Part shown: positions 1 through 64,000 of the stretch, piece by piece
Numbering within the stretch: the first letter of the stretch is position 1
Layout of the letters: every line of letters starts with the position of its first letter
Source of the DNA: Planctomycetota bacterium
Lineage (GTDB): Bacteria > Planctomycetota > Planctomycetia > Planctomycetales > Planctomycetaceae
DNA length: 64,000 nt
Direction: 5' to 3'
Assembly: GCA_003388505.1 (NCBI GenBank)
Contig: QQVO01000015.1
Location: 257,501 to 321,500 of the forward strand
Notes under the pieces: model-generated
Seen by the model: the letters and a program-made list of their open reading frames with translations, nothing else
Told to the model about the DNA's origin: nothing
Database searches by the model: none
Translations under genes and position numbers: made by a program

Positions 1-419
1 TAGTCAAGGCCGGACGTGACTTCGGCGTCCAGGTGATGGGCGACAACCTCGGCGCGCCCGACATGGTCGAAGCGGCTCGCCGTCTCGAAGACCTCGGCTG
101 CGATTTCATCGTGCATCACATCGGTTATGACGAACGCCGGGGCATCGCGGCCCGTGGGGAGCGTCAACCCAGCCCGCTCGATCAACTTCGGGAAGTGGTC
201 GACGCAGTCGGCATCCCAGTCCAGGCGGTGGGCGGACTCACAATCGAGCAGGCGGTGCAAACCCCCAAATACGGCGCTCCCCTCGTCGTCCTCGGCGCTC
301 CCCTCACGATCGACGCCGACGCCTTCCGAACCGCCGACGGCAATCTGGAAGACTCGCTCCGCATGATCTGCGAGAAAGTCCACGCGTATGGCGATGTCCC
401 GGTGGGAGCCCGGTCATGA
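1..419 (+). CDS. Hexulose-6-phosphate synthase / 3-keto-gulonate-6-phosphate decarboxylase family protein, 5' truncated by window edge
   Basis: The reading frame is open from the left edge, so the N-terminal half of this TIM-barrel enzyme lies outside the window. The visible part carries a VHHIGYDER segment that resembles the HxGxD region of hexulose-phosphate synthases, and a C-terminal VQAVGGLT phosphate-binding loop followed by VVLGAPLT. The family (OMPDC superfamily) either condenses formaldehyde with ribulose 5-phosphate or decarboxylates 3-keto-L-gulonate 6-phosphate. The catalytic DxKxxD motif is upstream of the window, so the two cannot be told apart. It overlaps the next gene by four bases (ATGA), so the two are translationally coupled. 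The neighbouring dehydrogenase and epimerase-like gene favour a role in sugar-acid breakdown, which is inference. Confidence 0.75.
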   Translation, partial: VKAGRDFGVQVMGDNLGAPDMVEAARRLEDLGCDFIVHHIGYDERRGIAARGERQPSPLDQLREVVDAVGIPVQAVGGLTIEQAVQTPKYGAPLVVLGAPLTIDADAFRTADGNLEDSLRMICEKVHAYGDVPVGARS

Positions 420-1438
420 ATCAGCCGGCCGTCGTCAACTTCGCGAACGAGGCCGGCGCGGTTGAATTGCGCGACGTCCCCCGCCCTGCCCCCGGTCCGG
501 ATGACGTTCTGCTTGAAGTGGCCGCCGTCGGTGTCTGCGGCAGCGACCTGCATCAGTGGACGGCCGACCATAGCTGGCCGGTCAACTATCCCGTCATTCT
601 CGGGCACGAGTTCGGCGGCGTGATCGCGGAGGCCGGTCCAGCCGCGACGGGGTGGAAGCAAGGAGACCGGGTCGTCAGCGAGACGGCGGCGATCATCGAC
701 CCGTGGAATCCCCTCTCCCGCCAGGGGCTCTACAACCTCGATCCCACCCGCAAGGGATTCGGCTACGGCGTCGACGGCGCCATGACAAAATACGTCCGCG
801 TTCCGGCCCGCTGCCTGCACAAAGTTCCCGACGCCCTCCCCTTCGAGAAAGCCTGCCTCACGGAACCCTGCTCGGTCGCCTACAACGCCGTCGTCAACAA
901 CGGCGACACCAAGCCGGGCGACCGCATCATCGTCCTGGGTCCGGGGCCGATCGGCCTGCTTTGCGCCGCAATGGCCAGGCTCCAGGGAGCGATCGTCGCG
1001 GTGGTCGGACTGGAACGGGACGCCGATCGGTTCAAGATCGCCAAAGCGTACGGCTGCGAGATCATCGTGGGCGACTGCAAGGAATGGGCGATGGCAGCGG
1101 ACGGACTGGGGGCGGACGGCGTCATCGACGCGGCCGGTGTCTCGGCAACGCTCAAGGCGGCCATCGACGTTGTCCGGCCGGCCGGCTGGATCAGCAAGGT
1201 CGGCTGGGGCCGCGACCCGCTGGACTTTTCGCTCGATCCGCTGGTTCAGAAAAACGTCCGCCTGCAGGGCAGCTTCAGCCACAACTGGCCCGTCTGGGAG
1301 CGGGTTCTGCGGCTGCTCTCGACCGGCCTGCTCGACATCGAACCGATCATCGGCGGAACCTGGCCCCTCGAAGACTGGCACGAAGCGTTCGAAACGATGC
1401 ACTCCGGCAAGATCGCCAAGGCGGTGCTCACGCCGTGA
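416..1438 (+). CDS. Zinc-dependent medium-chain alcohol/polyol dehydrogenase
   Basis: This 340-residue protein has the length and order of a medium-chain dehydrogenase. Catalytic zinc ligands are visible as Cys41 in GVCGSD and His64-Glu65 in GHEFGG, with Glu150 in LTEPCSV. The NAD(P)-binding loop is VLGPGPIG at about 173-180. The lobe that normally holds the four structural-zinc cysteines is present (NPLSRQGLYNLDPTRKGFGYG, about 98-118) but none of the cysteines remains, so only the catalytic zinc is expected. The start overlaps the upstream decarboxylase-type gene. It probably oxidises a polyol or sugar acid in the same pathway; the substrate is not visible from sequence. Confidence 0.85.
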   Translation: MNQPAVVNFANEAGAVELRDVPRPAPGPDDVLLEVAAVGVCGSDLHQWTADHSWPVNYPVILGHEFGGVIAEAGPAATGWKQGDRVVSETAAIIDPWNPLSRQGLYNLDPTRKGFGYGVDGAMTKYVRVPARCLHKVPDALPFEKACLTEPCSVAYNAVVNNGDTKPGDRIIVLGPGPIGLLCAAMARLQGAIVAVVGLERDADRFKIAKAYGCEIIVGDCKEWAMAADGLGADGVIDAAGVSATLKAAIDVVRPAGWISKVGWGRDPLDFSLDPLVQKNVRLQGSFSHNWPVWERVLRLLSTGLLDIEPIIGGTWPLEDWHEAFETMHSGKIAKAVLTP

Positions 1439-1457
1439 ACGAGTTATCAGTTGTCGG

Positions 1458-1514
1458 TTTTCAGTTTTCAGTGACGGACAATCGGTCTTCCCACCGTTGT
1501 CCATCGTCCATCGT
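1458..1514. repeat. Short tandem repeats in intergenic spacer
   Basis: The 99-base spacer between the dehydrogenase and the isomerase contains TTTTCAG twice in tandem (1458-1471) and CCATCGT twice in tandem (1501-1514), with further partial CCATCG/TATCGTCCAT units up to the next start codon. Low-complexity spacers of this TTTTCAGT type are, from memory, frequent in planctomycete genomes. No function is evident. Confidence 0.6.
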
Positions 1515-1537
1515 CAGTAGACCATCGACTATCGTCC

Positions 1538-2425
1538 ATGCCCCAGCTCGCCGTCTTCCCCAAAGCGTACCTCGACGACCTCTGCATCCACGGGACGATG
1601 ACGATCCGCCAGTGGGTCGAGTTGGCGGCGACGCTCGACGTCGACGGCCTCGAGTTCTACACGGGTCTGCTCGAACTGAAAGACCCCGCATTCTGGCCGC
1701 AGGCGAGAGCGATCGCCGAGGACAACGGCCTGACGATCCCCATGTTGTGCGCATCGCCCGATTTCACACACCCCGACCCGGCCTTCCGGCAGGAGCAGAT
1801 TGTCTTCGAAAAGAGCTGGATCGACATGACGGCCGCGCTCGGCGGCTCCTACTGCCGGGTTCTCTCCGGCCAGCGCCGGCCGGAGGTCTCTCGCGAAGAC
1901 GGCATCCGCTACGCGGCCGATTGCATCAAGGCCTGCCTCCCCCACGCCAAAGCCGCCGGCGTCACGCTCATCCTCGAGAACCATTACAAGGACAACTACT
2001 GGCAGTTCCCCGAATTCGCCCAGTTCACCGACGTCTTTTGCGACCTCGTCGCCAAGATCGACGACCCCAATTTCGGCGTGAACTACGACCCGTCCAACAC
2101 AATCCTCGCCGGCGAAGATCCGCTGGAATTGCTCCGGCGAGTCAAACAGCGCGTCGTCACCATGCACGCCAGCGACCGCTATCTCAAGGAGGGGACGATC
2201 GAAGACCTCCGCCGCGAGGAAGACAGCGTCGGCTACGCCAAGCGTCTCAGCCACGGCGAAATCGGCAAAGGCATGAACGACTACGACGCCATCTTCTCCG
2301 AACTCAAGGGCGTCGGCTTCGACGGCTGGATCAGCATCGAAGACGGCGTCGACGGCTTCGACCAACTGGTGGGCAGCGTCCGCTTTCTTCGCGAGAAGAT
2401 CGCCGCCCACTGGGGCCCGTCTTGA
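1538..2425 (+). CDS. Sugar phosphate isomerase/epimerase (AP-endonuclease-2-like TIM barrel)
   Basis: The 295-residue protein has the xylose-isomerase-like/AP-endonuclease family 2 pattern: an acidic residue in DVDGLEFYTG near the N-terminus, LILENHYKDN with a likely metal-binding Glu in the middle, NFGVNYDPSN with an Asp, then VVTMHASDR with a His, and a C-terminal DGWISIEDG. Such enzymes are metal-dependent epimerases or isomerases of ketoses and their phosphates (UlaE, IolE and relatives). It lies about 100 bases after the dehydrogenase on the same strand and probably belongs to the same catabolic route. The exact substrate is unknown. Confidence 0.85.
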   Translation: MPQLAVFPKAYLDDLCIHGTMTIRQWVELAATLDVDGLEFYTGLLELKDPAFWPQARAIAEDNGLTIPMLCASPDFTHPDPAFRQEQIVFEKSWIDMTAALGGSYCRVLSGQRRPEVSREDGIRYAADCIKACLPHAKAAGVTLILENHYKDNYWQFPEFAQFTDVFCDLVAKIDDPNFGVNYDPSNTILAGEDPLELLRRVKQRVVTMHASDRYLKEGTIEDLRREEDSVGYAKRLSHGEIGKGMNDYDAIFSELKGVGFDGWISIEDGVDGFDQLVGSVRFLREKIAAHWGPS

Positions 2426-2465
2426 CTCCCGCTGCCGGCGAGCGCCCCCGGCGAGCGGCGCGGCG

Positions 2466-3551
2466 TCAGCCCGCCGATATATCGTCTGTCATCGTGCCCC
2501 CACGCCCGTACTCCGACCGCGGATTCAACCACACCCACGGCAGCGGAAAAAGTGCGATCAACACGAATACAGCGAACTTCACGCACCTGTCGATTCTCAG
2601 CTTCCTTTGTCCTGTCACCTCCCGCCGCTCCGACCGTTCCCAGTCCAATCCGAATTCGTCATCGATTGACAGAATCCCCCGCCAAAATCGTCTATCGATT
2701 CCATGCGTGAGGAAATCGACGGACCCATCGCCCAGCAACACATGGCGACCGTAGAATTCCTCGAAGAAAAAGGTTTCATGACTGTGCCCCAACGCAGTCT
2801 CCGCATCAAGTGAGGACAGCGTCACAAGCGCTTCGTCGAGTTCCAGATCGCGCGGCTCGGTCCACGGAATTCCCGAATCGCATTCGATCACCAGCACCGT
2901 GTTCGTTGTGCCGTCCTTGAAATCGCCGATTCGAGACCCTCCGACGCCGGGCCATGCCGTGCCCTCTCCGACAACAGCGACGTAGTGCGTCGAGGTCTCC
3001 TCCTTGACATGTCCATCAGTCGACGAAGGACACGCGAACAGATCCGGCATTTCATTCAAGAGCGGCAGATTCTTCTCGGAATCCCAGGGCTCACTGAGAT
3101 CGAATCGTGGGTAGAGTATTGAGCTGTCGATGTAGGGGAGGATCAAGACCCGCCAACTGTGCAACGGCCGCCCGGTCTCATCAACCGTGTACGCCGGAGG
3201 AAATGAGTCGAAGACGTCGTGGTAGTTGTACAGGGCCACGCCGATCTGCTTGAGGTTGTTCCTGCATTGTGTTCTCCGTGCCGCCTCTCTCGCCCCCTGG
3301 ACTTTCGGCAGCATCAACGGAACGCAGCACAGCAGGAAGCCCAGGCCGGAGACGATCAGGAACATCCGCGGCCGGTTCTTGCTCTGGAACACAGAAGACC
3401 AAGCGAACGCGATGATCGCGGCAGGCACGATTCCCCCGGGGCCGTAGATCGATACGGCCGCCGCGATCAGAGCCGCACAATAAGCCACGTACATCAGCAG
3501 CGCGCGGATCGGCAACTGCTGAGGTCGAGATTCATTTGGGGAATCGCCCAT
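2466..3551 (-). CDS. DUF1559 domain-containing membrane protein (atypical)
   Basis: The core motifs of the planctomycete DUF1559 family are present: [20 protein letters not shown] and [16 protein letters not shown], then [18 protein letters not shown], the [11 protein letters not shown] box and a late [10 protein letters not shown]. These proteins are pseudopilin-like and surface-associated. This one departs from the norm: the usual GFTLIELLVVIAIIA prepilin segment is missing and is replaced by two or three hydrophobic stretches before the domain (about 15-75). There is also an extra hydrophobic helix near the C-terminus ([17 protein letters not shown]). The ATG at 3551 is preferred because GAGG lies nine bases upstream; an in-frame GTG at 3587 would add 12 residues. 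Confidence 0.85.
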
Positions 3552-3666
3552 TGCCGCGGCCTCAAGAATTGTGGAAGCGATTGTCACTCATTCACTTCTA
3601 CCGCGGTAGTCCAACAATGCCGGTGCATCTCTCACAGTGACGAGCCACGCGTGCACCAATATTGAC

Positions 3667-3679
3667 CGCGCGCGCGCGC
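3667..3679. repeat. Alternating CG run
   Basis: Thirteen bases of strictly alternating C and G lie in the spacer upstream of hicA. Such a tract can adopt left-handed DNA under supercoiling. No other function can be read from it. Confidence 0.7.
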
Positions 3680-3749
3680 CACCGTATCGTGAGGTTTGTC
3701 TCTGAATTCGGGCCGCAAAGTGCGGCGAATCGCAGAGTGAAGGCCGGGT

Positions 3750-3947
3750 ATGCCGCGGAAGATCAGGGAACTCATCAAAGATCTTGAGGCGGCCGGGTTT
3801 TCGAATCGGGGCGGGAAGGGTGACCACCGCAACTTCGTGCATCCCAACGTGTCAAGGCCGGTAACGATTGCCGGCAAGTCCGGTGCGGATGCGAAACACT
3901 ACCAGGAGAAGGCCGTCCGGCTGGCTATTGAGGAGTCCCGGCGATGA
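3750..3947 (+). CDS. hicA: HicA-family mRNA interferase toxin
   Basis: The protein is 65 residues, the usual size of HicA, and matches the family along its whole length: an N-terminal helix (KIRELIKDLEAAGF), the GGKGDHRNFVHP segment holding the expected catalytic histidine, then VTIAGKSGADAKHYQEKAVRLAI. HicA toxins have a dsRBD-like fold and cut mRNA independently of the ribosome. A GAAGG sequence precedes the start. Its last codons overlap the start of the next gene (ATGA), typical of hicAB pairs with the toxin first. All expected elements are intact, so the system could be active. Confidence 0.85.
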   Translation: MPRKIRELIKDLEAAGFSNRGGKGDHRNFVHPNVSRPVTIAGKSGADAKHYQEKAVRLAIEESRR

Positions 3948-4183
3948 AAGAGAGCGCCCGCTACGTCAAGATCGTCGAGTGGTCCGAAGAGGATCAGTCC
4001 TTCGTCGGAAGCTGCCCCGGACTGTTCTATGGCGGTTGTCACGGCGACGATGAACGGGCGGTGTTCGCAGAATTGTGTGAAATCGTCGATGAGACCGTCG
4101 AACTCTACAAGCAGGATGGAAAACCATTGCCGCCGCCGACGTCCGGTAAAGACTACGCCAACAAGATGGTGGGCGTTGCGTAG
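3944..4183 (+). CDS. hicB: HicB-family antitoxin
   Basis: The 79-residue product has the partial RNase H-like HicB fold: a first strand KIVEWSEEDQSFVGSCPGL, the GLFYGGCHGDD segment, and a helix AVFAELCEIVDETVEL. It ends with PPPTSGKDYANKM and is too short for an obvious C-terminal HTH or RHH DNA-binding domain, so autoregulation may rely on another mechanism or on those last residues. It is translationally coupled to hicA. Its role is to bind and neutralise the toxin; that is family knowledge, not shown by the sequence. Confidence 0.82.
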   Translation: MKESARYVKIVEWSEEDQSFVGSCPGLFYGGCHGDDERAVFAELCEIVDETVELYKQDGKPLPPPTSGKDYANKMVGVA

Positions 4184-4210
4184 GCCCTCCCGCCGACGGG
4201 GCCGACGGTC

Positions 4211-4597
4211 TTACACCGGTCCTGCTTCTTGCCACGGCGTCTCCTGGCCGAACCACACCTCCAGTGTCGTGTACTCCAGGTACTCGACCACCGCCCCGTC
4301 CTTGTGGACGAAAGCGACGCGGCCGAAGTCGGCCGGTTCGAAGGGGCCCAGGATCACCTCTTCGCCTTCGATCATCGCATCGAGATCGTCGACCCGGTAC
4401 GCCACGTGGGGGAGATGCCACAGCTTCCAGAGGCCGATGTCCGTCGGATTGACGTCCGGCGGTTCGGCCGCGCGGAGGTACTCGATGCGAGCCGGATGGA
4501 CGCGCGGGTTGGTGACCCAGACTTTGCTCTCGGGGACCCAGGACTCGCCGGGTTGCGGTTGATCGGTCCAGATGCCGATGTGGTCGAACTGTTTCAT
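4211..4597 (-). CDS. VOC (glyoxalase/dioxygenase fold) family protein
   Basis: The 128-residue protein begins with the strand MKQFDHIGIWTDQP and has a second half with HVAYRVDDLDAMIEGEEVILGPFEP and VAFVHKDGAVVEYLEY, the two beta-alpha-beta-beta-beta halves of a vicinal oxygen chelate domain. His6, His75 or nearby and the final Glu of VVEYLEY are candidate metal ligands. The family includes lactoylglutathione lyases, epimerases and dioxygenases; the substrate cannot be assigned. It stands alone on the minus strand between hicB and the AAA+ ATPase gene. Confidence 0.75.
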   Translation of the reverse strand: MKQFDHIGIWTDQPQPGESWVPESKVWVTNPRVHPARIEYLRAAEPPDVNPTDIGLWKLWHLPHVAYRVDDLDAMIEGEEVILGPFEPADFGRVAFVHKDGAVVEYLEYTTLEVWFGQETPWQEAGPV

Positions 4598-4671
4598 GGG
4601 AATGGGGGGGCGAATCGTGACGTGAGAGGCGCGCGTGGGTGACGGCGGGCTGACGCCCGCCGCTCGCCTGG

Positions 4672-6174
4672 TTAGTCTTCAACGTGATCGGCGGGGACGC
4701 AGCGGTTGGCGGCCCAGTGGCGGAGTTCGGCCACCTTCTCCGCGTTCAGCACCGACAGCGGTAGCGTCTCCCGAATCGCCTGGTAGAGATGCCCGTCGCT
4801 CAGTTCTTCGCCTTCGGAAAAGGCGTTGAACATCGCGGAGATGACCGCCTGTTCGAGTTCCGATCCGCTGAAGCCCTCGGCCGCCGACGCCAGACCGCGC
4901 AGATCATAACCGTCCGGATCGCGGTGGTGACGGCGCAGATGAATGCCGAGCACGTCGGCCCGCACGTCGGCGCGCGGGAGGTCGACGAAAAAGACCTCGT
5001 CAAACCGTCCCTTGCGCATCAGTTCGGGAGGGAGCGCCGAGATGTCGTTGGCGGTGGCGATAATAAAGATCGGATGCCGGTGGTCCTGCATCCAGGACAG
5101 CAGCGTCCCGAACATCCGCTTGGAGAGTCCGCCGTCCGCCGAAGCCGCAGAGGCCGAAGCGAATGCTTTCTCGATTTCGTCGATCCACATCACACACGGC
5201 GCCATCGCTTCCGCCTGCCGCAGCGCCTGCCGCAGTTGGCTCTCCGTCTCGCCGATGAACTTCTGATACAAGACGCCCGGATCGAGCCGCAGCAGCGGCA
5301 TCCCCCAGTCGGCCGCGACGACCTTCGCGCACAGGCTCTTGCCGCAACCGGGAATGCCAAGCATCAGCAGTCCGCGCGGCGGCTCGAGTCCGAATTCCCT
5401 GGCCTCGCGCGAGAATCCTTTGCGGCGCCGTCGCAGCCACTCCTTGAGATTCTCCAGCCCACCGATGTCGTCGGACGAAAAGTCGGCCGCAATCGACTCC
5501 AGACATCCCTGCGATCCCAGCAGCGTTCGCTTGGCCTCCACAATCTGCGGAATGTCGTCCCCGGTCAGCGCGAAGTCGTCCAGGACCGCCGACGCGATCA
5601 CCCGCTCCGCCTGGGCGCAGGTGAGACCCCGCAGACTCTGCACCAGTTGCTCGATGTCGCGCCGCGTCAATCGGGACGTGACTTCTTCGTAGCTCTCTTT
5701 GCGAATCTTCCGGTATGTTTTCTTCACCACCTCTTCGAGTTCGTCCGCTCCGGGCCAGCCGAGTTCGAAACGCACGGTGAATCGCTCGATTTCGTCCGGC
5801 AACGGCAGGGCGTCGATCAAAATCATTGTTGATTTCGAGTCGTGGAACTGTGCGATCAGATCGCGCAGCGTGCGATGCACGAGGGCGTCCTTGCAGTGCG
5901 GCCCGAGATCCTTGAACACGTAGATCGTTCGCGATTGCGATTTCTCGCGCAAGTGCTGCAAGGCCTTGATCGCGTTTCCCGGTTTGACCAGCGGCTCCTG
6001 CGGTGTTTCCGGGACGAGCGCCTTAAGTCCTTCCGACATCGACCAGCAGAAGGCCGGCCGCGGAATCCCGCGGGCTGTTTCCTTCACGAGTTCGAGGGCA
6101 CGCGCTTCATCGATCGTGGGGATCGCAATCAGCGGATTGCCGGCGCGGATCAGCAGTCGCAGTTTCTCAGGCAT
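4672..6174 (-). CDS. AAA+ ATPase, Ycf46-like
   Basis: The roughly 500-residue protein has an N-terminal region that itself resembles a degenerate nucleotide-binding domain (RTIYVFKDLGPH, STMILIDALPLP), followed by a complete AAA module: Walker A GIPGCGKS (about 273-280), Walker B CVMWIDEIEKAF, sensor-1 FIIATANDI, an arginine-finger region MRKGRFDEVFFVDLPR and sensor-2 FSGSELEQAV. This arrangement is that of the Ycf46 family found in cyanobacteria and planctomycetes, whose biological role is poorly known. The ATG at 6174 is preferred over an in-frame TTG at 6186. Confidence 0.88.
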   Translation of the reverse strand: MPEKLRLLIRAGNPLIAIPTIDEARALELVKETARGIPRPAFCWSMSEGLKALVPETPQEPLVKPGNAIKALQHLREKSQSRTIYVFKDLGPHCKDALVHRTLRDLIAQFHDSKSTMILIDALPLPDEIERFTVRFELGWPGADELEEVVKKTYRKIRKESYEEVTSRLTRRDIEQLVQSLRGLTCAQAERVIASAVLDDFALTGDDIPQIVEAKRTLLGSQGCLESIAADFSSDDIGGLENLKEWLRRRRKGFSREAREFGLEPPRGLLMLGIPGCGKSLCAKVVAADWGMPLLRLDPGVLYQKFIGETESQLRQALRQAEAMAPCVMWIDEIEKAFASASAASADGGLSKRMFGTLLSWMQDHRHPIFIIATANDISALPPELMRKGRFDEVFFVDLPRADVRADVLGIHLRRHHRDPDGYDLRGLASAAEGFSGSELEQAVISAMFNAFSEGEELSDGHLYQAIRETLPLSVLNAEKVAELRHWAANRCVPADHVED

Positions 6175-6378
6175 CGAGTCGGGCAATCAATAAACAGGGA
6201 GGATTTCAGCCGGCGAAGTTGAAGCGGCCGGGAGGCGGCGAAGAACGGAGGCGAAGGCCCGGTGCCGGAATTCTAACCGCCCCCTGCTCCGCTCAGACAC
6301 CGTAACGCGGGCGCAGCGGTTCCGGACCAGAAAAATACTCGAAATGCCACAGCGCGGGCGATGCCCACAACCCAACCA

Positions 6379-6452
6379 CGTAGCGCACGCAGCCTTGCGT
6401 GCGTCCCGCTGATCGAAGAGGCGCTTGACGCACGCTGGCAGCGTGCGCTACG
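6379..6452. repeat. Paired hairpins inside a long inverted repeat (intergenic)
   Basis: In the 408-base divergent spacer 6175-6582, CGTAGCGCACGC (6379-6390) is inverted perfectly at 6441-6452. Each arm forms its own hairpin as well: CGCACGCA-GCCT-TGCGTGCG on the left and CGCACGCT-GGC-AGCGTGCG on the right. Such palindromic elements recur between planctomycete genes and resemble REP/BIME sequences. The rest of the spacer shows nothing recognisable apart from whatever promoters serve the two divergent genes. Confidence 0.7.
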
Positions 6453-6582
6453 GGCCAGCGCATGAATTTGCGCAGGACAACAAGATTCTGCTCGTCAGTA
6501 CCGCGGAAGGTGCGCCGAACTTTCTCACACCGTAAGACTGCGATACCATATCACGCCGTCCAAGAACTCCCGGCGAAGACCC

Positions 6583-6999
6583 ATGAGCACACGACTGAGA
6601 CACCTCGCCATCCGCTGCCGCGACATGGAAAAGGCCAAGAGCTTTTACGAAACGGCGTTCGGATTCGCCTTCATCGGCTACCGACCGAGCGGTCTCGGCC
6701 TCGATCTCAGCGACGGGACCAACAACATCACGCTGTTGCAGCAGCCGGCCGACATGCAGCGGCCGTATATCGAAGAAGGGGACGAATACATCCACTTCGG
6801 CGTCATCGTCGACGACCTGCACGCCTGCTGGAACCGCTGCCGTGAATGGGGCGCCGAGATCTCCAAGGGGGACGTCAAGGATCGCACGGAAATCGCACAG
6901 GAAGATCTGCCGGAGCGGTCGTTCAAAGTCCTCGATCCCGACGGCAATGTCATCGACGTGACGGCCAACACGGAAGAGTGGCGCGGCGTGACCGTTTGA
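6583..6999 (+). CDS. VOC family protein, lactoylglutathione-lyase-like
   Basis: The 138-residue protein reads RLRHLAIRCRDMEKAKSFYETAFGF at the start, the classic first half of a glyoxalase I-like domain with a His ligand. It continues with GLGLDLSDGTNNITLL and, in the second half, YIHFGVIVDDLHACW and a C-terminal FKVLDPDGNVIDVTAN. The paired motifs LAIRC...ITLL and HFGVIV...IDV give a plausible four-ligand metal site. Substrate and pathway are not evident. It is a single gene diverging from the AAA+ ATPase gene and convergent with topA. Confidence 0.82.
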   Translation: MSTRLRHLAIRCRDMEKAKSFYETAFGFAFIGYRPSGLGLDLSDGTNNITLLQQPADMQRPYIEEGDEYIHFGVIVDDLHACWNRCREWGAEISKGDVKDRTEIAQEDLPERSFKVLDPDGNVIDVTANTEEWRGVTV

Positions 7000-7042
7000 A
7001 CCGACGAGTGTAGCCGCGACCCGCAGGGGCGCGCTTCACTTC

Positions 7043-9769
7043 TCAGTCGTCCGATTTTTTCTTCTTCGCCGACTTCTTCCTGGTCTTTTTGGCCGCCGAC
7101 GCCTTGGACTTTTTCTTTCCCGCCTTCTTCTTGGCGGACTTCTTTTTCGTTGCCTTCTTCTTGGTCGCCTTCTTGCCGCCCCCCTTCCTGGCGGCTTTTT
7201 CCTCGATCCATTCCAGCGCCTGTTCGAGGGTGACCGTGTCCGGATCGACGTCCTTCGGGACCGACGCAAGCCGCTTCCCTTTCTCACCATGCCGGACGTA
7301 CGGTCCGTAGCGGCCTTCGTACAGGCCGACCGGCTGCTCATCTTCGGGATGTTTGCCCAGCACCTTCAGCGGCGGCGTCGGGCCCCTGCTCTTGCTCTTC
7401 GCCAGCATTTCGAGGGCGGCCGGCATGTCGACGGTCAGCACGTCCACAGTTCGCCCGTCCGAGGTCGTAAACGTGCCGGTTTTGCGGTCGAAGTTGCCGT
7501 ACTTCTTGTCGTGCAGCACATACGGGCCGAACCGGCCGATGCCGACGTTGACCACCTTTTCCGTCTCCGGGTGATGCCCGATCCGCCGCGGCAATTGCAG
7601 CAACTGGATCGCCGTCTCGAGGTCGATCTCCGTCGGCTCGTAGTTCGGCGGGATGGAGACCCGCTTCGGCTTGGGCATCTCCTCGGTCACGTCGCCCAAT
7701 TGCAGGTAGGGGCCGAACGGTCCGCTGAGGATGTACACCGGCAGCCCTTCCTCGGGATGCATGCCAAGCGCTTTAGGCCCCTGCTTCTTGAGTTCGATCA
7801 GTTTCTCGGCCAGTTCGTTGTTCACGTCGGCCGGAGCGATGTCGTCCGGGAGCGACGCCGTCACCGTGTCGCCATTCTGATGTTTTTCGAGATAGGGGCC
7901 GTAGCGACCGACGCGCACGTCCGATTCCAGCCCATCGAGGTGGAGCGTGCACGCCTTGCGGGCGTCGATCTGTTCTTCCTGCGTCTTGACCTGGACTTCG
8001 AGTCCGTCGTCGCCGCTGTAGAACCGGTGCAGGTAGGGACGCCGGTCGGCCTGCCCGTTGGAAATGTCGTCCAGCGACTGTTCCATCTGGGCGGTGAACT
8101 GGAAGTCCACCAGATTCGGGAAACGTTCTTCCAGCAGCCGCGTGACGGCCAGTGCCGTAAACGTCGGGATCAACTGGCTGCCCGACTTCCGCGCGTAACC
8201 CCGGTCCTGAATCGTCCCGATAATGCTGGCGTAGGTGCTCGGCCGGCCGATTCCCTCCGACTCCAGCTTACGGACGAGCGAGGCTTCGGTATATCGCGCC
8301 GGGGGCTTCGTTTCGTGGCCGACCGCTTCGAGTTCCAGACACTTCAGCGTGTCCCCTTCCGCCAGTTCCGGGAGGGAGGCCTCTTCTTCCTCGTGCACCG
8401 CGTCCGGGTCGTCACTCCCTTCGACATAGGCGCGGAAGAATCCCGGAAACTCGACATGCCGGCCGACCGCGCGAAACTCCGCGTCAGCCGCGGTAATGGT
8501 CACCGTGTCGAAGCGCAGGCGGGCTTCCGGCATCTGTGTCGCCATCGTCCGCTTCCAGATCATGTCGTACAGCTTGAGTTCCCCGCCCGAGAGTCCGATT
8601 TCGGACCCGGTCTTCATCTCTTCGCCGGCCGGCCGGATCGCCTCGTGAGCTTCCTGCGCGTTTTTCGTCTTCCCGGTGTACTGCCGCGGCGACTCCAGCA
8701 TGTAGGCGTCGCCGTAGTCCTGCTGAATCCGCGCCCGCGTGGCGTTGAGCGCCTCGGCCGAGAGCGTGACGCTGTCGGTTCGCATATAGGTGATGTGGCC
8801 GTCTTCGTAGAGCCGCTGGGCAGTCTGCATTGCCTGCCGGGCCGACATCCCCAGCTTGCGGTTCGCCTCCTGCTGCAGGGTCGACGTGATGAATGGCGCG
8901 GCGGGGCGGCGCATCTGCTCGCGATGCTCGATCGACGTCACAGTCCACTCGGCGTCCTGGAGCCGGTCGTGCAGGGAACGGGCGTCCTCCTCGGAGAGCA
9001 GCAGGACGTCGGCGCCTTCCTTGATGCGGCCGGTGTTCTCATCGAAGTCCTTTCCGGCAGCCACTTTCCGACCGCCGACGGTCGTCAGGGCGGCATCGAA
9101 CGATTCCTCTTTGAGCGTCGCCAGCCGGGCGTCGAGATCCCAGTAGGTGCCGCTTCGGAACGCCAGCCGCTCGAGTTCCCGCTGGACGAGAATCCGTACG
9201 GCGACCGACTGCACCCGCCCGGCGGAGAGGCCGCGTGCGATCTTCTTCCACAGCAGCGGACTCAGCGTATACCCATACAGCCGGTCCAGCACGCGCCGCG
9301 TCTCCTGAGCCGCGACGAGGTTCTCGTCGACGTCCCGCGTGTTCTCGAGCGCTTCCTGAATGGCCTTGCGGGTGATCTCAGAGAAGACCATCCGTTTGAC
9401 GGGAACTTTCGGGTCGAGCAACTGCGCGAGATGCCAGCCGATGCTCTCCCCTTCCCGGTCTTCGTCGGTCGCGAGAATCAACTCGTCAGCGTTCTTCAGC
9501 AGCGACTTGAGTTCCTTGACGATCTTCTTCTTTTCCGGAGGAACGATGTACAGCGGCTGGAAGTCGTCCTCGACGTTCACGCCGAGATTGCTCCACGGCT
9601 CCTTCTTGAACTCGGCGGGGATCTCGGCCGCCTTGGCCGGCAGGTCGCGGACGTGCCCCATGCTGGCGCGCACCTCGTAGTCGCTGCCGAGAAACCCGCC
9701 GATCTTCTTCGCCTTGGCGGGCGACTCGACGATCACGAGTCCCTTCTTGTTTTTCTTTGCAGCGGCCAC
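7043..9769 (-). CDS. topA: DNA topoisomerase I (type IA)
   Basis: The 908-residue enzyme relaxes negative supercoils. The TOPRIM domain opens with LVIVESPAKAKKI and contains the acidic TDEDREGE box (about 101-108). The active-site tyrosine is Tyr328 in HITYMRTDS. The C-terminus has no zinc-finger cysteines; instead there are about four copies of the topoisomerase C-terminal repeat (GRYGPYLEK, GPFGPYLQL, GRFGPYVLH, GRYGPYVRH). A Lys-rich tail of roughly 60 residues follows, built from KKATKKKSAKKK-like units and likely to bind DNA non-specifically. The start is a GTG with GAGG seven bases upstream. Confidence 0.97.
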   Translation of the reverse strand: MAAAKKNKKGLVIVESPAKAKKIGGFLGSDYEVRASMGHVRDLPAKAAEIPAEFKKEPWSNLGVNVEDDFQPLYIVPPEKKKIVKELKSLLKNADELILATDEDREGESIGWHLAQLLDPKVPVKRMVFSEITRKAIQEALENTRDVDENLVAAQETRRVLDRLYGYTLSPLLWKKIARGLSAGRVQSVAVRILVQRELERLAFRSGTYWDLDARLATLKEESFDAALTTVGGRKVAAGKDFDENTGRIKEGADVLLLSEEDARSLHDRLQDAEWTVTSIEHREQMRRPAAPFITSTLQQEANRKLGMSARQAMQTAQRLYEDGHITYMRTDSVTLSAEALNATRARIQQDYGDAYMLESPRQYTGKTKNAQEAHEAIRPAGEEMKTGSEIGLSGGELKLYDMIWKRTMATQMPEARLRFDTVTITAADAEFRAVGRHVEFPGFFRAYVEGSDDPDAVHEEEEASLPELAEGDTLKCLELEAVGHETKPPARYTEASLVRKLESEGIGRPSTYASIIGTIQDRGYARKSGSQLIPTFTALAVTRLLEERFPNLVDFQFTAQMEQSLDDISNGQADRRPYLHRFYSGDDGLEVQVKTQEEQIDARKACTLHLDGLESDVRVGRYGPYLEKHQNGDTVTASLPDDIAPADVNNELAEKLIELKKQGPKALGMHPEEGLPVYILSGPFGPYLQLGDVTEEMPKPKRVSIPPNYEPTEIDLETAIQLLQLPRRIGHHPETEKVVNVGIGRFGPYVLHDKKYGNFDRKTGTFTTSDGRTVDVLTVDMPAALEMLAKSKSRGPTPPLKVLGKHPEDEQPVGLYEGRYGPYVRHGEKGKRLASVPKDVDPDTVTLEQALEWIEEKAARKGGGKKATKKKATKKKSAKKKAGKKKSKASAAKKTRKKSAKKKKSDD

Positions 9770-9797
9770 GGGATTGCCTCAGGGGTCACAGCGCCTC

Positions 9798-9836
9798 AAA
9801 CGGCGCTTCTTCGATGCGCCGTTTACAGCGCCGTTT
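9798..9836 (-). promoter_or_regulatory. Repeat/hairpin element in the topA leader
   Basis: Just upstream of topA, AAACGGCGC (9798-9806) and GCGCCGTTT (9816-9824) form a perfect nine-base stem with a nine-base loop. The same GCGCCGTTT occurs again at 9828-9836, so two mutually exclusive hairpins are possible. It may be a leader structure or a tandem operator for topA. This is inferred from symmetry only. Confidence 0.4.
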
Positions 9837-10063
9837 GGTCGCATTCCGGTTGAGCTTGTCGGTATTTCGGACGCAACTACAATGCCGACGGGCGTCCGGC
9901 TGTTGCGGATGGCATAGAGCATGGCTCAGCCGGTTGTCAAGATAGACGCCGCACAGCGCGACGCCTGTTCGCAATTCGCTTGCTCCCAAAGACGGCTGAG
10001 TCGCCGCGTCGTGCCCGTCCTCTCGGAAGCAACGTGAACGGGCCGGCGAAACAGATCACGACG

Positions 10064-10167
10064 AGAGCAAATTGCTCTACCATGTGTCCGCGACGAACGG
10101 TTTTCGGACTGTCGAGCCCGGGATTCCGCGAGACAGATCCCCAACACTGATTCGCAAAGCGCTCTAA
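10064..10167 (+). repeat. About 104-bp MITE-like repeat, copy A
   Basis: The element opens with the palindrome AGAGCAAATTGCTCT and closes with GCAAAGCGCTCTA. Its ends are partly inverted: AGAGCAAATTGC against AGAGCGCTTTGC read from the other end. A second copy at 24178-24281 is about 85 percent identical over its length with no gaps. It has no coding potential. It sits in the 411-base spacer between divergent topA and the PpiD-like gene, ending 13 bases before the latter's start codon. A small non-autonomous mobile element is the likeliest identity. Confidence 0.7.
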
Positions 10168-10180
10168 CAAAGGTCCACGG

Positions 10181-12841
10181 ATGAAGTCTCCCTTTGCCAT
10201 TTTTCGCGACAATCAGAAGGTGCTGATGGTCGTCCTGGTCGGTCTGTCGATGATCGGCTTCGTCTTTCTCGGCGCCATCAACGATCCGACGAACATTCCC
10301 ACCGCTTTGATCTTCATCACGATCATCGCCGTGGCGGGAGGCGCGGCCTGGATCCTCGGGATGCCGCAGAAGCGGTCCGCCGAGTACGGAATCTGGGGCG
10401 TAGTCTTCGGAGTCGCCATTGCGATCCTCGTCACCCGCACCGGAGGCCCCGCGCAAGCCATGACGGCCCAGGGAGGCGACGTCTCCGTCGAGGAACTTGT
10501 CAGCTTGCGACAGAAACGCGATCTGGCCAATCAGTTCGTCGCCCACGTGCTACAGGCGACTCAGGCTGACAATCCCGATGACATGTTCCCGCAGCAGACG
10601 ATGATGCAGAAACAGCGGCAGTACATGCTCGGTTTCAACCTGCCGCCCGATCGCGATGTCCTGACGACCGAACTCCTCTACCGCGAAGCCGAGGAAATGG
10701 GACTTGAGGCCAATGAGGCCACGGTCACCGAGTACCTGAACCAGATCAGTGACGGCAAGCTCTCCCAGGAGAAGCTCAAGGAGATCTGTGGAGAGCTGAA
10801 AATCAGTGTCTCACAGCTCTACGAAATCCTGGAGCGCGAACTCCAGGCCCGGATGGCGGCCGAACTCCTCTACGACTACGCCTTCGACGAGATCTACCGC
10901 ATCTCCCCCACGCTCCCTCCGGAGCAGTACTGGGACTTCTACCGCAAGCTCTACGTCCGGCAGAAAGTCGCCGCCGCAGCGATTCCCGTCGAAAACTTCA
11001 TCGACGAGGACGCCGAACCGCCGGAGTCCGAGTTGCAGGAACTGTTCGCCGCACACGCCGCCAACTTTCCGAATCGCACCGCCGAAGGTCTGCCCGCTCC
11101 CGGCGATCCCGGGTTCCGCCAGCCGCGCCGCGTACGCATCGGTTTCCTCGAAGCGGTTTTTGAAGAGGCGAAGGAGACCATTGAACCGGTCACCGAAGAA
11201 GAGGTCCGCGAACGGTATCAGGCGGAATACGTCCGCCCGGCTGAAGAGGCCGCCCAGCGCGCTGCCGAGGAGGCCGAGGAAGAGGCCGCCGCCGAAGAAG
11301 CGGCAGACGGGCCGGAATTGCCCGGCGACGATCGGCCTGCTGACGAAGAGCGCGCTGGCGAAGAGCCCGCTGACAACGAGTCCGAGGGAGATGCGTCCGC
11401 TCCCGAAACCGAATCCAGTCCGGAGTCGGAGGCGGAGCCCGAAGCGGCAGAGCCGGAAACTTCGGAGAACGATACGTCCAGCTTGCCGATCCCCTCGGGC
11501 TCAGCGACCCAACTGACGTCCCTCGAAACGGAATCGCCCGCCATCGAGCAGTCCGGCGAAGAACCACCGGCCGACCCCGGCCCCGCGAAGCAGGACGACG
11601 TCACCGAAACCGAGACTGACGAGCCAGCCGATCCTGCGGCGGATGCCGAAGCGGCAGAGAACGAGAACGACTCGGAACCAGAGTCGGAATCAGACCCCGA
11701 ACCGGCGTCCGAAGGCGACAACGCCCAGTCCGACGACGCAACCGGCACTCCGGAATCAACCGATCCAGCCGTGCCGTCCTCCGACGTTCCGCTGCTCGAT
11801 GAACTCCTCAAAGAAGAGATCCGCAACAAGATCGAAAACGAACGGACGCGCGAGAAGCTGCGCGAGAAAATGGCCGAAGCCGCGCGATGGCTCGAGTCGA
11901 ACATCGGGGAAGCCATCTTCGCTCCCGAGGAGAGCGAAGAGCACATGTCGGATGAGCGGGCGGCCGAACTCATCCGCGACTACGCCCAGGAGCACAACCT
12001 GCATTACGGAGAAACGGAACTGCTCTCCTTCACCGAGTTGATGGAGTCGGAAGAGTACCCCGTCGGCCAAGCAATGACCGTCGTCCCGGCCGGCGCACGG
12101 CCCGAAACCGTCCCCAACGCCGTCTTCAACACCGGTAAGGAGGATCGCTACCGCCCCGTCACCGCGGAGGAGCCGGTGTTTTCCAGTTGGTTCGTGTTCT
12201 GGAAACTCGAAGACAAGGACGACTACGTTCCGGAATCCATGAACGACGAGCGCGTCCGCGAGCAGGTGGTGGAGGCATGGCGCGAACTCCAGGCCCGGCC
12301 GCGGGCCCAGGCCCGTGCCGAAGAACTGGCCGAACTGGTCCGCAACGGGGACGCCCCGATGGACGAAGTCTTCGGCGAGATCACGATCACCGGCGAGGAA
12401 GACAGCCTGCTGCTGCAAGTGACCGAAACCGGAGACTTCACATGGCTCACCACCGGCAGCCTGGAACCGCAGTTGTACAGCCGCACCCCGCCCAGGCTGA
12501 TGTCGCCCGCCGGAATCGAATTGGGCGGCGAGGACTTCATGCAGGTCGTCTTCGACGAACTCGCGCCCGGGGAAGTCGGCGTCGCGCCGAACGCCGATCG
12601 TTCGATCTACTACATCGTCTCTCCCAAGGACCGGATTCCGGCGGCCGGCGAAGAGTTCGAAACGTTTCGGCAGAATTTTCTCAAGCAGCAGGTCTTTGAG
12701 AAGAACGATATGTTCGCGGGCATGGGATTCGACTCAATCTACCGGCAACTTGCCGTCATGAAGACCCAGGAGACCCGGTCCGATTACTGGGTCGACGACC
12801 TCTGGGAACGTCACGGCGCGGAGCAGTTCGTCGGCGGCTGA
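10181..12841 (+). CDS. PpiD/SurA-N-like membrane protein with long acidic insert
   Basis: The protein has 886 residues. Three hydrophobic segments come first (about 14-34, 41-60, 66-85). A helical segment resembling the chaperone part of SurA/PpiD follows (LLYREAEEMGLEANEATVTEYL, about 166-190). From about 346 to 536 there is a low-complexity stretch dominated by Glu, Asp, Ala, Pro and Ser, after which a helical region resumes (LLKEEIRNKIENERTREKLREKM). No convincing parvulin catalytic domain was recognised. It probably acts in folding or tethering exported proteins at the membrane. It precedes, on the same strand, the GldA/GldFG/DUF4340 genes. The exact function is unknown. Confidence 0.65.
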   Translation: MKSPFAIFRDNQKVLMVVLVGLSMIGFVFLGAINDPTNIPTALIFITIIAVAGGAAWILGMPQKRSAEYGIWGVVFGVAIAILVTRTGGPAQAMTAQGGDVSVEELVSLRQKRDLANQFVAHVLQATQADNPDDMFPQQTMMQKQRQYMLGFNLPPDRDVLTTELLYREAEEMGLEANEATVTEYLNQISDGKLSQEKLKEICGELKISVSQLYEILERELQARMAAELLYDYAFDEIYRISPTLPPEQYWDFYRKLYVRQKVAAAAIPVENFIDEDAEPPESELQELFAAHAANFPNRTAEGLPAPGDPGFRQPRRVRIGFLEAVFEEAKETIEPVTEEEVRERYQAEYVRPAEEAAQRAAEEAEEEAAAEEAADGPELPGDDRPADEERAGEEPADNESEGDASAPETESSPESEAEPEAAEPETSENDTSSLPIPSGSATQLTSLETESPAIEQSGEEPPADPGPAKQDDVTETETDEPADPAADAEAAENENDSEPESESDPEPASEGDNAQSDDATGTPESTDPAVPSSDVPLLDELLKEEIRNKIENERTREKLREKMAEAARWLESNIGEAIFAPEESEEHMSDERAAELIRDYAQEHNLHYGETELLSFTELMESEEYPVGQAMTVVPAGARPETVPNAVFNTGKEDRYRPVTAEEPVFSSWFVFWKLEDKDDYVPESMNDERVREQVVEAWRELQARPRAQARAEELAELVRNGDAPMDEVFGEITITGEEDSLLLQVTETGDFTWLTTGSLEPQLYSRTPPRLMSPAGIELGGEDFMQVVFDELAPGEVGVAPNADRSIYYIVSPKDRIPAAGEEFETFRQNFLKQQVFEKNDMFAGMGFDSIYRQLAVMKTQETRSDYWVDDLWERHGAEQFVGG

Positions 12842-13067
12842 GCGGTCCCCCTCAGCGCCTCCCGCAGGCTTCTGCGGCCCCCTTTCGACCTCTCTGCGCG
12901 CTCAGTCGCTCCCAATTCGGGGACTGGACAGAGCCCCGCCCGTTCGTAAAGATTGCGCATTCGTTCTCGAGGAAAATCGACGAACAGAGCGCGGCCGGAG
13001 CGGCCGGCCGATCTCCCGGCGCGGGGTTGTCTCCCGGTACGGGAATGTCGGCGGAACAGGTGGATTC

Positions 13068-13808
13068 ATGACGCAGGGCGAAAGCAACGGCCGGATGATC
13101 GAGGCCGAGGGTCTCAGCAAGTTCTACGGGTCATTCGCGGCGACGCGGGACGTCACGTTCTCGGTCCCGAAAGGCCAGGTCGCCGCCTTCCTCGGCCCCA
13201 ACGGCGCCGGGAAGTCGACAACCATGAAGCTCCTGACAGGGTTTCTCGCCCCCAGCGAAGGCGTGGCCCGCATCGGCGGTCACGACATGTCAGACGACCG
13301 GCTCGACGCCGCCGTTCTGATCGGCTACCTCCCCGAGAACGGCCCGCTCTATAACGAGATGACGCCCCAGTCGTTGCTGCGATACTTCGGCCAGGCCCGC
13401 GGCATGTCTCCCGGCCGCCTGCACGAACGTACCGAGTACGTCGCCGACAAGTGCTCGCTCGGCGACGTCTGGAACAAGCCGATCAGCAAACTCTCCCGTG
13501 GTTACCGGCAGCGCGTCGGCATGGCCCAGGCTCTGCTGCACGACCCGCAAGTCCTCATTCTCGATGAGCCGACCAGCGGACTCGATCCCAATCAGACCCA
13601 CGAAGTGCGGGAATTGATCCGGGGACTGGGGCAGACCAAGACCATTCTGCTCTCCACGCACATCCTCTCGGAGGTCAAAGCCGTCTGCAGCCGCGTGCTG
13701 CTCATCAACCAGGGACGGCTGATCCTCGACGGTTCGGTGGAAGACATGGAAGGGGCCGAGCACGATATGGAAGCCCATTTCCGCAAGCTCACCGCAAGCA
13801 AGAATTAG
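13068..13808 (+). CDS. ABC transporter ATP-binding protein, GldA-like
   Basis: The 246-residue ATPase has Walker A GPNGAGKST, Q-loop region YLPENGPLYNEM, the signature LSRGYRQRVG, Walker B VLILDEPTSGLD and the H-loop LLSTHIL. The signature carries Arg in place of Gln (LSRGY), as in the GldA/NatA/CcmA-like subfamily. It is followed on the same strand by the matching permease and a DUF4340 protein, a trio typical of the Gld-type exporter. The transported substrate is unknown, and gliding motility cannot be concluded from these genes alone. Confidence 0.93.
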   Translation: MTQGESNGRMIEAEGLSKFYGSFAATRDVTFSVPKGQVAAFLGPNGAGKSTTMKLLTGFLAPSEGVARIGGHDMSDDRLDAAVLIGYLPENGPLYNEMTPQSLLRYFGQARGMSPGRLHERTEYVADKCSLGDVWNKPISKLSRGYRQRVGMAQALLHDPQVLILDEPTSGLDPNQTHEVRELIRGLGQTKTILLSTHILSEVKAVCSRVLLINQGRLILDGSVEDMEGAEHDMEAHFRKLTASKN

Positions 13809-14014
13809 TGCTCTGTCAACGCGAGAGCGAAAATGCTGACTGACAGGGCGTCGCTGGCTCTGCCAGTGCGAAGCACCAACGACATCAAACTGACAAGCCG
13901 CCCCCGAAAGCCACCCACTTCATCGATACAAAATCGCAGAACCACCGGGGCGCTCGCGGGAGTCGCAAACGATCATCAGGCATCTTGAATCGCAGGCGGG
14001 ATAGAACGGAAACC

Positions 14015-16840
14015 ATGCTACGCAGCCACGTCATTCGGGCGGTCTTCAAACGCAACGTCGCCAGCTATTTCTCGGGCGTTCTGGGCTACCTGTTCATCGT
14101 CGTGTTCGTCGTCGCCGGCTCCCTGCTGGCGTTCCGGCCCGAGTTCTTTGCCACCAACCTGCCCAACCTCGACCAACTCACCGAGTGGTATCCCGTGCTG
14201 CTGGTGTTCATCGTCCCCGCCGTGACGATGACCGCTTGGGCCGACGAGCGCAAGCTCGGCACCGACGAACTCCTCTTCACCCTGCCCGCCACAGACCTCG
14301 AGATTCTCCTGGGCAAGTATCTGGCCGTGCTCGCCGTCTACTCGGCGGCACTCGCCTTCTCGCTCACACAGGCGCTCATCCTCGTCTACCTGGGCGACCC
14401 CGACGGCTGGCAGATCGCCACCACCTACCTCGGCTACTGGCTCGCCGGCGCCGCGCTGATCGGCGCGGGCCTGTTCGCCTCCGTGCTCACCAACAACGCC
14501 ACCGTGGCCTTCGTCCTGGGCGCGTTAATTTGCGCCATCCCCGTCGGACTCGAACTGATCCCCGGCCTCCCCGACTGGATTCGCGCGCTCACCATCAGCG
14601 CGCAACTCGAGGACTTTACGGTCGGCATGGTTCCAATCAGCGGCCTGATCTATTTCGTCTCGCTGGCCGGTTTCATGCTCTATCTCAACGTCGTCCTCAT
14701 CGGCCGCCGTCACTGGGGCACCGGCACATCCAGCGTCCCGCTGATCATCGACGTCGCCGTCTGGGCGTTGAGCCTGATTGCATTCGTCATCGTCGCCTGG
14801 AAATTCCGGGAGACCACGGCCTTCTTTGTGACCCTGTGCGTCTTCGCCGGCTGTACGCTCTATGCGTCGCTCGCCCTGCTCCTCGGCGCCTGGCCGGGAC
14901 GTCACTTCGCAGGACGCACCGTGGCGCTCGCGGCGGCGCTGATCAGCGTCAACTTCGTGGCGGCGCAGGCCGCCGGTCGCCTCGACTTGACGCAGGAAGA
15001 CCTGTTCACGCTGTCTGACACGACCCACGAAGTTCTGGAGAAGGTCGACAGCGAAACGCCCGTGACCATCCTGGCCTACCTCAGCCCCGATGTCCCCGAC
15101 GAATACGCCGACGTCCACCGCCGCCTCACCGGCCTGCTGCGGCAGATCGATGACGAAGGGGGCGCCGCCATCCAGGTGCAGATCAACCTGGTCGACCCCA
15201 CCAGCGAAGAGGCCGACATCGCCGAGCAGGCCGGTATCGAAAGCCGGCAGGTGCAATCCGAGCGCGGCGGCAAAATCAGCGTCGAAGAAATCCTGATGGG
15301 GGCCGTCATCCAGGGCCCCTACTCGGAAGTGGTCGTCCCGTTCTTCGACCTCGGCACCCCCCTTGAGTATGAACTCACGCGCTCGATCGGCACGGTGATC
15401 GACGCCGAGAGACTGAAGATCGGCATTCTGACGACCGACGCCAAACTCTCAGGCGGCCTGAACATGCACTCCTTCCGCCAGGATCCGGAATGGCGGATTG
15501 TGCAGGAACTCAAGAAGCAATACGACGTCGTTGAAGTTCTTCCGGATCATCCCATTGATGAAGACGTCGCCGTTCTCGTCGCGGTCTCGCCTTCCTCGCT
15601 GACGGAGCCGCAGATGCAGAACTTTGTGGCCTACGTCAAGTCGGGCGAGCCGGTGTTGATCTTCGATGATCCGCTGCCGACGGTGAACTTTTCCCTGGCC
15701 GCCTTGCAGCCCAAGCCTCCCCAGGGAGGCGGCATGATGGGCATGCAGCAGCCGTCCGAGCCGAAAGCGGAAGGCGGTCGTCTCGTCTCTCTGATGGCGG
15801 CCCTCGGAACCGCGTGGGAAAAGCATCAGCCAGGCGATGCGGACGACACGCCCGGTGAGGAATTCGTCGTCTTCGACGAGTACAACCCCCACGTCGAGTT
15901 CGAGGAAGTCTGGCAGCCCGAAATCCTCTTCATCACGCCCAAGAGCGGCACCCGCACGGCCTTCAATCCCGACCACGTCGTCACGTCCGGGCTGCAGGAG
16001 ATCGTCTCAATATTCTCCGGGACGATTCGCCCGCGCGACAACGAGGATCTTGAGTTTACGCCGCTGTTGCGGACCGGCGCTGAGTCATCGGGATTGCTCG
16101 ACTGGAGCGATCTGGTCGAACCGAGCTTTTTCGGCGGAATCTCGTTGAATCAGAATCCACGGCGCGTGCGCGACGAGTTTGCCCACGTCATTGCCGCCGA
16201 GATCAAGTCGAAGGAAGACGCCGATTCGGACATCCACGTGATTTTCGTGGCCGATGTCGACATCGTCTCCGACCAGATGTTCAACCTCGTCGAACGACAG
16301 TTTCTCGACGTCACGTTCGACAACGTCACGTTCGTCCTCAACGCCATCGACTATCTCGCCGGCAACAACGAATACCTCGCGCTCCGCAAGCGGCGGCCCA
16401 AGCTCCGCACGCTTGAGAGAATCGACCGCGAAAAGGACGTCTTCAAAGAGCAGCTCAATGAAAAAATCGAGCAGGCCGAGGCAGAAGCCCAGGAGCGGCT
16501 CGACCAGGCCCAGAAACGCCTGGACGATGCGGTCAAGGAGATCGAAGAGGATGAGTCGCTCGATCCCAGGGCGAAGGAACAACTGATTCGGATCGAACAG
16601 CAGCGCGCGCAGCGACGCTTCGACGAAGAACAGCGCGAGATCGAACAGCAGAAAACAGCCGAGATCAAACGGGAACGAGACGCGGCCGATCGGAACATGA
16701 GGAAGATCGAGCGGAACGCCTGGCTGGCGGGCGTTTTGTTGCCGCCGATCCCCGCGCTGATTCTGATGGCGATCGTCCTCAGCATCCGCCTCATGAACGA
16801 AACGGTCGGCGTGTCCCCCGACAGGCTGGTCCAGAGATAA
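14015..16840 (+). CDS. GldF-GldG-type fused ABC permease and substrate-domain protein
   Basis: About 941 residues. The N-terminal third has six to eight hydrophobic helices of an ABC-2 permease (VLGYLFIVVFVVAGSLLAF, LLVFIVPAVTMTAWADE with the usual TMxxWADE-like element, and later helices to about 320). The middle is a GldG-like extracytoplasmic domain (LTQEDLFTLSDTTHEVLEKV, PVTILAYLS, KIGILTTDA). Near the C-terminus lies a coiled coil of about 90 residues rich in Glu, Gln, Arg and Lys, then a final membrane helix. The ATG at 14015 is preferred to a TTG at 13985. It pairs with the preceding ATPase. Confidence 0.88.
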   Translation: MLRSHVIRAVFKRNVASYFSGVLGYLFIVVFVVAGSLLAFRPEFFATNLPNLDQLTEWYPVLLVFIVPAVTMTAWADERKLGTDELLFTLPATDLEILLGKYLAVLAVYSAALAFSLTQALILVYLGDPDGWQIATTYLGYWLAGAALIGAGLFASVLTNNATVAFVLGALICAIPVGLELIPGLPDWIRALTISAQLEDFTVGMVPISGLIYFVSLAGFMLYLNVVLIGRRHWGTGTSSVPLIIDVAVWALSLIAFVIVAWKFRETTAFFVTLCVFAGCTLYASLALLLGAWPGRHFAGRTVALAAALISVNFVAAQAAGRLDLTQEDLFTLSDTTHEVLEKVDSETPVTILAYLSPDVPDEYADVHRRLTGLLRQIDDEGGAAIQVQINLVDPTSEEADIAEQAGIESRQVQSERGGKISVEEILMGAVIQGPYSEVVVPFFDLGTPLEYELTRSIGTVIDAERLKIGILTTDAKLSGGLNMHSFRQDPEWRIVQELKKQYDVVEVLPDHPIDEDVAVLVAVSPSSLTEPQMQNFVAYVKSGEPVLIFDDPLPTVNFSLAALQPKPPQGGGMMGMQQPSEPKAEGGRLVSLMAALGTAWEKHQPGDADDTPGEEFVVFDEYNPHVEFEEVWQPEILFITPKSGTRTAFNPDHVVTSGLQEIVSIFSGTIRPRDNEDLEFTPLLRTGAESSGLLDWSDLVEPSFFGGISLNQNPRRVRDEFAHVIAAEIKSKEDADSDIHVIFVADVDIVSDQMFNLVERQFLDVTFDNVTFVLNAIDYLAGNNEYLALRKRRPKLRTLERIDREKDVFKEQLNEKIEQAEAEAQERLDQAQKRLDDAVKEIEEDESLDPRAKEQLIRIEQQRAQRRFDEEQREIEQQKTAEIKRERDAADRNMRKIERNAWLAGVLLPPIPALILMAIVLSIRLMNETVGVSPDRLVQR

Positions 16841-16944
16841 TCGACTCGGGTGGCCGGCGCTGGACCGAGCCCGGCGCAGGCAGCCCCGGAGATCCGCCCG
16901 AACCCAACTGCAGAACACACACCACACCGGTGAGGAGTGACGCG

Positions 16945-19041
16945 ATGAGCAGCCACATGTTGCGAACCCTCGTTTTCGCGGGAATCGCCGTCGTCTGCGT
17001 GGCCGGCGCCGTGCTGACCAACACGGTCACCCGCGGCAAACCGCTCGACGACACCGCCCTGGTCGGTCAGGAATTTTTCCCCGACCTCGAAGGCGCCGAT
17101 GTCACCGCCCTGCAGGTCGCCACGTACGACGAGGACTCGGCCGACGTCAATCTCTTCAAAGTCGAATTCAGTGACGGCCTCTGGCGGATCCCGTCGCATC
17201 ACGACTATCCCGCCGACGGTGAGGAGTTGCTGGCCAAGACCGCCGCTTCGGTCGTCGGGCTGACCCGTGGTGCGTTCGCCGGAAAAACCGAGGCCGACCA
17301 GCGGCGCACCAGCACGCTCGATCCGCTCGATGAATCGATCACCGGCACCGAGGGCCGCGGCGACCGCATCACCCTCTTCCGAGGCAACACGCCCGTCGTC
17401 GATCTGATCGTGGGAGAACGCACCGACGATAAAGCGGGCGACGTTTACTACGTCCGCGAGGCCGGCGATCCCAAGATCTACCGCACGCGGATGTCGGAAC
17501 TCAAAGTCTCCACAAAATTCGCCGACTGGATCGAATCCGATCTGCTCCAACTCGACCGCAACAAGCTCGTCGAGATGACGATCGACCGTTACCACATCGA
17601 CGAACAGCAGGGAGCGATTATCGGGGAAGAGGTCACGGAACTCAAAAAGAATGATGAGAACAAATGGGAGCTGGTAGGCCTCGACGCAGAGACCGAAGAA
17701 CTGAAAACCTCGGCCGTGACGGCGATGACGTCCGCTCTCGACGACATGAAGATCGTCGGCGTTCGCCCCAAGCCGTCCGGACTGGTGAAGCTGCTCACCT
17801 CCGAAGACGGCCGCGTCTCGCTCTCCGACATCGAAATTATTCAGATGCGGAACTCCATGAGCCGCGCCGGGTTCGTCATCGCACAACAGCAGATCTACTC
17901 CAACGAAGGCGAATTTCGGGCCGGGACCAATGAGGGCGTCGTCTACCAGCTCCGGTTCGGGGAAGTCTTCACCGGCTCCGACGTCGAAATCGAAGTCGGA
18001 TCATCCGCCGAACCCGACGCCGAAGAAACGGACGCAGAGTCGGCCGACGAGGGGGCGGACGAAACACAGAACGACGCTGAGTCCCAGGATGATTCCGAAT
18101 CGTCAGACGACGGCTCGGCCAAACGCAGTCGCTACCTGCTCGTGATGGCTCAGTTCGACGAGTCGCTCCTCGGCGACGCGCCGCAACCCCCCGTCAAACC
18201 CGAACCGCCCGGCGAAGAGCCGGAACCGGAAGCCGGCGAAGACGAACCGGCCGAGTCGGACACTCCGGCGAACGACGATTCGTCCAATCCGGACGCCGGC
18301 GAGAAACCGGCCGAGGAGAGTTCCGAAAACGAGGACGCCCAACAGGAAGAAAACGCCGAACCTGAGAGCGGCGACGAACCGGCTGCCACTGAGGATGATG
18401 AGTCTGAGAACGATCCGCCGGCGGAAGAAACACCGGAGGCTGAGGAGAAGCCGGAGGCCGACTCCAGCGACGGGGACGCTCCCTCGGACGACGCCGGCGA
18501 CGATCCGGAGGATGCCGCAGAAGACGCCGCAGAGAAACCGGCCGAGGAGCCTGTCGATCCGCAGGAGGCCTACAAGGAGGCCCTCGCCGCGTACGAGGAC
18601 GATCTCGCGAAGTACGAAGCCGACAAGGCCGCGTTTGACGAGAAGGTCAAGCAGGGCAGAGAGCAGGTTGCCGAACTGAATCGCCGCTTCGCCGCCTGGT
18701 ACTATGTTATCTCGGCCGAATTGTTCGACGATCTGCACGTCGCAAGGGCAGACCTCGTGGAGGCCAAGGAACCTGCGGAAGGGGAAGAAGGAGCCGCCGA
18801 GACGGAGGGTGACGAGACCGGCGACGCGACTCCGGAACCGGATGCGGAGGACGACACGAAATCCGAGGCCGACGCCGACGAATCAGCGGACGATCCACAG
18901 CCGGCGTCCGAAGACCAGCCGGCTGACGAGGACAAAGCGGCCGACGAGAGCACTTCGGAAGCAGAGAAAAACGCCGAAGACGGCGGAGACCCGAAGTCCG
19001 AGGCTGATTCGCCCTCTGAGGCCGACGACACGGCAGAGTGA
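16945..19041 (+). CDS. DUF4340 domain protein with two acidic low-complexity segments
   Basis: An N-terminal signal anchor (LVFAGIAVVCVAGAVLTNTV) is followed by the DUF4340 region (FFPDLEGADVTALQVATYDED to FADWIESDLLQLDRNKL, about 30-200). Two acidic Asp/Glu/Pro/Ser-rich tracts follow, at about 353-539 and 606-698, separated by the conserved-looking helix QEAYKEALAAYEDDLAKYEAD and the motif NRRFAAWYYVISAELFDDL. DUF4340 proteins accompany GldFG permeases, as here, and are thought to be extracytoplasmic partners. The start at ATG 16945 follows a GGAG sequence; a GTG at 16930 is less likely. Confidence 0.85.
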   Translation: MSSHMLRTLVFAGIAVVCVAGAVLTNTVTRGKPLDDTALVGQEFFPDLEGADVTALQVATYDEDSADVNLFKVEFSDGLWRIPSHHDYPADGEELLAKTAASVVGLTRGAFAGKTEADQRRTSTLDPLDESITGTEGRGDRITLFRGNTPVVDLIVGERTDDKAGDVYYVREAGDPKIYRTRMSELKVSTKFADWIESDLLQLDRNKLVEMTIDRYHIDEQQGAIIGEEVTELKKNDENKWELVGLDAETEELKTSAVTAMTSALDDMKIVGVRPKPSGLVKLLTSEDGRVSLSDIEIIQMRNSMSRAGFVIAQQQIYSNEGEFRAGTNEGVVYQLRFGEVFTGSDVEIEVGSSAEPDAEETDAESADEGADETQNDAESQDDSESSDDGSAKRSRYLLVMAQFDESLLGDAPQPPVKPEPPGEEPEPEAGEDEPAESDTPANDDSSNPDAGEKPAEESSENEDAQQEENAEPESGDEPAATEDDESENDPPAEETPEAEEKPEADSSDGDAPSDDAGDDPEDAAEDAAEKPAEEPVDPQEAYKEALAAYEDDLAKYEADKAAFDEKVKQGREQVAELNRRFAAWYYVISAELFDDLHVARADLVEAKEPAEGEEGAAETEGDETGDATPEPDAEDDTKSEADADESADDPQPASEDQPADEDKAADESTSEAEKNAEDGGDPKSEADSPSEADDTAE

Positions 19042-19433
19042 GGCCTTGCGGCCTTCCGGCGTTTTCGTTGCGCATCTCCATGAGTGACCTGCGCGGAGTC
19101 CGAGGGGTTTTGCGCCTGAGTTCACAGCAGCGGCTCAATTTTCGCGCGTCCGCCGGCGGCGCTCACTCTCTCCAGCTTGCGCGAGCGACGTAGAGCCCCG
19201 TCGTCTTCCCGCTCTTCCTGTTTTCGTGGTCGATTGCCCTCTCGGGGCGCCCGACCGGCGGGACCGCCATTTCTTCCGATTTCGGAGGCAATCGCACACA
19301 GCGTCCCCCCGCCCCGTTCCGATATTCCTCTCAGAGGACTGTCGGACGCTTTCTCTCCGACGGCCGCCTCAACGACGACCGGCAGAGAGTCACCGGTTGA
19401 GTCGATTTCGAGACCGGACGGGAGCGAACACGG
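19042..19433. other. Intergenic spacer, no gene recognised
   Basis: These 392 bases separate the DUF4340 gene from the thioredoxin-like gene on the same strand. No RNA gene, terminator with a T-run or convincing short reading frame was seen. It presumably carries the promoter of the downstream gene. Confidence 0.5.
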
Positions 19434-19931
19434 ATGATCAGCGGGAAGAATCTCTGCGCAGCGGTAATGCTTGTGAGTCTAGGGTTTGGGATGACTGCCG
19501 CCGCGCGGGCGGGAGACGCCCAGCCGGAGAGTGCGGCTGAAGACGCCCCCGGCGTGGCCTGGCAAACCGATTTGCGGGCCGCCCATCAGATTTCGGTTCG
19601 GCACAACAAGCCGCTGCTTTTGGTCTTTGGAGCCGACTGGTGCACGTTCTGCAAGAAACTCGAGAACGAGACGCTCGGGCACCCGGAATTGGCCAATTAC
19701 GTCAACCAGACGTTCGTGCCGGTGCATCTCGACTACGATCGCGACGAACGCGCACGTGAGATCCTCGAAGTCGAGAAGCTCCCCTGCACGATCATCCTCA
19801 CGCCCGACGCGGATCTGCTCGATCGCTTCGAGGGCTACCAGAAGCCGGCCGGTTACTACAAGAGGCTCTCGAACGCAAAAGACCTGCACAACCGGATGAT
19901 GCAGCAGACCGGCGCAGTCGGCGGCCGTTAG
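19434..19931 (+). CDS. Exported thioredoxin-fold protein
   Basis: The 165-residue protein starts with a signal peptide (AAVMLVSLGFGMTAAARAG). The mature part has VFGADWCTFCKKLENE, a thioredoxin-like CTFC active site at Cys70 and Cys73 in the DUF255/DsbD-gamma style, then FVPVHLDYDRDERA and the cis-proline region EVEKLPCTIILTPD. It would reduce or oxidise disulfides, or sense redox, outside the cytoplasm. No partner such as DsbD is in the window. It is a single gene with about 240 bases to the next one. Confidence 0.87.
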   Translation: MISGKNLCAAVMLVSLGFGMTAAARAGDAQPESAAEDAPGVAWQTDLRAAHQISVRHNKPLLLVFGADWCTFCKKLENETLGHPELANYVNQTFVPVHLDYDRDERAREILEVEKLPCTIILTPDADLLDRFEGYQKPAGYYKRLSNAKDLHNRMMQQTGAVGGR

Positions 19932-20168
19932 TGCCAGCGGCACTTGTTCGTGGCGGCATCTGGTCGCGTTTCTGCTCTTGAATGCCGGCCGTTACGCCGT
20001 CAGAACCGCCACACTTCACTGGAGTGCGCTCTGAATCGGAACCGGGCAGCGGGAAGCCGCGGGCATCACAATCGCTGCGATCTCTGCGTCTGGCGGTGAA
20101 ATCGGTCACCACACGCCCCGTCCGGCCAGCCTTGCAACCGGCCCGCGCGAGCGTTAATTTTCGGAGCT

Positions 20169-21458
20169 ATGAACCCCTCCCAATCCCCGGAAAACCGGGA
20201 CGAAGAAGACCTGGAATCGGCCGCCGAGTCTCTGTTCGGCGTGAAATTCCCGTCCTCCGAATTGACCGATCCACCCCTCGATCTGGACGACGACGACCTG
20301 TTCGCCGATGATGACGACTCCGGCGACCTCGTTGCGCAGCCGGTCGCCGCAGCTCCCGATGAGTCTGAGCCGGAGAGCCATCATGACGAATCGGTCCCCG
20401 AGGATCTGTTCGCGGCCGTCGACGCCGGCGCGGATGATCTCTTCGGAGGCGGCCTGCTGGATGACGACGAGGATGAGCCCGAGGCGTCGGAACCTGCGAA
20501 AATCGCCGCCGTCGCGCAACCGCGACAGGAGGTCGCAGCCGAAGTCGTCCATTCGGAGGAAGTCGAGGAGCAGGAACCCGCGGCTGGGGTCGACGACGAA
20601 GTGAACGGCGAGGACGACGAGGCGGAAGCGTCCGACGAGTCCGGCGACGAAGAGAAAGACGACTTCTGGGACGCCTTGGAAGGCTGGGAATGGGACGATG
20701 AAGAGACGTCCTCCAAACGCCGTGACGAAAAACCGCAGCGATCCCGCCCATCATCGCCGTCTGGACGTCGCGGTCCTTCCTCTCGACGGGCCGAACAGCC
20801 CGCGCAGCGGCGTTCCCAGCCCGAGCCCGTCAGCGCTGATGCGGACGAGGACGAAGATGACGGCTTCGGGACCGGCCTGCTGGGTGACGGAGGCGAAGAG
20901 GCGTCGCGGCAGGATGATGAACAAAAAGGATCCCGGCGCGGCCGCTCGCGCGGGCGAGGACGCGGTCGCCGGCGTCGCGAAGCTGCCGATCAGGATCGGG
21001 AAGGGGGACGTCGGCAGGAGGTCGTTGAGGACAAGTCCCGGGAAGCTGCGGATTCCCTCGACGAGAACGACGACGGGGACTTCGGCGCCGGACTTGACGA
21101 ACAAAAACCGAGGCGCCGTCGCCCGGACGAGGATTCCAGCGACGGCGGACGCCGTCCGGGACGTCGTCGCCGCGGTCGTCGTCGGGAGCGAACTGACAGC
21201 GAATCGGAACCGGTCGATGCCGCGAGAGAGGCGGACGATCGAGATGATGATCAGTCCGAAGAGTCGGACGACTCCGAGCGCGAGTCCCGTTACCAGGACG
21301 TGCCCACCTGGGCGGAAGCGGTCTCCTATCTGGTGACCTCCGGCGGCCGATCGAACGAACGGCGCGGCAGCGACCGGGACTCCAAGCGATCCTCCGGCGA
21401 AGGTCAGCGGGGACGCCGCCGAGGCGGTCGCCGCGGAGGACGGCGTCGCAAAGAGTGA
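20169..21458 (+). CDS. Acidic then Arg-rich low-complexity protein, unknown function
   Basis: The 429-residue product has no globular family I recognise. Its first 180 residues are strongly acidic and contain repeats such as DDLFADDDD and DDLFGGGLLDDDED. Then comes FWDALEGWEWDDE, and after it an Arg/Gly-rich half (RRGRSRGRGRGRRRRE, RRPGRRRRGRRRE). Two further copies of the DDGFGxGL motif are embedded there. Near the end a short ordered motif DVPTWAEAVSYLV stands out, followed by a basic GRRGGRRRKE tail. The composition resembles the RNA-binding tails of RNase E or Rho, so nucleic-acid binding is a guess. GGAG lies just before the start. Confidence 0.7.
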   Translation: MNPSQSPENRDEEDLESAAESLFGVKFPSSELTDPPLDLDDDDLFADDDDSGDLVAQPVAAAPDESEPESHHDESVPEDLFAAVDAGADDLFGGGLLDDDEDEPEASEPAKIAAVAQPRQEVAAEVVHSEEVEEQEPAAGVDDEVNGEDDEAEASDESGDEEKDDFWDALEGWEWDDEETSSKRRDEKPQRSRPSSPSGRRGPSSRRAEQPAQRRSQPEPVSADADEDEDDGFGTGLLGDGGEEASRQDDEQKGSRRGRSRGRGRGRRRREAADQDREGGRRQEVVEDKSREAADSLDENDDGDFGAGLDEQKPRRRRPDEDSSDGGRRPGRRRRGRRRERTDSESEPVDAAREADDRDDDQSEESDDSERESRYQDVPTWAEAVSYLVTSGGRSNERRGSDRDSKRSSGEGQRGRRRGGRRGGRRRKE

Positions 21459-21471
21459 CTTCCCGCCAGCA

Positions 21472-22002
21472 CTAAAACTGCAGTCCGCTGTAGAGTTTGG
21501 CCCGGAACTCCTGCCATTCCCCCTGCTGCCGCTCCGAGCAGTTGCCCTCAACGAGCTGGCAGGTCCATTCATCCATCCGCCGCAACCGCGTGGACAGGAT
21601 GTTCACCAGATTGCAGGCGATCTTGTCGGCTGCGGCGGGACAGTTCTTCCGCAAGTCCTCGAACCGCCGGCGCGTCAGTCGCATCGTGGATACGTCCGAC
21701 AGAGCCCTGACCGACGCCGAGTGGGGCGCCTTTTCGAAGAACGACATCTCACCGAACACGGCCCCCTCTTCCAGTTCCGCAAGCCGATTCGGCTCCAGGC
21801 CGTTGCCGGATTTCACCACTTCGCACCGCCCCGTCACGATAATCCACAGACTCTGATAGGCCAGACCTTCCGTCAGGATCTCCTCTCCCGCCGCGAAATC
21901 CTCCGACTCGGTCAGCCGGAAAACCGCGTCGAGTTCGTCACTGTTCATGTCTTGCAGCAGCACACACTTCTTGAGCTGCAGAATCGTGCCGTGTTCGGAC
22001 AT
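21472..22002 (-). CDS. Cyclic nucleotide-binding domain protein
   Basis: The product has 176 residues when started at the ATG at 22002. It has a single cNMP-binding beta-roll: LLQDMNSDELDAVFRL, then FAAGEEILTEGLAYQSLWIIVTGRCEVV, and the phosphate-binding cassette AVFGEMSFFEKAPHSASVRA. The Arg of a true cAMP site is replaced: the expected GE..L....R.A..A pattern is GEMSFFEKAPHSA, so cAMP may not bind. The C-terminal helices show no clear HTH, so it is not an obvious Crp-type regulator. It lies downstream of glutamate dehydrogenase on the same strand with 62 bases between. Confidence 0.85.
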   Translation of the reverse strand: MSEHGTILQLKKCVLLQDMNSDELDAVFRLTESEDFAAGEEILTEGLAYQSLWIIVTGRCEVVKSGNGLEPNRLAELEEGAVFGEMSFFEKAPHSASVRALSDVSTMRLTRRRFEDLRKNCPAAADKIACNLVNILSTRLRRMDEWTCQLVEGNCSERQQGEWQEFRAKLYSGLQF

Positions 22003-22064
22003 GCTTTCACCGCAGTTTGATCGTCTCGCCGGGGCCGGATTCCCGCATGCAGGATAATCGCATC

Positions 22065-23294
22065 CTACAGCCCGGCCAACACCGTCGCACGGCCGACGCG
22101 GCCGATCCCCAGAATGTACGCGGCCACCCGCAGAGACACCTTCTTCTCTTCGGCGATCGTCACCACGCGATTGAAGCCCGCCGCCAGGATTCTGTCCAGT
22201 TCGCTGCGCACCCGGTCCAGTTCCCACCGAAAGTGCTGCCGGTTCTGCACCCACTCGAAGTAACTCACCGTCACTCCCCCGGCATTCGCCAGAATGTCCG
22301 GCAACACCAGAATGTTCCGCTGCTCGAAGATTTCGTCGGCCTCCGGTTCGGTCGGATTGTTGGCGGCTTCGATCACGTATTGCGCGCGGACATCGCGCGC
22401 GTTTTCCGCATTCAACACGCCTCCGATCGCGGCGGGAATCAGCACATCCACGTCCGCTGTCAGGATCTCCGTATTGCTCACCGCGTCCGCCCCGGGGAAG
22501 TCTTTCACCGTCTTGTGCTCGTCGTGATACCGGATCAGCTCGGCGATATCGATGCCCTCTTCATTCACCAGGCCGCCGTGGGCGTCCGACGTCGCCGTCA
22601 CCTTCGCTCCCATCTCGCACAGGAATTTCGCGGCGAAGCTTCCCACATTGCCGAATCCCTGAATCGCGATCCGCGCGCCCGCCAGATCCCGTTTCTGATG
22701 CTCGAACAGCGTCCGCGTCAGAACCGCCACGCCGCGCCCCGTCGCCTCTTCCCGGCCGTCGGCTCCATGCAATTCAACCGGCTTCCCCGTGACGCACGCC
22801 GGATTGAAACCGTGGAACTTCTCGTACTGGTTCATGATCCACGCCATCACCTGCGCGTTGGTGCCCATGTCGGGAGCGGGAATGTCTTTGTCCGGCCCGA
22901 TGACGTCGTGAATCTCGTCGACGAACTTCCGCGTCACCCGTTCCAGTTCTCCCGCGCTGAGCTTGTGCGTGTCGACCGTGATGCCCCCTTTGGCGCCTCC
23001 GTAGGGGATGTTGACCACCGCCGTCTTCCAGCTCATCAGCGTCGCCAGGGCCTGCACTTCGTCGTCGTCGACTTCCGGATGAAATCGCAATCCGCCCTTC
23101 ATCGGACCTCGCGCCTTGTCGTGCTGCACGCGGTAACCGATGAGCGTGCTGATGTGCCCGTCGTCCATCTCCAGCGCCACCTGGACCTTCACTTCGCGGA
23201 GCGGCGTCTTGAGCAGTGTCCTCATGTTTGAAGACAAACCCATCACGTCCGCCGCCTGCTCAAAATAAGAATTCGCGGTCTCGAGAGAACTCAC
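22065..23294 (-). CDS. Glutamate dehydrogenase (Glu/Leu/Phe/Val dehydrogenase family)
   Basis: The 409-residue enzyme carries the family fingerprint: [15 protein letters not shown], then [19 protein letters not shown] with the catalytic lysines, [19 protein letters not shown], and the NAD-binding [15 protein letters not shown]. The length is close to hexameric GDHs of the GdhA/RocG type. It interconverts glutamate and 2-oxoglutarate plus ammonia. The start is a GTG with AGGAG eight bases upstream. A perfect 12-base palindrome GGAGACGTCTCC (23295-23306) covers that ribosome-binding site. The cNMP-type protein gene follows and may be co-transcribed. Confidence 0.95.
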
Positions 23295-23957
23295 GGAGAC
23301 GTCTCCTGTCGGTCAAACGCGGGATCTGCGGTCGAACGTGAGCGACCGGCCCTGCGATGGTCCGGAAGCGGTGCGGGCGGAGTCCGTCGACCTGCCGTTC
23401 CGCAACAGATCGCGTGGCGCCATGCCGACTTCGCTCACGATGAGTTTCACCAAGGTCGGGAATCGTAGTCGAATCATCGCCACGTGCGAAGAAGAAGAAT
23501 CGCGGCCGTGACCGGCCGTCCCGCGAACTCACACAAGCGCAGACTCTCTCAAGATCTGGACGAGCATTCGCAGCGTTGTCCGCCGCAGGCAGGCGCATCG
23601 CCCGTTCCCTTCGCACCCTCCCGGTCACCGGGCGACTCCACAAATCGAAACATGGAGAACTTGAGCAATTTGGGGAGGTGCGTTTCAGTGCCCTTCATCG
23701 CCTCCTTGGGGGAAATCTCCGTATGCATCGGGGAATCCCTCACCCCTTCAAGACGGGTTTATCCCGATTTTGCGTTTGACGGCCGTTGATATCTTACGCC
23801 CACTTGATTGGCGACTGAACAACGCGGTCGCCAGCAAGACCCCAGGGAAGGAATTGGGGGCAAACCACATCGTCGCGAGGTGCTTCGAAAGAAATCGTTA
23901 CCCGCAATGATCCGAAGCACCGGCGACCAAGACCCAAATAAGTAAGGAGACGCTAAA
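23295..23957. other. Divergent intergenic region upstream of gdh and csrA
   Basis: The 663 bases between the gdh start (minus) and the csrA start (plus) contain no gene I can support. Short open frames here lack ribosome-binding sites and family resemblance. The region should hold the promoters of both genes; no confident -35/-10 pair was picked out by eye. Confidence 0.45.
23848..23949 (+). promoter_or_regulatory. Two GGA-type CsrA-binding motifs in the csrA leader
   Basis: AAGGA occurs at 23848-23852 (inside GGGAAGGAATTGGGG) and at 23944-23948, where it forms the csrA ribosome-binding site AAGGAG nine bases before the ATG. CsrA/RsmA proteins bind ANGGA cores, and two spaced sites with one over the ribosome-binding site is the usual pattern for translational autorepression. 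Binding here is inferred. Confidence 0.4.
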
Positions 23958-24179
23958 ATGCTCGTGCTGACCCGCAAAGCGAACGAATCGATCCTCATCG
24001 GCGACAACATCGAATTGACCGTCGTGGAGGTTCGCGGCAACCGCGTGAAGCTCGGTATCGTGGCGCCCCGCACAGTCCCCGTACTGCGGCAGGAGGTCGC
24101 CCATGAAGTCCACCAGAATCGTCCGGCAGTGGCAACCGGCAGTCCCGGAGGACGGGCCAAGTCGATGGTTCTCAGCTAG
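23958..24179 (+). CDS. csrA: Carbon storage regulator CsrA
   Basis: The 73-residue protein matches CsrA over its first 50 residues: MLVLTRKANESILIGDNIEL, VEVRGNRVKLGI and APRTVPVLRQEV. The RNA-contacting residues Leu4, Arg6 and Arg44 of the family are all present. CsrA dimers bind GGA motifs in mRNA leaders and block translation or alter stability. The C-terminal tail (about 20 residues) is not conserved. There is a strong AAGGAG ribosome-binding site. The stop codon is the first triplet of a 104-bp repeat copy. Confidence 0.95.
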   Translation: MLVLTRKANESILIGDNIELTVVEVRGNRVKLGIVAPRTVPVLRQEVAHEVHQNRPAVATGSPGGRAKSMVLS

Positions 24180-24281
24180 AGCAAACTGCTCTACCAAGTG
24201 TCCGCGTCGAGCGGTGTTGGGACTGTCGAGGACGAGAATCCGCGAGACAGATCGCCAACACTGATTTGCAAAGCGCTATAG
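24178..24281 (+). repeat. About 104-bp MITE-like repeat, copy B
   Basis: This copy starts within the csrA stop codon (TAG/AGCAAACTGCTCTACC) and ends at GCAAAGCGCTATAGTC. It aligns without gaps to copy A at 10064-10167. In the end segments, A has CTCTAAC where B has CTATAGT. The leading palindrome has a C/T difference at its centre. The element forms the immediate 3' untranslated region of csrA. Confidence 0.7.
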
Positions 24282-24395
24282 TCGCTGACGTTTTCGGGGG
24301 CGATCAAGGGGGCTGAGCACCGGAACGGCGCAACGACCGTTGCATCAAGAGGGGCGACGCCGCAGAACTGTAAGGATCTTCCCGCACCGATCCTG

Positions 24396-24463
24396 AAAAA
24401 CAACCCGCCTCTGCCACTGTGCCGCATTTCGATCCGGCATGGCGGCAGAGGCGGTTGTTTTTT
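24396..24463. terminator. Bidirectional intrinsic terminator between csrA and the DUF1501 gene
   Basis: AAAAACAACCCGCCTCTGCC (24396-24415) pairs with GGCAGAGGCGGTTGTTTTT (24444-24463) with one bulged C, forming a stem of about 19 base pairs. A T-run follows on the plus strand and an equivalent one on the minus strand. It sits between two converging genes and can end transcription of both. Confidence 0.85.
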
Positions 24464-24499
24464 GAAAGGCGAAACAGTTCACCCGCGTCCTTCGGTGCG

Positions 24500-25915
24500 T
24501 CAGCCGAAAAGACCGTCAATGACCTCGCCCTCCGCGATCCGAGTCGGACGCGGAAGCCGCGGATAGTAGGTCGTGTTCGCGTCGATCCCCAGTGCGTGGT
24601 AGATCGAAGCACCGAAATCGGCCGGCGTGTACGGCCGCGTCGCCGGCGCTGTTCCGTTCCGATCGGTCGCTCCAATAACCGCTCCCCCGCGAACTCCGGC
24701 CCCCGCCAGCAGGACGCTGCCGGCCTGCGGATAATGGTCGCGACCGGCCGTTTTGTTGATCTTGGGCGTTCGCCCGAATTCTCCCATCGCCACAACCAGC
24801 GTCTTCTCGAGCAGGCCGCGCTCTTCCAGATCAGTCAGCAGCGACGTGAGAGACATATCCAGTTGCGGCAGGTTGCCCGGACCGGAGTAGTCATGCCATT
24901 TCTTGTCGGCTGGGACGGCATCGGGTTTTGCGGCGAACGACATCATCGAGTCAAACAGCCAGCCGTGATTGTCCCACGTGCCGTTCGTCGTGCCCTTCCC
25001 GAAGAGTCCCCCCTGCACGGCGTGGTTGATCGTCACAAACCTCGCCCCGGCTTCGATCAATCGTCGCGCCAATAACACGCGCTGGCCGTAAATGTTCATC
25101 CCGTATCGTTCGCGAACATCCAGCGGCTCCTGAGACAGATCCGCCGCGCGCTGCATCGCACCGCTCGTAAGCGTGCTCACCGCCTCATCGAAAAGTCCGT
25201 CGTGCACTCCTGACTGCGGAAAGCCAACGTCTGCGAGGCGTCCCAAATCGTCGACCTGATCCAGCAACGTCCGCCGCCCATTGAACCGCGTCCGCGGAAG
25301 CTTCAGTCCCTCGATCTGAAAGTCCTCCGCGCTCGGATCGCCGTCCACGTCGTAGGCGGCATAGGCCGGCCCGAGGTATCCCGGCGGGATGGTGTACCGC
25401 GCCGCAACGGGCAGGCCGACATAAGGCGCCACGCCCGAAGCGCGAGATTTCAACAGCGCCGATGCGACGCAGCCAAAATTCGGGAAATACTGTTGATTGG
25501 TCCCCCGAGGCATCACCCCGCTCATCGCGTAGGACGACGCGTCTCCGTGCCCGCCGCTCACCCCTTTCCACGATCGCACAATCGCGACCTTGTCCATCAT
25601 CCGCGCCAACAGCGGCATCTTCTCCGTAATGAAGGTCCCGGGAACGTTCGTGCTGGCCGGGTTCCAGGGCCCCCGGATTCCTGACGGAGCCTCCGGCTTC
25701 GGATCCCAGGATTCAAAGTGGCTGATCCCCCCCGCCAGGAACAGAAAGATGCAGGAGAGGTCGCTCTTCGAAGTGTCGATGCGGCCCGCCCGTGTGGCCT
25801 CCAGAAGACCCGGCAGCGAAAGACCGAACATGCCCGCTCCGACCTGCAACGCGCCGCGCCGCGAGACCCGCGCGCCGCGCCCTCCACCGGGCGTCGAATC
25901 GTGTTGTGAATTCAC
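24500..25915 (-). CDS. DUF1501 protein, Tat-exported (sulfatase-like fold)
   Basis: The roughly 471-residue protein begins with a twin-arginine signal (ARVSRRGALQVGAGMFGLSLPG). The DUF1501 core follows: CIFLFLAGGISHFESWDPKP, a FITEKMPLLARMMDKVAIVRSW block, SGGHGDASSYAMSG, the LIEAGARFVTINH element, WDNHGWLF and VVAMGEFGRTPKINKTAGRDHY near the end. These alkaline-phosphatase-superfamily proteins are abundant in planctomycetes and usually pair with DUF1549/DUF1553 cytochrome-like proteins, none of which is adjacent here. The start is one of two GTG codons (25915 or 25921) after an AAAGGAGG sequence. Confidence 0.92.
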   Translation of the reverse strand: MNSQHDSTPGGGRGARVSRRGALQVGAGMFGLSLPGLLEATRAGRIDTSKSDLSCIFLFLAGGISHFESWDPKPEAPSGIRGPWNPASTNVPGTFITEKMPLLARMMDKVAIVRSWKGVSGGHGDASSYAMSGVMPRGTNQQYFPNFGCVASALLKSRASGVAPYVGLPVAARYTIPPGYLGPAYAAYDVDGDPSAEDFQIEGLKLPRTRFNGRRTLLDQVDDLGRLADVGFPQSGVHDGLFDEAVSTLTSGAMQRAADLSQEPLDVRERYGMNIYGQRVLLARRLIEAGARFVTINHAVQGGLFGKGTTNGTWDNHGWLFDSMMSFAAKPDAVPADKKWHDYSGPGNLPQLDMSLTSLLTDLEERGLLEKTLVVAMGEFGRTPKINKTAGRDHYPQAGSVLLAGAGVRGGAVIGATDRNGTAPATRPYTPADFGASIYHALGIDANTTYYPRLPRPTRIAEGEVIDGLFG

Positions 25916-26213
25916 TCTCACGGCCCCTCCTTTCGTCCCCCATTGTCTTCGCCTCCCACGGAGACAGCAAGTTGAACCCGGCAACCAAGTGTATTCTTTC
26001 CATCGTGGTTCGCGAACTCAACACGTAGCCGAAGTTGCGAGACTTCGGGCGACTGCGCCGCAATTCTCGGAAGCCTCACGATTTCGGCGACCTCACAACT
26101 CTCCCGCCGAGAAACCGGACGATCACCGCCGCCATTCATCCCCTGCACCGGGATCGGATCGACTACACTCCACTCAGGGATTCCGAACCCACCACCGCGC
26201 GCGATGGCTTCCA

Positions 26214-27083
26214 ATGCATGGCACACACATCATCGAGCAGCAGGCCGAACTGCTCGCATTCCTCGGCGCAACCCATCCGGAGATCAAGCGAAGCAAACTG
26301 CAGAAGTGGCTCAAGCACGGATCCGTGTTGGTCAACGGGCAGCCGGTCACTCAGTTCAATCACCGCCTGCAGCCGGGAGACACTGTGGCGGTTCGCACCC
26401 GGCAGAATATCCGGAAAGAACAGTTGCTCCCCCGCGGCCTGCAGATCGTCTTCGATGACTCCCACCTGATCATCATCGAAAAGCCGGCCGGACTGCTCAG
26501 CATCTCGACGAGCCGCGAACGCGAAAACACAGCCTACGCCCACCTCACAAACTATGTCCGCAGCGGAATTCCGCGCGGCCGGGAGCGCGTGTGGATCGTC
26601 CACCGATTAGACCGGGAGACCTCCGGGCTGATGGTGTTCGCCCGCACCGAAGCGGCGAAACGGACGCTGCAGTCGAATTGGCAAGCGACGGAAAAACGCT
26701 ACCTGGCCGTGGTGGAAGGTCGTCTCCCGCAGCCCGAGGGCGTGCTGGAGTCTCACCTCGATGAAACCGGCCGCTACCAGGTGCACAGCCGCCCCGCCGG
26801 GGAAAACACCCGCCCCGCGCTCACGCATTATCGCGTGCTCCGCAGCCACCGCGGCCGCTCGCTGGTCGAACTGAACCCGCTAACTGGCCGCAGAAATCAG
26901 ATCCGCGTTCACCTGGCCGATGCGGGATGCCCGATCGTCGGCGATCAGAAATACGGCGCGGCGTCCAATCCCGCCAGACGTCTCGCTCTGCACGCCACGC
27001 GCCTCAGCTTCCTGCACCCCGACTCGGGGGAACGTCTGCACTTCGAGTCCCCCCTGCCCCACCAACTCGCAACGCTGGTATGA
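26214..27083 (+). CDS. RluA-family 23S rRNA/tRNA pseudouridine synthase
   Basis: The 289-residue protein has an N-terminal S4 RNA-binding segment (SKLQKWLKHGSVLVNGQPV, about 27-45). The catalytic domain follows, with the RluA motif HRLDRETSGLMVFA, in which Asp133 is the catalytic residue, and the closing LTGRRNQIRVHLAD and GDQKYG motifs. It isomerises uridine to pseudouridine in structured RNA; the exact target cannot be read. The ATG at 26214 starts just before the S4 region; longer upstream frames are antisense to the DUF1501 gene. Confidence 0.93.
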   Translation: MHGTHIIEQQAELLAFLGATHPEIKRSKLQKWLKHGSVLVNGQPVTQFNHRLQPGDTVAVRTRQNIRKEQLLPRGLQIVFDDSHLIIIEKPAGLLSISTSRERENTAYAHLTNYVRSGIPRGRERVWIVHRLDRETSGLMVFARTEAAKRTLQSNWQATEKRYLAVVEGRLPQPEGVLESHLDETGRYQVHSRPAGENTRPALTHYRVLRSHRGRSLVELNPLTGRRNQIRVHLADAGCPIVGDQKYGAASNPARRLALHATRLSFLHPDSGERLHFESPLPHQLATLV

Positions 27084-27384
27084 CCCGCCCACCGGTGGTG
27101 AACCACAACGACACAAAGGACACCAAGCCAACAGCCCAGATCAGTCCTCGAACCCGTCGGCCATTGAAATCCCCCTTCCCTGACTCTTCTTCGTGCCTTT
27201 GTGGTCGTCCAATCGAGCACTCGAATGCTAAACGAGTTGGCGAAATCTGCGCACCACGCAAGACTTCCGACCGTTAGTAGCACGATAGGATCCTGCACTC
27301 GTCTCGATCGACCAGTCCGGCTTTCATCACCCAACCTGACGAAATTCCTCCGTGTCCCCGCGCCTCCGTGGTGAATTTCTCGCA
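27084..27384. repeat. Convergent spacer with degenerate planctomycete-type repeat units
   Basis: The 301-base region between converging rluA-type and nuoD genes holds no gene. ACCACAACGACACAAAGGACACC (within 27102-27127) is roughly inverted by CTTCGTGCCTTTGTGGTCGT (27189-27208). A further TCCGTGTCCCCGCGCCTCCG unit occurs at about 27350-27370. These resemble the ACCACAAAGGCACGAAG and CACGGAG-type dispersed units I associate with planctomycete intergenic DNA. They may act as bidirectional 3' structures. Confidence 0.45.
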
Positions 27385-28632
27385 CTAACGATCAATCTCG
27401 CCCATCACAACGTCGAGCGAACCGACGATCGCGGGGATGTCCGCCAGCAGAATCCCCTGACACAGCGGACCGGTCACCGACAGATTGCAGAAGCACGAAC
27501 TCTTCGCCCGTGCGCGGAGCGGCTCGGGCTTGTCGTCGCCCACGAGGAAGAAACCCATCTGACCGCGCGGACATTCCGTTTCGAGGTAAGACTCGCCGCG
27601 CGGCAGCTTGGTGTTCATCTTGAACGGAACGCGAAAATCGCCTTCCGTCGACGGGTAGCGGTCCAGCGCCTGACGCACCAGTCGGATCGCCTGAGCGACC
27701 TCAAGCATCCGGACGTAGAAACGGCACCAGTTGTCGCCCAGAACGACCTCCGGCGGAATCCCTTCGACTCCCTTGAACGGCGCGACCGGGATCTCGAAGT
27801 CATAACCCTCGTACATCCGCGTGTAGATCGGTTCTCCGTCGCGGCGGAGGTCAAAATCGACGCCGCTGCCGCGCAATACCGGCCCGGTGCAACCGTAGTC
27901 AATCGCCATCTCCGCCGACATCTCGCCGATCCCGGCCGTCCGGTTGATGAAGATCGAATTCTTCGTCAACAGCGTGTGATACTCCTGAATCCGCGGCTCC
28001 AGCCAGTCGAGAAACATCCGCACGGCGTCGGCCCACTGCAGCTTCATGTTCGGGTCGTTCTCGGTCAGCCCCGCCAGGCCGGGGGGAATGGGAATTGTCG
28101 CCGGCAGGTCGTGCGTCGCCCCGCCGATGGTGAGATAGCTGTAAGTCAGCCGGGCCCCGCACGCTTCCTCGAACAGATCGAGGATGATCTCGCGTTCGCG
28201 AAAGGCGTAAAGAAACGGGCTGAATGATCCGAGGTCGAGTCCGTACGCCCCCATCCCCACCAGATGGCTTGCGATGCGGCCCATCTCCGCGATGATCACC
28301 CGCAGCGTCATCGCCTTCTCCGGCAACTCCATGCCGAGCAGTTTCTCGTAGGCGAGCGCCATGCCGAGATTCATGTTCATCCCGGCCAGGTAGTCCATCC
28401 GGTCGGTGTACGGGATCCACTGCGGCCCGGCCAGATTCTCGCCGATCTTCTCGGCACAGCGATGCAGGTAACCGATGTGGGGCGTGCACTCATGCACAAC
28501 TTCGCCGTCCGTCCGCAGCAGAAGCCTGAGCACGCCGTGCGTACTCGGGTGCTGCGGCCCCATATTGACGAGCATCTCGTCCGTGCGGACGTCGAATTCG
28601 ATAACGCGCTGATCTTCGATGACGGTGGCCAT
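27385..28632 (-). CDS. nuoD: NADH-quinone oxidoreductase subunit D (complex I 49-kDa homologue)
   Basis: The 415-residue protein carries the family features: LVNMGPQHPSTHGVLRLLL at the N-terminus, the CTPHIGYLHRCAEKIGE block, YTDRMDYLAGMNMNLGMALAYEKLLG, and MGAYGLDLGSFSPFLYAFREREIILDLFE, ending with LCQGILLADIPAIVGSLDVVMGEIDR. It forms part of the quinone-binding peripheral arm. It is separated from nuoC by a 1.4-kb islet of toxin-antitoxin-like and xis genes, which is unusual because nuoC and nuoD are normally adjacent or fused. Confidence 0.97.
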   Translation of the reverse strand: MATVIEDQRVIEFDVRTDEMLVNMGPQHPSTHGVLRLLLRTDGEVVHECTPHIGYLHRCAEKIGENLAGPQWIPYTDRMDYLAGMNMNLGMALAYEKLLGMELPEKAMTLRVIIAEMGRIASHLVGMGAYGLDLGSFSPFLYAFREREIILDLFEEACGARLTYSYLTIGGATHDLPATIPIPPGLAGLTENDPNMKLQWADAVRMFLDWLEPRIQEYHTLLTKNSIFINRTAGIGEMSAEMAIDYGCTGPVLRGSGVDFDLRRDGEPIYTRMYEGYDFEIPVAPFKGVEGIPPEVVLGDNWCRFYVRMLEVAQAIRLVRQALDRYPSTEGDFRVPFKMNTKLPRGESYLETECPRGQMGFFLVGDDKPEPLRARAKSSCFCNLSVTGPLCQGILLADIPAIVGSLDVVMGEIDR

Positions 28633-28668
28633 ATCGGTCCTGGTTTGATGCGGTTTCTGCGTAATCGC

Positions 28669-28857
28669 TCACTTCGGCGCCGGAATATCGAGCTCTCGAC
28701 AGATGCGGCGGGCAGTGTAATCCGGGATATCGCGGTGTCGTCCCACCGGAGCGCGACGTCCGTTGGCGGGATTCTCGAAAACGCTGTGATTTCCTCAATC
28801 CCTGACAAATCGACAACCATGTTTCCGCAGAGGTTTCTCCAGATCGACGCACTCTAT
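28669..28857 (-). pseudogene. hicA toxin remnant with lost start and in-frame TGA
   Basis: Reading the minus strand from 28857 gives a HicA-like product of 62 codons: VDLEKPLRKHGCRFVRD, then TGA, then GNHSVFENPANGRRAP and RHRDIPDYTARRICREL. The order and spacing are those of HicA (the GNHSVF box holds the catalytic His). A TGA at 28797-28795 replaces a position that is normally Gly (GGA). The expected start is ATA, and no ATG, GTG or TTG lies in frame upstream. The frame immediately follows and abuts the hicB stop codon. I infer a decayed toxin gene; a sequencing error would have to hit two sites. Confidence 0.75.
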
Positions 28858-29138
28858 GCGGAGATTTCCTGCGGTACGACGGCAGCGCTCGATGCGGCTG
28901 AAAAGAGCAGATAGATGGGTTCGTCCAGATCGGCGTCATCATCGAACACGCCCGGGTCCGGCAACGGCAGCGGCTCCCCTTTCAACAAGTGAGTCTCGGC
29001 CATCACGACCAGAGCGTCTTGCAGCATGCGGCGGGCTTCATCGAGATCGGCGCCGCTGCTGATGGCGCCGGGGAAATCAAGAACCTCCGCATGGACGCCG
29101 TCATCACAAAATACATACATGGCTTTGTAGGTCAGCAT
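28854..29138 (-). CDS. HicB-family antitoxin (orphaned)
   Basis: The 94-residue protein has a HicB core: MYVFCDDGVHAEVLDFPGAISSGADLDEARRMLQDALVVMAE, followed by GEPLPLPDPG. The ATG at 29138 is chosen because GGAGGGAG precedes it at good spacing; upstream codons lack family similarity. Here the antitoxin comes first and the toxin second, the reverse of the hicAB at 3750-4183. The downstream hicA is broken, so this antitoxin has no visible partner; it might still bind another HicA. It is 61 bases after xisI. Confidence 0.78.
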   Translation of the reverse strand: MLTYKAMYVFCDDGVHAEVLDFPGAISSGADLDEARRMLQDALVVMAETHLLKGEPLPLPDPGVFDDDADLDEPIYLLFSAASSAAVVPQEISA

Positions 29139-29199
29139 AGCGAAACTCCCTCCAACTTCCGCCCGTGACGTCACCCTGACTTCCGTCCTGCGGAACAGG

Positions 29200-29565
29200 T
29201 TACGCGGGCGCTGTCTGCACACCGGCTTCCGATTGCATTGACCGTCGCGTTGCCTCCGGCGGACAGGGCTCCGTCCAGGCGTGAACGATGTCCCCCTCCG
29301 GGATGCCGGCCTCGATCAATTCCTGAGTGATGCCGTATCCCAGTCCGTCCCATTCGAGGCGGATTTTTTCATCGACGATCCTGGCAAAGAAAATCATGGA
29401 GTGCACGCGCGCTCCGCGCTCCCAGCCGGCGTCAACAAGACAGTAATGATCTCGCTCGGCATCGAGGACCGGGAACACTTCGATCCGGCCGTGCGACGGG
29501 GTCAATTTGGCGTGTTTGAGCAGAATCATGCTCAGGACGTCGCGATATTGGGCGGTGGGTTCCAT
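29200..29565 (-). CDS. xisI: XisI family protein
   Basis: The 121-residue protein aligns by eye with XisI along its full length: QYRDVLSMILLKHA, VFPVLDAERDHYCLVDAGWERGARVHSMIFF, RIVDEKIRLEWDGLGYGI and ELIEAGIPEGDIVHAWTEP. XisI was first described with XisH as a factor controlling excision of the cyanobacterial fdxN element; homologues are widespread in cyanobacteria and rarer elsewhere. Its start overlaps the end of xisH by 34 bases and is preceded by GAGG, so the two are coupled. The biochemical role is not established. Confidence 0.83.
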   Translation of the reverse strand: MEPTAQYRDVLSMILLKHAKLTPSHGRIEVFPVLDAERDHYCLVDAGWERGARVHSMIFFARIVDEKIRLEWDGLGYGITQELIEAGIPEGDIVHAWTEPCPPEATRRSMQSEAGVQTAPA

Positions 29566-29990
29566 TCGAGGACCTCTTCAAACTCGCAGTCGATGACGAC
29601 AACGCGAAGTGAAAGCTTCTCAAGAACCAATTCTCCGATCGGTTCCGCGAACAACTGTTGTGATGCCTCCACGGGAATCGCCAGATACAACAACCGATCT
29701 GTTTCGAGCGCCTCCAGCAGCAGATTGTACAGAACGAACTGCCCGATCGCCGCTTCCAACTCTGCGATTAGAGATGGTCCGCCGAACGACTTGATTTCTA
29801 CGGCGATTGCCACCTCGCCCCGCTCGAAGCTGATGATGGCTTCCTCGTGGCTGCGGGCCCCGAGATCGACGTGCAGGTGCCGATCGCCGTAGTACAGTGA
29901 CAACGGGTCGTCAGTGATCTCCCATCCATCCTTGAGCAGGGCGTTGACGACCGCGTTGTGAATTTAATCTCGCGCCGGCGTGACGCCCCC
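29532..29990 (-). pseudogene. XisH family protein (PD-(D/E)XK-like), 5' end frameshifted
   Basis: From 29963 the frame reads IHNAVVNALLKDGWEITDDP and continues HLHVDLGARS, AVEIKSFGGPS, QFVLYNLLLEALETDRLLYLAIP and LRVVVIDCEFEEVLEW, a full XisH domain with an Asp and an ExK typical of PD-(D/E)XK nucleases. Directly upstream in this frame is TAA, and no ATG, GTG or TTG precedes the conserved helix. In the neighbouring frame the bases 29990-29965 encode SRRREIKF, the expected beginning. One extra C after AAATT would join the two. A TTG at 29903 could start a shortened product lacking the first helix. Confidence 0.7.
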
Positions 29991-30013
29991 AACTCCCGTT
30001 CATGTCATGCGGC

Positions 30014-30547
30014 TCACTTCCCCCGAATGCCGTGGTACTCCAGCGGGAACTCGTAATCTTTCCGCAACGCGTGGCCGACCCAGTCGTCGGGGCACAGGAT
30101 CCGCACCAGGTTGGGATGGCCGAGGAAGTTGATACCCATCAGGTCGTAGGCTTCCCGCTCGTGCCAATCGGCGATGGCCCACACATGCGCGACGGATGGA
30201 ATCTCCGGGAGTTGCCCCTCGACGTTGTCTTTCCAACGCGGCAGCTTGGCCTTCACCGTGAGCGCATGTTTCTGCGAGTAGCTGTACAGATTGTAAACCA
30301 CCTCCAGATGCGGATCATGCGCGAACTTTTTCTGCTTTTTCGGATCGGGCTCGCAGTAGTCGACGCCGGTCAGATTGCAGAGATGGTCGAAGGCCAGGTC
30401 TGGATCGTGCTTCAGATACTCTGCAACCTCGGCCGCTTCGGCAGCTCGCACTTCGATCCACGGATCGACCGACTCGGTGAACAACTCCACCACAATGTCC
30501 GCACTGAATCGGTCCAGAAGGCGTTGATGAATTTCGTTGACGGTCAT
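30014..30547 (-). CDS. nuoC: NADH-quinone oxidoreductase subunit C (30-kDa homologue)
   Basis: The protein of about 177 residues shows the NuoC signature: [36 protein letters not shown], then [47 protein letters not shown]. The block from [12 protein letters not shown] to ILCPDDW is highly diagnostic. It contributes to the peripheral arm of complex I. In most bacteria nuoB precedes it, but here nuoA lies directly upstream and nuoB is absent from the window. The ATG at 30547 is chosen over a GTG three codons earlier. Confidence 0.95.
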
Positions 30548-30609
30548 GCTGCGCACTTGTCTCTGTTCGAACGGCAGTCAGTGGAAAGAGCGAATTCGGT
30601 TCCTCTCTT

Positions 30610-30709
30610 CCCGGAAATCGTTGCGCTTACGTCAAGTTTCAGCAACCAACGCGAGCGGGTTCCGCTTTCGAGCGGTCGCTCGCATGGCCGGAGGCCCTGC
30701 CTCGTTAGA
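30610..30709. repeat. About 100-bp intergenic repeat, copy 1 (3' of nuoA)
   Basis: The sequence from CCCGGAAATCGTTGCGC to GCCTCGTTAGA matches 31344-31445 with about 75-80 percent identity and one short gap. It contains the hairpin CGAGC-GGTC-GCTCG. On the minus strand it begins in the stop codon of nuoA and extends into the spacer toward nuoC, so it forms the nuoA 3' untranslated region. No coding potential is seen. Confidence 0.7.
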
Positions 30710-31277
30710 CCGGTTGGGCTTCGTGCGTCTCGACGAGGGACGGGGTCGCGCGCCGCGACGGAGCAGCCTGCTTCGCCTGCGCCACCATCGCCCGCACCCA
30801 GTCCAGATCGCCGCGCGACCAGACATACGCAAACCCCACCAGCAGCACCCCGAAGAACACCAGAATGTCGGCAAATCCCACCAGGGCCATCGTCTGGGCC
30901 GTCTCAGCCGAAATCATCGTTTCTGCTGTCGCCGTGCCGGCGGGAAAATTGGTCAGCTTGTCGGTCAATTCCATGCGGACCGCGTCGGACGTCAGGCTCG
31001 CATCGGACAGTTGCGTCGCGCCTCCGAAGATCGTGGCCCAGGGAAAGAAAAACACGACTTCCACGTCGAAAATGATGAACAGCAGCGCGACCACGTAGAA
31101 CCGCAAATCGAACTGAATGTAGCTCGATCCGATCGTCGGCTCGCCGCACTCGTAAACGGCGTCTTTCTCCGGCGTCGGAATACGGGGACGGACGAATTTC
31201 CCGATAATCAGAGGCAGCAGGATCAGTGTCGCCCCGACAATGACGGCCAGCACCAGGTGGAAATTCAGATCAAGCAT
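30705..31277 (-). CDS. nuoA: NADH-quinone oxidoreductase subunit A with extended loop
   Basis: Three transmembrane helices are visible (LAVIVGATLILLPLIIG, FYVVALLFIIFDVEVVFFFPWA, FADILVFFGVLLVGFAYVW). The conserved segment KDAVYECGEPTIGSSYIQFDLRFY carries the Cys-Gly-Glu typical of NuoA. At 190 residues it is longer than the usual 120-150: about 45 extra hydrophilic residues sit between helices two and three, and about 30 follow helix three. It is part of the membrane arm near the quinone site. Repeat copies flank it on both sides. Confidence 0.93.
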   Translation of the reverse strand: MLDLNFHLVLAVIVGATLILLPLIIGKFVRPRIPTPEKDAVYECGEPTIGSSYIQFDLRFYVVALLFIIFDVEVVFFFPWATIFGGATQLSDASLTSDAVRMELTDKLTNFPAGTATAETMISAETAQTMALVGFADILVFFGVLLVGFAYVWSRGDLDWVRAMVAQAKQAAPSRRATPSLVETHEAQPV

Positions 31278-31343
31278 CGTCTGTTCCGTTGATTCAAAGT
31301 CGCCGCTGAGTGCGGTCGGCCGTCACCCTTCAGATGACGTAGT

Positions 31344-31445
31344 CCCGGAAATTGTCGCCCATCAGCCATGGTTCAGCGACCAACGGGAGCGGGTTTCCAG
31401 GCTTCGAGCGGCAGCTCGCATGGCCTGAGGCACTGCCCGTTAGAT
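31344..31445. repeat. About 100-bp intergenic repeat, copy 2 (3' of DUF2203 gene)
   Basis: This copy runs from CCCGGAAATTGTCGCCC to GCCCGTTAGA. It contains the hairpin CGAGC-GGCA-GCTCG, so the stem is the same as in copy 1 while the loop differs. As in copy 1, its last bases include the stop codon of the minus-strand gene upstream (here the DUF2203 protein). Confidence 0.7.
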
Positions 31446-31913
31446 GATTAAATCGGCTGAATCGTCGTGCGGACCGATCTGCGTCGCGTCGTGCACCGAA
31501 TGACGGCCCGCGAATCCCGTATCCTGCCGGTGCCAGAAACCGATTTCGTCTTCGCCGAGCTTCCAGCACAAGTAAGCGTCCACGCCGTCGACAACGGTGG
31601 GGAAGTCAACCAGCCCGGTGATCGGATCCTTCAGTTCGGCGCCGATCTCTGCCAGTTCGTGGAAGAAATCCCGGAGACGATCCTGGTCCGCATCGAGATC
31701 GGCCTGCATCTCGCGGAGTTCGTCGCCTGAGAGGCTGTTTCCCCCGATTGAAATGGAATCCGGATCCCCTTCGATGTCCGACAGTCGCTCGAATCTTTGC
31801 TGCACGTCGGCAAAGAGTACGACGATGTCGCGAACGATCCGCCGCACCAGCGGCAGCGTGCGGTTCGCTTCGTCCAGGGTGAATTGACGAGTTGCCGGAG
31901 GAAGTGTAGTCAT
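31440..31913 (-). CDS. DUF2203 family protein
   Basis: The 157-residue protein starts with the family pattern FTLDEANRTLPLVRRIVRDI and a long helix, followed by LHELAEIG-like FFHELAEIGAELKDPITGLVDFPTV and the closing motif LCWKLGEDEIGFWHRQDTGFAGRHSV. DUF2203 proteins are small, helical and of unknown role. It sits between nuoI and nuoA on the same strand, which is not a standard complex I gene and may simply be co-transcribed. The C-terminal 20 residues are not conserved. Confidence 0.85.
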   Translation of the reverse strand: MTTLPPATRQFTLDEANRTLPLVRRIVRDIVVLFADVQQRFERLSDIEGDPDSISIGGNSLSGDELREMQADLDADQDRLRDFFHELAEIGAELKDPITGLVDFPTVVDGVDAYLCWKLGEDEIGFWHRQDTGFAGRHSVHDATQIGPHDDSADLII

Positions 31914-31985
31914 GAAAACCTGGGGCAGCGGTGCATGGGTGGCCGGCGGAAACTGTTTCGATCGCCGAGTTCCAGCCGTGAAACG

Positions 31986-32534
31986 TTATTCCTGTTCGGC
32001 GAATTCGAAGGGGCTCGGCTCGCCCTTGACCCAGACCGGTTGGTAGAGCACCTTCGACTCGGCGACCGCCGTGGGATTGAGCGTGGCTTGCCCCCAAGAG
32101 ACTTCAAGAGGCAGCTTGGCGTAGTCCACGATGCAGCCGTCGCGGCTGTAACAACTCAAGTCGTGATTCGATCCCATGAAGATACAGTCGACCGGGCACG
32201 GGTCGACGCACAACGCGCAGAACATGCACTTCGTGTAATCGATCGTGAAATTGTCGATCCGGAACCCCTTGCCGACCGGGCTCTTCTCTTTTTCGATGTA
32301 GATGCAGTCGACCGGGCAGGCGACGGCGCACTTCTCGCAACCGATGCACGTCGTCAGGTCGAACCGGTGGAAGCCGCGGTAGCGGGCCTTCACCGGCACC
32401 GGCACTTCGGGGTATTCGTAGATTTGTGTGAAAGCCTTACGGCGATAGGTGTTACGCATCACTCCCATCGTCACCCACAGTCCCCTCAGGACTGTGGAAA
32501 CCGCCACCCACACGTTGCGAAACCACTCACGCAT
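31986..32534 (-). CDS. nuoI: NADH-quinone oxidoreductase subunit I (ferredoxin-type)
   Basis: The 182-residue protein carries two 4Fe-4S motifs, [15 protein letters not shown] and [15 protein letters not shown], spaced as in NuoI, preceded by [12 protein letters not shown]. It relays electrons through clusters N6a and N6b. It is the first nuo gene in transcription order in this block, followed by DUF2203 and nuoA. The genes for the remaining subunits are not here, so complex I is encoded in several places. Confidence 0.95.
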
Positions 32535-32801
32535 TCCGGTTCTCCTCGACAGGCCGCGCTGCCGGCCCGCTTGATTCGTCGGAAGTTCTGTCCATTTCCC
32601 GAATTATAGGCGTCGAGCACTGTCTCGCAAGCAACCGCGCAGCAGGTCTCGCGAATGAGAATCCCATGCTCTCACGTTCTCGTCCCACCGGTGCAACCCG
32701 CCGAGTCCTGCACCAGCCGCGATGGACTGGAATTCTCGCGCTCGTGTCGCCAACAATACGCGGGACAGACGAAGACGCAATACAACCCGGGAGTGCCTCT
32801 T

Positions 32802-33503
32802 ATGCAGCACACGTTCCGCTTTTCAGTCATTCTCCTGCTTCTGACGGCCGGTCGAACCACGCTCAACGCCGAAGAACTCACGGAAGCAGAGCAGGCCGAA
32901 GGTTACGAATCCCTGTTCGACGGCGAGTCGCTGGCGGGCTGGACCGGCGCGCTTGAAGGGTACGTCGTCGAAGACGGCGCCATCACCTGCGATCAGGAAC
33001 GGGGAGGAAACCTCTTTACCGAACAGGAATTCTCAGACTTCATCCTGCGGTGTGAATTCCGGCTGCCTCCGGGCGGGAACAACGGCATCGGGCTCCGCGT
33101 GCCGGAGGGAGGACACGCCTCCTACGACGGCATGGAAATCCAGGTGCTCGACAACACGGCTGACAAGTACGCCAAACTCAAACCCTACCAGTATCACGGC
33201 TCGGTCTACGGGATCATCCCGGCCAAGCGGGGTTACCTGAAAGAGGTCGGGGCGTGGAACACGCAGGAGATCCGCTGCATCGGCCGGCGCGTCACCGTCA
33301 TCCTGAACGGCGAAGTGATTGTCGACGGGAACCTTGACGAAGCGACCGAGAATGGTCCGCTCGACGGCAAGGAGCACCCCGGCGCTCACCGCGAAACGGG
33401 TCACATCGTCCTCTGCGGCCACGGCTCGCGGGTGCAGTTCCGCAACATGAGGATACTGGATCTCTCCGACCAATCTGACTCTCAAGCAACGGCAGCGGAG
33501 TAG
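32802..33503 (+). CDS. Exported DUF1080 protein (3-keto-disaccharide hydrolase domain)
   Basis: The 233-residue protein has a signal peptide (FRFSVILLLLTAGRTTLNA). The jelly-roll DUF1080 domain follows: GYESLFDGESLAGWTG, a FSDFILRCEFRLPPGGNNGIGLRVP block, DGMEIQVLDNTADKYAKLKPYQYHGSVYG, and VTVILNGEVIVDG near the end, finishing with GHGSRVQFRNMRILDL. These domains bind or cleave glycosides and are greatly expanded in planctomycetes. The ATG at 32802 follows a GGGAG sequence. It diverges from nuoI. Confidence 0.92.
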   Translation: MQHTFRFSVILLLLTAGRTTLNAEELTEAEQAEGYESLFDGESLAGWTGALEGYVVEDGAITCDQERGGNLFTEQEFSDFILRCEFRLPPGGNNGIGLRVPEGGHASYDGMEIQVLDNTADKYAKLKPYQYHGSVYGIIPAKRGYLKEVGAWNTQEIRCIGRRVTVILNGEVIVDGNLDEATENGPLDGKEHPGAHRETGHIVLCGHGSRVQFRNMRILDLSDQSDSQATAAE

Positions 33504-33816
33504 GTCGCCGGCGCGGAGGTTCATCAAGCGCCCGCGCGCAACGCCGCTCGCGGGAAACGGGCGTCTCGCGGATGAGACAGCCTCTATTCGGGAGTCGCCG
33601 CGAGAATCTCCGCCATGTCGGCGACCAGATGCCAGTAGAGGACGTCCTCCGCAGCGACACGGAGATCATCTGCGTTCTGCTGCCGACGGTGCAGTGATTT
33701 CTCGTCGGCTGGGACGACCTTGGGTGATGAAGAACGCTCAGTGGACCCGCCGCGACCGCAGCGTTACGCTGACGCTTGCAGTTCTACCACGCGAAAAAGG
33801 CACCGGAGTTCTGAAT
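33504..33816. other. Intergenic spacer, no gene recognised
   Basis: These 313 bases between the DUF1080 and NHL genes contain open frames that extend from the NHL gene upstream but show no signal peptide or similarity. No RNA or repeat was recognised. Confidence 0.5.
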
Positions 33817-34821
33817 ATGAAAACGCGCTCGATTCGATTCGCGATCACTCTGTTAGCGATCATGACGCCGCCGGCCTTCGCGGCCGATGAAGTGCAGCCG
33901 GTCCGCATGGGGTGCGGCCTGATGACGTTCGACACCGTTCCCGGCTGGGGCCTCGGTCCGAACGGCGAATCACAGATCGGTCCGACTCACGGCGCGGTCG
34001 TGATCGACGAAGCGGGAAACATCTACACGAGCGCACAAATCGGCGTCTTCGTCTTTTCGCCGGAAGGCGAATTGATCCGCCGCTTCTTGGGCGATGAGTA
34101 TGCCCAGATGCACGACATGGAGATCCGTAAGGAGGGCGACGGCGAGTTCATCTACGCGGCTCGGAATCAGCACGCCGAAGGCATCAAGTTCAACGCGCAT
34201 GACGGAGCGATCGTTTTGAAACTGAAATTCCCCGAAGAATCGGGGCTCAAACTCGAAGCGTTCAACCCGACGGCGATCACCGTCGCTCCGAACGGCGACA
34301 TCTTTCTGTCCGACGGCTACGCCAGCAACCACATCTTCAGGTACGACAAGGACGGCAAGTATCTGGCGCACTTCGGCAAGAAGGGGAACGAACTCAAGGA
34401 GTTCAACACGGCCCACGGCATGACGCTCGACACCCGCTATGATCCGCCGCGTCTGTTGATCTGCGATCGCAACCATCAGCCCAAAGGCCGCCTGCTGCAC
34501 TACGACCTCGACGGCAACTTCATCGAAGAAGTCGTCACGGGGCTCGGCATGCCGACCTCCGTCTCGATTCAGGGAGAGTACGTCTCGGTCCCCGACCTGC
34601 ACGGCCGGTTGGTGATCCTCGATGGCAGCAACACGATCATCGCCGTGTTGGGCCACAACTCGAATCCCGAAACCCGCGTCAATTTCAACGTGCCGCAGGA
34701 CCAGTGGATCGAGGGCATCTTCAGCGGCACGCACGGCTCCTACTGGGACGCGGAGGGCAACCTCTACATCCAGGACTGGAACGTCTCCGGCCGGCTGATG
34801 AAACTGGTGCGGGTGCAGTAG
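33817..34821 (+). CDS. Exported NHL-repeat six-bladed beta-propeller protein
   Basis: The 334-residue protein has a signal peptide (FAITLLAIMTPPAFA) cut before ADEVQ. NHL-type blades follow, with units such as HGAVVIDEAGNIYTS, FNPTAITVAPNGDIFLSDGYASNHIFRYDKDGKYLAHFGKKG, FNTAHGMTLDTR and GSYWDAEGNLYIQDWN. The GDIFLSDGY and NHIFRYDKDG units match the peptidylglycine-monooxygenase-like/NHL group common in planctomycete secreted proteins. Ligand or enzyme activity cannot be assigned. The ATG at 33817 follows GGAG; upstream in-frame ATGs lack a signal peptide. Confidence 0.87.
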   Translation: MKTRSIRFAITLLAIMTPPAFAADEVQPVRMGCGLMTFDTVPGWGLGPNGESQIGPTHGAVVIDEAGNIYTSAQIGVFVFSPEGELIRRFLGDEYAQMHDMEIRKEGDGEFIYAARNQHAEGIKFNAHDGAIVLKLKFPEESGLKLEAFNPTAITVAPNGDIFLSDGYASNHIFRYDKDGKYLAHFGKKGNELKEFNTAHGMTLDTRYDPPRLLICDRNHQPKGRLLHYDLDGNFIEEVVTGLGMPTSVSIQGEYVSVPDLHGRLVILDGSNTIIAVLGHNSNPETRVNFNVPQDQWIEGIFSGTHGSYWDAEGNLYIQDWNVSGRLMKLVRVQ

Positions 34822-34905
34822 CTGGAGGCCGTCGTCGTTGATGCCGCCGCGGCAATCGACTCGACCTGATTCAATGATTGGCATTTTCCGAATCGAATCG
34901 GCGCC

Positions 34906-34970
34906 ACGGGCTTTCGGCCCGTCGGATTTGTACTTGATGCAGATGACCCGACGGCTTTAGTAAGCCGTCG
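34906..34970. repeat. Two hairpins in intergenic DNA
   Basis: ACGGGC (34906-34911) pairs with GCCCGT (34917-34922) and CGACGGCTT (34949-34957) pairs with AAGCCGTCG (34962-34970). They lie inside a larger weak inverted repeat whose arms are GACCTGATTC near 34863 and GATTCAGGTC near 34974. They fall between the NHL and BNR genes and look like dispersed palindromic units, or a weak terminator without a T-run. Confidence 0.55.
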
Positions 34971-35004
34971 TACGATTCAGGTCAACTCGTTACGGAGCAG
35001 CAGC

Positions 35005-36180
35005 ATGAGCGGCGTCCGAGTTCTCGTCGGCACGAAAAAGGGAGCTTTCATTCTTACATCGGATGGCAGGCGGCGGGATTGGGAAGTCAGTGGACCGCAC
35101 TTTGCGGGTTGGGAGATCTACCACGTGAAGGGCTCGCCGGTCGATCCCGACCGAATCTATGCATCACAGACCAGCGACTGGTTCGGCCAGATCATTCAGC
35201 GTTCGAGCGACGGCGGAAATACGTGGGAGACGCCCGGCGGGGAGAAGACGCCCGATCCCTACGCGCCGCCCGCCGGGGTGAGCAACAAGTTCGTCTACGA
35301 CACCAGCGACGACACCGGTCGTCCGCTGACCACTCATCAGTGGTACGACGGCACGCAGCATCCGTGGGAGTTCAAACGCGTCTGGCATCTGGAACCCTCG
35401 CTGACCGATCCCGACACTGTCTACGCGGGCGTGGAAGACGCCGCCCTGTTCAAGACGACCGACGGAGCGGCCACTTGGCACGAGTTGGCCGCGCTCCGGG
35501 CTGCTGAGGGAGAAAAGTGGGCCCCCGGCGCCGGGGGACTGGGGTTGCACACGATCCTGCTCGATCCGGGCGACGAAGACCGCATCTATGTCGCGATCTC
35601 CGCCGCCGGCGCGTTCCGCACCGATGACGGCGGCCAAAGCTGGAAGCCGATCAATCGCGGCCTGCGTTCGCAGTACATTCCCGACCCGGAAGCGGAAATC
35701 GGTCACTGCGTGCATCGCATCGCCCTGCACCCGTCAAAGCCCGAAACGCTCTTCATGCAGAAGCATTGGGACATCATGCGGACCGACAACGCCGGAGACG
35801 AATGGCACGAGGTCAGCGGCAACCTGCCGACCGACTTCGGCTTCCCGATTGAAGTGCACGCGCACGAACCGGAGACGATCTACGTGGTCCCGATCAAGAG
35901 CGATTCCGAGCACTATCCGCCGGAGGGCAAACTCCGCGTCTACCGCAGCCGGACCGGTGGCAACGACTGGGAAGCGTTGACCGACGGACTCCCGCAGGAG
36001 AACTGCTACGTCAACGTGCTCCGCGACGCGATGGCCGTCGACTCGCTGGACGAATGCGGCGTCTATTTCGGCACAACCGGCGGCCAGGTCTACGGCTCAG
36101 CCGACGGGGGCGATCATTGGACGCCCATCGTTCGAGATCTGCCGGCCGTGTACTCGGTGGAGGTGCAGACGCTGAAGTGA
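35005..36180 (+). CDS. BNR/VPS10-like beta-propeller protein (sialidase-like repeats)
   Basis: The 391-residue protein opens with [22 protein letters not shown] and has repeated Asp-box-like units: [58 protein letters not shown] and [12 protein letters not shown]. No signal peptide is present, so it appears cytoplasmic, unlike true secreted sialidases. Catalytic residues of sialidase were not recognised, so hydrolase activity is doubtful. The next gene encodes a MoaD/ThiS-like protein on the same strand, a pairing that I recall seeing in other bacteria. Confidence 0.85.
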
Positions 36181-36287
36181 GCGGGGCGAGTGTCGAGTGA
36201 CGAGGGTCAACCGCAGACGGGATCGGTCCGCCGAGTCCCTCACGCGACGACCGCCATCTTGGGGCACAAGCAGCAGGCGTATTGACT

Positions 36288-36587
36288 ATGGCGGTCCGTG
36301 TCGTACTTCCGTATCACCTCAAAAACCTGGCGGCGACTGGCGCCGAAGTCGCATTGGAGATCGACGGTCCGGTGACGCAGCGGGCTGTGCTTGATGCCCT
36401 CGAAGACGCGTATCCGGTGTTGCGCGGGACGATTCGCGACCATGCGACCGGCGCCCGGCGGCCGCTGTTGCGTTTCTTCGCCTGCTCACAAGACGTGTCG
36501 CACGAGTCGCCCGACGCCGCTTTGCCGGAAGCGATCGCCTCAGGGGACGAGCCGTTTCTGATTATCGGCGCCATCGCCGGCGGGTGA
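36288..36587 (+). CDS. MoaD/ThiS-family ubiquitin-like sulfur-carrier protein
   Basis: The 99-residue protein has the beta-grasp outline [40 protein letters not shown] and, at the end, [10 protein letters not shown] with the terminal Gly-Gly needed for adenylation and thiocarboxylation. A cysteine-containing insertion ([23 protein letters not shown]) lies before the last strand. No MoeB/ThiF activating enzyme or MoaE is nearby, so it is not an obvious molybdopterin or thiamin gene. It follows the BNR-propeller gene by about 107 bases. An in-frame TTG at 36282 is a less likely start. Confidence 0.82.
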
Positions 36588-36891
36588 TCCTTCGCGAAAC
36601 GCCGAGCGAGCTTTGGTTCATCAGTCCCGGATTCGACAACCATGCGCTGCACGCCGGTCTGTGCGGCCTTCGTACGGCCGGCGTAGACGGACCAGGGCGT
36701 GCAGGCATGTCGGGAGCTTTTCTTCTTCGATCTCATCTCCACCGGATCGACGCCGCGGACCGGACTCTCCATCTTGTGCGTACCTGCCTCCCGTCACCGG
36801 CGGGCGCGCCGATCGGGCGACACGTGCCGTTCCACTCGCTAATGCGGGCTCTCACCTGTTCACTGCTTCCACGCTCGCCAGGAGACGACCG
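36588..36891. other. Convergent spacer, no gene recognised
   Basis: About 300 bases separate the converging MoaD-like and HHE genes. Short open frames are present but have no family resemblance or ribosome-binding site. No terminator with a T-run was seen. Confidence 0.45.
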
Positions 36892-37335
36892 CTATTCGCC
36901 CTGCCCCACCTCCAGCAGAAACGCTTCCTGCACGAGCGCCCGTTCGCGGTGTTGGTGCTGCCGATACCAGGCGATCCAGTCGCTCAGTTGACGGCGGCAT
37001 TCCGTGTTGACGCCGCCGGAATCGATCTGTCGCTTGATTCGGACGGAAATGTCCTGCAACTGCTCTTCCAACAGGCGATGCTCCTGTTGCAGATGCTCCA
37101 CCTGCGGATGCCACTGCGGATAATTCTCCAGAACGTGCGCCAGGTATTCGCCTTCCTCCTCGATCCGAAACTGCTCTCCGAGGTTGGAGAGAATTCTCTC
37201 GACAATCGCGGCGAGTCGGTGATCCCGGTCGTCGCCGAATTCTTCACTCAGGATGCAGTCCGCGTCATCGAGGAGGCCTCGCAACAGCCTCTGGATCGGC
37301 CAGAGCCGGTCGCGCGTGTTCCGGCACTCGGTCAT
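36892..37335 (-). CDS. Hemerythrin HHE-like domain protein
   Basis: The 147-residue, all-helical protein has a His/Glu pattern of a hemerythrin-like domain: LGEQFRIEEEGEYLAHVLENYPQWHPQVEHLQQEHRLLEEQL and, near the end, WIAWYRQHQHRERALVQEAF. The family binds a di-iron site and can sense or carry oxygen, NO or iron; ligand-by-ligand confirmation was not possible by eye. The ATG at 37335 is chosen because GGAGGGAAGG precedes it. It follows hsp20 on the same strand. Confidence 0.65.
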   Translation of the reverse strand: MTECRNTRDRLWPIQRLLRGLLDDADCILSEEFGDDRDHRLAAIVERILSNLGEQFRIEEEGEYLAHVLENYPQWHPQVEHLQQEHRLLEEQLQDISVRIKRQIDSGGVNTECRRQLSDWIAWYRQHQHRERALVQEAFLLEVGQGE

Positions 37336-37497
37336 CGCCTTCCCTCCGAACGCAAGTTCGAACCGGCGAAAGACCGGTCGACTCCTGCATGATTCAAGGG
37401 CAGCCCGTACGGCCGGCCGCCGTGCTCTACGACGGCGGCCGGCTGAAGGGGAGCGCTCTTCCGCGAGCGTCCCGCGAACCGTCACGACGCAAGCTCA

Positions 37498-37965
37498 TCA
37501 CTCCTCATGAGAAATCCGCTTCGATTCCTCGCGACCGGCCGCCCCTTTCACCTGGATTTTCAGCGGCTGCGCCTCGGGTCTCTTCTGAATCACGACTTGC
37601 AAGACGCCGTTCTGCAGTTCCGCCTCGATCGATGACGGATCGACCATCTCCGGCAGATTTACGGTCCGGCTGAAAGAGCCGAACATGCGTTCATTCAGGT
37701 GGCAGCGCGCGTCGTTCTTCGGCAGGGGGCGCTCGCCGGAGATCGTCAATTGACCATTCTGGAAACGCACGTCGACCGCGTCGTTCGAAAATCCCGGCGC
37801 GTCCAGTTCCAGGTAGATGTGCCGGTCGTCTTCCCAGACCGTCAAGGGGATCTGCGTTGTCGCACGTGTTTTCCCCTGATAGACCTGGTTGAACGCCTCC
37901 TGCAGATCCCGACGGATTCCGTTGCTTGAAGCCGACGACAGGGGAGCCCAGTAAGTCGTAAACAT
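37498..37965 (-). CDS. Small heat shock protein (Hsp20/alpha-crystallin)
   Basis: The 155-residue protein has the alpha-crystallin domain: PLTVWEDDRHIYLELDAPGFSNDAVDVRFQNGQLTISGER, FGSFSRTVNLPEMVDPSSIEAELQNGVLQVVIQKRPEAQP. The GVLQVVIQK segment is the usual GVLxIxxxK motif. It binds unfolding proteins without ATP. The ATG at 37965 is selected by a GGAGG sequence eight bases upstream. No CIRCE or ROSE element was recognised upstream. Confidence 0.94.
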   Translation of the reverse strand: MFTTYWAPLSSASSNGIRRDLQEAFNQVYQGKTRATTQIPLTVWEDDRHIYLELDAPGFSNDAVDVRFQNGQLTISGERPLPKNDARCHLNERMFGSFSRTVNLPEMVDPSSIEAELQNGVLQVVIQKRPEAQPLKIQVKGAAGREESKRISHEE

Positions 37966-38676
<711 letters not shown>

Positions 38677-39305
38677 TTTGCGATTCTCTGCGAGCGGCTG
38701 TGGTGTCGAGAAGACGCTTGAATTCTCGGCTTGTCGGAGGGCTTTCTTCAGCCGCCCATAGTTGCTCGACAGTCGCAATTCGGTGACTCGAAGCGTTCGA
38801 CTGGAACACGGGGAAAGTGGGGTTCGCGTCCCGGCGGCTTTCAGAACCGGGGCAACTGCTGAAGTGCTTCGGGCTTCCCGGCTTGGGAAGCCATTTTGAC
38901 GATCGGTTGCGAAGAATTCTTGCACGACCGGTTGGTCACGCGGTCGCGATTGCCATCGCAGCCTCGCGACGAATCACGATCAGAACTTGATCGTCGCGGT
39001 CAGAGTCTGGACTCGCTTGAGACGATCACCCCTGCCGGCCGCTGCGCCAATGCGCCTGCAAGTCTTTTCCGCCGAACGACTTGCGAACCGGACTCATTCT
39101 CGGGTGCAGAACCGGCACGCGGTGTGCCTTCTGAAATTCCGTCCGAGGCTAGTTGACCGAAGACTTCACTGAGTCGTTTGTCCATTCAAACTCTTCGGGT
39201 TGGACGGTTCTCACGGAAGCACGAATCCCGCAGTGCATCGTGCGGACGTGCAGTCCAGCCGACCTGAAAACAAAGCCCTGACAGAGCACTGAGGAGGTTA
39301 TCACG
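38677..39305. other. Spacer between tRNA-Arg and htrA, no gene recognised
   Basis: About 630 bases without a supported gene. Open frames that run back over the tRNA are artefacts. Close to htrA a strong GAGGAGG ribosome-binding site is present (about 39290-39296). Confidence 0.5.
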
Positions 39306-40835
39306 ATGAACACAAGTCGCAGACCTTTCGGCCGGTTAAGTGCAGCGTTCGCCGTTACGGCGCTGACTGCCGGTCTGGTGATTGGAAATCAGTCCAAGGG
39401 AATCTCTTGGGTGGAGGCATCGCAGGGTCAGGAGACCCCGGCCCCGGTTGCGTCGGCTCAGGAGTTGTCATCCGCTTTCCGGCATGCTTCAAGCGCCGTG
39501 CTGCCCGCAGTTGTGACGATCAGTTCGAAGGCCGGCCCGGCGACTGAACTTGCCGACGGCAACCAGCCGCGGATTCCGGATGGCTTCAAAGGGCTGCCCG
39601 AAGAGTTTCGGCCGTTCTTCAAACGGTACTTCGATGGCCAGGAGTTTCCGCAGCCTCAACCTTATTCTCCCCGATCGGAACGCATGGGGTCTGGCGTGAT
39701 CATTGATTCCTCGGGAGTGATCCTGACCAATAACCACGTCGTCAGTGGAAACGGCCAGGTGGTTGTTCATCTGCAGGACGGCCGGGAGTTCGAGGCGGTC
39801 GAAGTGCACACCGATCCGAAGACCGATATCGCAGTCGTACGAATCGAAGGCGCGAAGGATCTGCCCGCCGCCGTGGTTGGCAACAGCGACGGGATGGAGA
39901 TCGGCGACTGGGTGCTGGCCGTTGGTGCGCCGTTCGGCCTCGACGCGACGGTGACTGCGGGGATCATTTCGGCAAAAGCCCGCGGCATCGGAATCACCGA
40001 ACGTGAGGAGTTTCTGCAGACTGACGCCGCCATCAATCCGGGCAACAGCGGCGGTCCGCTCGTGAACCTGAGGGGTGAAGTGATTGGCATCAACACGGCG
40101 ATTTCGACGCGCGGGGGAGGCAACGACGGCGTCGGTTTTGCCGTGCCGATCAACCTCGCACGCTGGGTCGCGGACCAGCTCATCACCGACGGAAAGGTGC
40201 ATCGCGCCTTCCTGGGCGTCGGCATCCAGCAAGTCACGAGTGATCTGTCCGAGCAGCTTGGTCTGGACGAAGTGTCGGGAGCGCTGGTGACGGATGTGCG
40301 TCCGGGAACGCCCGCCGAAACGGCAGGGCTCCAGGCCGGCGACGTCATCGTCGAATTCGACGACGTCAAGATCGACAGCCCCCGCAAGTTGCAGAGCGTT
40401 GTCGAGCAGGCCGAGATTGAAAAGCAGCATCACCTGGTTGCGATCCGCGATGGGGAGCGGATGGAATTCAACCTGTCCCTGCAACCGATGCCGGAGACCC
40501 TCGCGGCCGCGGAGCCGGCTGAAGCCGTCAAGGAAAGCGACCGGAAGGAGTTTGAATCGCTGGGGCTGGAACTGTCCACGCTGACCGCCGACATGGCGGA
40601 TCAGTTGGGGATGGATCTCGGCCAGGGGGGCGTCGTCATCACCGGAGTCGATCCGGGCAGTCTCGCCGCCCGCGGCGGTCTGCAGACGGGCATGGTGATC
40701 CGCCGCGTCGGACAGATGGTCGTCACGGACCTTGACGCGTTCCGCACTGCGGTGCAGGAAGCGGGTGAGAACGACCTGTTGCTGCTTGTCAGTACGGCCT
40801 CCGGGTCTCGTTTCATCGTCCTGGAGCGGTCATAA
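39306..40835 (+). CDS. HtrA/DegP-type periplasmic serine protease with two PDZ domains
   Basis: The 509-residue protein has an N-terminal signal segment (FAVTALTAGLVIGNQS). The trypsin-like domain shows the complete triad: His144 in LTNNHVV, Asp174 in KTDIAVV and Ser248 in NPGNSGGPL. Two PDZ domains follow (FLGVGIQQVTSDLSEQLGL and a second with LGQGGVVITGVDPGSLAARGGLQTG). It degrades or chaperones misfolded exported proteins. It stands alone between a tRNA and an intrinsic terminator, with a strong GAGGAGG ribosome-binding site. Confidence 0.96.
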   Translation: MNTSRRPFGRLSAAFAVTALTAGLVIGNQSKGISWVEASQGQETPAPVASAQELSSAFRHASSAVLPAVVTISSKAGPATELADGNQPRIPDGFKGLPEEFRPFFKRYFDGQEFPQPQPYSPRSERMGSGVIIDSSGVILTNNHVVSGNGQVVVHLQDGREFEAVEVHTDPKTDIAVVRIEGAKDLPAAVVGNSDGMEIGDWVLAVGAPFGLDATVTAGIISAKARGIGITEREEFLQTDAAINPGNSGGPLVNLRGEVIGINTAISTRGGGNDGVGFAVPINLARWVADQLITDGKVHRAFLGVGIQQVTSDLSEQLGLDEVSGALVTDVRPGTPAETAGLQAGDVIVEFDDVKIDSPRKLQSVVEQAEIEKQHHLVAIRDGERMEFNLSLQPMPETLAAAEPAEAVKESDRKEFESLGLELSTLTADMADQLGMDLGQGGVVITGVDPGSLAARGGLQTGMVIRRVGQMVVTDLDAFRTAVQEAGENDLLLLVSTASGSRFIVLERS

Positions 40836-40898
40836 AGCTCCGTAACCAGCATCCTCCTCGGTGGCGCGGCAGAGCGTTTCTTTCTGCCGCGTCGCAGT

Positions 40899-40935
40899 GC
40901 GCCCTCGGATCACGGATTCGAGGGCGCAATTTTTT
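40899..40935 (+). terminator. Intrinsic terminator of the htrA-type gene
   Basis: GCGCCCTCG (40899-40907) pairs perfectly with CGAGGGCGC (40919-40927) around an 11-base loop and is followed by AATTTTTT. A second hairpin (CGCGGCAG/CTGCCGCG, about 40865-40891) lies just upstream. It is 64 bases after the stop codon. Confidence 0.92.
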
Positions 40936-40991
40936 GGCCGCGTGAAAAGCAGCTCTTCAATCACTCCCTCATGGCGCAGGAGGCGTTCTCA

Positions 40992-41258
40992 ATGTTGATA
41001 CTTCGTAGTTATTCGATCGAGTGTCCGTGTTGTCGGAATCTGATTGACATTCATCCGCCCGATTCGCTGGCGGCCGAACAGGTCGGTCTGACGCATCGCT
41101 GTCCGCGGTGCCGTCGATTGCTGGCAACGAGCGTTGTGAAGTGGGGCCCACTGAGAATCCCCGAAGTGATGATAATCGGTCCCAGCGACCGGTCGTTCGA
41201 GCCGGCGCAGCTTCCCCGCGACTCTGATCTCCGGCGAAACCTGTCCAGTCAGTCCTGA
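40992..41258 (+). CDS. Small zinc-ribbon-like protein, unknown function
   Basis: The 88-residue product has two CxxC knuckles, IECPCCRNLIDI and HRCPRCRRLLAT, about 33 residues apart, a typical zinc-ribbon layout. The rest has no recognised domain. The ATG at 40992 is chosen because AGGAGG lies eight bases upstream; an ATG at 40971 would add seven residues. Its end overlaps the end of the converging response regulator gene by ten bases. Confidence 0.65.
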   Translation: MLILRSYSIECPCCRNLIDIHPPDSLAAEQVGLTHRCPRCRRLLATSVVKWGPLRIPEVMIIGPSDRSFEPAQLPRDSDLRRNLSSQS

Positions 41259-42697
41259 TTCGCTCGCACGCTCTTTTCGATCGTCAGGCCGAGTTGCTGG
41301 ATGCGAGCCCGCAGGGTTGTTCGTGAGATTCCCAGCATCTCGGCCGCCCGGGCCTGGTGTCCGTCGACGTGACTGAGGACTTCATCGAGCAAAACGCGGT
41401 CCACGTCCGCATGTACGATGTCGTTCAGATTCTGCTCGCCTGCGGCAATCAGCCGTTTGACGCGGCGGCGAACATCGGACAGGTCGTCATCCGCCTGGGC
41501 TGCTCCAGCGCCTGCCGGCTGCGAATCCCCGGTGACGTTGGCCGGCAGCGATTCCGCCGTCATCACATCGCCGGTGGTATGGACGAGTCCGTAACGGATC
41601 GCACTTTCCAGTTCCCGCACGTTGCCGGGCCAACTGTGGTTTTCCAGCACCGTCATCGCGTCCGGGTCGATGCCGCGCACGTCGATTCCCAGTCGATGAC
41701 GGTCGCGCTGCAGGAAGTGCTGCGTCAGCGCCGGAATGTCGTCGCGGCGCTCCCTGAGCGGAGGCAGCCGGATCGTAAATGTGTTCAGCCGGTAATAGAG
41801 GTCGCGCCGGAATTCCTGCTCGCGGACGGCCTCGTCGATATCCTTGTTCGTCGCCGCAATGATCCGGACGTCGGTCTCGATGGTCTGATTGCCGCCGACC
41901 CGCTCAAAACGGCCGTCCTGGAGAATCCTGAGCAGCTTCGCCTGCGTCGCGGCCGCCATTTCTCCGATCTCGTCCAGAAACAACGTTCCCCGGTGCGCCT
42001 GCTCGAACTTCCCGATGCGTTGGCGGTCGGCGCCCGTGAACGCGCCCCGCTCGTGTCCGAGAAGTTCCGACTCGAGCAGCGACTCCGGAATCGCCGCGCA
42101 GTTGATGGCCAGGAACGGTTGATCGGCGCGGCGACTGTGGTGGTAAATGGCGCGGGCCACCAGTTCCTTGCCAGTGCCGCTCTCGCCCAGGATCAGCACG
42201 CTGACGTCCTGCGGCGCCACACGACCGATCTCTTTGAACACATCCTGCATCTGAGGCGAACGTCCGACGATGCGATCGCAATCCCCCAGGTCCGGTTGCG
42301 GCGCGTCTTCGAAGATCGCCGGCACGCGGCTGAGACGACCGGCGTGCAACGCGCCGGCGACGATCTGCTTCAGCTCGGCGAGCTTCCAGGGCTTCAGCAC
42401 GTAGTCGAACGCGCCGCGCTTCATGGCCTCAATGGCGGTGTCGGCCGTGCCGTGGGCCGTCATGATGACGACCGGCAGTTTCGGCGCCAGCGAACGCATC
42501 TGCTCCAGCGCGTCGATGCCGGAGAGGTCGGGTAACTGCACGTCAAGCAGCACGGCATCCGGCTGATGTTCGCGGACCGAGTCGATGCCGGCTTGCGCTG
42601 TGGACGCCGTCCGGACCGTGAGCCCCTCTTGCCGCAATCCCTTTTCCAGGGAGTACAACATGTTCGGCTCATCGTCGACGATCAGCAGCGTTGCCAT
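41249..42697 (-). CDS. NtrC-family sigma-54-dependent response regulator
   Basis: The 482-residue protein has three domains. The receiver (LLIVDDEPNMLYSLEKG) has phosphorylatable Asp52 in VLLDVQLPD and the KPW lysine. The AAA+ domain has Walker A GESGTGKE, the sigma-54 contact motif GAFTGA, Walker B GTLFLDEIGEM and LYYRLNTFTIRLPPLRERRDDI. The Fis-type HTH at the C-terminus reads GHQARAAEMLGISRTTLRARIQQLGL. It activates sigma-54 promoters. The cognate histidine kinase gene lies directly upstream with a 14-base gap, so the two form an operon. Target genes are not evident here. Confidence 0.95.
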   Translation of the reverse strand: MATLLIVDDEPNMLYSLEKGLRQEGLTVRTASTAQAGIDSVREHQPDAVLLDVQLPDLSGIDALEQMRSLAPKLPVVIMTAHGTADTAIEAMKRGAFDYVLKPWKLAELKQIVAGALHAGRLSRVPAIFEDAPQPDLGDCDRIVGRSPQMQDVFKEIGRVAPQDVSVLILGESGTGKELVARAIYHHSRRADQPFLAINCAAIPESLLESELLGHERGAFTGADRQRIGKFEQAHRGTLFLDEIGEMAAATQAKLLRILQDGRFERVGGNQTIETDVRIIAATNKDIDEAVREQEFRRDLYYRLNTFTIRLPPLRERRDDIPALTQHFLQRDRHRLGIDVRGIDPDAMTVLENHSWPGNVRELESAIRYGLVHTTGDVMTAESLPANVTGDSQPAGAGAAQADDDLSDVRRRVKRLIAAGEQNLNDIVHADVDRVLLDEVLSHVDGHQARAAEMLGISRTTLRARIQQLGLTIEKSVRANQD

Positions 42698-42711
42698 CGA
42701 TGCCCTTTGCT

Positions 42712-44286
42712 TCAATCGATGTCACGTTCCGACGTCCCATCGCCCGCCCTTGACAGCGCGGGCCGGCGGTCTTCTCGCGGTTTTTCGGCGGGGAGCCTGA
42801 TGGTGAACTCCGCCCCACCGTCCGGACGGTTTTCCGCGACGATCCGGCCGCCGTGGTTCTCCACGATCCGGCGGCAGATCGTGAGCCCGAGGCCGGTTCC
42901 GGACGACTTGGAACTCACGAACGGATCAAACAAGCGATCCCGCACGGAATCAGGAATCCCCGGGCCGTTGTCCCGCACTCGAATCAGTAGCTCCCGGTCC
43001 CCATCGCCGGCTGGTTCCACCTCAAGGACAACCCTTCCTCCCGGTCCGACCGAATCGAACGCATTCAGCAACAGGTTCAACAGCACCTGGCGGAGTTGTC
43101 CGGAATCCGCGACGAGCGTGAGGGGATGTGCCGGCAGTTCCGTCTCAATATCGATCGACTGCTGATCGGCGCGGGCCTTCACCAGTTGCACGGTTTTTCC
43201 GATAACGTCTCGCAGGTCAACACTGGTTGTATTGAGTTGCGGCGGCCTGGCGTAGTCGAGGAATGATTGCAGCGTTCTATCCAAGCGACGGATTTCCTCG
43301 TCCATGACCTCCAGGTCGCGCTCATCGAGTGTGCCGGCAGCGCCGTTGCTCCGGGCCGATTCGACCAGCGTCTTCATCGACGTCAGTGGATTTCGGAGTT
43401 CGTGCGCGAGACCGGCCGCCAACTGGCCGAGAGCAGCCATCTGGTCTTTCCTCAGCGACTGGCGTTCGGCCGCCTGCAGCCGGTCAACGACCGACGCCAC
43501 GTGGCCGGCCAGATCGTGCAGAGAATCCTCCAATTGGTCGATGTTGCCGCTCGTCGAGACCTGCAACGGCCCCACGACGCCGTGCAGCGACCCGGCGGCC
43601 GTCTGGATCGGTACGCTCAATTGCACCAGTTGGCGTTGCATGCCGCGCGCCAGTCCGAATCCTGCGAGCGTTCCCGCGCCCGCTCCCACGACGCCCAATA
43701 ACAGCAGTGTCCAGCCTGTCCAGCGGGTCAGTGCGCGGTTTCGCTCCTGGGCCTGCTGGAGCGCCTGTTGGGTCAACTCCCGCTGTTGCTGCGTGGCGTC
43801 CAGGAACCGCGGCAGGATAAAGCCGTTGATCAGGCGGTCCGCCGTGGCCTGCCGCTCTTCCGTGGAGCTGTTGGATAGAATCGGCTGCAGTTCTTCGAGA
43901 ACGACAATATACTCCTGTCGGAACCGGGCGATGGTCTGTTTGCCTTCGCGCCCCAGTTCGAGCTTCTCGATGTGCAGCAGATAGCGGTCGGTCGGCTGTT
44001 GCAGACCAGGCAGGTCTCGAACGAGCGCTTCGTCTCCAGTGTCGACGTACTCATCCAGGCCCTTCCACCACTGGACGACGGACTGCTCCAATTCGGCCGA
44101 CGCTTCGACCGCTTCCGCGATTTCCTGGAGAGACCTGTCCGCCTCACGCCGCATCTGAACCAGCACCACAGCCGCCAGCACCGCGACCGCCAGCAGGGTC
44201 AGGCTCACGGCCAGGCTCGGCAGGGCCATCCGCCAGACAGACTGCGACGGTGCTTCCGAAACGGGTTGATGCTCTTCGCGCGTCAT
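42712..44286 (-). CDS. Membrane sensor histidine kinase, partner of the NtrC-type regulator
   Basis: The 524-residue protein has an N-terminal transmembrane helix (LAVSLTLLAVAVLAAVVLV), a periplasmic helical domain of about 140 residues, a second helix (WTLLLLGVVGAGAGTLAGFGLA), and a linker. The HisKA domain has phospho-acceptor His295 in AGLAHELRNP. The HATPase domain shows the N box NLLLNAFDS, DNGPGIPDS, FDPFVSSKSSGTGLGL and HGG. The helical sensor domain gives no clue to the signal. It is co-transcribed with the response regulator gene downstream. Confidence 0.94.
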   Translation of the reverse strand: MTREEHQPVSEAPSQSVWRMALPSLAVSLTLLAVAVLAAVVLVQMRREADRSLQEIAEAVEASAELEQSVVQWWKGLDEYVDTGDEALVRDLPGLQQPTDRYLLHIEKLELGREGKQTIARFRQEYIVVLEELQPILSNSSTEERQATADRLINGFILPRFLDATQQQRELTQQALQQAQERNRALTRWTGWTLLLLGVVGAGAGTLAGFGLARGMQRQLVQLSVPIQTAAGSLHGVVGPLQVSTSGNIDQLEDSLHDLAGHVASVVDRLQAAERQSLRKDQMAALGQLAAGLAHELRNPLTSMKTLVESARSNGAAGTLDERDLEVMDEEIRRLDRTLQSFLDYARPPQLNTTSVDLRDVIGKTVQLVKARADQQSIDIETELPAHPLTLVADSGQLRQVLLNLLLNAFDSVGPGGRVVLEVEPAGDGDRELLIRVRDNGPGIPDSVRDRLFDPFVSSKSSGTGLGLTICRRIVENHGGRIVAENRPDGGAEFTIRLPAEKPREDRRPALSRAGDGTSERDID

Positions 44287-44392
44287 TCGCCCATTGTATC
44301 AATTTGGGCCGCGAAGAATGGAAGCCGCATCCACGGGACGATGTATCGCGTCACTTCCGGGGCGATCAAGGCCTGATCGACCTGACCGGGTT

Positions 44393-45913
44393 TTATTCCG
44401 GCACATAGATGCGGGAGCCGCCGTGACGCGGATGGTAGCGGACCTTGATCAGATTATGCGGACGGCGTGCGCCGGCTTCGACCGCCAGCTCCATCGCCCA
44501 CTGCCATTGTCGCCAGGTGTCGACTTCACCCCGAAGGATCGCGACCCCGTCTTCCACGGTCACATCGACTTCGTTGCTGCGGTCGAAGAACGTCCGCGCG
44601 AGCTTTTCGTCAATGTCGGCCTTGATCTCCGCGTCGCTGCGGGGAACCCAGTCTTCCGGCACCGACAGGTAGTTATTGACGTGGACGACCCCTTTTTGAC
44701 CGCCGGCAATCCATCCCGCCGTCTTTTTCTCAAAGTCGCTGTCGACAAGGCCGTACAGACTCACGTGGCCGTTGCGGCAATGGACGCGGATCTCGTGCCT
44801 GGAGACATAAGGGTCTCGCAGCAGTGCCGCCTGGACAAAGTCGACGATTTCGTGGGCGGGTGGGTCGCTTTCGCTCCAGCGGACCTTGAGGTTGTTGCGG
44901 ACTCGCCAGACGCCGAGCGTCCCGCGGGCCGTCTCTTCCGCCGCCTGCTTGGCCCGCAGACGTCCCACGGCGCCGGACAGTGTGATCGATCCGCCGTCCG
45001 ATTCGACTTCGATGGTGTCGAGATAGCTGAGCACGCGGGGGTCGTAGCGGAGCGCCAGTCTGACCGCTTCGACGAGTTGTTCATCCGTCAGTTCTTCCAG
45101 ACGGCGACGGCGGCGGGTTCCATCGTATCGTTCGTAGTCGACCAGAAGGCCGCGCGCGTCGATGTTCTGCACTCCGGATCGCTGCGCCAGTTCCGTGGCG
45201 CGGGTTTTTGCAAAGCTGGTGGGAACTTTCCCCGTGAGCAGGACTTGTTCGTCCTCGACAGCAACCTGGACGTCGGAATCACTCAGGATGGCGTCGGAAT
45301 CAATCAGCCTCTGAAGATCGCTCTGAATCTCCTCATTGGCTCGCTCGTCGGTCTCAACGACTTCGATGTTGTTCTCGACGGCCACGATCCCCCGCACGCC
45401 TTCCGCGATTTGTTCGGCAAGGATGCGCTCCACGGGTGAATCGACCTTCCCGGCCAGTTTGCCCGTCCCGTTGACGACCTCCACCCGCAGTTCGCCGGAT
45501 TCCGTCGCGGAATCGGCCGACCATGCCTGCAACACGTCTTCGGCGATTTCCGCGTCCTTTCGGTCTCCCGCGATAATCACGATTCGATTGACGACGGAGA
45601 TGACGCCCTTGACGCGCTGCGCAATTCTGTCAGCCGCCTGCTGGGCGAGCAGGCTGTCGACCTTCCCCGACAGCGTGACAATCCCTTCGTTGCTGGTGAC
45701 GTCGATCTTGTGTGAGGAAACAGCGTCCGAAGAGAGCAACTCGTTCTCGACGGCCAGTGAGATCTCGCGATCCGACACTCCCTCGGCAATTTCAGAAGAG
45801 GCCGGAGCAGCGGACTGCGAATTCGCGTTCGCACCCTGTTCACCCGCGGCATACGCGGTGAGCGTGAGCGACAGGATGATCTGAAACCGGGCCGTATGCC
45901 GAAGCAATCTCAT
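44393..45913 (-). CDS. Exported protein with six BON domains
   Basis: The protein of about 506 residues has a signal peptide (FQIILSLTLTAYAAGEQG). Six tandem BON domains follow, each near 70 residues, with recognisable units such as GIVTLSGKVDSLLAQQAAD, GKLAGKVDSPVERILAEQIAEGVRG, VLLTGKVPTSFAKTRAT, SITLSGAVGRLRAKQAAEE, VSLYGLVDSDFEKKTAGWI and VAILRGEVDTWRQWQWA. BON proteins (OsmY and relatives) bind membranes or lipids and are often stress-induced. OsmY itself has two domains, so six is long. It lies 106 bases upstream of the histidine kinase gene on the same strand. Confidence 0.88.
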   Translation of the reverse strand: MRLLRHTARFQIILSLTLTAYAAGEQGANANSQSAAPASSEIAEGVSDREISLAVENELLSSDAVSSHKIDVTSNEGIVTLSGKVDSLLAQQAADRIAQRVKGVISVVNRIVIIAGDRKDAEIAEDVLQAWSADSATESGELRVEVVNGTGKLAGKVDSPVERILAEQIAEGVRGIVAVENNIEVVETDERANEEIQSDLQRLIDSDAILSDSDVQVAVEDEQVLLTGKVPTSFAKTRATELAQRSGVQNIDARGLLVDYERYDGTRRRRRLEELTDEQLVEAVRLALRYDPRVLSYLDTIEVESDGGSITLSGAVGRLRAKQAAEETARGTLGVWRVRNNLKVRWSESDPPAHEIVDFVQAALLRDPYVSRHEIRVHCRNGHVSLYGLVDSDFEKKTAGWIAGGQKGVVHVNNYLSVPEDWVPRSDAEIKADIDEKLARTFFDRSNEVDVTVEDGVAILRGEVDTWRQWQWAMELAVEAGARRPHNLIKVRYHPRHGGSRIYVPE

Positions 45914-46157
45914 GAGTCCCTCATGTGATGGAATGGAATTGTCTGGCAACCACCGGTCGTCAGCCGGTGTTCCGTCGTCTCTTAGTATGCGGTGAGGCGC
46001 GCAGCGTCCGCCTCCGGGATGAAACGGCTTGTGTCGCTTCAAATCCCGGAACAGACGGATGGGGGATTCCCCGACAGTGCGAGGGTGCAACGAAAATCCG
46101 CAGATGAGCCTTTCGCGACCGGCAGCGGCGACGTCGGGAGTTCACTGCGATTTTGGT

Positions 46158-47060
46158 TCAGGCGTCCTCCGCAACGGCGGCGCGAACCCTGGCGCGGATT
46201 TGCTCCCGCAGGTCCGAATCGAGCGGGCCCCGTTCGACGGCCGCCAGATTCTCGGCGAGATGGTCTGCGTTGCACGTGCCGACGATGACCGTGTCGCAAT
46301 GAGGGTGGGAAATCGTGTAGCGCAGGATCAACTCGGCGCGACTCATGCCGCCCGGTTTCAACTCATCGAGGTTGGCCCGGTTCCAGACGTCGTTCAAGGC
46401 GGGTCGCTGGATCTCGGCGTCCGGACCGCCGTGCGCGATTCCCCCGCGAATGATTACGCCCGCCCCGGTCTCTGCGGCCCGCGTGATCCATTCTTCGTGC
46501 TGCGGGTCGAGGCAGGAGTAGGGAATCTGGAATACGTCGAAAACGCCGAGGTCGATCATGCCGGGGAGATGCGGCAACGAACTTGAAACACCGACCGATC
46601 CGATGACGCCCTGCTCGCGGTAGTCCATCAGAAGATCGATCAGGCCCCGCTGCTGCAGAATTTCGGCTTCGCCACCGTGGAACTGCATGACGTCGATCCG
46701 GTCGGTCCGGAGCCGCTGCAGGCTGGAATCGATATTCCGCTGCACCACTTCTTTTTTCCAGACGTGTTTCGTTTCGAGGCGGTCTTCATGCTGTACCGGT
46801 GCGCAGCCGCACTTGGTCGCGAGGTAGAACTCATTCCGCCGCGAACCGATGCAGCGCCCGATGCGTTCCTCGCTGACTCCGTAGTCCGGCGCGGTGTCGA
46901 TGAAGTTGATGCCCGCATCGAGCACGGCATTGAGAAAGCGATCGGCGTCTTCGTCGCTGACGACGCGGACGCCCCAGGTTCTGGGGCCGCGAAGGCCCAT
47001 GCTGCCGTAGCCGAGTTGCGTGACTTCGAGACCGGCGCGGCCGAGTTGTTTTTTCTGCAT
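46158..47060 (-). CDS. Aldo/keto reductase
   Basis: The protein of about 300 residues starts MQKKQLGRAGLEVTQLGYGSM, as typical family members do. The catalytic tetrad is visible: Asp and Tyr in FIDTAPDYGVSEERIG, Lys in LATKCGC and His in DVMQFHGGE. The C-terminal half carries GVSSSLPHLPGM and the cofactor-binding NADPH region TVIVGTCNADHLAENLAAV. It reduces aldehydes or sugars with NADPH; the substrate is unknown. An in-frame ATG at 47087 would add nine residues; neither start has a clear ribosome-binding site. Confidence 0.92.
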   Translation of the reverse strand: MQKKQLGRAGLEVTQLGYGSMGLRGPRTWGVRVVSDEDADRFLNAVLDAGINFIDTAPDYGVSEERIGRCIGSRRNEFYLATKCGCAPVQHEDRLETKHVWKKEVVQRNIDSSLQRLRTDRIDVMQFHGGEAEILQQRGLIDLLMDYREQGVIGSVGVSSSLPHLPGMIDLGVFDVFQIPYSCLDPQHEEWITRAAETGAGVIIRGGIAHGGPDAEIQRPALNDVWNRANLDELKPGGMSRAELILRYTISHPHCDTVIVGTCNADHLAENLAAVERGPLDSDLREQIRARVRAAVAEDA

Positions 47061-47621
47061 GAGGGAGAAGACTTTTGGGGACGGCATTCAGGCCGCACGG
47101 ATCATCTCGCGCGGAAACCACCAGTCGGCCCGGCAGCGCGACGTTGGCGAACGATCAGGGAGGCCCGACGAGCCGGGGACATCACGGCGGATAGCGACAG
47201 AGTAACGCGCGTTGTTCGTTGCGGGAAACTGACGCAGATTGCAGTTGTCGCAAGCGGCGAGAGTTCGCAACGACCATGCAAGCGGTCGGCGGTGTTCATT
47301 GCGCAAGAGCGGTTGTTTTCGCCTGATGGCGCGTGATACGGTCGTGAAATGCTTCACATCTTCGCCCCCCGCCCACTTGTCGTCGGCGCTTGTCCGGCAG
47401 TCGGGTGCGCCCGACGACTCGCGTACGATGCAACCGAACGGCAGATCATTGCCTGTGCGCGGCCGAAGCGGTGCCCCGGCGGCCGCGATTCTGCTTCTTC
47501 GATCGCCCAAGACGGGGGCGCGACACCGCCTGCGGGCCGTCGTGCGGATCGGTGTGGCCCATCGGCAGGCTGAGACAGCGTTGCAGGATTCGCCGTCCAA
47601 CGAAAGGACTTTGGTGCGCTC
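47061..47621. other. Divergent spacer between aldo/keto reductase and symporter genes
   Basis: These 561 bases hold the promoters of two divergent genes. Open frames here lack family resemblance. No repeat or RNA was recognised. Confidence 0.45.
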
Positions 47622-49058
47622 ATGACGGTCGCCATCTGGTCGTTCATTCTTTCCTTGTTGGCAATGACGGCGGTGGGCGCGCTGTCCTACGTCAACAAGA
47701 AGGAGGAGACCGAAGACTACCTGCTCGCCAGCCGCGAAGTTCCCGCCTGGCTGTCGGCGCTTTCGGCGGTGTCGACGAACAACAGCGGGTTCATGTTCAT
47801 CGGGATGATCGGCTACACCTATCGGTTGGGCATCGAGTCGATCTGGCTGATGATCGGCTGGATCGCCGGTGATTTGTGCGGCTGGCTGTTCTTCTATCCT
47901 CGCATTCGCAGCCAATCGGAAGAACTCGACGTCAACACGATGACCGGCCTGTTCGCAAAGAGCGGAGATCGGATCCTTCGAGCACTGATGGTGGCCGGCG
48001 GGGCGATTACGTTCGTTTTTCTGGGCGTCTACGCGTCGGGGCAGTTAAAGGCCGGGAGCACGGCCCTGCACGCCCTCTTCGGCTGGGACTTGCGCGTGGG
48101 GGCCCTCATCGCGGCGGGGATTGTGATTCTTTATTCATTCGCGGGCGGCATCCGCGCCGACATCTGGACCGACGCCGCGCAGTCCTGTGTGATGATTTTC
48201 TCCATGATCGCGCTGGTGGTCACCGGTTGGATGGAGATCGGCGGCCCCGCAGCATTGTTCGAGAACCTCGAGGGGCAGGATCCCGCATTGACCGGGCTGT
48301 TTCCAGAAAACGCGCGCTTCGGTCTGATTGCCTGGCTGCTGGGAATGGCCTTTACGGGATTCGGCGCCATCGGCCAACCGCATCTGATGACTCGTTACAT
48401 GGCCATCAAGTCCGTCGAATCAATGAAGTCGGCGCGGGTCTACTATTTCTTGTGGTACATCCCGTTCTTTGTTTCGGCGATCATCGTCGGCCTCTATTGT
48501 CGGGCGTTGATTCCGGAACTGGCCGAGCGCGAGGTTGCACGGGGACTCGACGAACCGACTGAGTTGGCCCTCCCCATCATGGCGATGGAATTGCTGCCGC
48601 AGGTCATGGTGGGAATCACTCTGGCCGGACTGTTTGCAGCGATCGTCTCAACGGCCGATTCGCAGATCATCGTCTGTTCGGGATCACTCACTAACGACAT
48701 TTTTCCCCGGTGGAAGGATTCGTACCTGGCGTCAAAGATCGGGACGCTGACGATCACGGCGCTCTCACTCGGGATCGCGCTGCTGGCGCCGGAAGGCGTG
48801 TTCAGTCTGGTGCTGATCGCCTGGTCCGCAATGGGGGCCAGCCTGGGATCGATCCTGGCGCTCAGTCTGCTTGGCCGGCGTCCTCCGCAGTCGGTCTCAC
48901 TGACGATGATGGCGGTTGCGATTCTCGTCGTGATCGTGTGGCAGGTCAGTGACCTCGATCAGGACGTCTTCGAAATGTTTCCAGCGATGGTCGCCGCATT
49001 CAGCGTCTACGGCGGATGGCTCGGAATTCGAGCTTTGAAATCGAGGAAGACTTCCTAG
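47622..49058 (+). CDS. Sodium:solute symporter (SSS family, PutP-like)
   Basis: The 478-residue protein has about 13 hydrophobic helices in the LeuT-fold order of SSS carriers. The N-terminus shows EETEDYLLASREVPAWLSALSAVSTNNSGFMFIGMIG, matching the sodium-site helix of PutP, then WIAGDLCGWLFFYPRIR and, in the middle, YSFAGGIRADIWTDAAQSCVM, with GFGAIGQPHLMTRYMAIK and IVSTADSQIIVCSGSLTNDI later on. These last two blocks are strongly PutP-like, so proline or a similar amino acid is a reasonable guess. The truncated IS begins right after its stop codon. Confidence 0.9.
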   Translation: MTVAIWSFILSLLAMTAVGALSYVNKKEETEDYLLASREVPAWLSALSAVSTNNSGFMFIGMIGYTYRLGIESIWLMIGWIAGDLCGWLFFYPRIRSQSEELDVNTMTGLFAKSGDRILRALMVAGGAITFVFLGVYASGQLKAGSTALHALFGWDLRVGALIAAGIVILYSFAGGIRADIWTDAAQSCVMIFSMIALVVTGWMEIGGPAALFENLEGQDPALTGLFPENARFGLIAWLLGMAFTGFGAIGQPHLMTRYMAIKSVESMKSARVYYFLWYIPFFVSAIIVGLYCRALIPELAEREVARGLDEPTELALPIMAMELLPQVMVGITLAGLFAAIVSTADSQIIVCSGSLTNDIFPRWKDSYLASKIGTLTITALSLGIALLAPEGVFSLVLIAWSAMGASLGSILALSLLGRRPPQSVSLTMMAVAILVVIVWQVSDLDQDVFEMFPAMVAAFSVYGGWLGIRALKSRKTS

Positions 49059-50153
49059 TTCGACTGTCCTAGAAACGTCTTCGTTCAAGATTGAGTGGTG
49101 GCGGGATGTTACGGCTTTTCCAGTGATAGTAGCGGGCCTGTTGACTGCGGAGCAGGCGCTGCTGCATGCGGGCCACGACGACGGGGGGTGAATCGTACTC
49201 GAGGCTCGCGCGGAGGATCGCGGCGATGGCGTGACGGACTTGCGGGAGCGTGATGGCCGGCGTCTTTTTTTTCCGCCCGCCGAGTCTCGACGGTCAGGAA
49301 CCAAGTGGCCAGCAGGCTGAGCGTCATGTGGTGTTGCCAGCCCACCCAGTTGCGAACCTCATAATCCGCCAGGCCCGCCTCGCTCTTGCCGCGCTGCAGG
49401 CACTGTTCGATGCGGTGCTCCGCCTTCGCGGCCCGGCAGAACGACTCCAAGGGCGTCTCCGGATCGGCGTTGCTCAGGTAATAGTCGGTCTTCACCGTCC
49501 GCTCGTCACGGTTCCGATATCGGATCACCACGAGGACTTCCTCGGTCACTTGCGTCGCGCGGAACTGGCCGGTCTCCACGCGCCGCCGGATCACGTCCAC
49601 CACGATCGGTCCCTTCTCTCCGTCCCGCACGTCGATCCGCGTCCACTCCGAATCCGAGCGCCCTGCCGTCCACGCGTCGACCCGCTGGGAGGGGCGGCGG
49701 GGACGTGTCCGTTTGCGACCTGTGCCAGCCGGCTCGGGCGGGAGAACCTCCAGGTCGCGGATCGTGGTGTCACACGGCACGGCCAGCAGGTAGCGTTCGT
49801 CGCGATCCCGCAATTCCCTGCGGAACCGGGCCGGTTGTCCCAACTCATCGTCTCCGGTGATCCACGCGTGAGGAAGCTCGTCTCCATAGCGATCGAGCAT
49901 GTCCAGACAAAGTTGCCAGCGCTTGCGAAACTTCTGATGCGTCTTCGGCACGCCCGCCTTGTTCATCCGGGCCTTGTCGTCGGTCCATTCGTGAGGCAGC
50001 GACAGCTCCACGTCGACCAGCGCATGACCCCGCGAACTGACATACGCCATGAACACGCCGACCTGGCAGTTGTCGATCTTCCCCAGCCGGCCGCACCACT
50101 GCCGGCCCACGCCCACCGACTGCTTGCCCGACTTGGGGAACGCCACTTGTCAA
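49059..50153 (-). mobile_element. IS701-family insertion sequence remnant
   Basis: The segment between the stop codon of the symporter gene (plus) and the stop codon of the metallophosphatase gene (minus) is filled by a 5'-truncated transposase. Both ends abut neighbouring stops within a few bases. Near the left end lies CTAG-TTCGACTGTC-CTAG, possibly part of the terminal inverted repeat. The matching right end is missing, so flanking target duplications cannot be found. Confidence 0.75.
49069..50149 (-). pseudogene. IS701-type DDE transposase, N-terminally truncated and frameshifted
   Basis: The frame begins at VAFPKSGKQSVGVGRQWCGRLGKIDNCQVGVF, which in complete IS701 transposases follows the first catalytic Asp-Asp; roughly the first 90-100 residues are gone. 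HEWTDDKARMNKAGVP, AWITGDDELGQPARFRREL and GLADYEVRNWVGWQHHMTLSLLATWFL are also family-like, the last two holding the remaining catalytic acidic residues. At a run of eight A (minus strand; 49272-49265) the conserved frame shifts: the true C-terminus TPAITLPQVRHAIAAIL to QARYYHWKSRN is in another frame and ends at 49069. A run of seven A would restore it. Confidence 0.8.
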
Positions 50154-52337
50154 TTACTCATCCGATTCGGACAGTCGGAGGCGGGTGATGGCGTCGACGG
50201 GTTCGAACTTGCGGCCGCCTTTTTTCAGTCGCAGTCGCACCTTCGCAACCGGAGTGACTGAATCGTTCGAAATGCTGAGCGACTCCGGAGCGGTTGCCTT
50301 GATGCGGAAAGTTCCGGACCGCAGGTGAAATGACTGGGGGGCGATCAGCCAGGGAGATTCTTCGGACGACTCGATCAAGAGGATGTCGTCTGCGGTGAAA
50401 TCCTGCGGATCGAGCGGGCCGCGGGGCAGTCGGGAGAGATCAAGGATCAACTCAACGGGCTTTTCGGGCTCGGGACGGGATGCACAGGTCAGACGGAGTT
50501 CGAAGGTGCGATCGGTCAGCAGTTCTTCATAGAGAGAAATCACCGCTTTGGCTTCGTCGGTCAGAACGGCTTCCTGAGCGAGATGCCCGGAGTCCTCCTG
50601 GGAAAGTTCAAAACGATCGATTTCCGCGCCGTTGATGGAACGCGCCGTGAGCGTGAGTCTCGACTGGTCGACGTCGATTCTGCAGTAGTGATTGACGTCG
50701 ATGCCTTCGGTCAGGAGCGGGCTGGGCATGGATCCCCCGACCGGGCCTCCCCCTCCTCCGCTTGTGATGTGCAGGATCGGTTTTTTGCCCGGAGCGCCGA
50801 CCGGTCGGTAGCGGCGGTAGTGAGGGTGGTGCCCCGAAAAGACGATGTCGACTTCGTGTTGCTCCAACAGCGGGAGGAAGTCTTCGTCGCCGAACCACTT
50901 GAGGCTCTTGCGCGTGGCCATCATCGGGACGTGCAGCGCTATGAACGTCCAGGGTTTGTCGTTGTTTGCGAGGTCTTCCGCGAGCCAGGCGAGTTGTTGC
51001 TCTCGTCCGCGTCCGCCCGATCCGGCGCCATAGCTGTCGAGAATCACAAAGTGGGCATCACCCCAGTCGAAGCTGTACCAGTAGTGATCTCGTAAATCAA
51101 ACAAGGCGGGAAAGTACGGCCCGCCGTCGTGGTTGCCGTAGACGGGCCAGAGAACGCGATCCTGAAGATATCCCCACCCCGGGTCAAAGAAGCTGCCTTT
51201 CCATTCCCCCCACAGATTACCGCGATCAGTGATGTCTCCGACATGGAGCACGAAGTCGGTTTTGTCCGCGGCCATTGCGTCGAGCAGAGGCTGCAGCCCG
51301 GAGTGATAGCTCTGCGTATCTCCGATGAGACTGAAGGAGAACGGTTCACCGGCGCCGGGCGCGGTCTTGAACGTGCCCTGAAGCTGCTGATTCTCACAGT
51401 CCACTTCGTATGTGTAGGAGGTTCCCGGAGCGAGCCCTGTCAGGACTGCCTGGTGCAGGTGACAGATGGTGTCGCTGAGGGGGAAGACCTCGGGGGTCGC
51501 CTCCAGCGCGACCGACTCGGTCTTGGTGGAGTCGGCCTGCTGCGCGGCGGGTTTGACGGTCACCAGGCCCGGCGGGATCTCTCCTTGCGACACCCAGAGG
51601 AGCAGCGCCGAATCGGCGCTCACCCCGGTGACATACGGCTTGATGTGAAACGGAACATCCCCGGCGAGCAGTGCTTCACACTCCAGAATGTAGACTCGCG
51701 CGCGTGAGCGGTTGACCGCCGCCACCGGATTCAGATCTGCAATTTCGCGGTACACGGCGACGGCCTGCTCATACTGTTTGCGATCCTGGTGAATGCGTCC
51801 AATGCTGAGTTTGGCGGTCGCGATGTAATTCGCATGGACGCCCTCAAGTTCCCCGACCCGTTCAAACTTGGAGAGTGCGGCGTCCACCTCGCCACGCGTG
51901 TTGTGCTCCCAGGCTGCGTAGAGCAAGGCTTCCGCGCGATGGGTCACAGGGGCCCCTTCGAAATCGATGGCGGACTCCAGCGTTTGAATGGCCTGCTCTC
52001 CCTCTCCAAGAAGTCGCAACGAGTATCCGAGTCGCAACAGTGCGCCGGAAACGTGCTCTGGGTCGATGTTGTCAAGTTCGAGCACCTGGCGAAAGCATGA
52101 AACAGCGTTTTCGTGCTGATCCTGCCTCTGCCACGTGTAGCCGATGTTGCGGAGAACCTTCGCAGCGTCGTTTCCCTCGAGCGTCGGGAGTACGTCTTCA
52201 TACGCCTCACGGGCCTGCTCCCACTTCCCGGCGGCGAAGAGGGCGTCGGCGGTCTCCGTCTCTCCGGCGATTCCGGTTGCTTGCGATGCATTCGCCAGGA
52301 TCAACCAGACTGCCAGTGCTGACGTTGCTTGTTTCAT
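50154..52337 (-). CDS. Exported TPR protein with purple-acid-phosphatase-like metallophosphoesterase domain
   Basis: The protein of about 727 residues has a signal peptide (LAVWLILANASQATG). TPR-like repeats fill about 25-235 (KWEQAREAYEDVLPTLEG, HENAVSCFRQVLELDNI and others). A fibronectin-like PAP N-domain follows (VTGVSADSALLLWVSQGE). The metallophosphoesterase core shows LIGDTQSY, VLHVGDITDRG, VYGNHDGGPY, LHVPMM and SGHHPHY, all ligand motifs of a dinuclear metal site. The last 180 residues are beta-rich. The ATG at 52337 follows GGGAG. It is the third gene of the DUF4838/ceramidase operon, 53 bases after the second. Confidence 0.9.
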   Translation of the reverse strand: MKQATSALAVWLILANASQATGIAGETETADALFAAGKWEQAREAYEDVLPTLEGNDAAKVLRNIGYTWQRQDQHENAVSCFRQVLELDNIDPEHVSGALLRLGYSLRLLGEGEQAIQTLESAIDFEGAPVTHRAEALLYAAWEHNTRGEVDAALSKFERVGELEGVHANYIATAKLSIGRIHQDRKQYEQAVAVYREIADLNPVAAVNRSRARVYILECEALLAGDVPFHIKPYVTGVSADSALLLWVSQGEIPPGLVTVKPAAQQADSTKTESVALEATPEVFPLSDTICHLHQAVLTGLAPGTSYTYEVDCENQQLQGTFKTAPGAGEPFSFSLIGDTQSYHSGLQPLLDAMAADKTDFVLHVGDITDRGNLWGEWKGSFFDPGWGYLQDRVLWPVYGNHDGGPYFPALFDLRDHYWYSFDWGDAHFVILDSYGAGSGGRGREQQLAWLAEDLANNDKPWTFIALHVPMMATRKSLKWFGDEDFLPLLEQHEVDIVFSGHHPHYRRYRPVGAPGKKPILHITSGGGGGPVGGSMPSPLLTEGIDVNHYCRIDVDQSRLTLTARSINGAEIDRFELSQEDSGHLAQEAVLTDEAKAVISLYEELLTDRTFELRLTCASRPEPEKPVELILDLSRLPRGPLDPQDFTADDILLIESSEESPWLIAPQSFHLRSGTFRIKATAPESLSISNDSVTPVAKVRLRLKKGGRKFEPVDAITRLRLSESDE

Positions 52338-52390
52338 TCGATGATTCTCCCAAGCGTTGATCGGGGGCGAGTGCAACTTCACAGATCGAC

Positions 52391-53785
52391 TCAGCGACGA
52401 TTCGGTTGCGCGGCATCGGTCTCATCGTGCTTGTTGCTCTCCGCTTGATCCCGGCGCTGCACATCCTTCGGGTGCTTCGAAAATGACTCGAACACGTCCC
52501 CCACGACGCGGTCGGCCAGTCGGCTCAATTCGGTCAGGATGATCGTCTCAGCCTCGGGAGCGAGCTGTGACGTGTTGGGTTCGTAACCGCCGACGTCATA
52601 GGAATCCTCCGTCGCGATGTAGCCAACGTGGCCGTTGGCGTAACCGATGATGATCGGAATCGCCCGGTCTGCGATCGCGGCTTCGAGCGTGAGGCCATAC
52701 TCGACCATCGGTTCGCCCGGCATGGTGAGCAGCAGGTAGGGGCCGATCTTCATCGCCTGCAATTCGGCGTCGATCCGGCCTGCCTTGCCCGGCAGGGAGA
52801 CGACCGTGCTGGCAACCCGGATCTGATAGTAGTCAGGTCGGTTCCGGACTTCTTCGCGCGTCACGCTGCGAGCCAATGTGCGGACGACTGCGGCGGCCAG
52901 GTCGCGGCCGGCCCATTGGATATCGGCCTCGTCGGCGCAGCGGTACGGATACCCGGGAAGATTGGGCCTGATGTCGCCGGCGCAGCCCTGCAGAAACAGC
53001 GAGTGCGTTTCGCCGCCGTAGCACATCTCGACAAATGACTGGGCTTCTCCCGGAAAGTCTGCGCTCATTTTCGGATAACCGTCCGGAAAGGGCTGCGACC
53101 CCTTGTCCCCCCAGGTGAAGAAACAGGGATGGCAGACCGCGTGCATGACGACGGCGAGGGGATCGAGCGATTCCCCGTCGTCGAATCTCAGCACCTTGAC
53201 GCGGGGATCGTTGGGCCCATCGGGGTTGAGCCGCACCACGGCCCGGCCGTTGATCACCTTGCGGCGATTGATGCTGAAACTGATCTCGTCTTCGCCGTAA
53301 CCGATCGTCACGGTCCGCATGTTCGCCGCGGCGTCACCGGCGGCGTCGCCGAGGCGATCGACGACGTCCAGCAGCCAGTCCGACTCGGTGCTGCAAGGGG
53401 GCCCGGAGTGATTATGGGACGCGGCCACGAGAATGTGTCCCGACGGAATTCCTGTTTCGCGCTCGATCCGCTCGCGAATCAGATTGACCAGGACGTCGTA
53501 AGCCGCGATGAGGTCGAGCGTCACGAGGGCGGCCTTCGTTTCGCCGTCATCGAGCAAAAGGACGGCGGCGTGGAGCGGGTCGCGGACCCCGGTGACTTTG
53601 CGCCGGTGCCCGGAGACCTCAAAATCGACGACGTCCTCCGGCGTGATGTCGATCTTGGCGACGCCGGCCTTCAGGTTCGAATGAACGGGAAACGTCCCGT
53701 TTTCGTCGACGGCCGAGGCGGGCTGAGAGCATACGACACTGAGCAGACCCAGAATGATGCAGTCGCGAATCATGTTCGTTTTCAT
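52391..53785 (-). CDS. Exported neutral/alkaline ceramidase-like protein (N-terminal domain)
   Basis: The 464-residue protein has a signal peptide (IILGLLSVVCSQPASA). Family motifs include LKAGVAKIDITPED, VRDPLHAAVLLLDDGETKAALVTLDLIA, the zinc-site ILVAASHNHSGP, and FLQGCAGDIRPN with GYANGHVGYIATEDSYDVGGYE near the end. The C-terminal immunoglobulin-like domain of full ceramidases is missing. Substrate may not be ceramide: such stand-alone domains are common in planctomycetes. It overlaps the upstream DUF4838 gene by four bases (ATGA), so it is translationally coupled. Confidence 0.88.
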   Translation of the reverse strand: MKTNMIRDCIILGLLSVVCSQPASAVDENGTFPVHSNLKAGVAKIDITPEDVVDFEVSGHRRKVTGVRDPLHAAVLLLDDGETKAALVTLDLIAAYDVLVNLIRERIERETGIPSGHILVAASHNHSGPPCSTESDWLLDVVDRLGDAAGDAAANMRTVTIGYGEDEISFSINRRKVINGRAVVRLNPDGPNDPRVKVLRFDDGESLDPLAVVMHAVCHPCFFTWGDKGSQPFPDGYPKMSADFPGEAQSFVEMCYGGETHSLFLQGCAGDIRPNLPGYPYRCADEADIQWAGRDLAAAVVRTLARSVTREEVRNRPDYYQIRVASTVVSLPGKAGRIDAELQAMKIGPYLLLTMPGEPMVEYGLTLEAAIADRAIPIIIGYANGHVGYIATEDSYDVGGYEPNTSQLAPEAETIILTELSRLADRVVGDVFESFSKHPKDVQRRDQAESNKHDETDAAQPNRR

Positions 53786-56700
53786 TGCGGTTCCTCAATC
53801 TTCCGGATCGCCTGCTCTGCCGAACGGCGGTGCCCGCCGGACGCTGATTCGTCGTTCAAGACAGCCCGATACGCTTCCAGGGCGGCATCCTTTCGGCCGG
53901 CGGCGATCAAGGTCTGAGCGCGCGAGAGAAGCATTTCGTGACGCCAGTATCCCGTCCGTTCGTCAATTTCGACCCGATCGAGCACGGCGAGCGCTGCCTC
54001 GTATTCGCCGCGGCGGGTCAGGATCCGCACCGCGCCCTGAACCGATCGAAACTCATCCGCGGCGCCGATGTCGGAGGTGGATTCGAAATTTCGTCGATAG
54101 GCGGCAAGGGCCCCTTCCTCATCCTGCAGGTTATGCTCCCGATTGTTTCCGAGCATCAGGAGAATGCTCATTCGACTTCGCCAGTCCGGAGAGAACTCAA
54201 GGGCCGTCTGCAGATCGCTTTCTGCCTCTGGTCCCTGTTTGAGGATGAAATAGGCCCGTCCCCGCGCCTGTGCGCCGTCGCCGATTTGCCAGAACGGCCA
54301 CTGGCTGAAGTCTTCGGCTTTGAATTCTTCAATGACCGCGGCCCAGTCTCGCTTGGCAAGCAGATTTCGCATCCTCTCCGTCTTTGCCACGGATTCGATT
54401 GGAATCCGAACAGTGAGTTCTTCGGCTCGTTCGAAGTCTTCCAGACTGCGGGCACAGGCGGCGGCATGTTGCAGCGCGTCGGAGACCTGGAAGTCGGTCA
54501 CGTTCTCTCCCTCCGAGAGGGCAACGAAGGCTGCGAGCGCCTCGTCGTGATTCCCGGTCCGCTGAAGTTCCTCGGCGGCCCGGCTGGCGATGAGGTAGTC
54601 GGTGACGGTGGGGTCGGCCGGGAACTGGTGGGACCGGCCGGCGTAGAAGTGGGCGAACTTCATTGGCACGTGAAAACCGGACGTCCCGGTCGGTGAGAAG
54701 GCCGAAAACTCCGAACCGTTCTCGCGAATCCGCTGCCGGCAAACGTTGAAGAACCACGGCAGACTCTGCGTCGGCCGGTTTCCCACCACCTGATTGAGCG
54801 GATCGTTCTCATCGTTCGTGACCGGCAGCCGCACTTCCACGATCCAGTGATCATCATGAATCTGTGTGGCGACTTCCGCTTTCGACGACCAGTTGAACCA
54901 CTGGTTTCTCGGAGCGCCGCGATCGAGGTCGACCAGCGCCCCGGCCGGACTGATTGCCAGTTGATAGTAGCTGTGCATGTCGGTGGCGAGTTCAATCTCG
55001 ACGACGTCGCCGTACCAGATCGCCTGATCGCCGTCCTTGTCGGTGGCGATGTTGAGCTGTTCCCCCGGATGATCCTCGCAGCGAATGGCGAAGTAGAGGT
55101 CGTTGCCGATCATCTCGGCCATGAAACTTGTGCCGAAGGTCGTCAATCGGCCGGTCTGCAGTTCCCGCAGCGAACCTGTGGAGGCGACCGGAATATTGAC
55201 CCAGGCTTCGTCATCCAGTTTGCCGTCGACGACGATGTCGCCCCGTTCCGAAACGCCGCTGACGAGCCTCAGGCTGGGAACCGGACCGCGTTTCTGTGCA
55301 AGCTGTTTGGCCTTGTTCCGGAGCCCGTTCAAGTAGTTGTCGATCAACTCGATGCGACGTCCGTAGATGGAGTCCGAGGAAACGGTCGTTCGGGCTGCGG
55401 CGAACAATGCCAGTGCATGGTCGGCGATCTTGCTGTCGTGCTCCATCTCCCGCCAGTGCTCTTCGCAGTACGCGAAAAACTCGTCCATGGCGGGAGCGGC
55501 CGGTCCGTAGAACTTCTCGACGTATTCGTCGAACAGCGCGCCGGGATCCTGATCCTTGCCGCCCCAGTACATTCGCGCAGTGAAGTAGATCAGAAAGTGG
55601 TTGTATCCGACGGCGTCTTCGCCGAAGTCCATCGTGAGCCAGATGTCTTCACCGCGTGACTGGCCTTTGGTTTCGTTGATGCTCTCGCCGAGCACGTGCG
55701 GGATATAGGCGGGCAGATAGAAGCCTCGGCCTGTGAAGGGATAGTTCTCGAAGATTTCGATCGGGTTGTCGGTCTTCTCCTGCCAGGCCGCCCGCAGTCG
55801 CCGCAGGTCGTCCCGATCATCAGACGTCGGCCGTCGCCCGCCGACGATGATGACCTGCACATTTGGTTCCAGTTTTTCGATGTTGGAGGGGGGCTCTGTG
55901 TAGATGCCGTAGGCGCAATTCGAGATTCGCTTGTTCGGATGCGTTTTGCCGACCTCCTTCGCGACCCGATTGACGAAGTCCCAGACGTAATTCGACAGCA
56001 TGCCGCGTGCGCCGAGTTCCGGGGACTCCTTGCCGGCGCATTTTTCGCACTGGCAGATCGCGGTGTAGCCGTCGGGCGGCATGATCGACACGACGTCCAT
56101 ATCGAAGTGATCGAGTTGAACGCGGGCGAATTCAACGGCCTCGCGGAACAGTTCCTCGTTGGAATAACAGAGTTGGTTGTTTCCGATCCTGGGGTCGTTC
56201 TGACGCTTTCCGCCGTAGAGGGCGAACCAGTCCGGATGGTTCTTGAGCGTCCGCTCATTGTCGGTCATTCCGTGCAGGCCGTGTGCGGCCTGGCGGCCGT
56301 AGGGTTGTCGCACGCCGAGGCGGTAACTCCACATGCTCACGTCGTGTCCGTAGATGGCGCGGAAATTGAGAATCCGCATCGGGAAGTCGGGGTGGACGGT
56401 TCTGTCGATTGCGGGAAGTTCGATGGATTCCATTTCCAGCAGGACTTCGCCGATCTCCCCCGGCATGTACCACCGCACGCCGAGATCCCGCAGAAATCCG
56501 CACACGGCGTTGAAGGAGCCTCGTTCGTCGTAAGTCCAGACGTGGACATTGCCGTCGTCGTCGGTTTTGCGCTCATCGGGCGTGCCGAAGAGCGAGTTGG
56601 GACCGGTGTAATGCTTGTGGAGCTGGCTGTGCATGTAGCCCCACTGGCGGCCGGTGATCGCATCCCACTCCGCCTGCATCTTCCCGCTGACGAGATCGTT

Positions 56701-57090
56701 GTTGCTGCGCGGCCAGGGCTCGATCGGCACGAAATCGGTGTCGTCGCCGATGAATACGATCCAGTCGTCGCCTGAGACGATGCGGTACGCGCCGTACTTC
56801 AGGTCGTCCGCCGTCACTCCCAACTCAGCCGCGCCGGGGCTGTTCCCGACCAAGATTCTGACGGGGACGTTGCCGGTCGGTTCGGTCACGATCTCCAGGC
56901 GCGCGCCGGTGATCTTCTGCAAGTACTGTTGCAGTTCCCGAGCCGCCATTCGCGTCGTTCGTGGTGGTTCCTCGGCGATGATGATCTCGCTGCGCGGGAC
57001 GCCATTTTCGACGAGATACGATTCAGCCAGCGCCAGACGAGAGATCAACAGAAGAGGCAGCAGAACGCGAACAGCGAAACTCAAGTTCAT
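53782..57090 (-). CDS. Large exported DUF4838 protein with CBM9-like domain and TPRs
   Basis: The 1102-residue protein has a signal peptide (FAVRVLLPLLLISRLALA). An alpha-glucuronidase-type N-domain follows (TRMAARELQQYLQKITGARLEIV, RILVGNSPGA), then DUF4838 with VRWYMPGEIGEVLLEM, SIMPPDGYTAICQCEKCAG and IWLTMDFGEDAVGYNHFLIYFTARMYWGGKDQDP. From about 605 a CBM9/DOMON-like domain begins (RGDIVVDGKLDDEAWVNIPVAS, VEIELATDMHSYYQLAISPAGALVD), and the last 280 residues are TPR-like. It is probably a carbohydrate-active enzyme acting on uronic-acid glycans, inferred from the N-domain. AAGGA precedes the start. It is first in a three-gene operon. Confidence 0.87.
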   Translation of the reverse strand: MNLSFAVRVLLPLLLISRLALAESYLVENGVPRSEIIIAEEPPRTTRMAARELQQYLQKITGARLEIVTEPTGNVPVRILVGNSPGAAELGVTADDLKYGAYRIVSGDDWIVFIGDDTDFVPIEPWPRSNNDLVSGKMQAEWDAITGRQWGYMHSQLHKHYTGPNSLFGTPDERKTDDDGNVHVWTYDERGSFNAVCGFLRDLGVRWYMPGEIGEVLLEMESIELPAIDRTVHPDFPMRILNFRAIYGHDVSMWSYRLGVRQPYGRQAAHGLHGMTDNERTLKNHPDWFALYGGKRQNDPRIGNNQLCYSNEELFREAVEFARVQLDHFDMDVVSIMPPDGYTAICQCEKCAGKESPELGARGMLSNYVWDFVNRVAKEVGKTHPNKRISNCAYGIYTEPPSNIEKLEPNVQVIIVGGRRPTSDDRDDLRRLRAAWQEKTDNPIEIFENYPFTGRGFYLPAYIPHVLGESINETKGQSRGEDIWLTMDFGEDAVGYNHFLIYFTARMYWGGKDQDPGALFDEYVEKFYGPAAPAMDEFFAYCEEHWREMEHDSKIADHALALFAAARTTVSSDSIYGRRIELIDNYLNGLRNKAKQLAQKRGPVPSLRLVSGVSERGDIVVDGKLDDEAWVNIPVASTGSLRELQTGRLTTFGTSFMAEMIGNDLYFAIRCEDHPGEQLNIATDKDGDQAIWYGDVVEIELATDMHSYYQLAISPAGALVDLDRGAPRNQWFNWSSKAEVATQIHDDHWIVEVRLPVTNDENDPLNQVVGNRPTQSLPWFFNVCRQRIRENGSEFSAFSPTGTSGFHVPMKFAHFYAGRSHQFPADPTVTDYLIASRAAEELQRTGNHDEALAAFVALSEGENVTDFQVSDALQHAAACARSLEDFERAEELTVRIPIESVAKTERMRNLLAKRDWAAVIEEFKAEDFSQWPFWQIGDGAQARGRAYFILKQGPEAESDLQTALEFSPDWRSRMSILLMLGNNREHNLQDEEGALAAYRRNFESTSDIGAADEFRSVQGAVRILTRRGEYEAALAVLDRVEIDERTGYWRHEMLLSRAQTLIAAGRKDAALEAYRAVLNDESASGGHRRSAEQAIRKIEEPQ

Positions 57091-57263
57091 TGGTCATCCT
57101 TCCGGAGCAAGTCGTACCGGGGCCAAACCAGAGCATGATGAACACGGGACGGAACGACAACCTTCGGCGCATAACTCATCCGCTCGACGGCAACCGCGCC
57201 GCCTGAGATACTGCGGCTATCAACTCGAACGCGATCATCAAACAGCATTCCAGAGACTTCGAA

Positions 57264-58148
57264 ATGCAGTCCGCAGCCAATCCTCCGGCCGACCACGAAA
57301 GCGATCCGGACTTCATGAACATCGATGACACTGACTTCGCATCGATGAGCCGGCCGGAACAGATTCGGCAGCTTGAGGTCGAGGGTTATCTGGTCTTTCC
57401 AGGGATCCTGCCGCCGGATTTCATCGAGCGCATCAAACAGGAGATGGCCGATGCCGAGATGAATCACACCAGTTACAGCGTTCAACAGACCCGGGCGGTG
57501 ACGCAGCCACAATGGCACAGCCGCGCGGTGGCCGAGTTGATCGGCTTTCCCCCGATGATCGAGTTTCTCACCGATCTGATGGGGCCGGACATCATCTTCA
57601 CGCGAGGTTTCTTTCAGCGGACGCATCCGGGCTGTCCGGGCATCTCGATGCACACCGACGGGCAACCGCACGGATCGGACCTGTTCGGCTATGAAGGGAG
57701 TTGTCCGCGGCTGTTGCGGGTGCTGTATTACCTTGATGAACTGACACCGGAACGGGCCCCGTTCCGCCTCATACCGCGTTCGCACCTCTCCTTCCACGCC
57801 GAGGCCAGCCCGTACGTGCGGTACAAGTCGCATCCGGAGGAGATTACTCTCGTCGTCCCGGCCGGCTCCGCGGTGCTCGTGCCGTCTCTGTTGCTGCACG
57901 GCAGCCATCCCAACCGGGACGAGAGGCCTCGTGAGCTTGTGCAACTCGGCTATCGACCGGCGTGGGCCGGTCCGATTCAGCCGGTGGAAGAATGGCCGGC
58001 CGAACTGGTCGCCGGCGCTCCCGAGATTGCCAAGCCGTTTTTGAAGAGCCTCAACACCAGCGGGTTCGAATGGGTGCAGCCGCACAAACCGGAGGGGATG
58101 CGGACCGAAGCGCCGGGGATTAATCCGAGCCGCTGGGGCGACAAGTGA
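57264..58148 (+). CDS. Phytanoyl-CoA dioxygenase (PhyH) family protein
   Basis: The 294-residue protein has the Fe(II)/2-oxoglutarate dioxygenase fold. QLEVEGYLVFPGILPPDFIERIKQEM opens the domain; the iron-binding HxD is His130-Asp132 in ISMHTDGQPHG; and the distal His is in LLHGSHPNRDERPRELVQLGYRP, with the Arg that binds 2-oxoglutarate nearby. A PRSHLSFH element lies between. These enzymes hydroxylate small molecules or lipids; the substrate is unknown. It diverges from the DUF4838 operon and converges on the large DUF1559 gene. Confidence 0.9.
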   Translation: MQSAANPPADHESDPDFMNIDDTDFASMSRPEQIRQLEVEGYLVFPGILPPDFIERIKQEMADAEMNHTSYSVQQTRAVTQPQWHSRAVAELIGFPPMIEFLTDLMGPDIIFTRGFFQRTHPGCPGISMHTDGQPHGSDLFGYEGSCPRLLRVLYYLDELTPERAPFRLIPRSHLSFHAEASPYVRYKSHPEEITLVVPAGSAVLVPSLLLHGSHPNRDERPRELVQLGYRPAWAGPIQPVEEWPAELVAGAPEIAKPFLKSLNTSGFEWVQPHKPEGMRTEAPGINPSRWGDK

Positions 58149-58200
58149 TGTCGCCCGCACGACTCGGCCTCTGGCCAAGTGGAATTCACGGCTGCGCGTT

Positions 58201-60726
58201 TCAGAAGTCGCTGACCACTTCCCCGCCGTTGATTGTGACGAGGGCTTCCATCACGCTGGGGTCGATGTTCTCGCTGACGAAGCGGACCGATCCGTCGCAC
58301 ATTCCGACCTGGATGCCGCCTTCGTGCGGCCCGCCGATGCCGTCGGGGCCGTTGATGTAGGGTTTCTCGGTCAGCGGGCGGATCGTCGCGCTCCCCCCAG
58401 CCCCCCAGGGGCCCGGATCGGTCGCGTCCGAAATGGCGATCGTATTCGACGTGCCGTCCCGGATGTCGCGAATTCGCGTTCCCCGGTTGTAAGCGAACAC
58501 GCCTGCCTTCTCGCTGGTGACCGGGAGTTTCGGCCCGTCCTCGCCGAGGCCCGCCAGCCCCACGTAGTGCGTGGTGGCGTAGTCTGATTCTTCGGCTGAG
58601 TGGCTGGGGTTCTGCAGGATCGCAATCGTTATCTCCAGTGCATAGGAGTTGTCTTTGCTTTCCCATCCCTGATCGAAATCGATTTCGCTGTACAACGGAA
58701 CCTCATCGATGAATGGCAGAATCTTCGTAATCCAGCTCAGCCGCTCCTCCGGTTTCAGCTTTTCATTGGGATGCGTCCCTTCCGGGAAGGTCAGATTGAC
58801 GTCGTGGTAGTTGTGCAGCGCCAGCATGATTTGCTTGAGGTTGTTTTTTGATGCCGTCCTGCGGGCCGCTTCGCGCGCCTGCTGGACGGCGGGCAACAGC
58901 AGTGCGACCGCGACGGCTGAGGTCGCGACGGCTGTGCCGCCGTCCATCGCGCCCATCGACCCGCCCCCCGCGAGTGAGACCCGAGAGACGTAGTGCACTC
59001 CGTCGTCGCTGACCTCTGCCACGGTCACGTTTGGGAACAACGGACGCGTCACGAGTTCGGATGGGGGAATGTCGGCCGTCGAGATCGGGAACTCGAAGTC
59101 GGGCGGCATGACCTCGTACTGCCGCAACGCCATCTGCGCGCCGCCCACCGCGAACGGGGCCATTCCCAGCAGGAACTCATAGGTGTCCCGAGGGTCGGAG
59201 ATCGTGATCGCGGTAAATTCCTGTGGGACCTCTTCAAGTGCCGATTCGTGCTCCGCGGTTGCCTGCCAGGCCGGTAGGTCGCCCGCCTCACGCAGCAAAA
59301 AGGCATCCACGGTTTGCGGCACCATCCCGAACGCCAACCATTTCTCGCCGATGCAATACGCGGGAGAAAAGGGGCTGTCCGCAAACCGCACCAATACGAG
59401 TTCGCGTCCGTCACGATCGACCCGCTCGACATCGACGTCCGTTCCGGCCTCCTCCTGAAGGACAACGAGCAACTTGTCCATCGACTCCCGGAGTTCGTCC
59501 GCGTCGTCGACGGTGATTACGAGACCGGCGCCGAGTCCCAGGATTCCTTGCGCGGTGTCCGCATAACCTGTGTGCACGTTGCCGAGTGGTTCGAGCAGAC
59601 CGGTCTTCAGATCAAACCCGATCTTTTCGTTGACCATCGCCATCGTCTGTTCGACACGGCCTGTCTCGTCGGGCGCAAACAACTGCTCGGCCCCGACGGC
59701 AACCTCGTACAGCGTGTCATAGATCTGTGCCCAGTCGTAGCTTGTCGCCGCGAAGGCTTTGCAATCCTCCGGCATCGGCGGCAGATCCTCCAGCGTGAAT
59801 GTCTCCTGTTCGGAGAGCGAGAGGAGCCCCCGCCGCGGTCCCGGCGCGTCGATATTCACTTCCGACCACAACGCGCGTCCTTTGTATCCCGAACGTCCGA
59901 CAATCGAATTGAGTCCGTCCAGGCCGGTCACTTCCAGGACGTCGTTGATTGTGACGCCTTCCGGACGCGCCTCGCTCGGTCGGGTCGGCAGCGGCATCTC
60001 TCCGAATCGCTCGCGCAACCCGGCAAAATCGAGCCAGCCCACCGTGGTCCGCGTGAACCCCGGGTCGCTTGCGACATACTGGTCCCACAGTGCGTGGTCG
60101 GTGATGTTGGCCTCGCCGTCCGCCACCGCGATCGCCGAGTCGACGGCCGCCATGCCGACCACGACCACGAGATGGTCCCCTTCAGTCCACCATCCGAGTT
60201 CAACGCCGGGCGAGCGCGGCACGAGACCGTGCGTGATCGAACGTCCGTCGCGTTCCGTCGTCTCGAACTCGATCTCGCCGCGGGCAGCGCCGGTGGCCAG
60301 TTGGCTCAAGCCTTCTTCGAACATGGCTGCGTCGTGAAATACGAAGATCCCCCACGGCACCGGAGGACCAGCCTCCCCTTCTCCCGCTGTCACCGCCACG
60401 GAGACGCCGTGATCCATCACATGCTGAAGGGCGGTCGAAATCTGACCGCCGATCCCCTGCTCGCCGCCGGTCTGCGCGGTGACGGCGCCAATCAACTTCG
60501 TGACGACGTCCATCAGACCGCTCTCGTAGAGCGCCTCGTAGGCGGCAGTCTCCTGCCACTCCTGCTGATGTTCCGCGCCGCCATCGTAGCCGATGTAAAG
60601 CACCGAGTTCTCGGGCAGGAGCGATTCGGGAGAAATCTCTTCGCGGGGTTGCGCGAAACTGAGTCCGACGCCGAGGCCGACAAGGAGAATCCCGCCGGCC
60701 ACCCAGAACTTTTTACGGGACGTCAT
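58201..60726 (-). CDS. Large DUF1559 protein with N-terminal extension
   Basis: The 841-residue protein starts with a membrane anchor (FWVAGGILLVGLGVGLSFA) and a 600-residue extracytoplasmic region beginning PESLLPENSVLYIGYDGG, typical of planctomycete proteins that monitor or bind unknown ligands. A second hydrophobic segment leads into a DUF1559 domain ([77 protein letters not shown]). Unlike most DUF1559 proteins the domain is C-terminal. GGGGAGGAG precedes the ATG. Function unknown. Confidence 0.88.
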   Translation of the reverse strand: MTSRKKFWVAGGILLVGLGVGLSFAQPREEISPESLLPENSVLYIGYDGGAEHQQEWQETAAYEALYESGLMDVVTKLIGAVTAQTGGEQGIGGQISTALQHVMDHGVSVAVTAGEGEAGPPVPWGIFVFHDAAMFEEGLSQLATGAARGEIEFETTERDGRSITHGLVPRSPGVELGWWTEGDHLVVVVGMAAVDSAIAVADGEANITDHALWDQYVASDPGFTRTTVGWLDFAGLRERFGEMPLPTRPSEARPEGVTINDVLEVTGLDGLNSIVGRSGYKGRALWSEVNIDAPGPRRGLLSLSEQETFTLEDLPPMPEDCKAFAATSYDWAQIYDTLYEVAVGAEQLFAPDETGRVEQTMAMVNEKIGFDLKTGLLEPLGNVHTGYADTAQGILGLGAGLVITVDDADELRESMDKLLVVLQEEAGTDVDVERVDRDGRELVLVRFADSPFSPAYCIGEKWLAFGMVPQTVDAFLLREAGDLPAWQATAEHESALEEVPQEFTAITISDPRDTYEFLLGMAPFAVGGAQMALRQYEVMPPDFEFPISTADIPPSELVTRPLFPNVTVAEVSDDGVHYVSRVSLAGGGSMGAMDGGTAVATSAVAVALLLPAVQQAREAARRTASKNNLKQIMLALHNYHDVNLTFPEGTHPNEKLKPEERLSWITKILPFIDEVPLYSEIDFDQGWESKDNSYALEITIAILQNPSHSAEESDYATTHYVGLAGLGEDGPKLPVTSEKAGVFAYNRGTRIRDIRDGTSNTIAISDATDPGPWGAGGSATIRPLTEKPYINGPDGIGGPHEGGIQVGMCDGSVRFVSENIDPSVMEALVTINGGEVVSDF

Positions 60727-60964
60727 TGCTCACTCCTCCCCTGAGTTCGTCGGAACCAGGCATGGATGCCATGCGGACGGCGCAGCGTTTTCTTCGATGC
60801 GAAGAAACCCGACGGGAGAATACCGGAATCCCGGCAAGACGTCATCTCTGCAGCGTGATCGTGAGGGAGAAGAGACGCATGTTGGGGGATTCGCTCTCGC
60901 CGGTGGAATCGGCGGGCGGCCGCCTGGGGCCGGCCGTCGACTGGATCGTTTCCGGAGTGACTGC

Positions 60965-62449
60965 TCAGCGCGGAATAACCATGATGAATTCCGCACCGGG
61001 GCTCGAATCGTCCGCGACGTAGATCTCGCCGGAATGCGCTTCCACGATCCGCTTGGCGATGGCCAGGCCGAGACCGGTCCCTCGGGGCTTCGTGGTGAAG
61101 AACGGTTCGAACACGCGTGTCGCCTGTTCGGAATCGATTCCCGGCCCCGAGTCGCGGATGGTAATCCGCAGCGCCGGCCGGTCCTTGAGACGGTCCTCGC
61201 GGCAGCGGATGACCACTTCGCTCCCTTGCGGCGACGCGGCGATTGCGTTCTCCAGGATGTTGCGAAACACCTGCAGCATCCGGTTGCGATCGACGCGCCA
61301 CTTCGGCGATTCAACGGCGCAGTCGTCCCGGAGTTGAATGTCCGTGCCGGCCCGCATCGTTGCAAGCTGGTCCCACGCGAGTTTCCAGATGTCCTTGACC
61401 TGACATTTGCTCAGATCAAGTTGCACCGGCGAAGCATAGTTGCGGACCTCTTCATAGAGCCGCTGCAGTTCATCGAGCGCCAGTTTGGCGCGGGCCGTCA
61501 ACTCCATGTGATCGCTGCGCTCGGCGAGGTCCAGTTCGAGCATTTCGAGGCAGGCGCGGGCCCGCTGCAGCGCATTCCGGCTTTCATGCGCGAGCCCGGT
61601 CACCATCTCGCCGATCGCGGCCAGGCGTTCAGACTGCACCAGCCTCTGTTCGGCTTCCTTCAGTTCGGTAATGTCCGTGCCGATCACCAGAATTCCGTCC
61701 ACGACGTCGTCAGCATCGACCAGATGGCGACCTGACCAGGCGATGGTCCGCAGAGCGCCGTCCCGGGTGACGATCGAACTGACACTGGAATGAACCAGTT
61801 CTCCCGCGACGATCCGGTCGAAGATCTCGCGGACCGAGTTGCGATCGTCTTCCGGGACGAACGTTTCCGCCCAGCCGGCTCCTCGCACGTCATTCGAATC
61901 ACGCGCCGTGAGCTGAGCGAGAAAACCATTGATACGGGAGATGCGGCCTTCCTCGTCCAGAACCGCAACGATCGCGTTGGCGTTCTCGAACAGGTCGGCG
62001 GCGAACCGCCGTTCCCGGCGAAGTGCGGTTTCGGTCCGCTTGCGATCGGTCATGTCGCGGACGATGCCTGTAAACAGCCGCCTGTCGCCGACTCGAACTT
62101 CGCTGACCGCCAGATCGATGGGAAACACGGCGCCGTCGCTCCGCAGCGCTTCGACCTCCCGGCCGATCCCGATAATGTGTCGCTCACCGGTCTCCAGGTA
62201 GCGCCGCAGGTAGCCGTCGTGCTCGGCGGCATACGGCGCGGGCATCAGCATGCTGATGTTGCTTCCGATCAACTCGTCCGCCGCGTAACCGAAGATGCGC
62301 GCCGTGGCCGCGTTGGCGAGACAGATGGTTCCGGCCTCGTCGATCGTGATGACCCCGTCCACGACCGTGTTGAGTACGGCTTCCAGAATTGCCGGGGAGG
62401 CCCCCTCACTGCGGGCGACCGACCGCAAATTGGGATTCTGCTCACTCAT
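60965..62449 (-). CDS. PAS-domain histidine kinase, FixL-like
   Basis: The protein of about 494 residues has no transmembrane segment. PAS 1 (about 20-140) contains GVITIDEAGTICLANAATARIFGY and HIIGIGREVEALRSDGAVFPIDL, a segment matching the heme-PAS of FixL, in which the His before IIGIGR is the axial heme ligand (His91 here). PAS 2 spans about 145-265. The HisKA domain has GLAHESRNALQRAR with phospho-acceptor His288, and the HATPase shows NILENAIAA, DSGPGIDSEQ and FFTTKPRGTGLGLAIAKRI. No response regulator is adjacent. The ATG at 62449 is preferred; in-frame codons further upstream add only unrelated residues. Confidence 0.92.
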   Translation of the reverse strand: MSEQNPNLRSVARSEGASPAILEAVLNTVVDGVITIDEAGTICLANAATARIFGYAADELIGSNISMLMPAPYAAEHDGYLRRYLETGERHIIGIGREVEALRSDGAVFPIDLAVSEVRVGDRRLFTGIVRDMTDRKRTETALRRERRFAADLFENANAIVAVLDEEGRISRINGFLAQLTARDSNDVRGAGWAETFVPEDDRNSVREIFDRIVAGELVHSSVSSIVTRDGALRTIAWSGRHLVDADDVVDGILVIGTDITELKEAEQRLVQSERLAAIGEMVTGLAHESRNALQRARACLEMLELDLAERSDHMELTARAKLALDELQRLYEEVRNYASPVQLDLSKCQVKDIWKLAWDQLATMRAGTDIQLRDDCAVESPKWRVDRNRMLQVFRNILENAIAASPQGSEVVIRCREDRLKDRPALRITIRDSGPGIDSEQATRVFEPFFTTKPRGTGLGLAIAKRIVEAHSGEIYVADDSSPGAEFIMVIPR

Positions 62450-62508
62450 CGCGAATTCCAATCGTGAGATCATCGCCACCGCCAACGGGACTGGCGGACA
62501 CGCCGCCT

Positions 62509-62955
62509 TCACTTCACCATCAGCACGGGACAGGCGCAGAGGATCGACACCTGGTAACTGACCGTCGTCAGGCTCTTGACCGGCTGGTCCGCATCAACCG
62601 GATGCGAACTCAGAACAACGAGGTCGACATCCCGGTCGCGGGAAAACTTCACGATCTCATGCACCCGCTTGCCGCGCCAGACCTTGTACTCAACGTCCAG
62701 CCCGGCGGCTTCGAATCGCTGTGAGACCGATTCGAGTTCGCTTTCCGCCCGCGCCTCGAGTTGACCGTAGAATTCCTCCAGTTCGCGATCGACCGAATCT
62801 TCATCGTCCGGGGACGTTTCGATCCGTTCCACGACGTGCAGCAGACTCGTCCGGGCTCGATTCTGACTGGCCAGTTCAAAGGCAACGTCCAGCGCCATTC
62901 GATTTTTGCTGCTGAAGTCGAGCGGCACCAGAATATGCTGGAATCGGGGAAGCAT
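62509..62955 (-). CDS. Universal stress protein (UspA family)
   Basis: The 148-residue protein has the UspA fold: FQHILVPLDFSSKNRMALDVAFELASQNRARTSLLHVVE at the start and, at the C-terminus, FSRDRDVDLVVLSSHPVDADQPVKSLTTVSYQVSILCACPVLMVK. The usual ATP-binding G-x2-G-x9-G(S/T) loop is degenerate (SSHPVDADQPVKSLTTVSYQ), so it probably belongs to the non-nucleotide-binding type. GGAGGAG precedes the ATG. It lies 59 bases upstream of the FixL-like kinase gene on the same strand and may be co-transcribed. Confidence 0.93.
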   Translation of the reverse strand: MLPRFQHILVPLDFSSKNRMALDVAFELASQNRARTSLLHVVERIETSPDDEDSVDRELEEFYGQLEARAESELESVSQRFEAAGLDVEYKVWRGKRVHEIVKFSRDRDVDLVVLSSHPVDADQPVKSLTTVSYQVSILCACPVLMVK

Positions 62956-63006
62956 CACTCTCCTCCTTCTCGCGCCTCGACGAGTCGTTTCCGAAAACTC
63001 CCGCGG

Positions 63007-64000
63007 TCACACCCCCTGCGGTGTGACTCGGTGCACAAACGGTCGTTCCTCATCCATCAGCGGATCCTGCGACTGCAATTGTGCAGCGAGCACCGCGTCG
63101 TCGGCGTCCGAACTATCGTGACCAACTCGACGTCGCTCCGCCAGCCGATCGCGGAGCACTCCTTCATCGACGGCAAAATCGAGAATCTCAAACGGCGCCC
63201 GAAATCTGTCGGCCAGTTGCCGGAAACGATTCCGTTCCGCCGCGTCCAGAAACGTCGCGTCGACGATCGCGGGAAACCCGGCGGCGAGTATCTGTTCGGC
63301 ACACTCGGCCAGCCGTGTGTAAGTTCGTCTCGTCCATTCCTCCGTATAAATGCCGCTGCCGGGCGCCGCAGACGCGTCGGCCGAGGCCGGAAGTCCGGCC
63401 AGCCGCTTCCGCTCCACGTCCGAACGCACGCGGACGGCGCCTCGGGCCTCCAGCAGCGGCTGGGTGCCGGTTGTTTTTCCACTCCCCGACGGCCCGTGAG
63501 TGATGCTCAGGCGGGGCGATTCGCGGGCCGACTTCGCCTCGGCCAACCCGATGTACGCGCAGAGTTCCGCATCGGGGTCTTGTGACGGAGCCTCACCGCT
63601 GGAGTCCTGCGATCGTTTGATCGCTGTGACCTTCGCCCGCACAAGCGCCCGGTAGACGACGTAAAACCGGCAGACCGAAAGTCCGTTGTAGTCGCCGGCG
63701 CCGCTCAGGTAGGCGTCCAAGAACCGATGCGCCAGGTCGTCCCGTCCGCGGTGCATCAGATCCATCACGACAAAGCTCGCTTCGCTGATCACGTCCATCC
63801 AGCGAAACTCGTCGTTGAACTCAATGCCGTCGAACACGACGAGTCGATCGTCGTAGACCGCCATGTTTCCCAGATGCATGTCGCCGTGACATTCCCTTAC
63901 GCGTCCCGCCTGGCGCCTTTCGCTGAATCTCTCCGCACATCGCTCGTACTCGGCCGCCGTCCAGCCGCGCAGGCCTGCGATCGATTTACGCAGATCTTCG
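63007..64000 (-). CDS. Phosphotransferase/ATP-binding kinase fusion protein, 5' truncated by window edge
   Basis: The frame is open to the right edge. The visible part begins in an aminoglycoside-phosphotransferase-like kinase domain with the catalytic CHGDMHLGNM and the following VVFDGIEFNDEFRWMDV, where the metal-binding Asp is expected. The second half is an AAA-type P-loop kinase domain (ITHGPSGSGKTTGTQPLL, Walker A; VRSDVERKRLAG; FPAIVDATFLDAAERNRFRQLA). This two-domain architecture is found in many bacteria as a bifunctional aminoglycoside phosphotransferase/ATP-binding protein; its substrate is not known. It is upstream of the universal stress gene, 51 bases away. Confidence 0.88.
   Translation of the reverse strand, partial: EDLRKSIAGLRGWTAAEYERCAERFSERRQAGRVRECHGDMHLGNMAVYDDRLVVFDGIEFNDEFRWMDVISEASFVVMDLMHRGRDDLAHRFLDAYLSGAGDYNGLSVCRFYVVYRALVRAKVTAIKRSQDSSGEAPSQDPDAELCAYIGLAEAKSARESPRLSITHGPSGSGKTTGTQPLLEARGAVRVRSDVERKRLAGLPASADASAAPGSGIYTEEWTRRTYTRLAECAEQILAAGFPAIVDATFLDAAERNRFRQLADRFRAPFEILDFAVDEGVLRDRLAERRRVGHDSSDADDAVLAAQLQSQDPLMDEERPFVHRVTPQGV

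Follow-up and report, generated by a model that had tools for sequence, protein, structure and literature searches.

The 104-bp repeat that occurs twice in the window, the stretch of 64,000 nucleotides analysed here, is probably (at roughly 70%) a MITE, a transposable element without a transposase of its own, with about 100 bp lying between two TAs; it would be mobilised in trans by a transposase of the IS630/Tc1 type. We assign it to this class because of its anatomy, its target, its empty sites and the spread of its copies. It measures about 106 bp including the TAs, well under the 300 bp that bound a short element of this kind, has no coding capacity and is dispersed as copies on both strands.

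Two copies in the window

The first-pass annotation had described a gap-free match between positions 10064-10167 (copy 1) and 24178-24281 (copy 2), and the two indeed align without gaps, with 90 of 104 positions identical. Copy 1 starts, as had been noted, with a palindrome (AGAGCAAATTGCTCT at 10064-10078, with arms of 6 bases and a spacer of 3 bases), and the consensus has an imperfect terminal inverted repeat (TIR), TA[G/T]AGCnnnTTGC, at both of its ends. When the copies were aligned together with their flanks, the boundaries of the element came out 1-2 bases wider than first listed and read [Y]TA-GAGC...GCTA-TA[R]. In copy 1 the left TA is mutated and reads GA; in copy 2 both TAs are intact. 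The elements, their predicted stems P1 and P2 and the neighbouring genes are as follows.

10063-10166, forward strand: copy 1 with its flanking dinucleotides, GA at the left and TA at the right (10165-10166); 93.2 bits with covariance model R1, whose training set includes this copy
10064-10078, forward strand: P1 hairpin of copy 1 at its left end, AGAGCA-AAT-TGCTCT
10085-10092, forward strand: 5' arm of the P2 stem of copy 1 (TGTCCGCG)
10127-10135, forward strand: 3' arm of the P2 stem of copy 1, CGCG-A-GACA, with the conserved bulged A at 10131
24177-24280, forward strand: copy 2, with TA at both ends (24177-24178 and 24279-24280) and target CTAG; 84.3 bits with R1
24178-24192, forward strand: P1 hairpin of copy 2
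24199-24206, forward strand: 5' arm of P2 of copy 2
24241-24249, forward strand: 3' arm of P2 of copy 2
24177-24179, forward strand: stop codon TAG of csrA, made of the target TA and the first G of the element
23958-24179, forward strand: csrA, 73 aa, host gene of copy 2 (PF02599, E 1.2e-24)
7043-9769, reverse strand: topA, neighbour of copy 1
10181-12841, forward strand: open reading frame of 886 aa with its ATG at 10181

Copy 1 ends at 10167, 13 bases before this ATG, and the topA identity of its other neighbour is borne out by Pfam matches to Topoisom_bac and Toprim; both points agree with the first description. The label 'PpiD-like' given to the 886-aa frame is unconfirmed, because the frame has no Pfam match at E 0.001. 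BLAST comparison of 30 copies with the window brought up no third one at E 0.001, and promoter and terminator scans found no site within the element. Behind csrA, an inverted repeat (AACAACCCGCCTCTGCC...GGCAGAGGCGGTTGTTTTTT at 24395-24470) by eye resembles a native terminator; it is missing from the terminator scan, which allowed loops of 3-8 only.

Copy number and target site

The assembly that holds the window (G000; 6,782,375 bases in 78 contigs) was searched with patterns for the two halves of the repeat, each with up to 3 mismatches. The 26-base left-half pattern occurred at 156 places (90 forward, 66 reverse) and the 25-base right-half pattern at 162, while both reversed controls gave 0. 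The possibility raised earlier, that only two copies exist and none in relatives, is therefore not the case: G000 has about 160 copies, and relatives carry the repeat as well. A first DNA search of G000, in which the best 40 of 209 candidates were scored, was part of this work; 106 distinct copies were retrieved from the genome, 19 of 125 matches having been dropped as the same place fetched again. The exact length is 106 bases, counting one flanking base per side, in 94 of the 106. Identity to the best neighbour reaches 1.0, with a median of 0.97 (103 copies), and in two sets, one of four copies and one of two, the members do not differ at all between the TAs although their flanks do.

TA stands at the left end of 87 of the 106 copies, at the right end of 70 and at both ends of 58, in keeping with the TA-flanked copies that the first-pass annotation had named as a sign of mobility. 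The aligned ends read Y-TA-GAGCAAATTGCTCT ... GCAAAGCGCTA-TA-R. Among 55 full-length copies with both TAs, the left TA is preceded by T (55%) or C (38%) and the right TA followed by A (67%) or G (24%). T or C stands before 93% and A or G after 91% of these copies, which makes YTAR, a self-complementary sequence, the target consensus. In other carriers the base before was T or C in 18 of 20 (G157), 14 of 16 (G081), 9 of 10 (G041), 11 of 14 (G156) and 8 of 8 copies (G161); where the right end was readable, the base after was A or G in 10 of 10, 12 of 13, 2 of 2, 5 of 6 and 2 of 4, respectively.

We compared filled with empty sites. Loci L036 and L104 read CTA-element-TAC, and a related repeat in L069, a paralogous one, is empty and has a single CTAC with no junction gap against L036. 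A filled site in G157 (L229, GTC-TAG-element) corresponds to an empty site in G159 (L132, GTT-TAA), and the coding ends align to the last codon; this comparison covers the coding end only, as the DNA downstream is not alignable. Empty sites with one TA fit a duplication of TA and an element ending in TA equally well and cannot tell the two apart. At an orthologous empty site (L258/L141) the flanks were too diverged to be read.

In L036 (position 1497) and L104 (2997) the element is nested in a second palindromic repeat, at the CTA that forms its foot; this second repeat, CCGACTCGTCGGAGCGAGTCGGCTAC in L069 (1852-1975), looks by eye like a GTAG-type, REP-like sequence. Copies in L005 (the same as L061), L079 and L093 sit at the CTAG of CCCTGCGGGTCGCGGCTAG, and the same sequence stands unoccupied at 1320-1338 of L008, about 160 bp from an element. 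CCCTGCGGGTCGCGGCTAG may represent a further repeat family and a favoured place of insertion. Direct pairs of copies about 860-930 bp apart flank single called genes in L014 (569/1499) and L015 (633/1499), like small composite units.

A candidate partner of the IS630 family

G000 has four matches to PF13358 (DDE_3). Contig C73 carries an IS630-family IS of 1,084 bp (L150 1400-2483) with DDE_3 and HTH_Tnp_IS630 above cut-off. Its ends, TAGAGCGCTCTGCACAAC and TAGAGCGCTCTGCATAAC, match at 17 of 18 positions, with the TIR TAGAGCGCTCTGCA, and its transposase frame diverges from that of a related copy near the C-terminus. The first-pass annotation had suggested looking for a full-length IS with the same ends; the ends of this IS are similar, not identical. 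Read inwards, the right end of the repeat agrees with one end of the IS at 21 of 32 positions, with the other at 18 of 32 (the latter being the right end of the IS) and with the end of a second IS copy at 22 of 32, whereas the left end of the repeat is weaker (16, 19 and 17 of 32). For comparison, 8,759 other TA-starting 32-mers from masked G000 were set against the first IS end, and 4 of them had 20 or more matches, with a maximum of 23; two of these four are, as read, unmasked ends of the repeat itself, and it is an unrelated 32-mer that reaches 23. The likeness between the TIRs of the repeat and those of the IS is modest. The IS copies (L150 and L146) resemble the repeat in being flanked by TA and in ends that begin with the TIR; the likeness is limited to the ends, the IS being 1,084 bp long and having a transposase gene.

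One copy of the repeat lies 45 bp from the IS on C73; contig C17 has a second such case, in which about 130 bp separate a copy from a DDE_3 remnant. When 47 transposase loci were searched with R1, all 4 matches (3 places) fell in DDE_3 loci. Twenty loci found with the IS protein had paired ends starting TAGAGC in ten cases and another pair in one; in nine none were found. L105 has, on its minus strand (minus-strand coordinate 2622), the sequence TAGAGCGCTCTGCAG, a near-match to the IS630 end that may mark one more IS terminus; a repeat copy lies about 500 bp away.

The carriers searched apart from G000 yielded no partner IS. DDE_3 has no match in G157 (251 places, single contig), G081 and G053, and 12 DDE_3 loci of other carriers held no TA-bounded element with paired ends of the TAGAGC type. 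Best-neighbour identity is lower there, at 0.96 in G157 (22 copies) and G081 (21) and 0.90 in G041 (14). This greater divergence fits, without proving, a loss of the partner. ISY100, of the IS630 family, inserts into TA and duplicates it (PMC2170065), and the same paper cites Tenzen and Ohtsubo 1991, whose title reports a preference of IS630 for the TA in CTAG. We infer that the repeat is mobilised by an enzyme of this kind, which would act in trans by cut and paste into TA.

Insertion at stop codons

Genes were called with a home-made codon-usage caller trained on the window, not with a standard program. In 33 of the 106 copies of G000 the upstream gene stops in a codon built from the target TA and the element's first G (with TAA there in one case). 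Sixty-three genes have their 3' end facing a left end; 33 of them stop exactly there, and the next nearest is 7 bp off. A stop at the right end was seen for two copies, both with a variant right end that also reads TAGAGC. Across six groups of related loci, 34 of 107 rows were at a stop (33 of 105 places once L128/L170 and L140/L211 are each counted once): 9 of 14 in G041, 10 of 14 in G156, 6 of 21 in G081, 5 of 22 in G157, 2 of 8 in G161 and 2 of 28 among mixed loci found with a degenerate pattern.

As a background, the window and 54 loci have 104 YTAR sites in coding sequence, 99 between genes and 25 in stop codons. Of 77 copies whose left end is an intact YTAG, 27 are at stops, against 25 of 124 non-coding sites (p 0.0017, both orientations counted), and against half of the stop sites, with one orientation viable, the same excess has p ~3e-8. 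Counted in both orientations, the excess is modest. Overlap with a called reading frame of any other kind was seen in only 5 of the 106 copies, and 26 of the 73 non-stop copies lie between diverging neighbours.

The left end begins, on its inner side, with G. An element that enters a TAA or TAG stop and has this end facing the gene would therefore recreate TAG without altering the protein, whereas the right end in its commonest form (TAT...) would abolish the stop. Restoring TAG would thus make stop codons a safe harbour in a genome where non-coding YTAR sites are rare. The excess at stops can be read as site preference, loss of in-gene insertions and stop restoration together.

We also asked whether the coincidence reflects truncated reading frames, that is, insertion anywhere in a coding end followed by an in-frame TAG. 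In one frame the TAG is indeed immediate. Homologues of the 65 stop-site proteins were searched among the DNA retrieved for this analysis, leaving out rows of more than 97% identity or with a query tail of more than 40 residues, and 16 of the proteins gave a row (18 rows). The homologue ends within 2 residues of the same place in 11 of the 18 rows (9 proteins) and does not in 7, one of which is cut by the end of the locus; the clearest case is L229 of G157 against L132 of G159. These seven tails would suit truncation, but the eleven agreeing rows and the scarcity of other overlaps with called frames argue against it, and we consider it improbable.

A predicted two-stem fold with arms that change in step

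P1 is an end hairpin, AGAGCA-nnn-TGCTCT. In P2, UGNC-CGYG pairs with CRCG-A-GNCA, leaving a bulged A, and a variable loop of about 35 bases lies between the arms. Pairing was examined in three alignments. The widest has 197 rows in nine groups; G156 and G161, which have a different P2 layout, were left out, and a few places are counted twice (L118, L128, L140 and L033 also stand under G052, G041, G081 and G158, and the label g55 includes them). Its key pair, N:N, is U-A in 121 rows, C-G in 54, G-C in 10, U-G in 2, non-standard in 7 and gapped in 3, which makes 187 of 194 standard. Of the 1,566 P2 cells, 1,470 (93.9%) are paired, against a mean of 89.1% and a maximum of 89.9% after shuffling.

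Alignment A1 (69 rows) was picked by hand from 12 of the 106 copies of G000, 11 of 28 degenerate-pattern loci and up to 12 copies per other genome, ten degenerate or cut copies being left out. Here 91.7% of P2 cells are paired against 85.0% in shuffles (0 of 500 reach this), and at most 66.1% are when the columns are slid by 1-3. Cells changed on both sides number 53 against 21.3 shuffled, and the covariation score is 0.205 against 0.078. Two further counts do not rise above shuffles: 3 pairs are changed on both sides against 2.1 (67 of 500 shuffles get as far), and there are 8 pair types against 8.0 (438 of 500); with P1 and the edge pair included, the counts are 5 against 3.2 (9 of 500) and 14 against 13.0 (93 of 500). 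Alignment A3 (61 rows) combines 33 earlier rows with 28 found by R1, a model that leans towards paired cells, and has 91.8% of P2 cells paired against 84.0 in shuffles, with 2 pairs changed on both sides against 2.0 (reached by 500 of 500) and 4 pair types against 6.0. In A3 the key pair is G-C in 27 rows, C-G in 16, U-A in 16 and C-A in 1 (59 of 60 standard), and a second covarying pair of P2 is C-G in 17, U-A in 14, C-A in 29 and C-U in 1.

Two of five covariation measures, the counts of changed pairs and of pair types, thus do not exceed shuffles, and the evidence for covariation rests on two of the eight P2 pairs. All counts are at the level of lineages and do not represent independent events, and the measures that exceed shuffles can arise from relatedness alone. 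Double changes inside single genomes were seen in L228 (G157), in L210 (G081) and in L315 and L329 compared with L320 (G082). P1 reads GAGCA/TGCTC in 31 rows of A3, AAGCG/CGCTT in 10, CAGCG/CGCTG in 9 and GAGCG/CGCTC in 1, and is perfect over five pairs in 51 of 61, with the register fitted per sequence and 28 of the rows found by the model.

RNAalifold alone recovered P1 and four pairs of P2. Run on 129 mixed rows, from which three truncated copies of G000 and L143 had been removed beforehand, it performed poorly. Single-sequence folds were slightly better than those of shuffles (z -1.4 to -1.8). P2 pairs slightly more often when read antisense than sense, in 478 against 446 of 486 cells in A3 and in 579 against 560 of 621 in A1; the excess comes mainly from one pair, through its C-A cells (27 in A1, 29 in A3), and once that pair and the one at the edge are removed, A1 has wobble counts of 9 and 8. 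Copies of G156 and G161 (L243-L262) appear by eye to be a structural variant, with the same end hairpin and a longer internal stem, GTGCACTCGC with GCGAG-nnn-GTGCAC.

Within these limits, comparison between genera shows an element with predicted stems P1 and P2 whose arms change together. A structured-RNA role had been put forward for testing; followed up here by comparison, the fold does covary, but on two of eight P2 pairs only. The copies that survive and spread would be those that fold harmlessly in transcripts or serve as a hairpin recognised by a protein, and the fold would be kept for this reason.

Distribution among relatives

The left-end pattern, with up to 2 mismatches, occurred in 13 of 170 genomes of the family, with none for the reversed control among the results listed. 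It was found at 150 places in G000; at 52, 251, 3, 24, 21 and 68 in the genomes of genus g55 (6 of 6); at 14 in G041; at 4, 4 and 2 in G051-G053; at 24 in G081 and at 1 in G085. In a class-wide draw, 11 of 397 genomes had matches, the reversed control giving one match each in two genomes, and the sole new carrier was G402. Its three left-end matches (L180), each with 2 mismatches, lie in another family of the class (f11) and could reflect either chance or a distant member of the repeat family.

A BLAST-type search with the consensus reached only 4 of the 170 family genomes. R1, with the best 24 candidates at most scored per genome, found the repeat at E 0.001 or better in 26 of 170, with five or more matches in 21 (nine genera), and had no match in 144. 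With wider limits (150 candidates scored each), there were at least 108 places in G014, 133 in G018, 131 in G082, 28 in G073 and 10 in G063. An exact 30-base pattern had no match in named genomes, a set outside which G000 itself perhaps falls. A collection scan with a degenerate pattern gave 28 loci, all from MAGs titled Planctomicrobium or Planctomycetaceae.

Class assignment and alternative explanations

The first-pass annotation had left open whether the repeat is of a MITE or a REP type and called the family previously unlisted. The MITE part of this proposal is supported, and the REP part is not: a REP is a palindrome of 20-40 bp with a GTAG-type tag and a REPIN consists of two inverted REPs, and the element is about 106 bp long with a hairpin at its left end only. 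A known RNA family was considered and set aside: Rfam 15 gave no match over the window at gathering score except a tRNA at 38603-38676, and none at E<=1 on 10030-10190. Phage and plasmid records in two collections had no match at E 1e-5.

The hairpins could instead be recognised on one strand by a Y1/HUH transposase (RAYT or IS200/IS605-like) that moves the repeat as single-stranded DNA, with the TA being part of the element and of the cleavage site. The covarying structure would suit this mechanism, as would the possible strand asymmetry of P2 pairing (478 of 486 antisense, 446 of 486 sense) and the Y1_Tnp matches in 9 of 10 carriers, among them G157, G081 and G053, which all lack DDE_3. However, none of 30 Y1_Tnp loci (examined out of 64 matches) holds an R1 match, the model matches in the 47 transposase loci all fall in DDE_3 loci, and G156, with 52 places, has no Y1_Tnp match. 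The symmetric YTAR target, the start that the ends share with IS630 ends and the hairpin at one end only also speak against it, and we regard movement by a Y1/HUH enzyme as unlikely. The arms of the stems might also covary merely through the shared descent of a few lineages or through template-switch mending, leaving the fold without a role. DNA template switching mends imperfect palindromes, changed-pair and pair-type counts do not exceed shuffles, and the changes are mostly one state per genome. Yet the key pair takes U-A, C-G and G-C, including double changes within single genomes, columns slid by 1-3 pair far less (at most 66%), the bulged base is kept, and about half of the cells of one pair stay C-A (29 of 61), which makes this explanation of the covariation rather unlikely in our view.

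If the fold does matter, it may be the working part of the element. This would be an old structured RNA or single-stranded DNA motif of the Planctomycetaceae that travels as a TA-inserting unit, with compensatory change in at least nine genera while loop and flanks drift, that lands at stop codons and rides at the 3' ends of mRNAs (unless it is produced from the other strand), reaches up to hundreds of copies per genome and has a trans-acting function. We hold this view tentatively, as a possibility that is less than probable. Another alternative is a regulatory or 3'-UTR RNA domesticated by the host, of the kind suggested for BOX or REP, which spread long ago and was kept for its effect on mRNA ends. 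The fold common to several genera would suit it, as would the roughly one third of copies that stand immediately at an upstream gene's stop. Against domestication stand the identical copies in G000, the 26 of 73 non-stop copies between diverging neighbours and the 144 of 170 family genomes without a model match; it seems quite unlikely to us.

Relation to known repeats and significance

By description rather than by sequence, the closest working analogue is RUP of pneumococcus, which is 107 bp long, has 108 to 110 copies and has IS630-Spn1 as its proposed mobiliser (PMC2229807, PMC3049150). According to these two papers, RUP too has TA termini and a TIR resembling that of an IS630 element of the same genome, lies near IS elements and is mostly intergenic. 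It differs in being described with its TIRs paired in the fold, whereas here an end hairpin and an internal stem vary in step across genera, and insertion at stop codons is absent from the descriptions of RUP given there. Correia/NEMIS (about 107 and 155 bp) and ERIC likewise have a TIR, target duplication and TA termini (PMC2229807), but, compared by description, have other hosts and other ends. GTAG-type REPs are palindromic, occur in the PVC group too, and their ends often supply TAG stops to flanking genes (PMC3733652), so that TAG stops from palindromic repeats are known already. Those REPs are of 20-40 bp with a GTAG tag; the element is about 106 bp long, has two different ends and had no adjoining Y1 gene in 30 loci. 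Rhodopirellula-1, a candidate structured RNA of Proteobacteria and Planctomycetes, has in common with the element that both are candidate structured RNAs in planctomycetes, a comparison drawn from its table row, without an Rfam number, in PMC2864571.

No earlier description of the family was found in literature on planctomycete MITEs, intergenic repeats, structured RNAs, IS630 and stop-codon insertion or Planctomicrobium, and the text of a 2024 review of MITEs (PMC10969869) contains neither 'planctomycet' nor 'stop codon'. What is unusual is a family spread over genera with a core that varies in step. Planctomycete genomes are large and little annotated, and a single one can owe hundreds of insertions to this family, many of them at gene ends. 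It offers a simple, testable rule for low-cost spread in a gene-dense genome, namely to carry the base that completes TAG. Selection on the structure of MITEs has so far often been argued from folds of the copies of one genome; a stem that varies in step across genera lets one ask about selection on the RNA or hairpin-DNA structure of a MITE.
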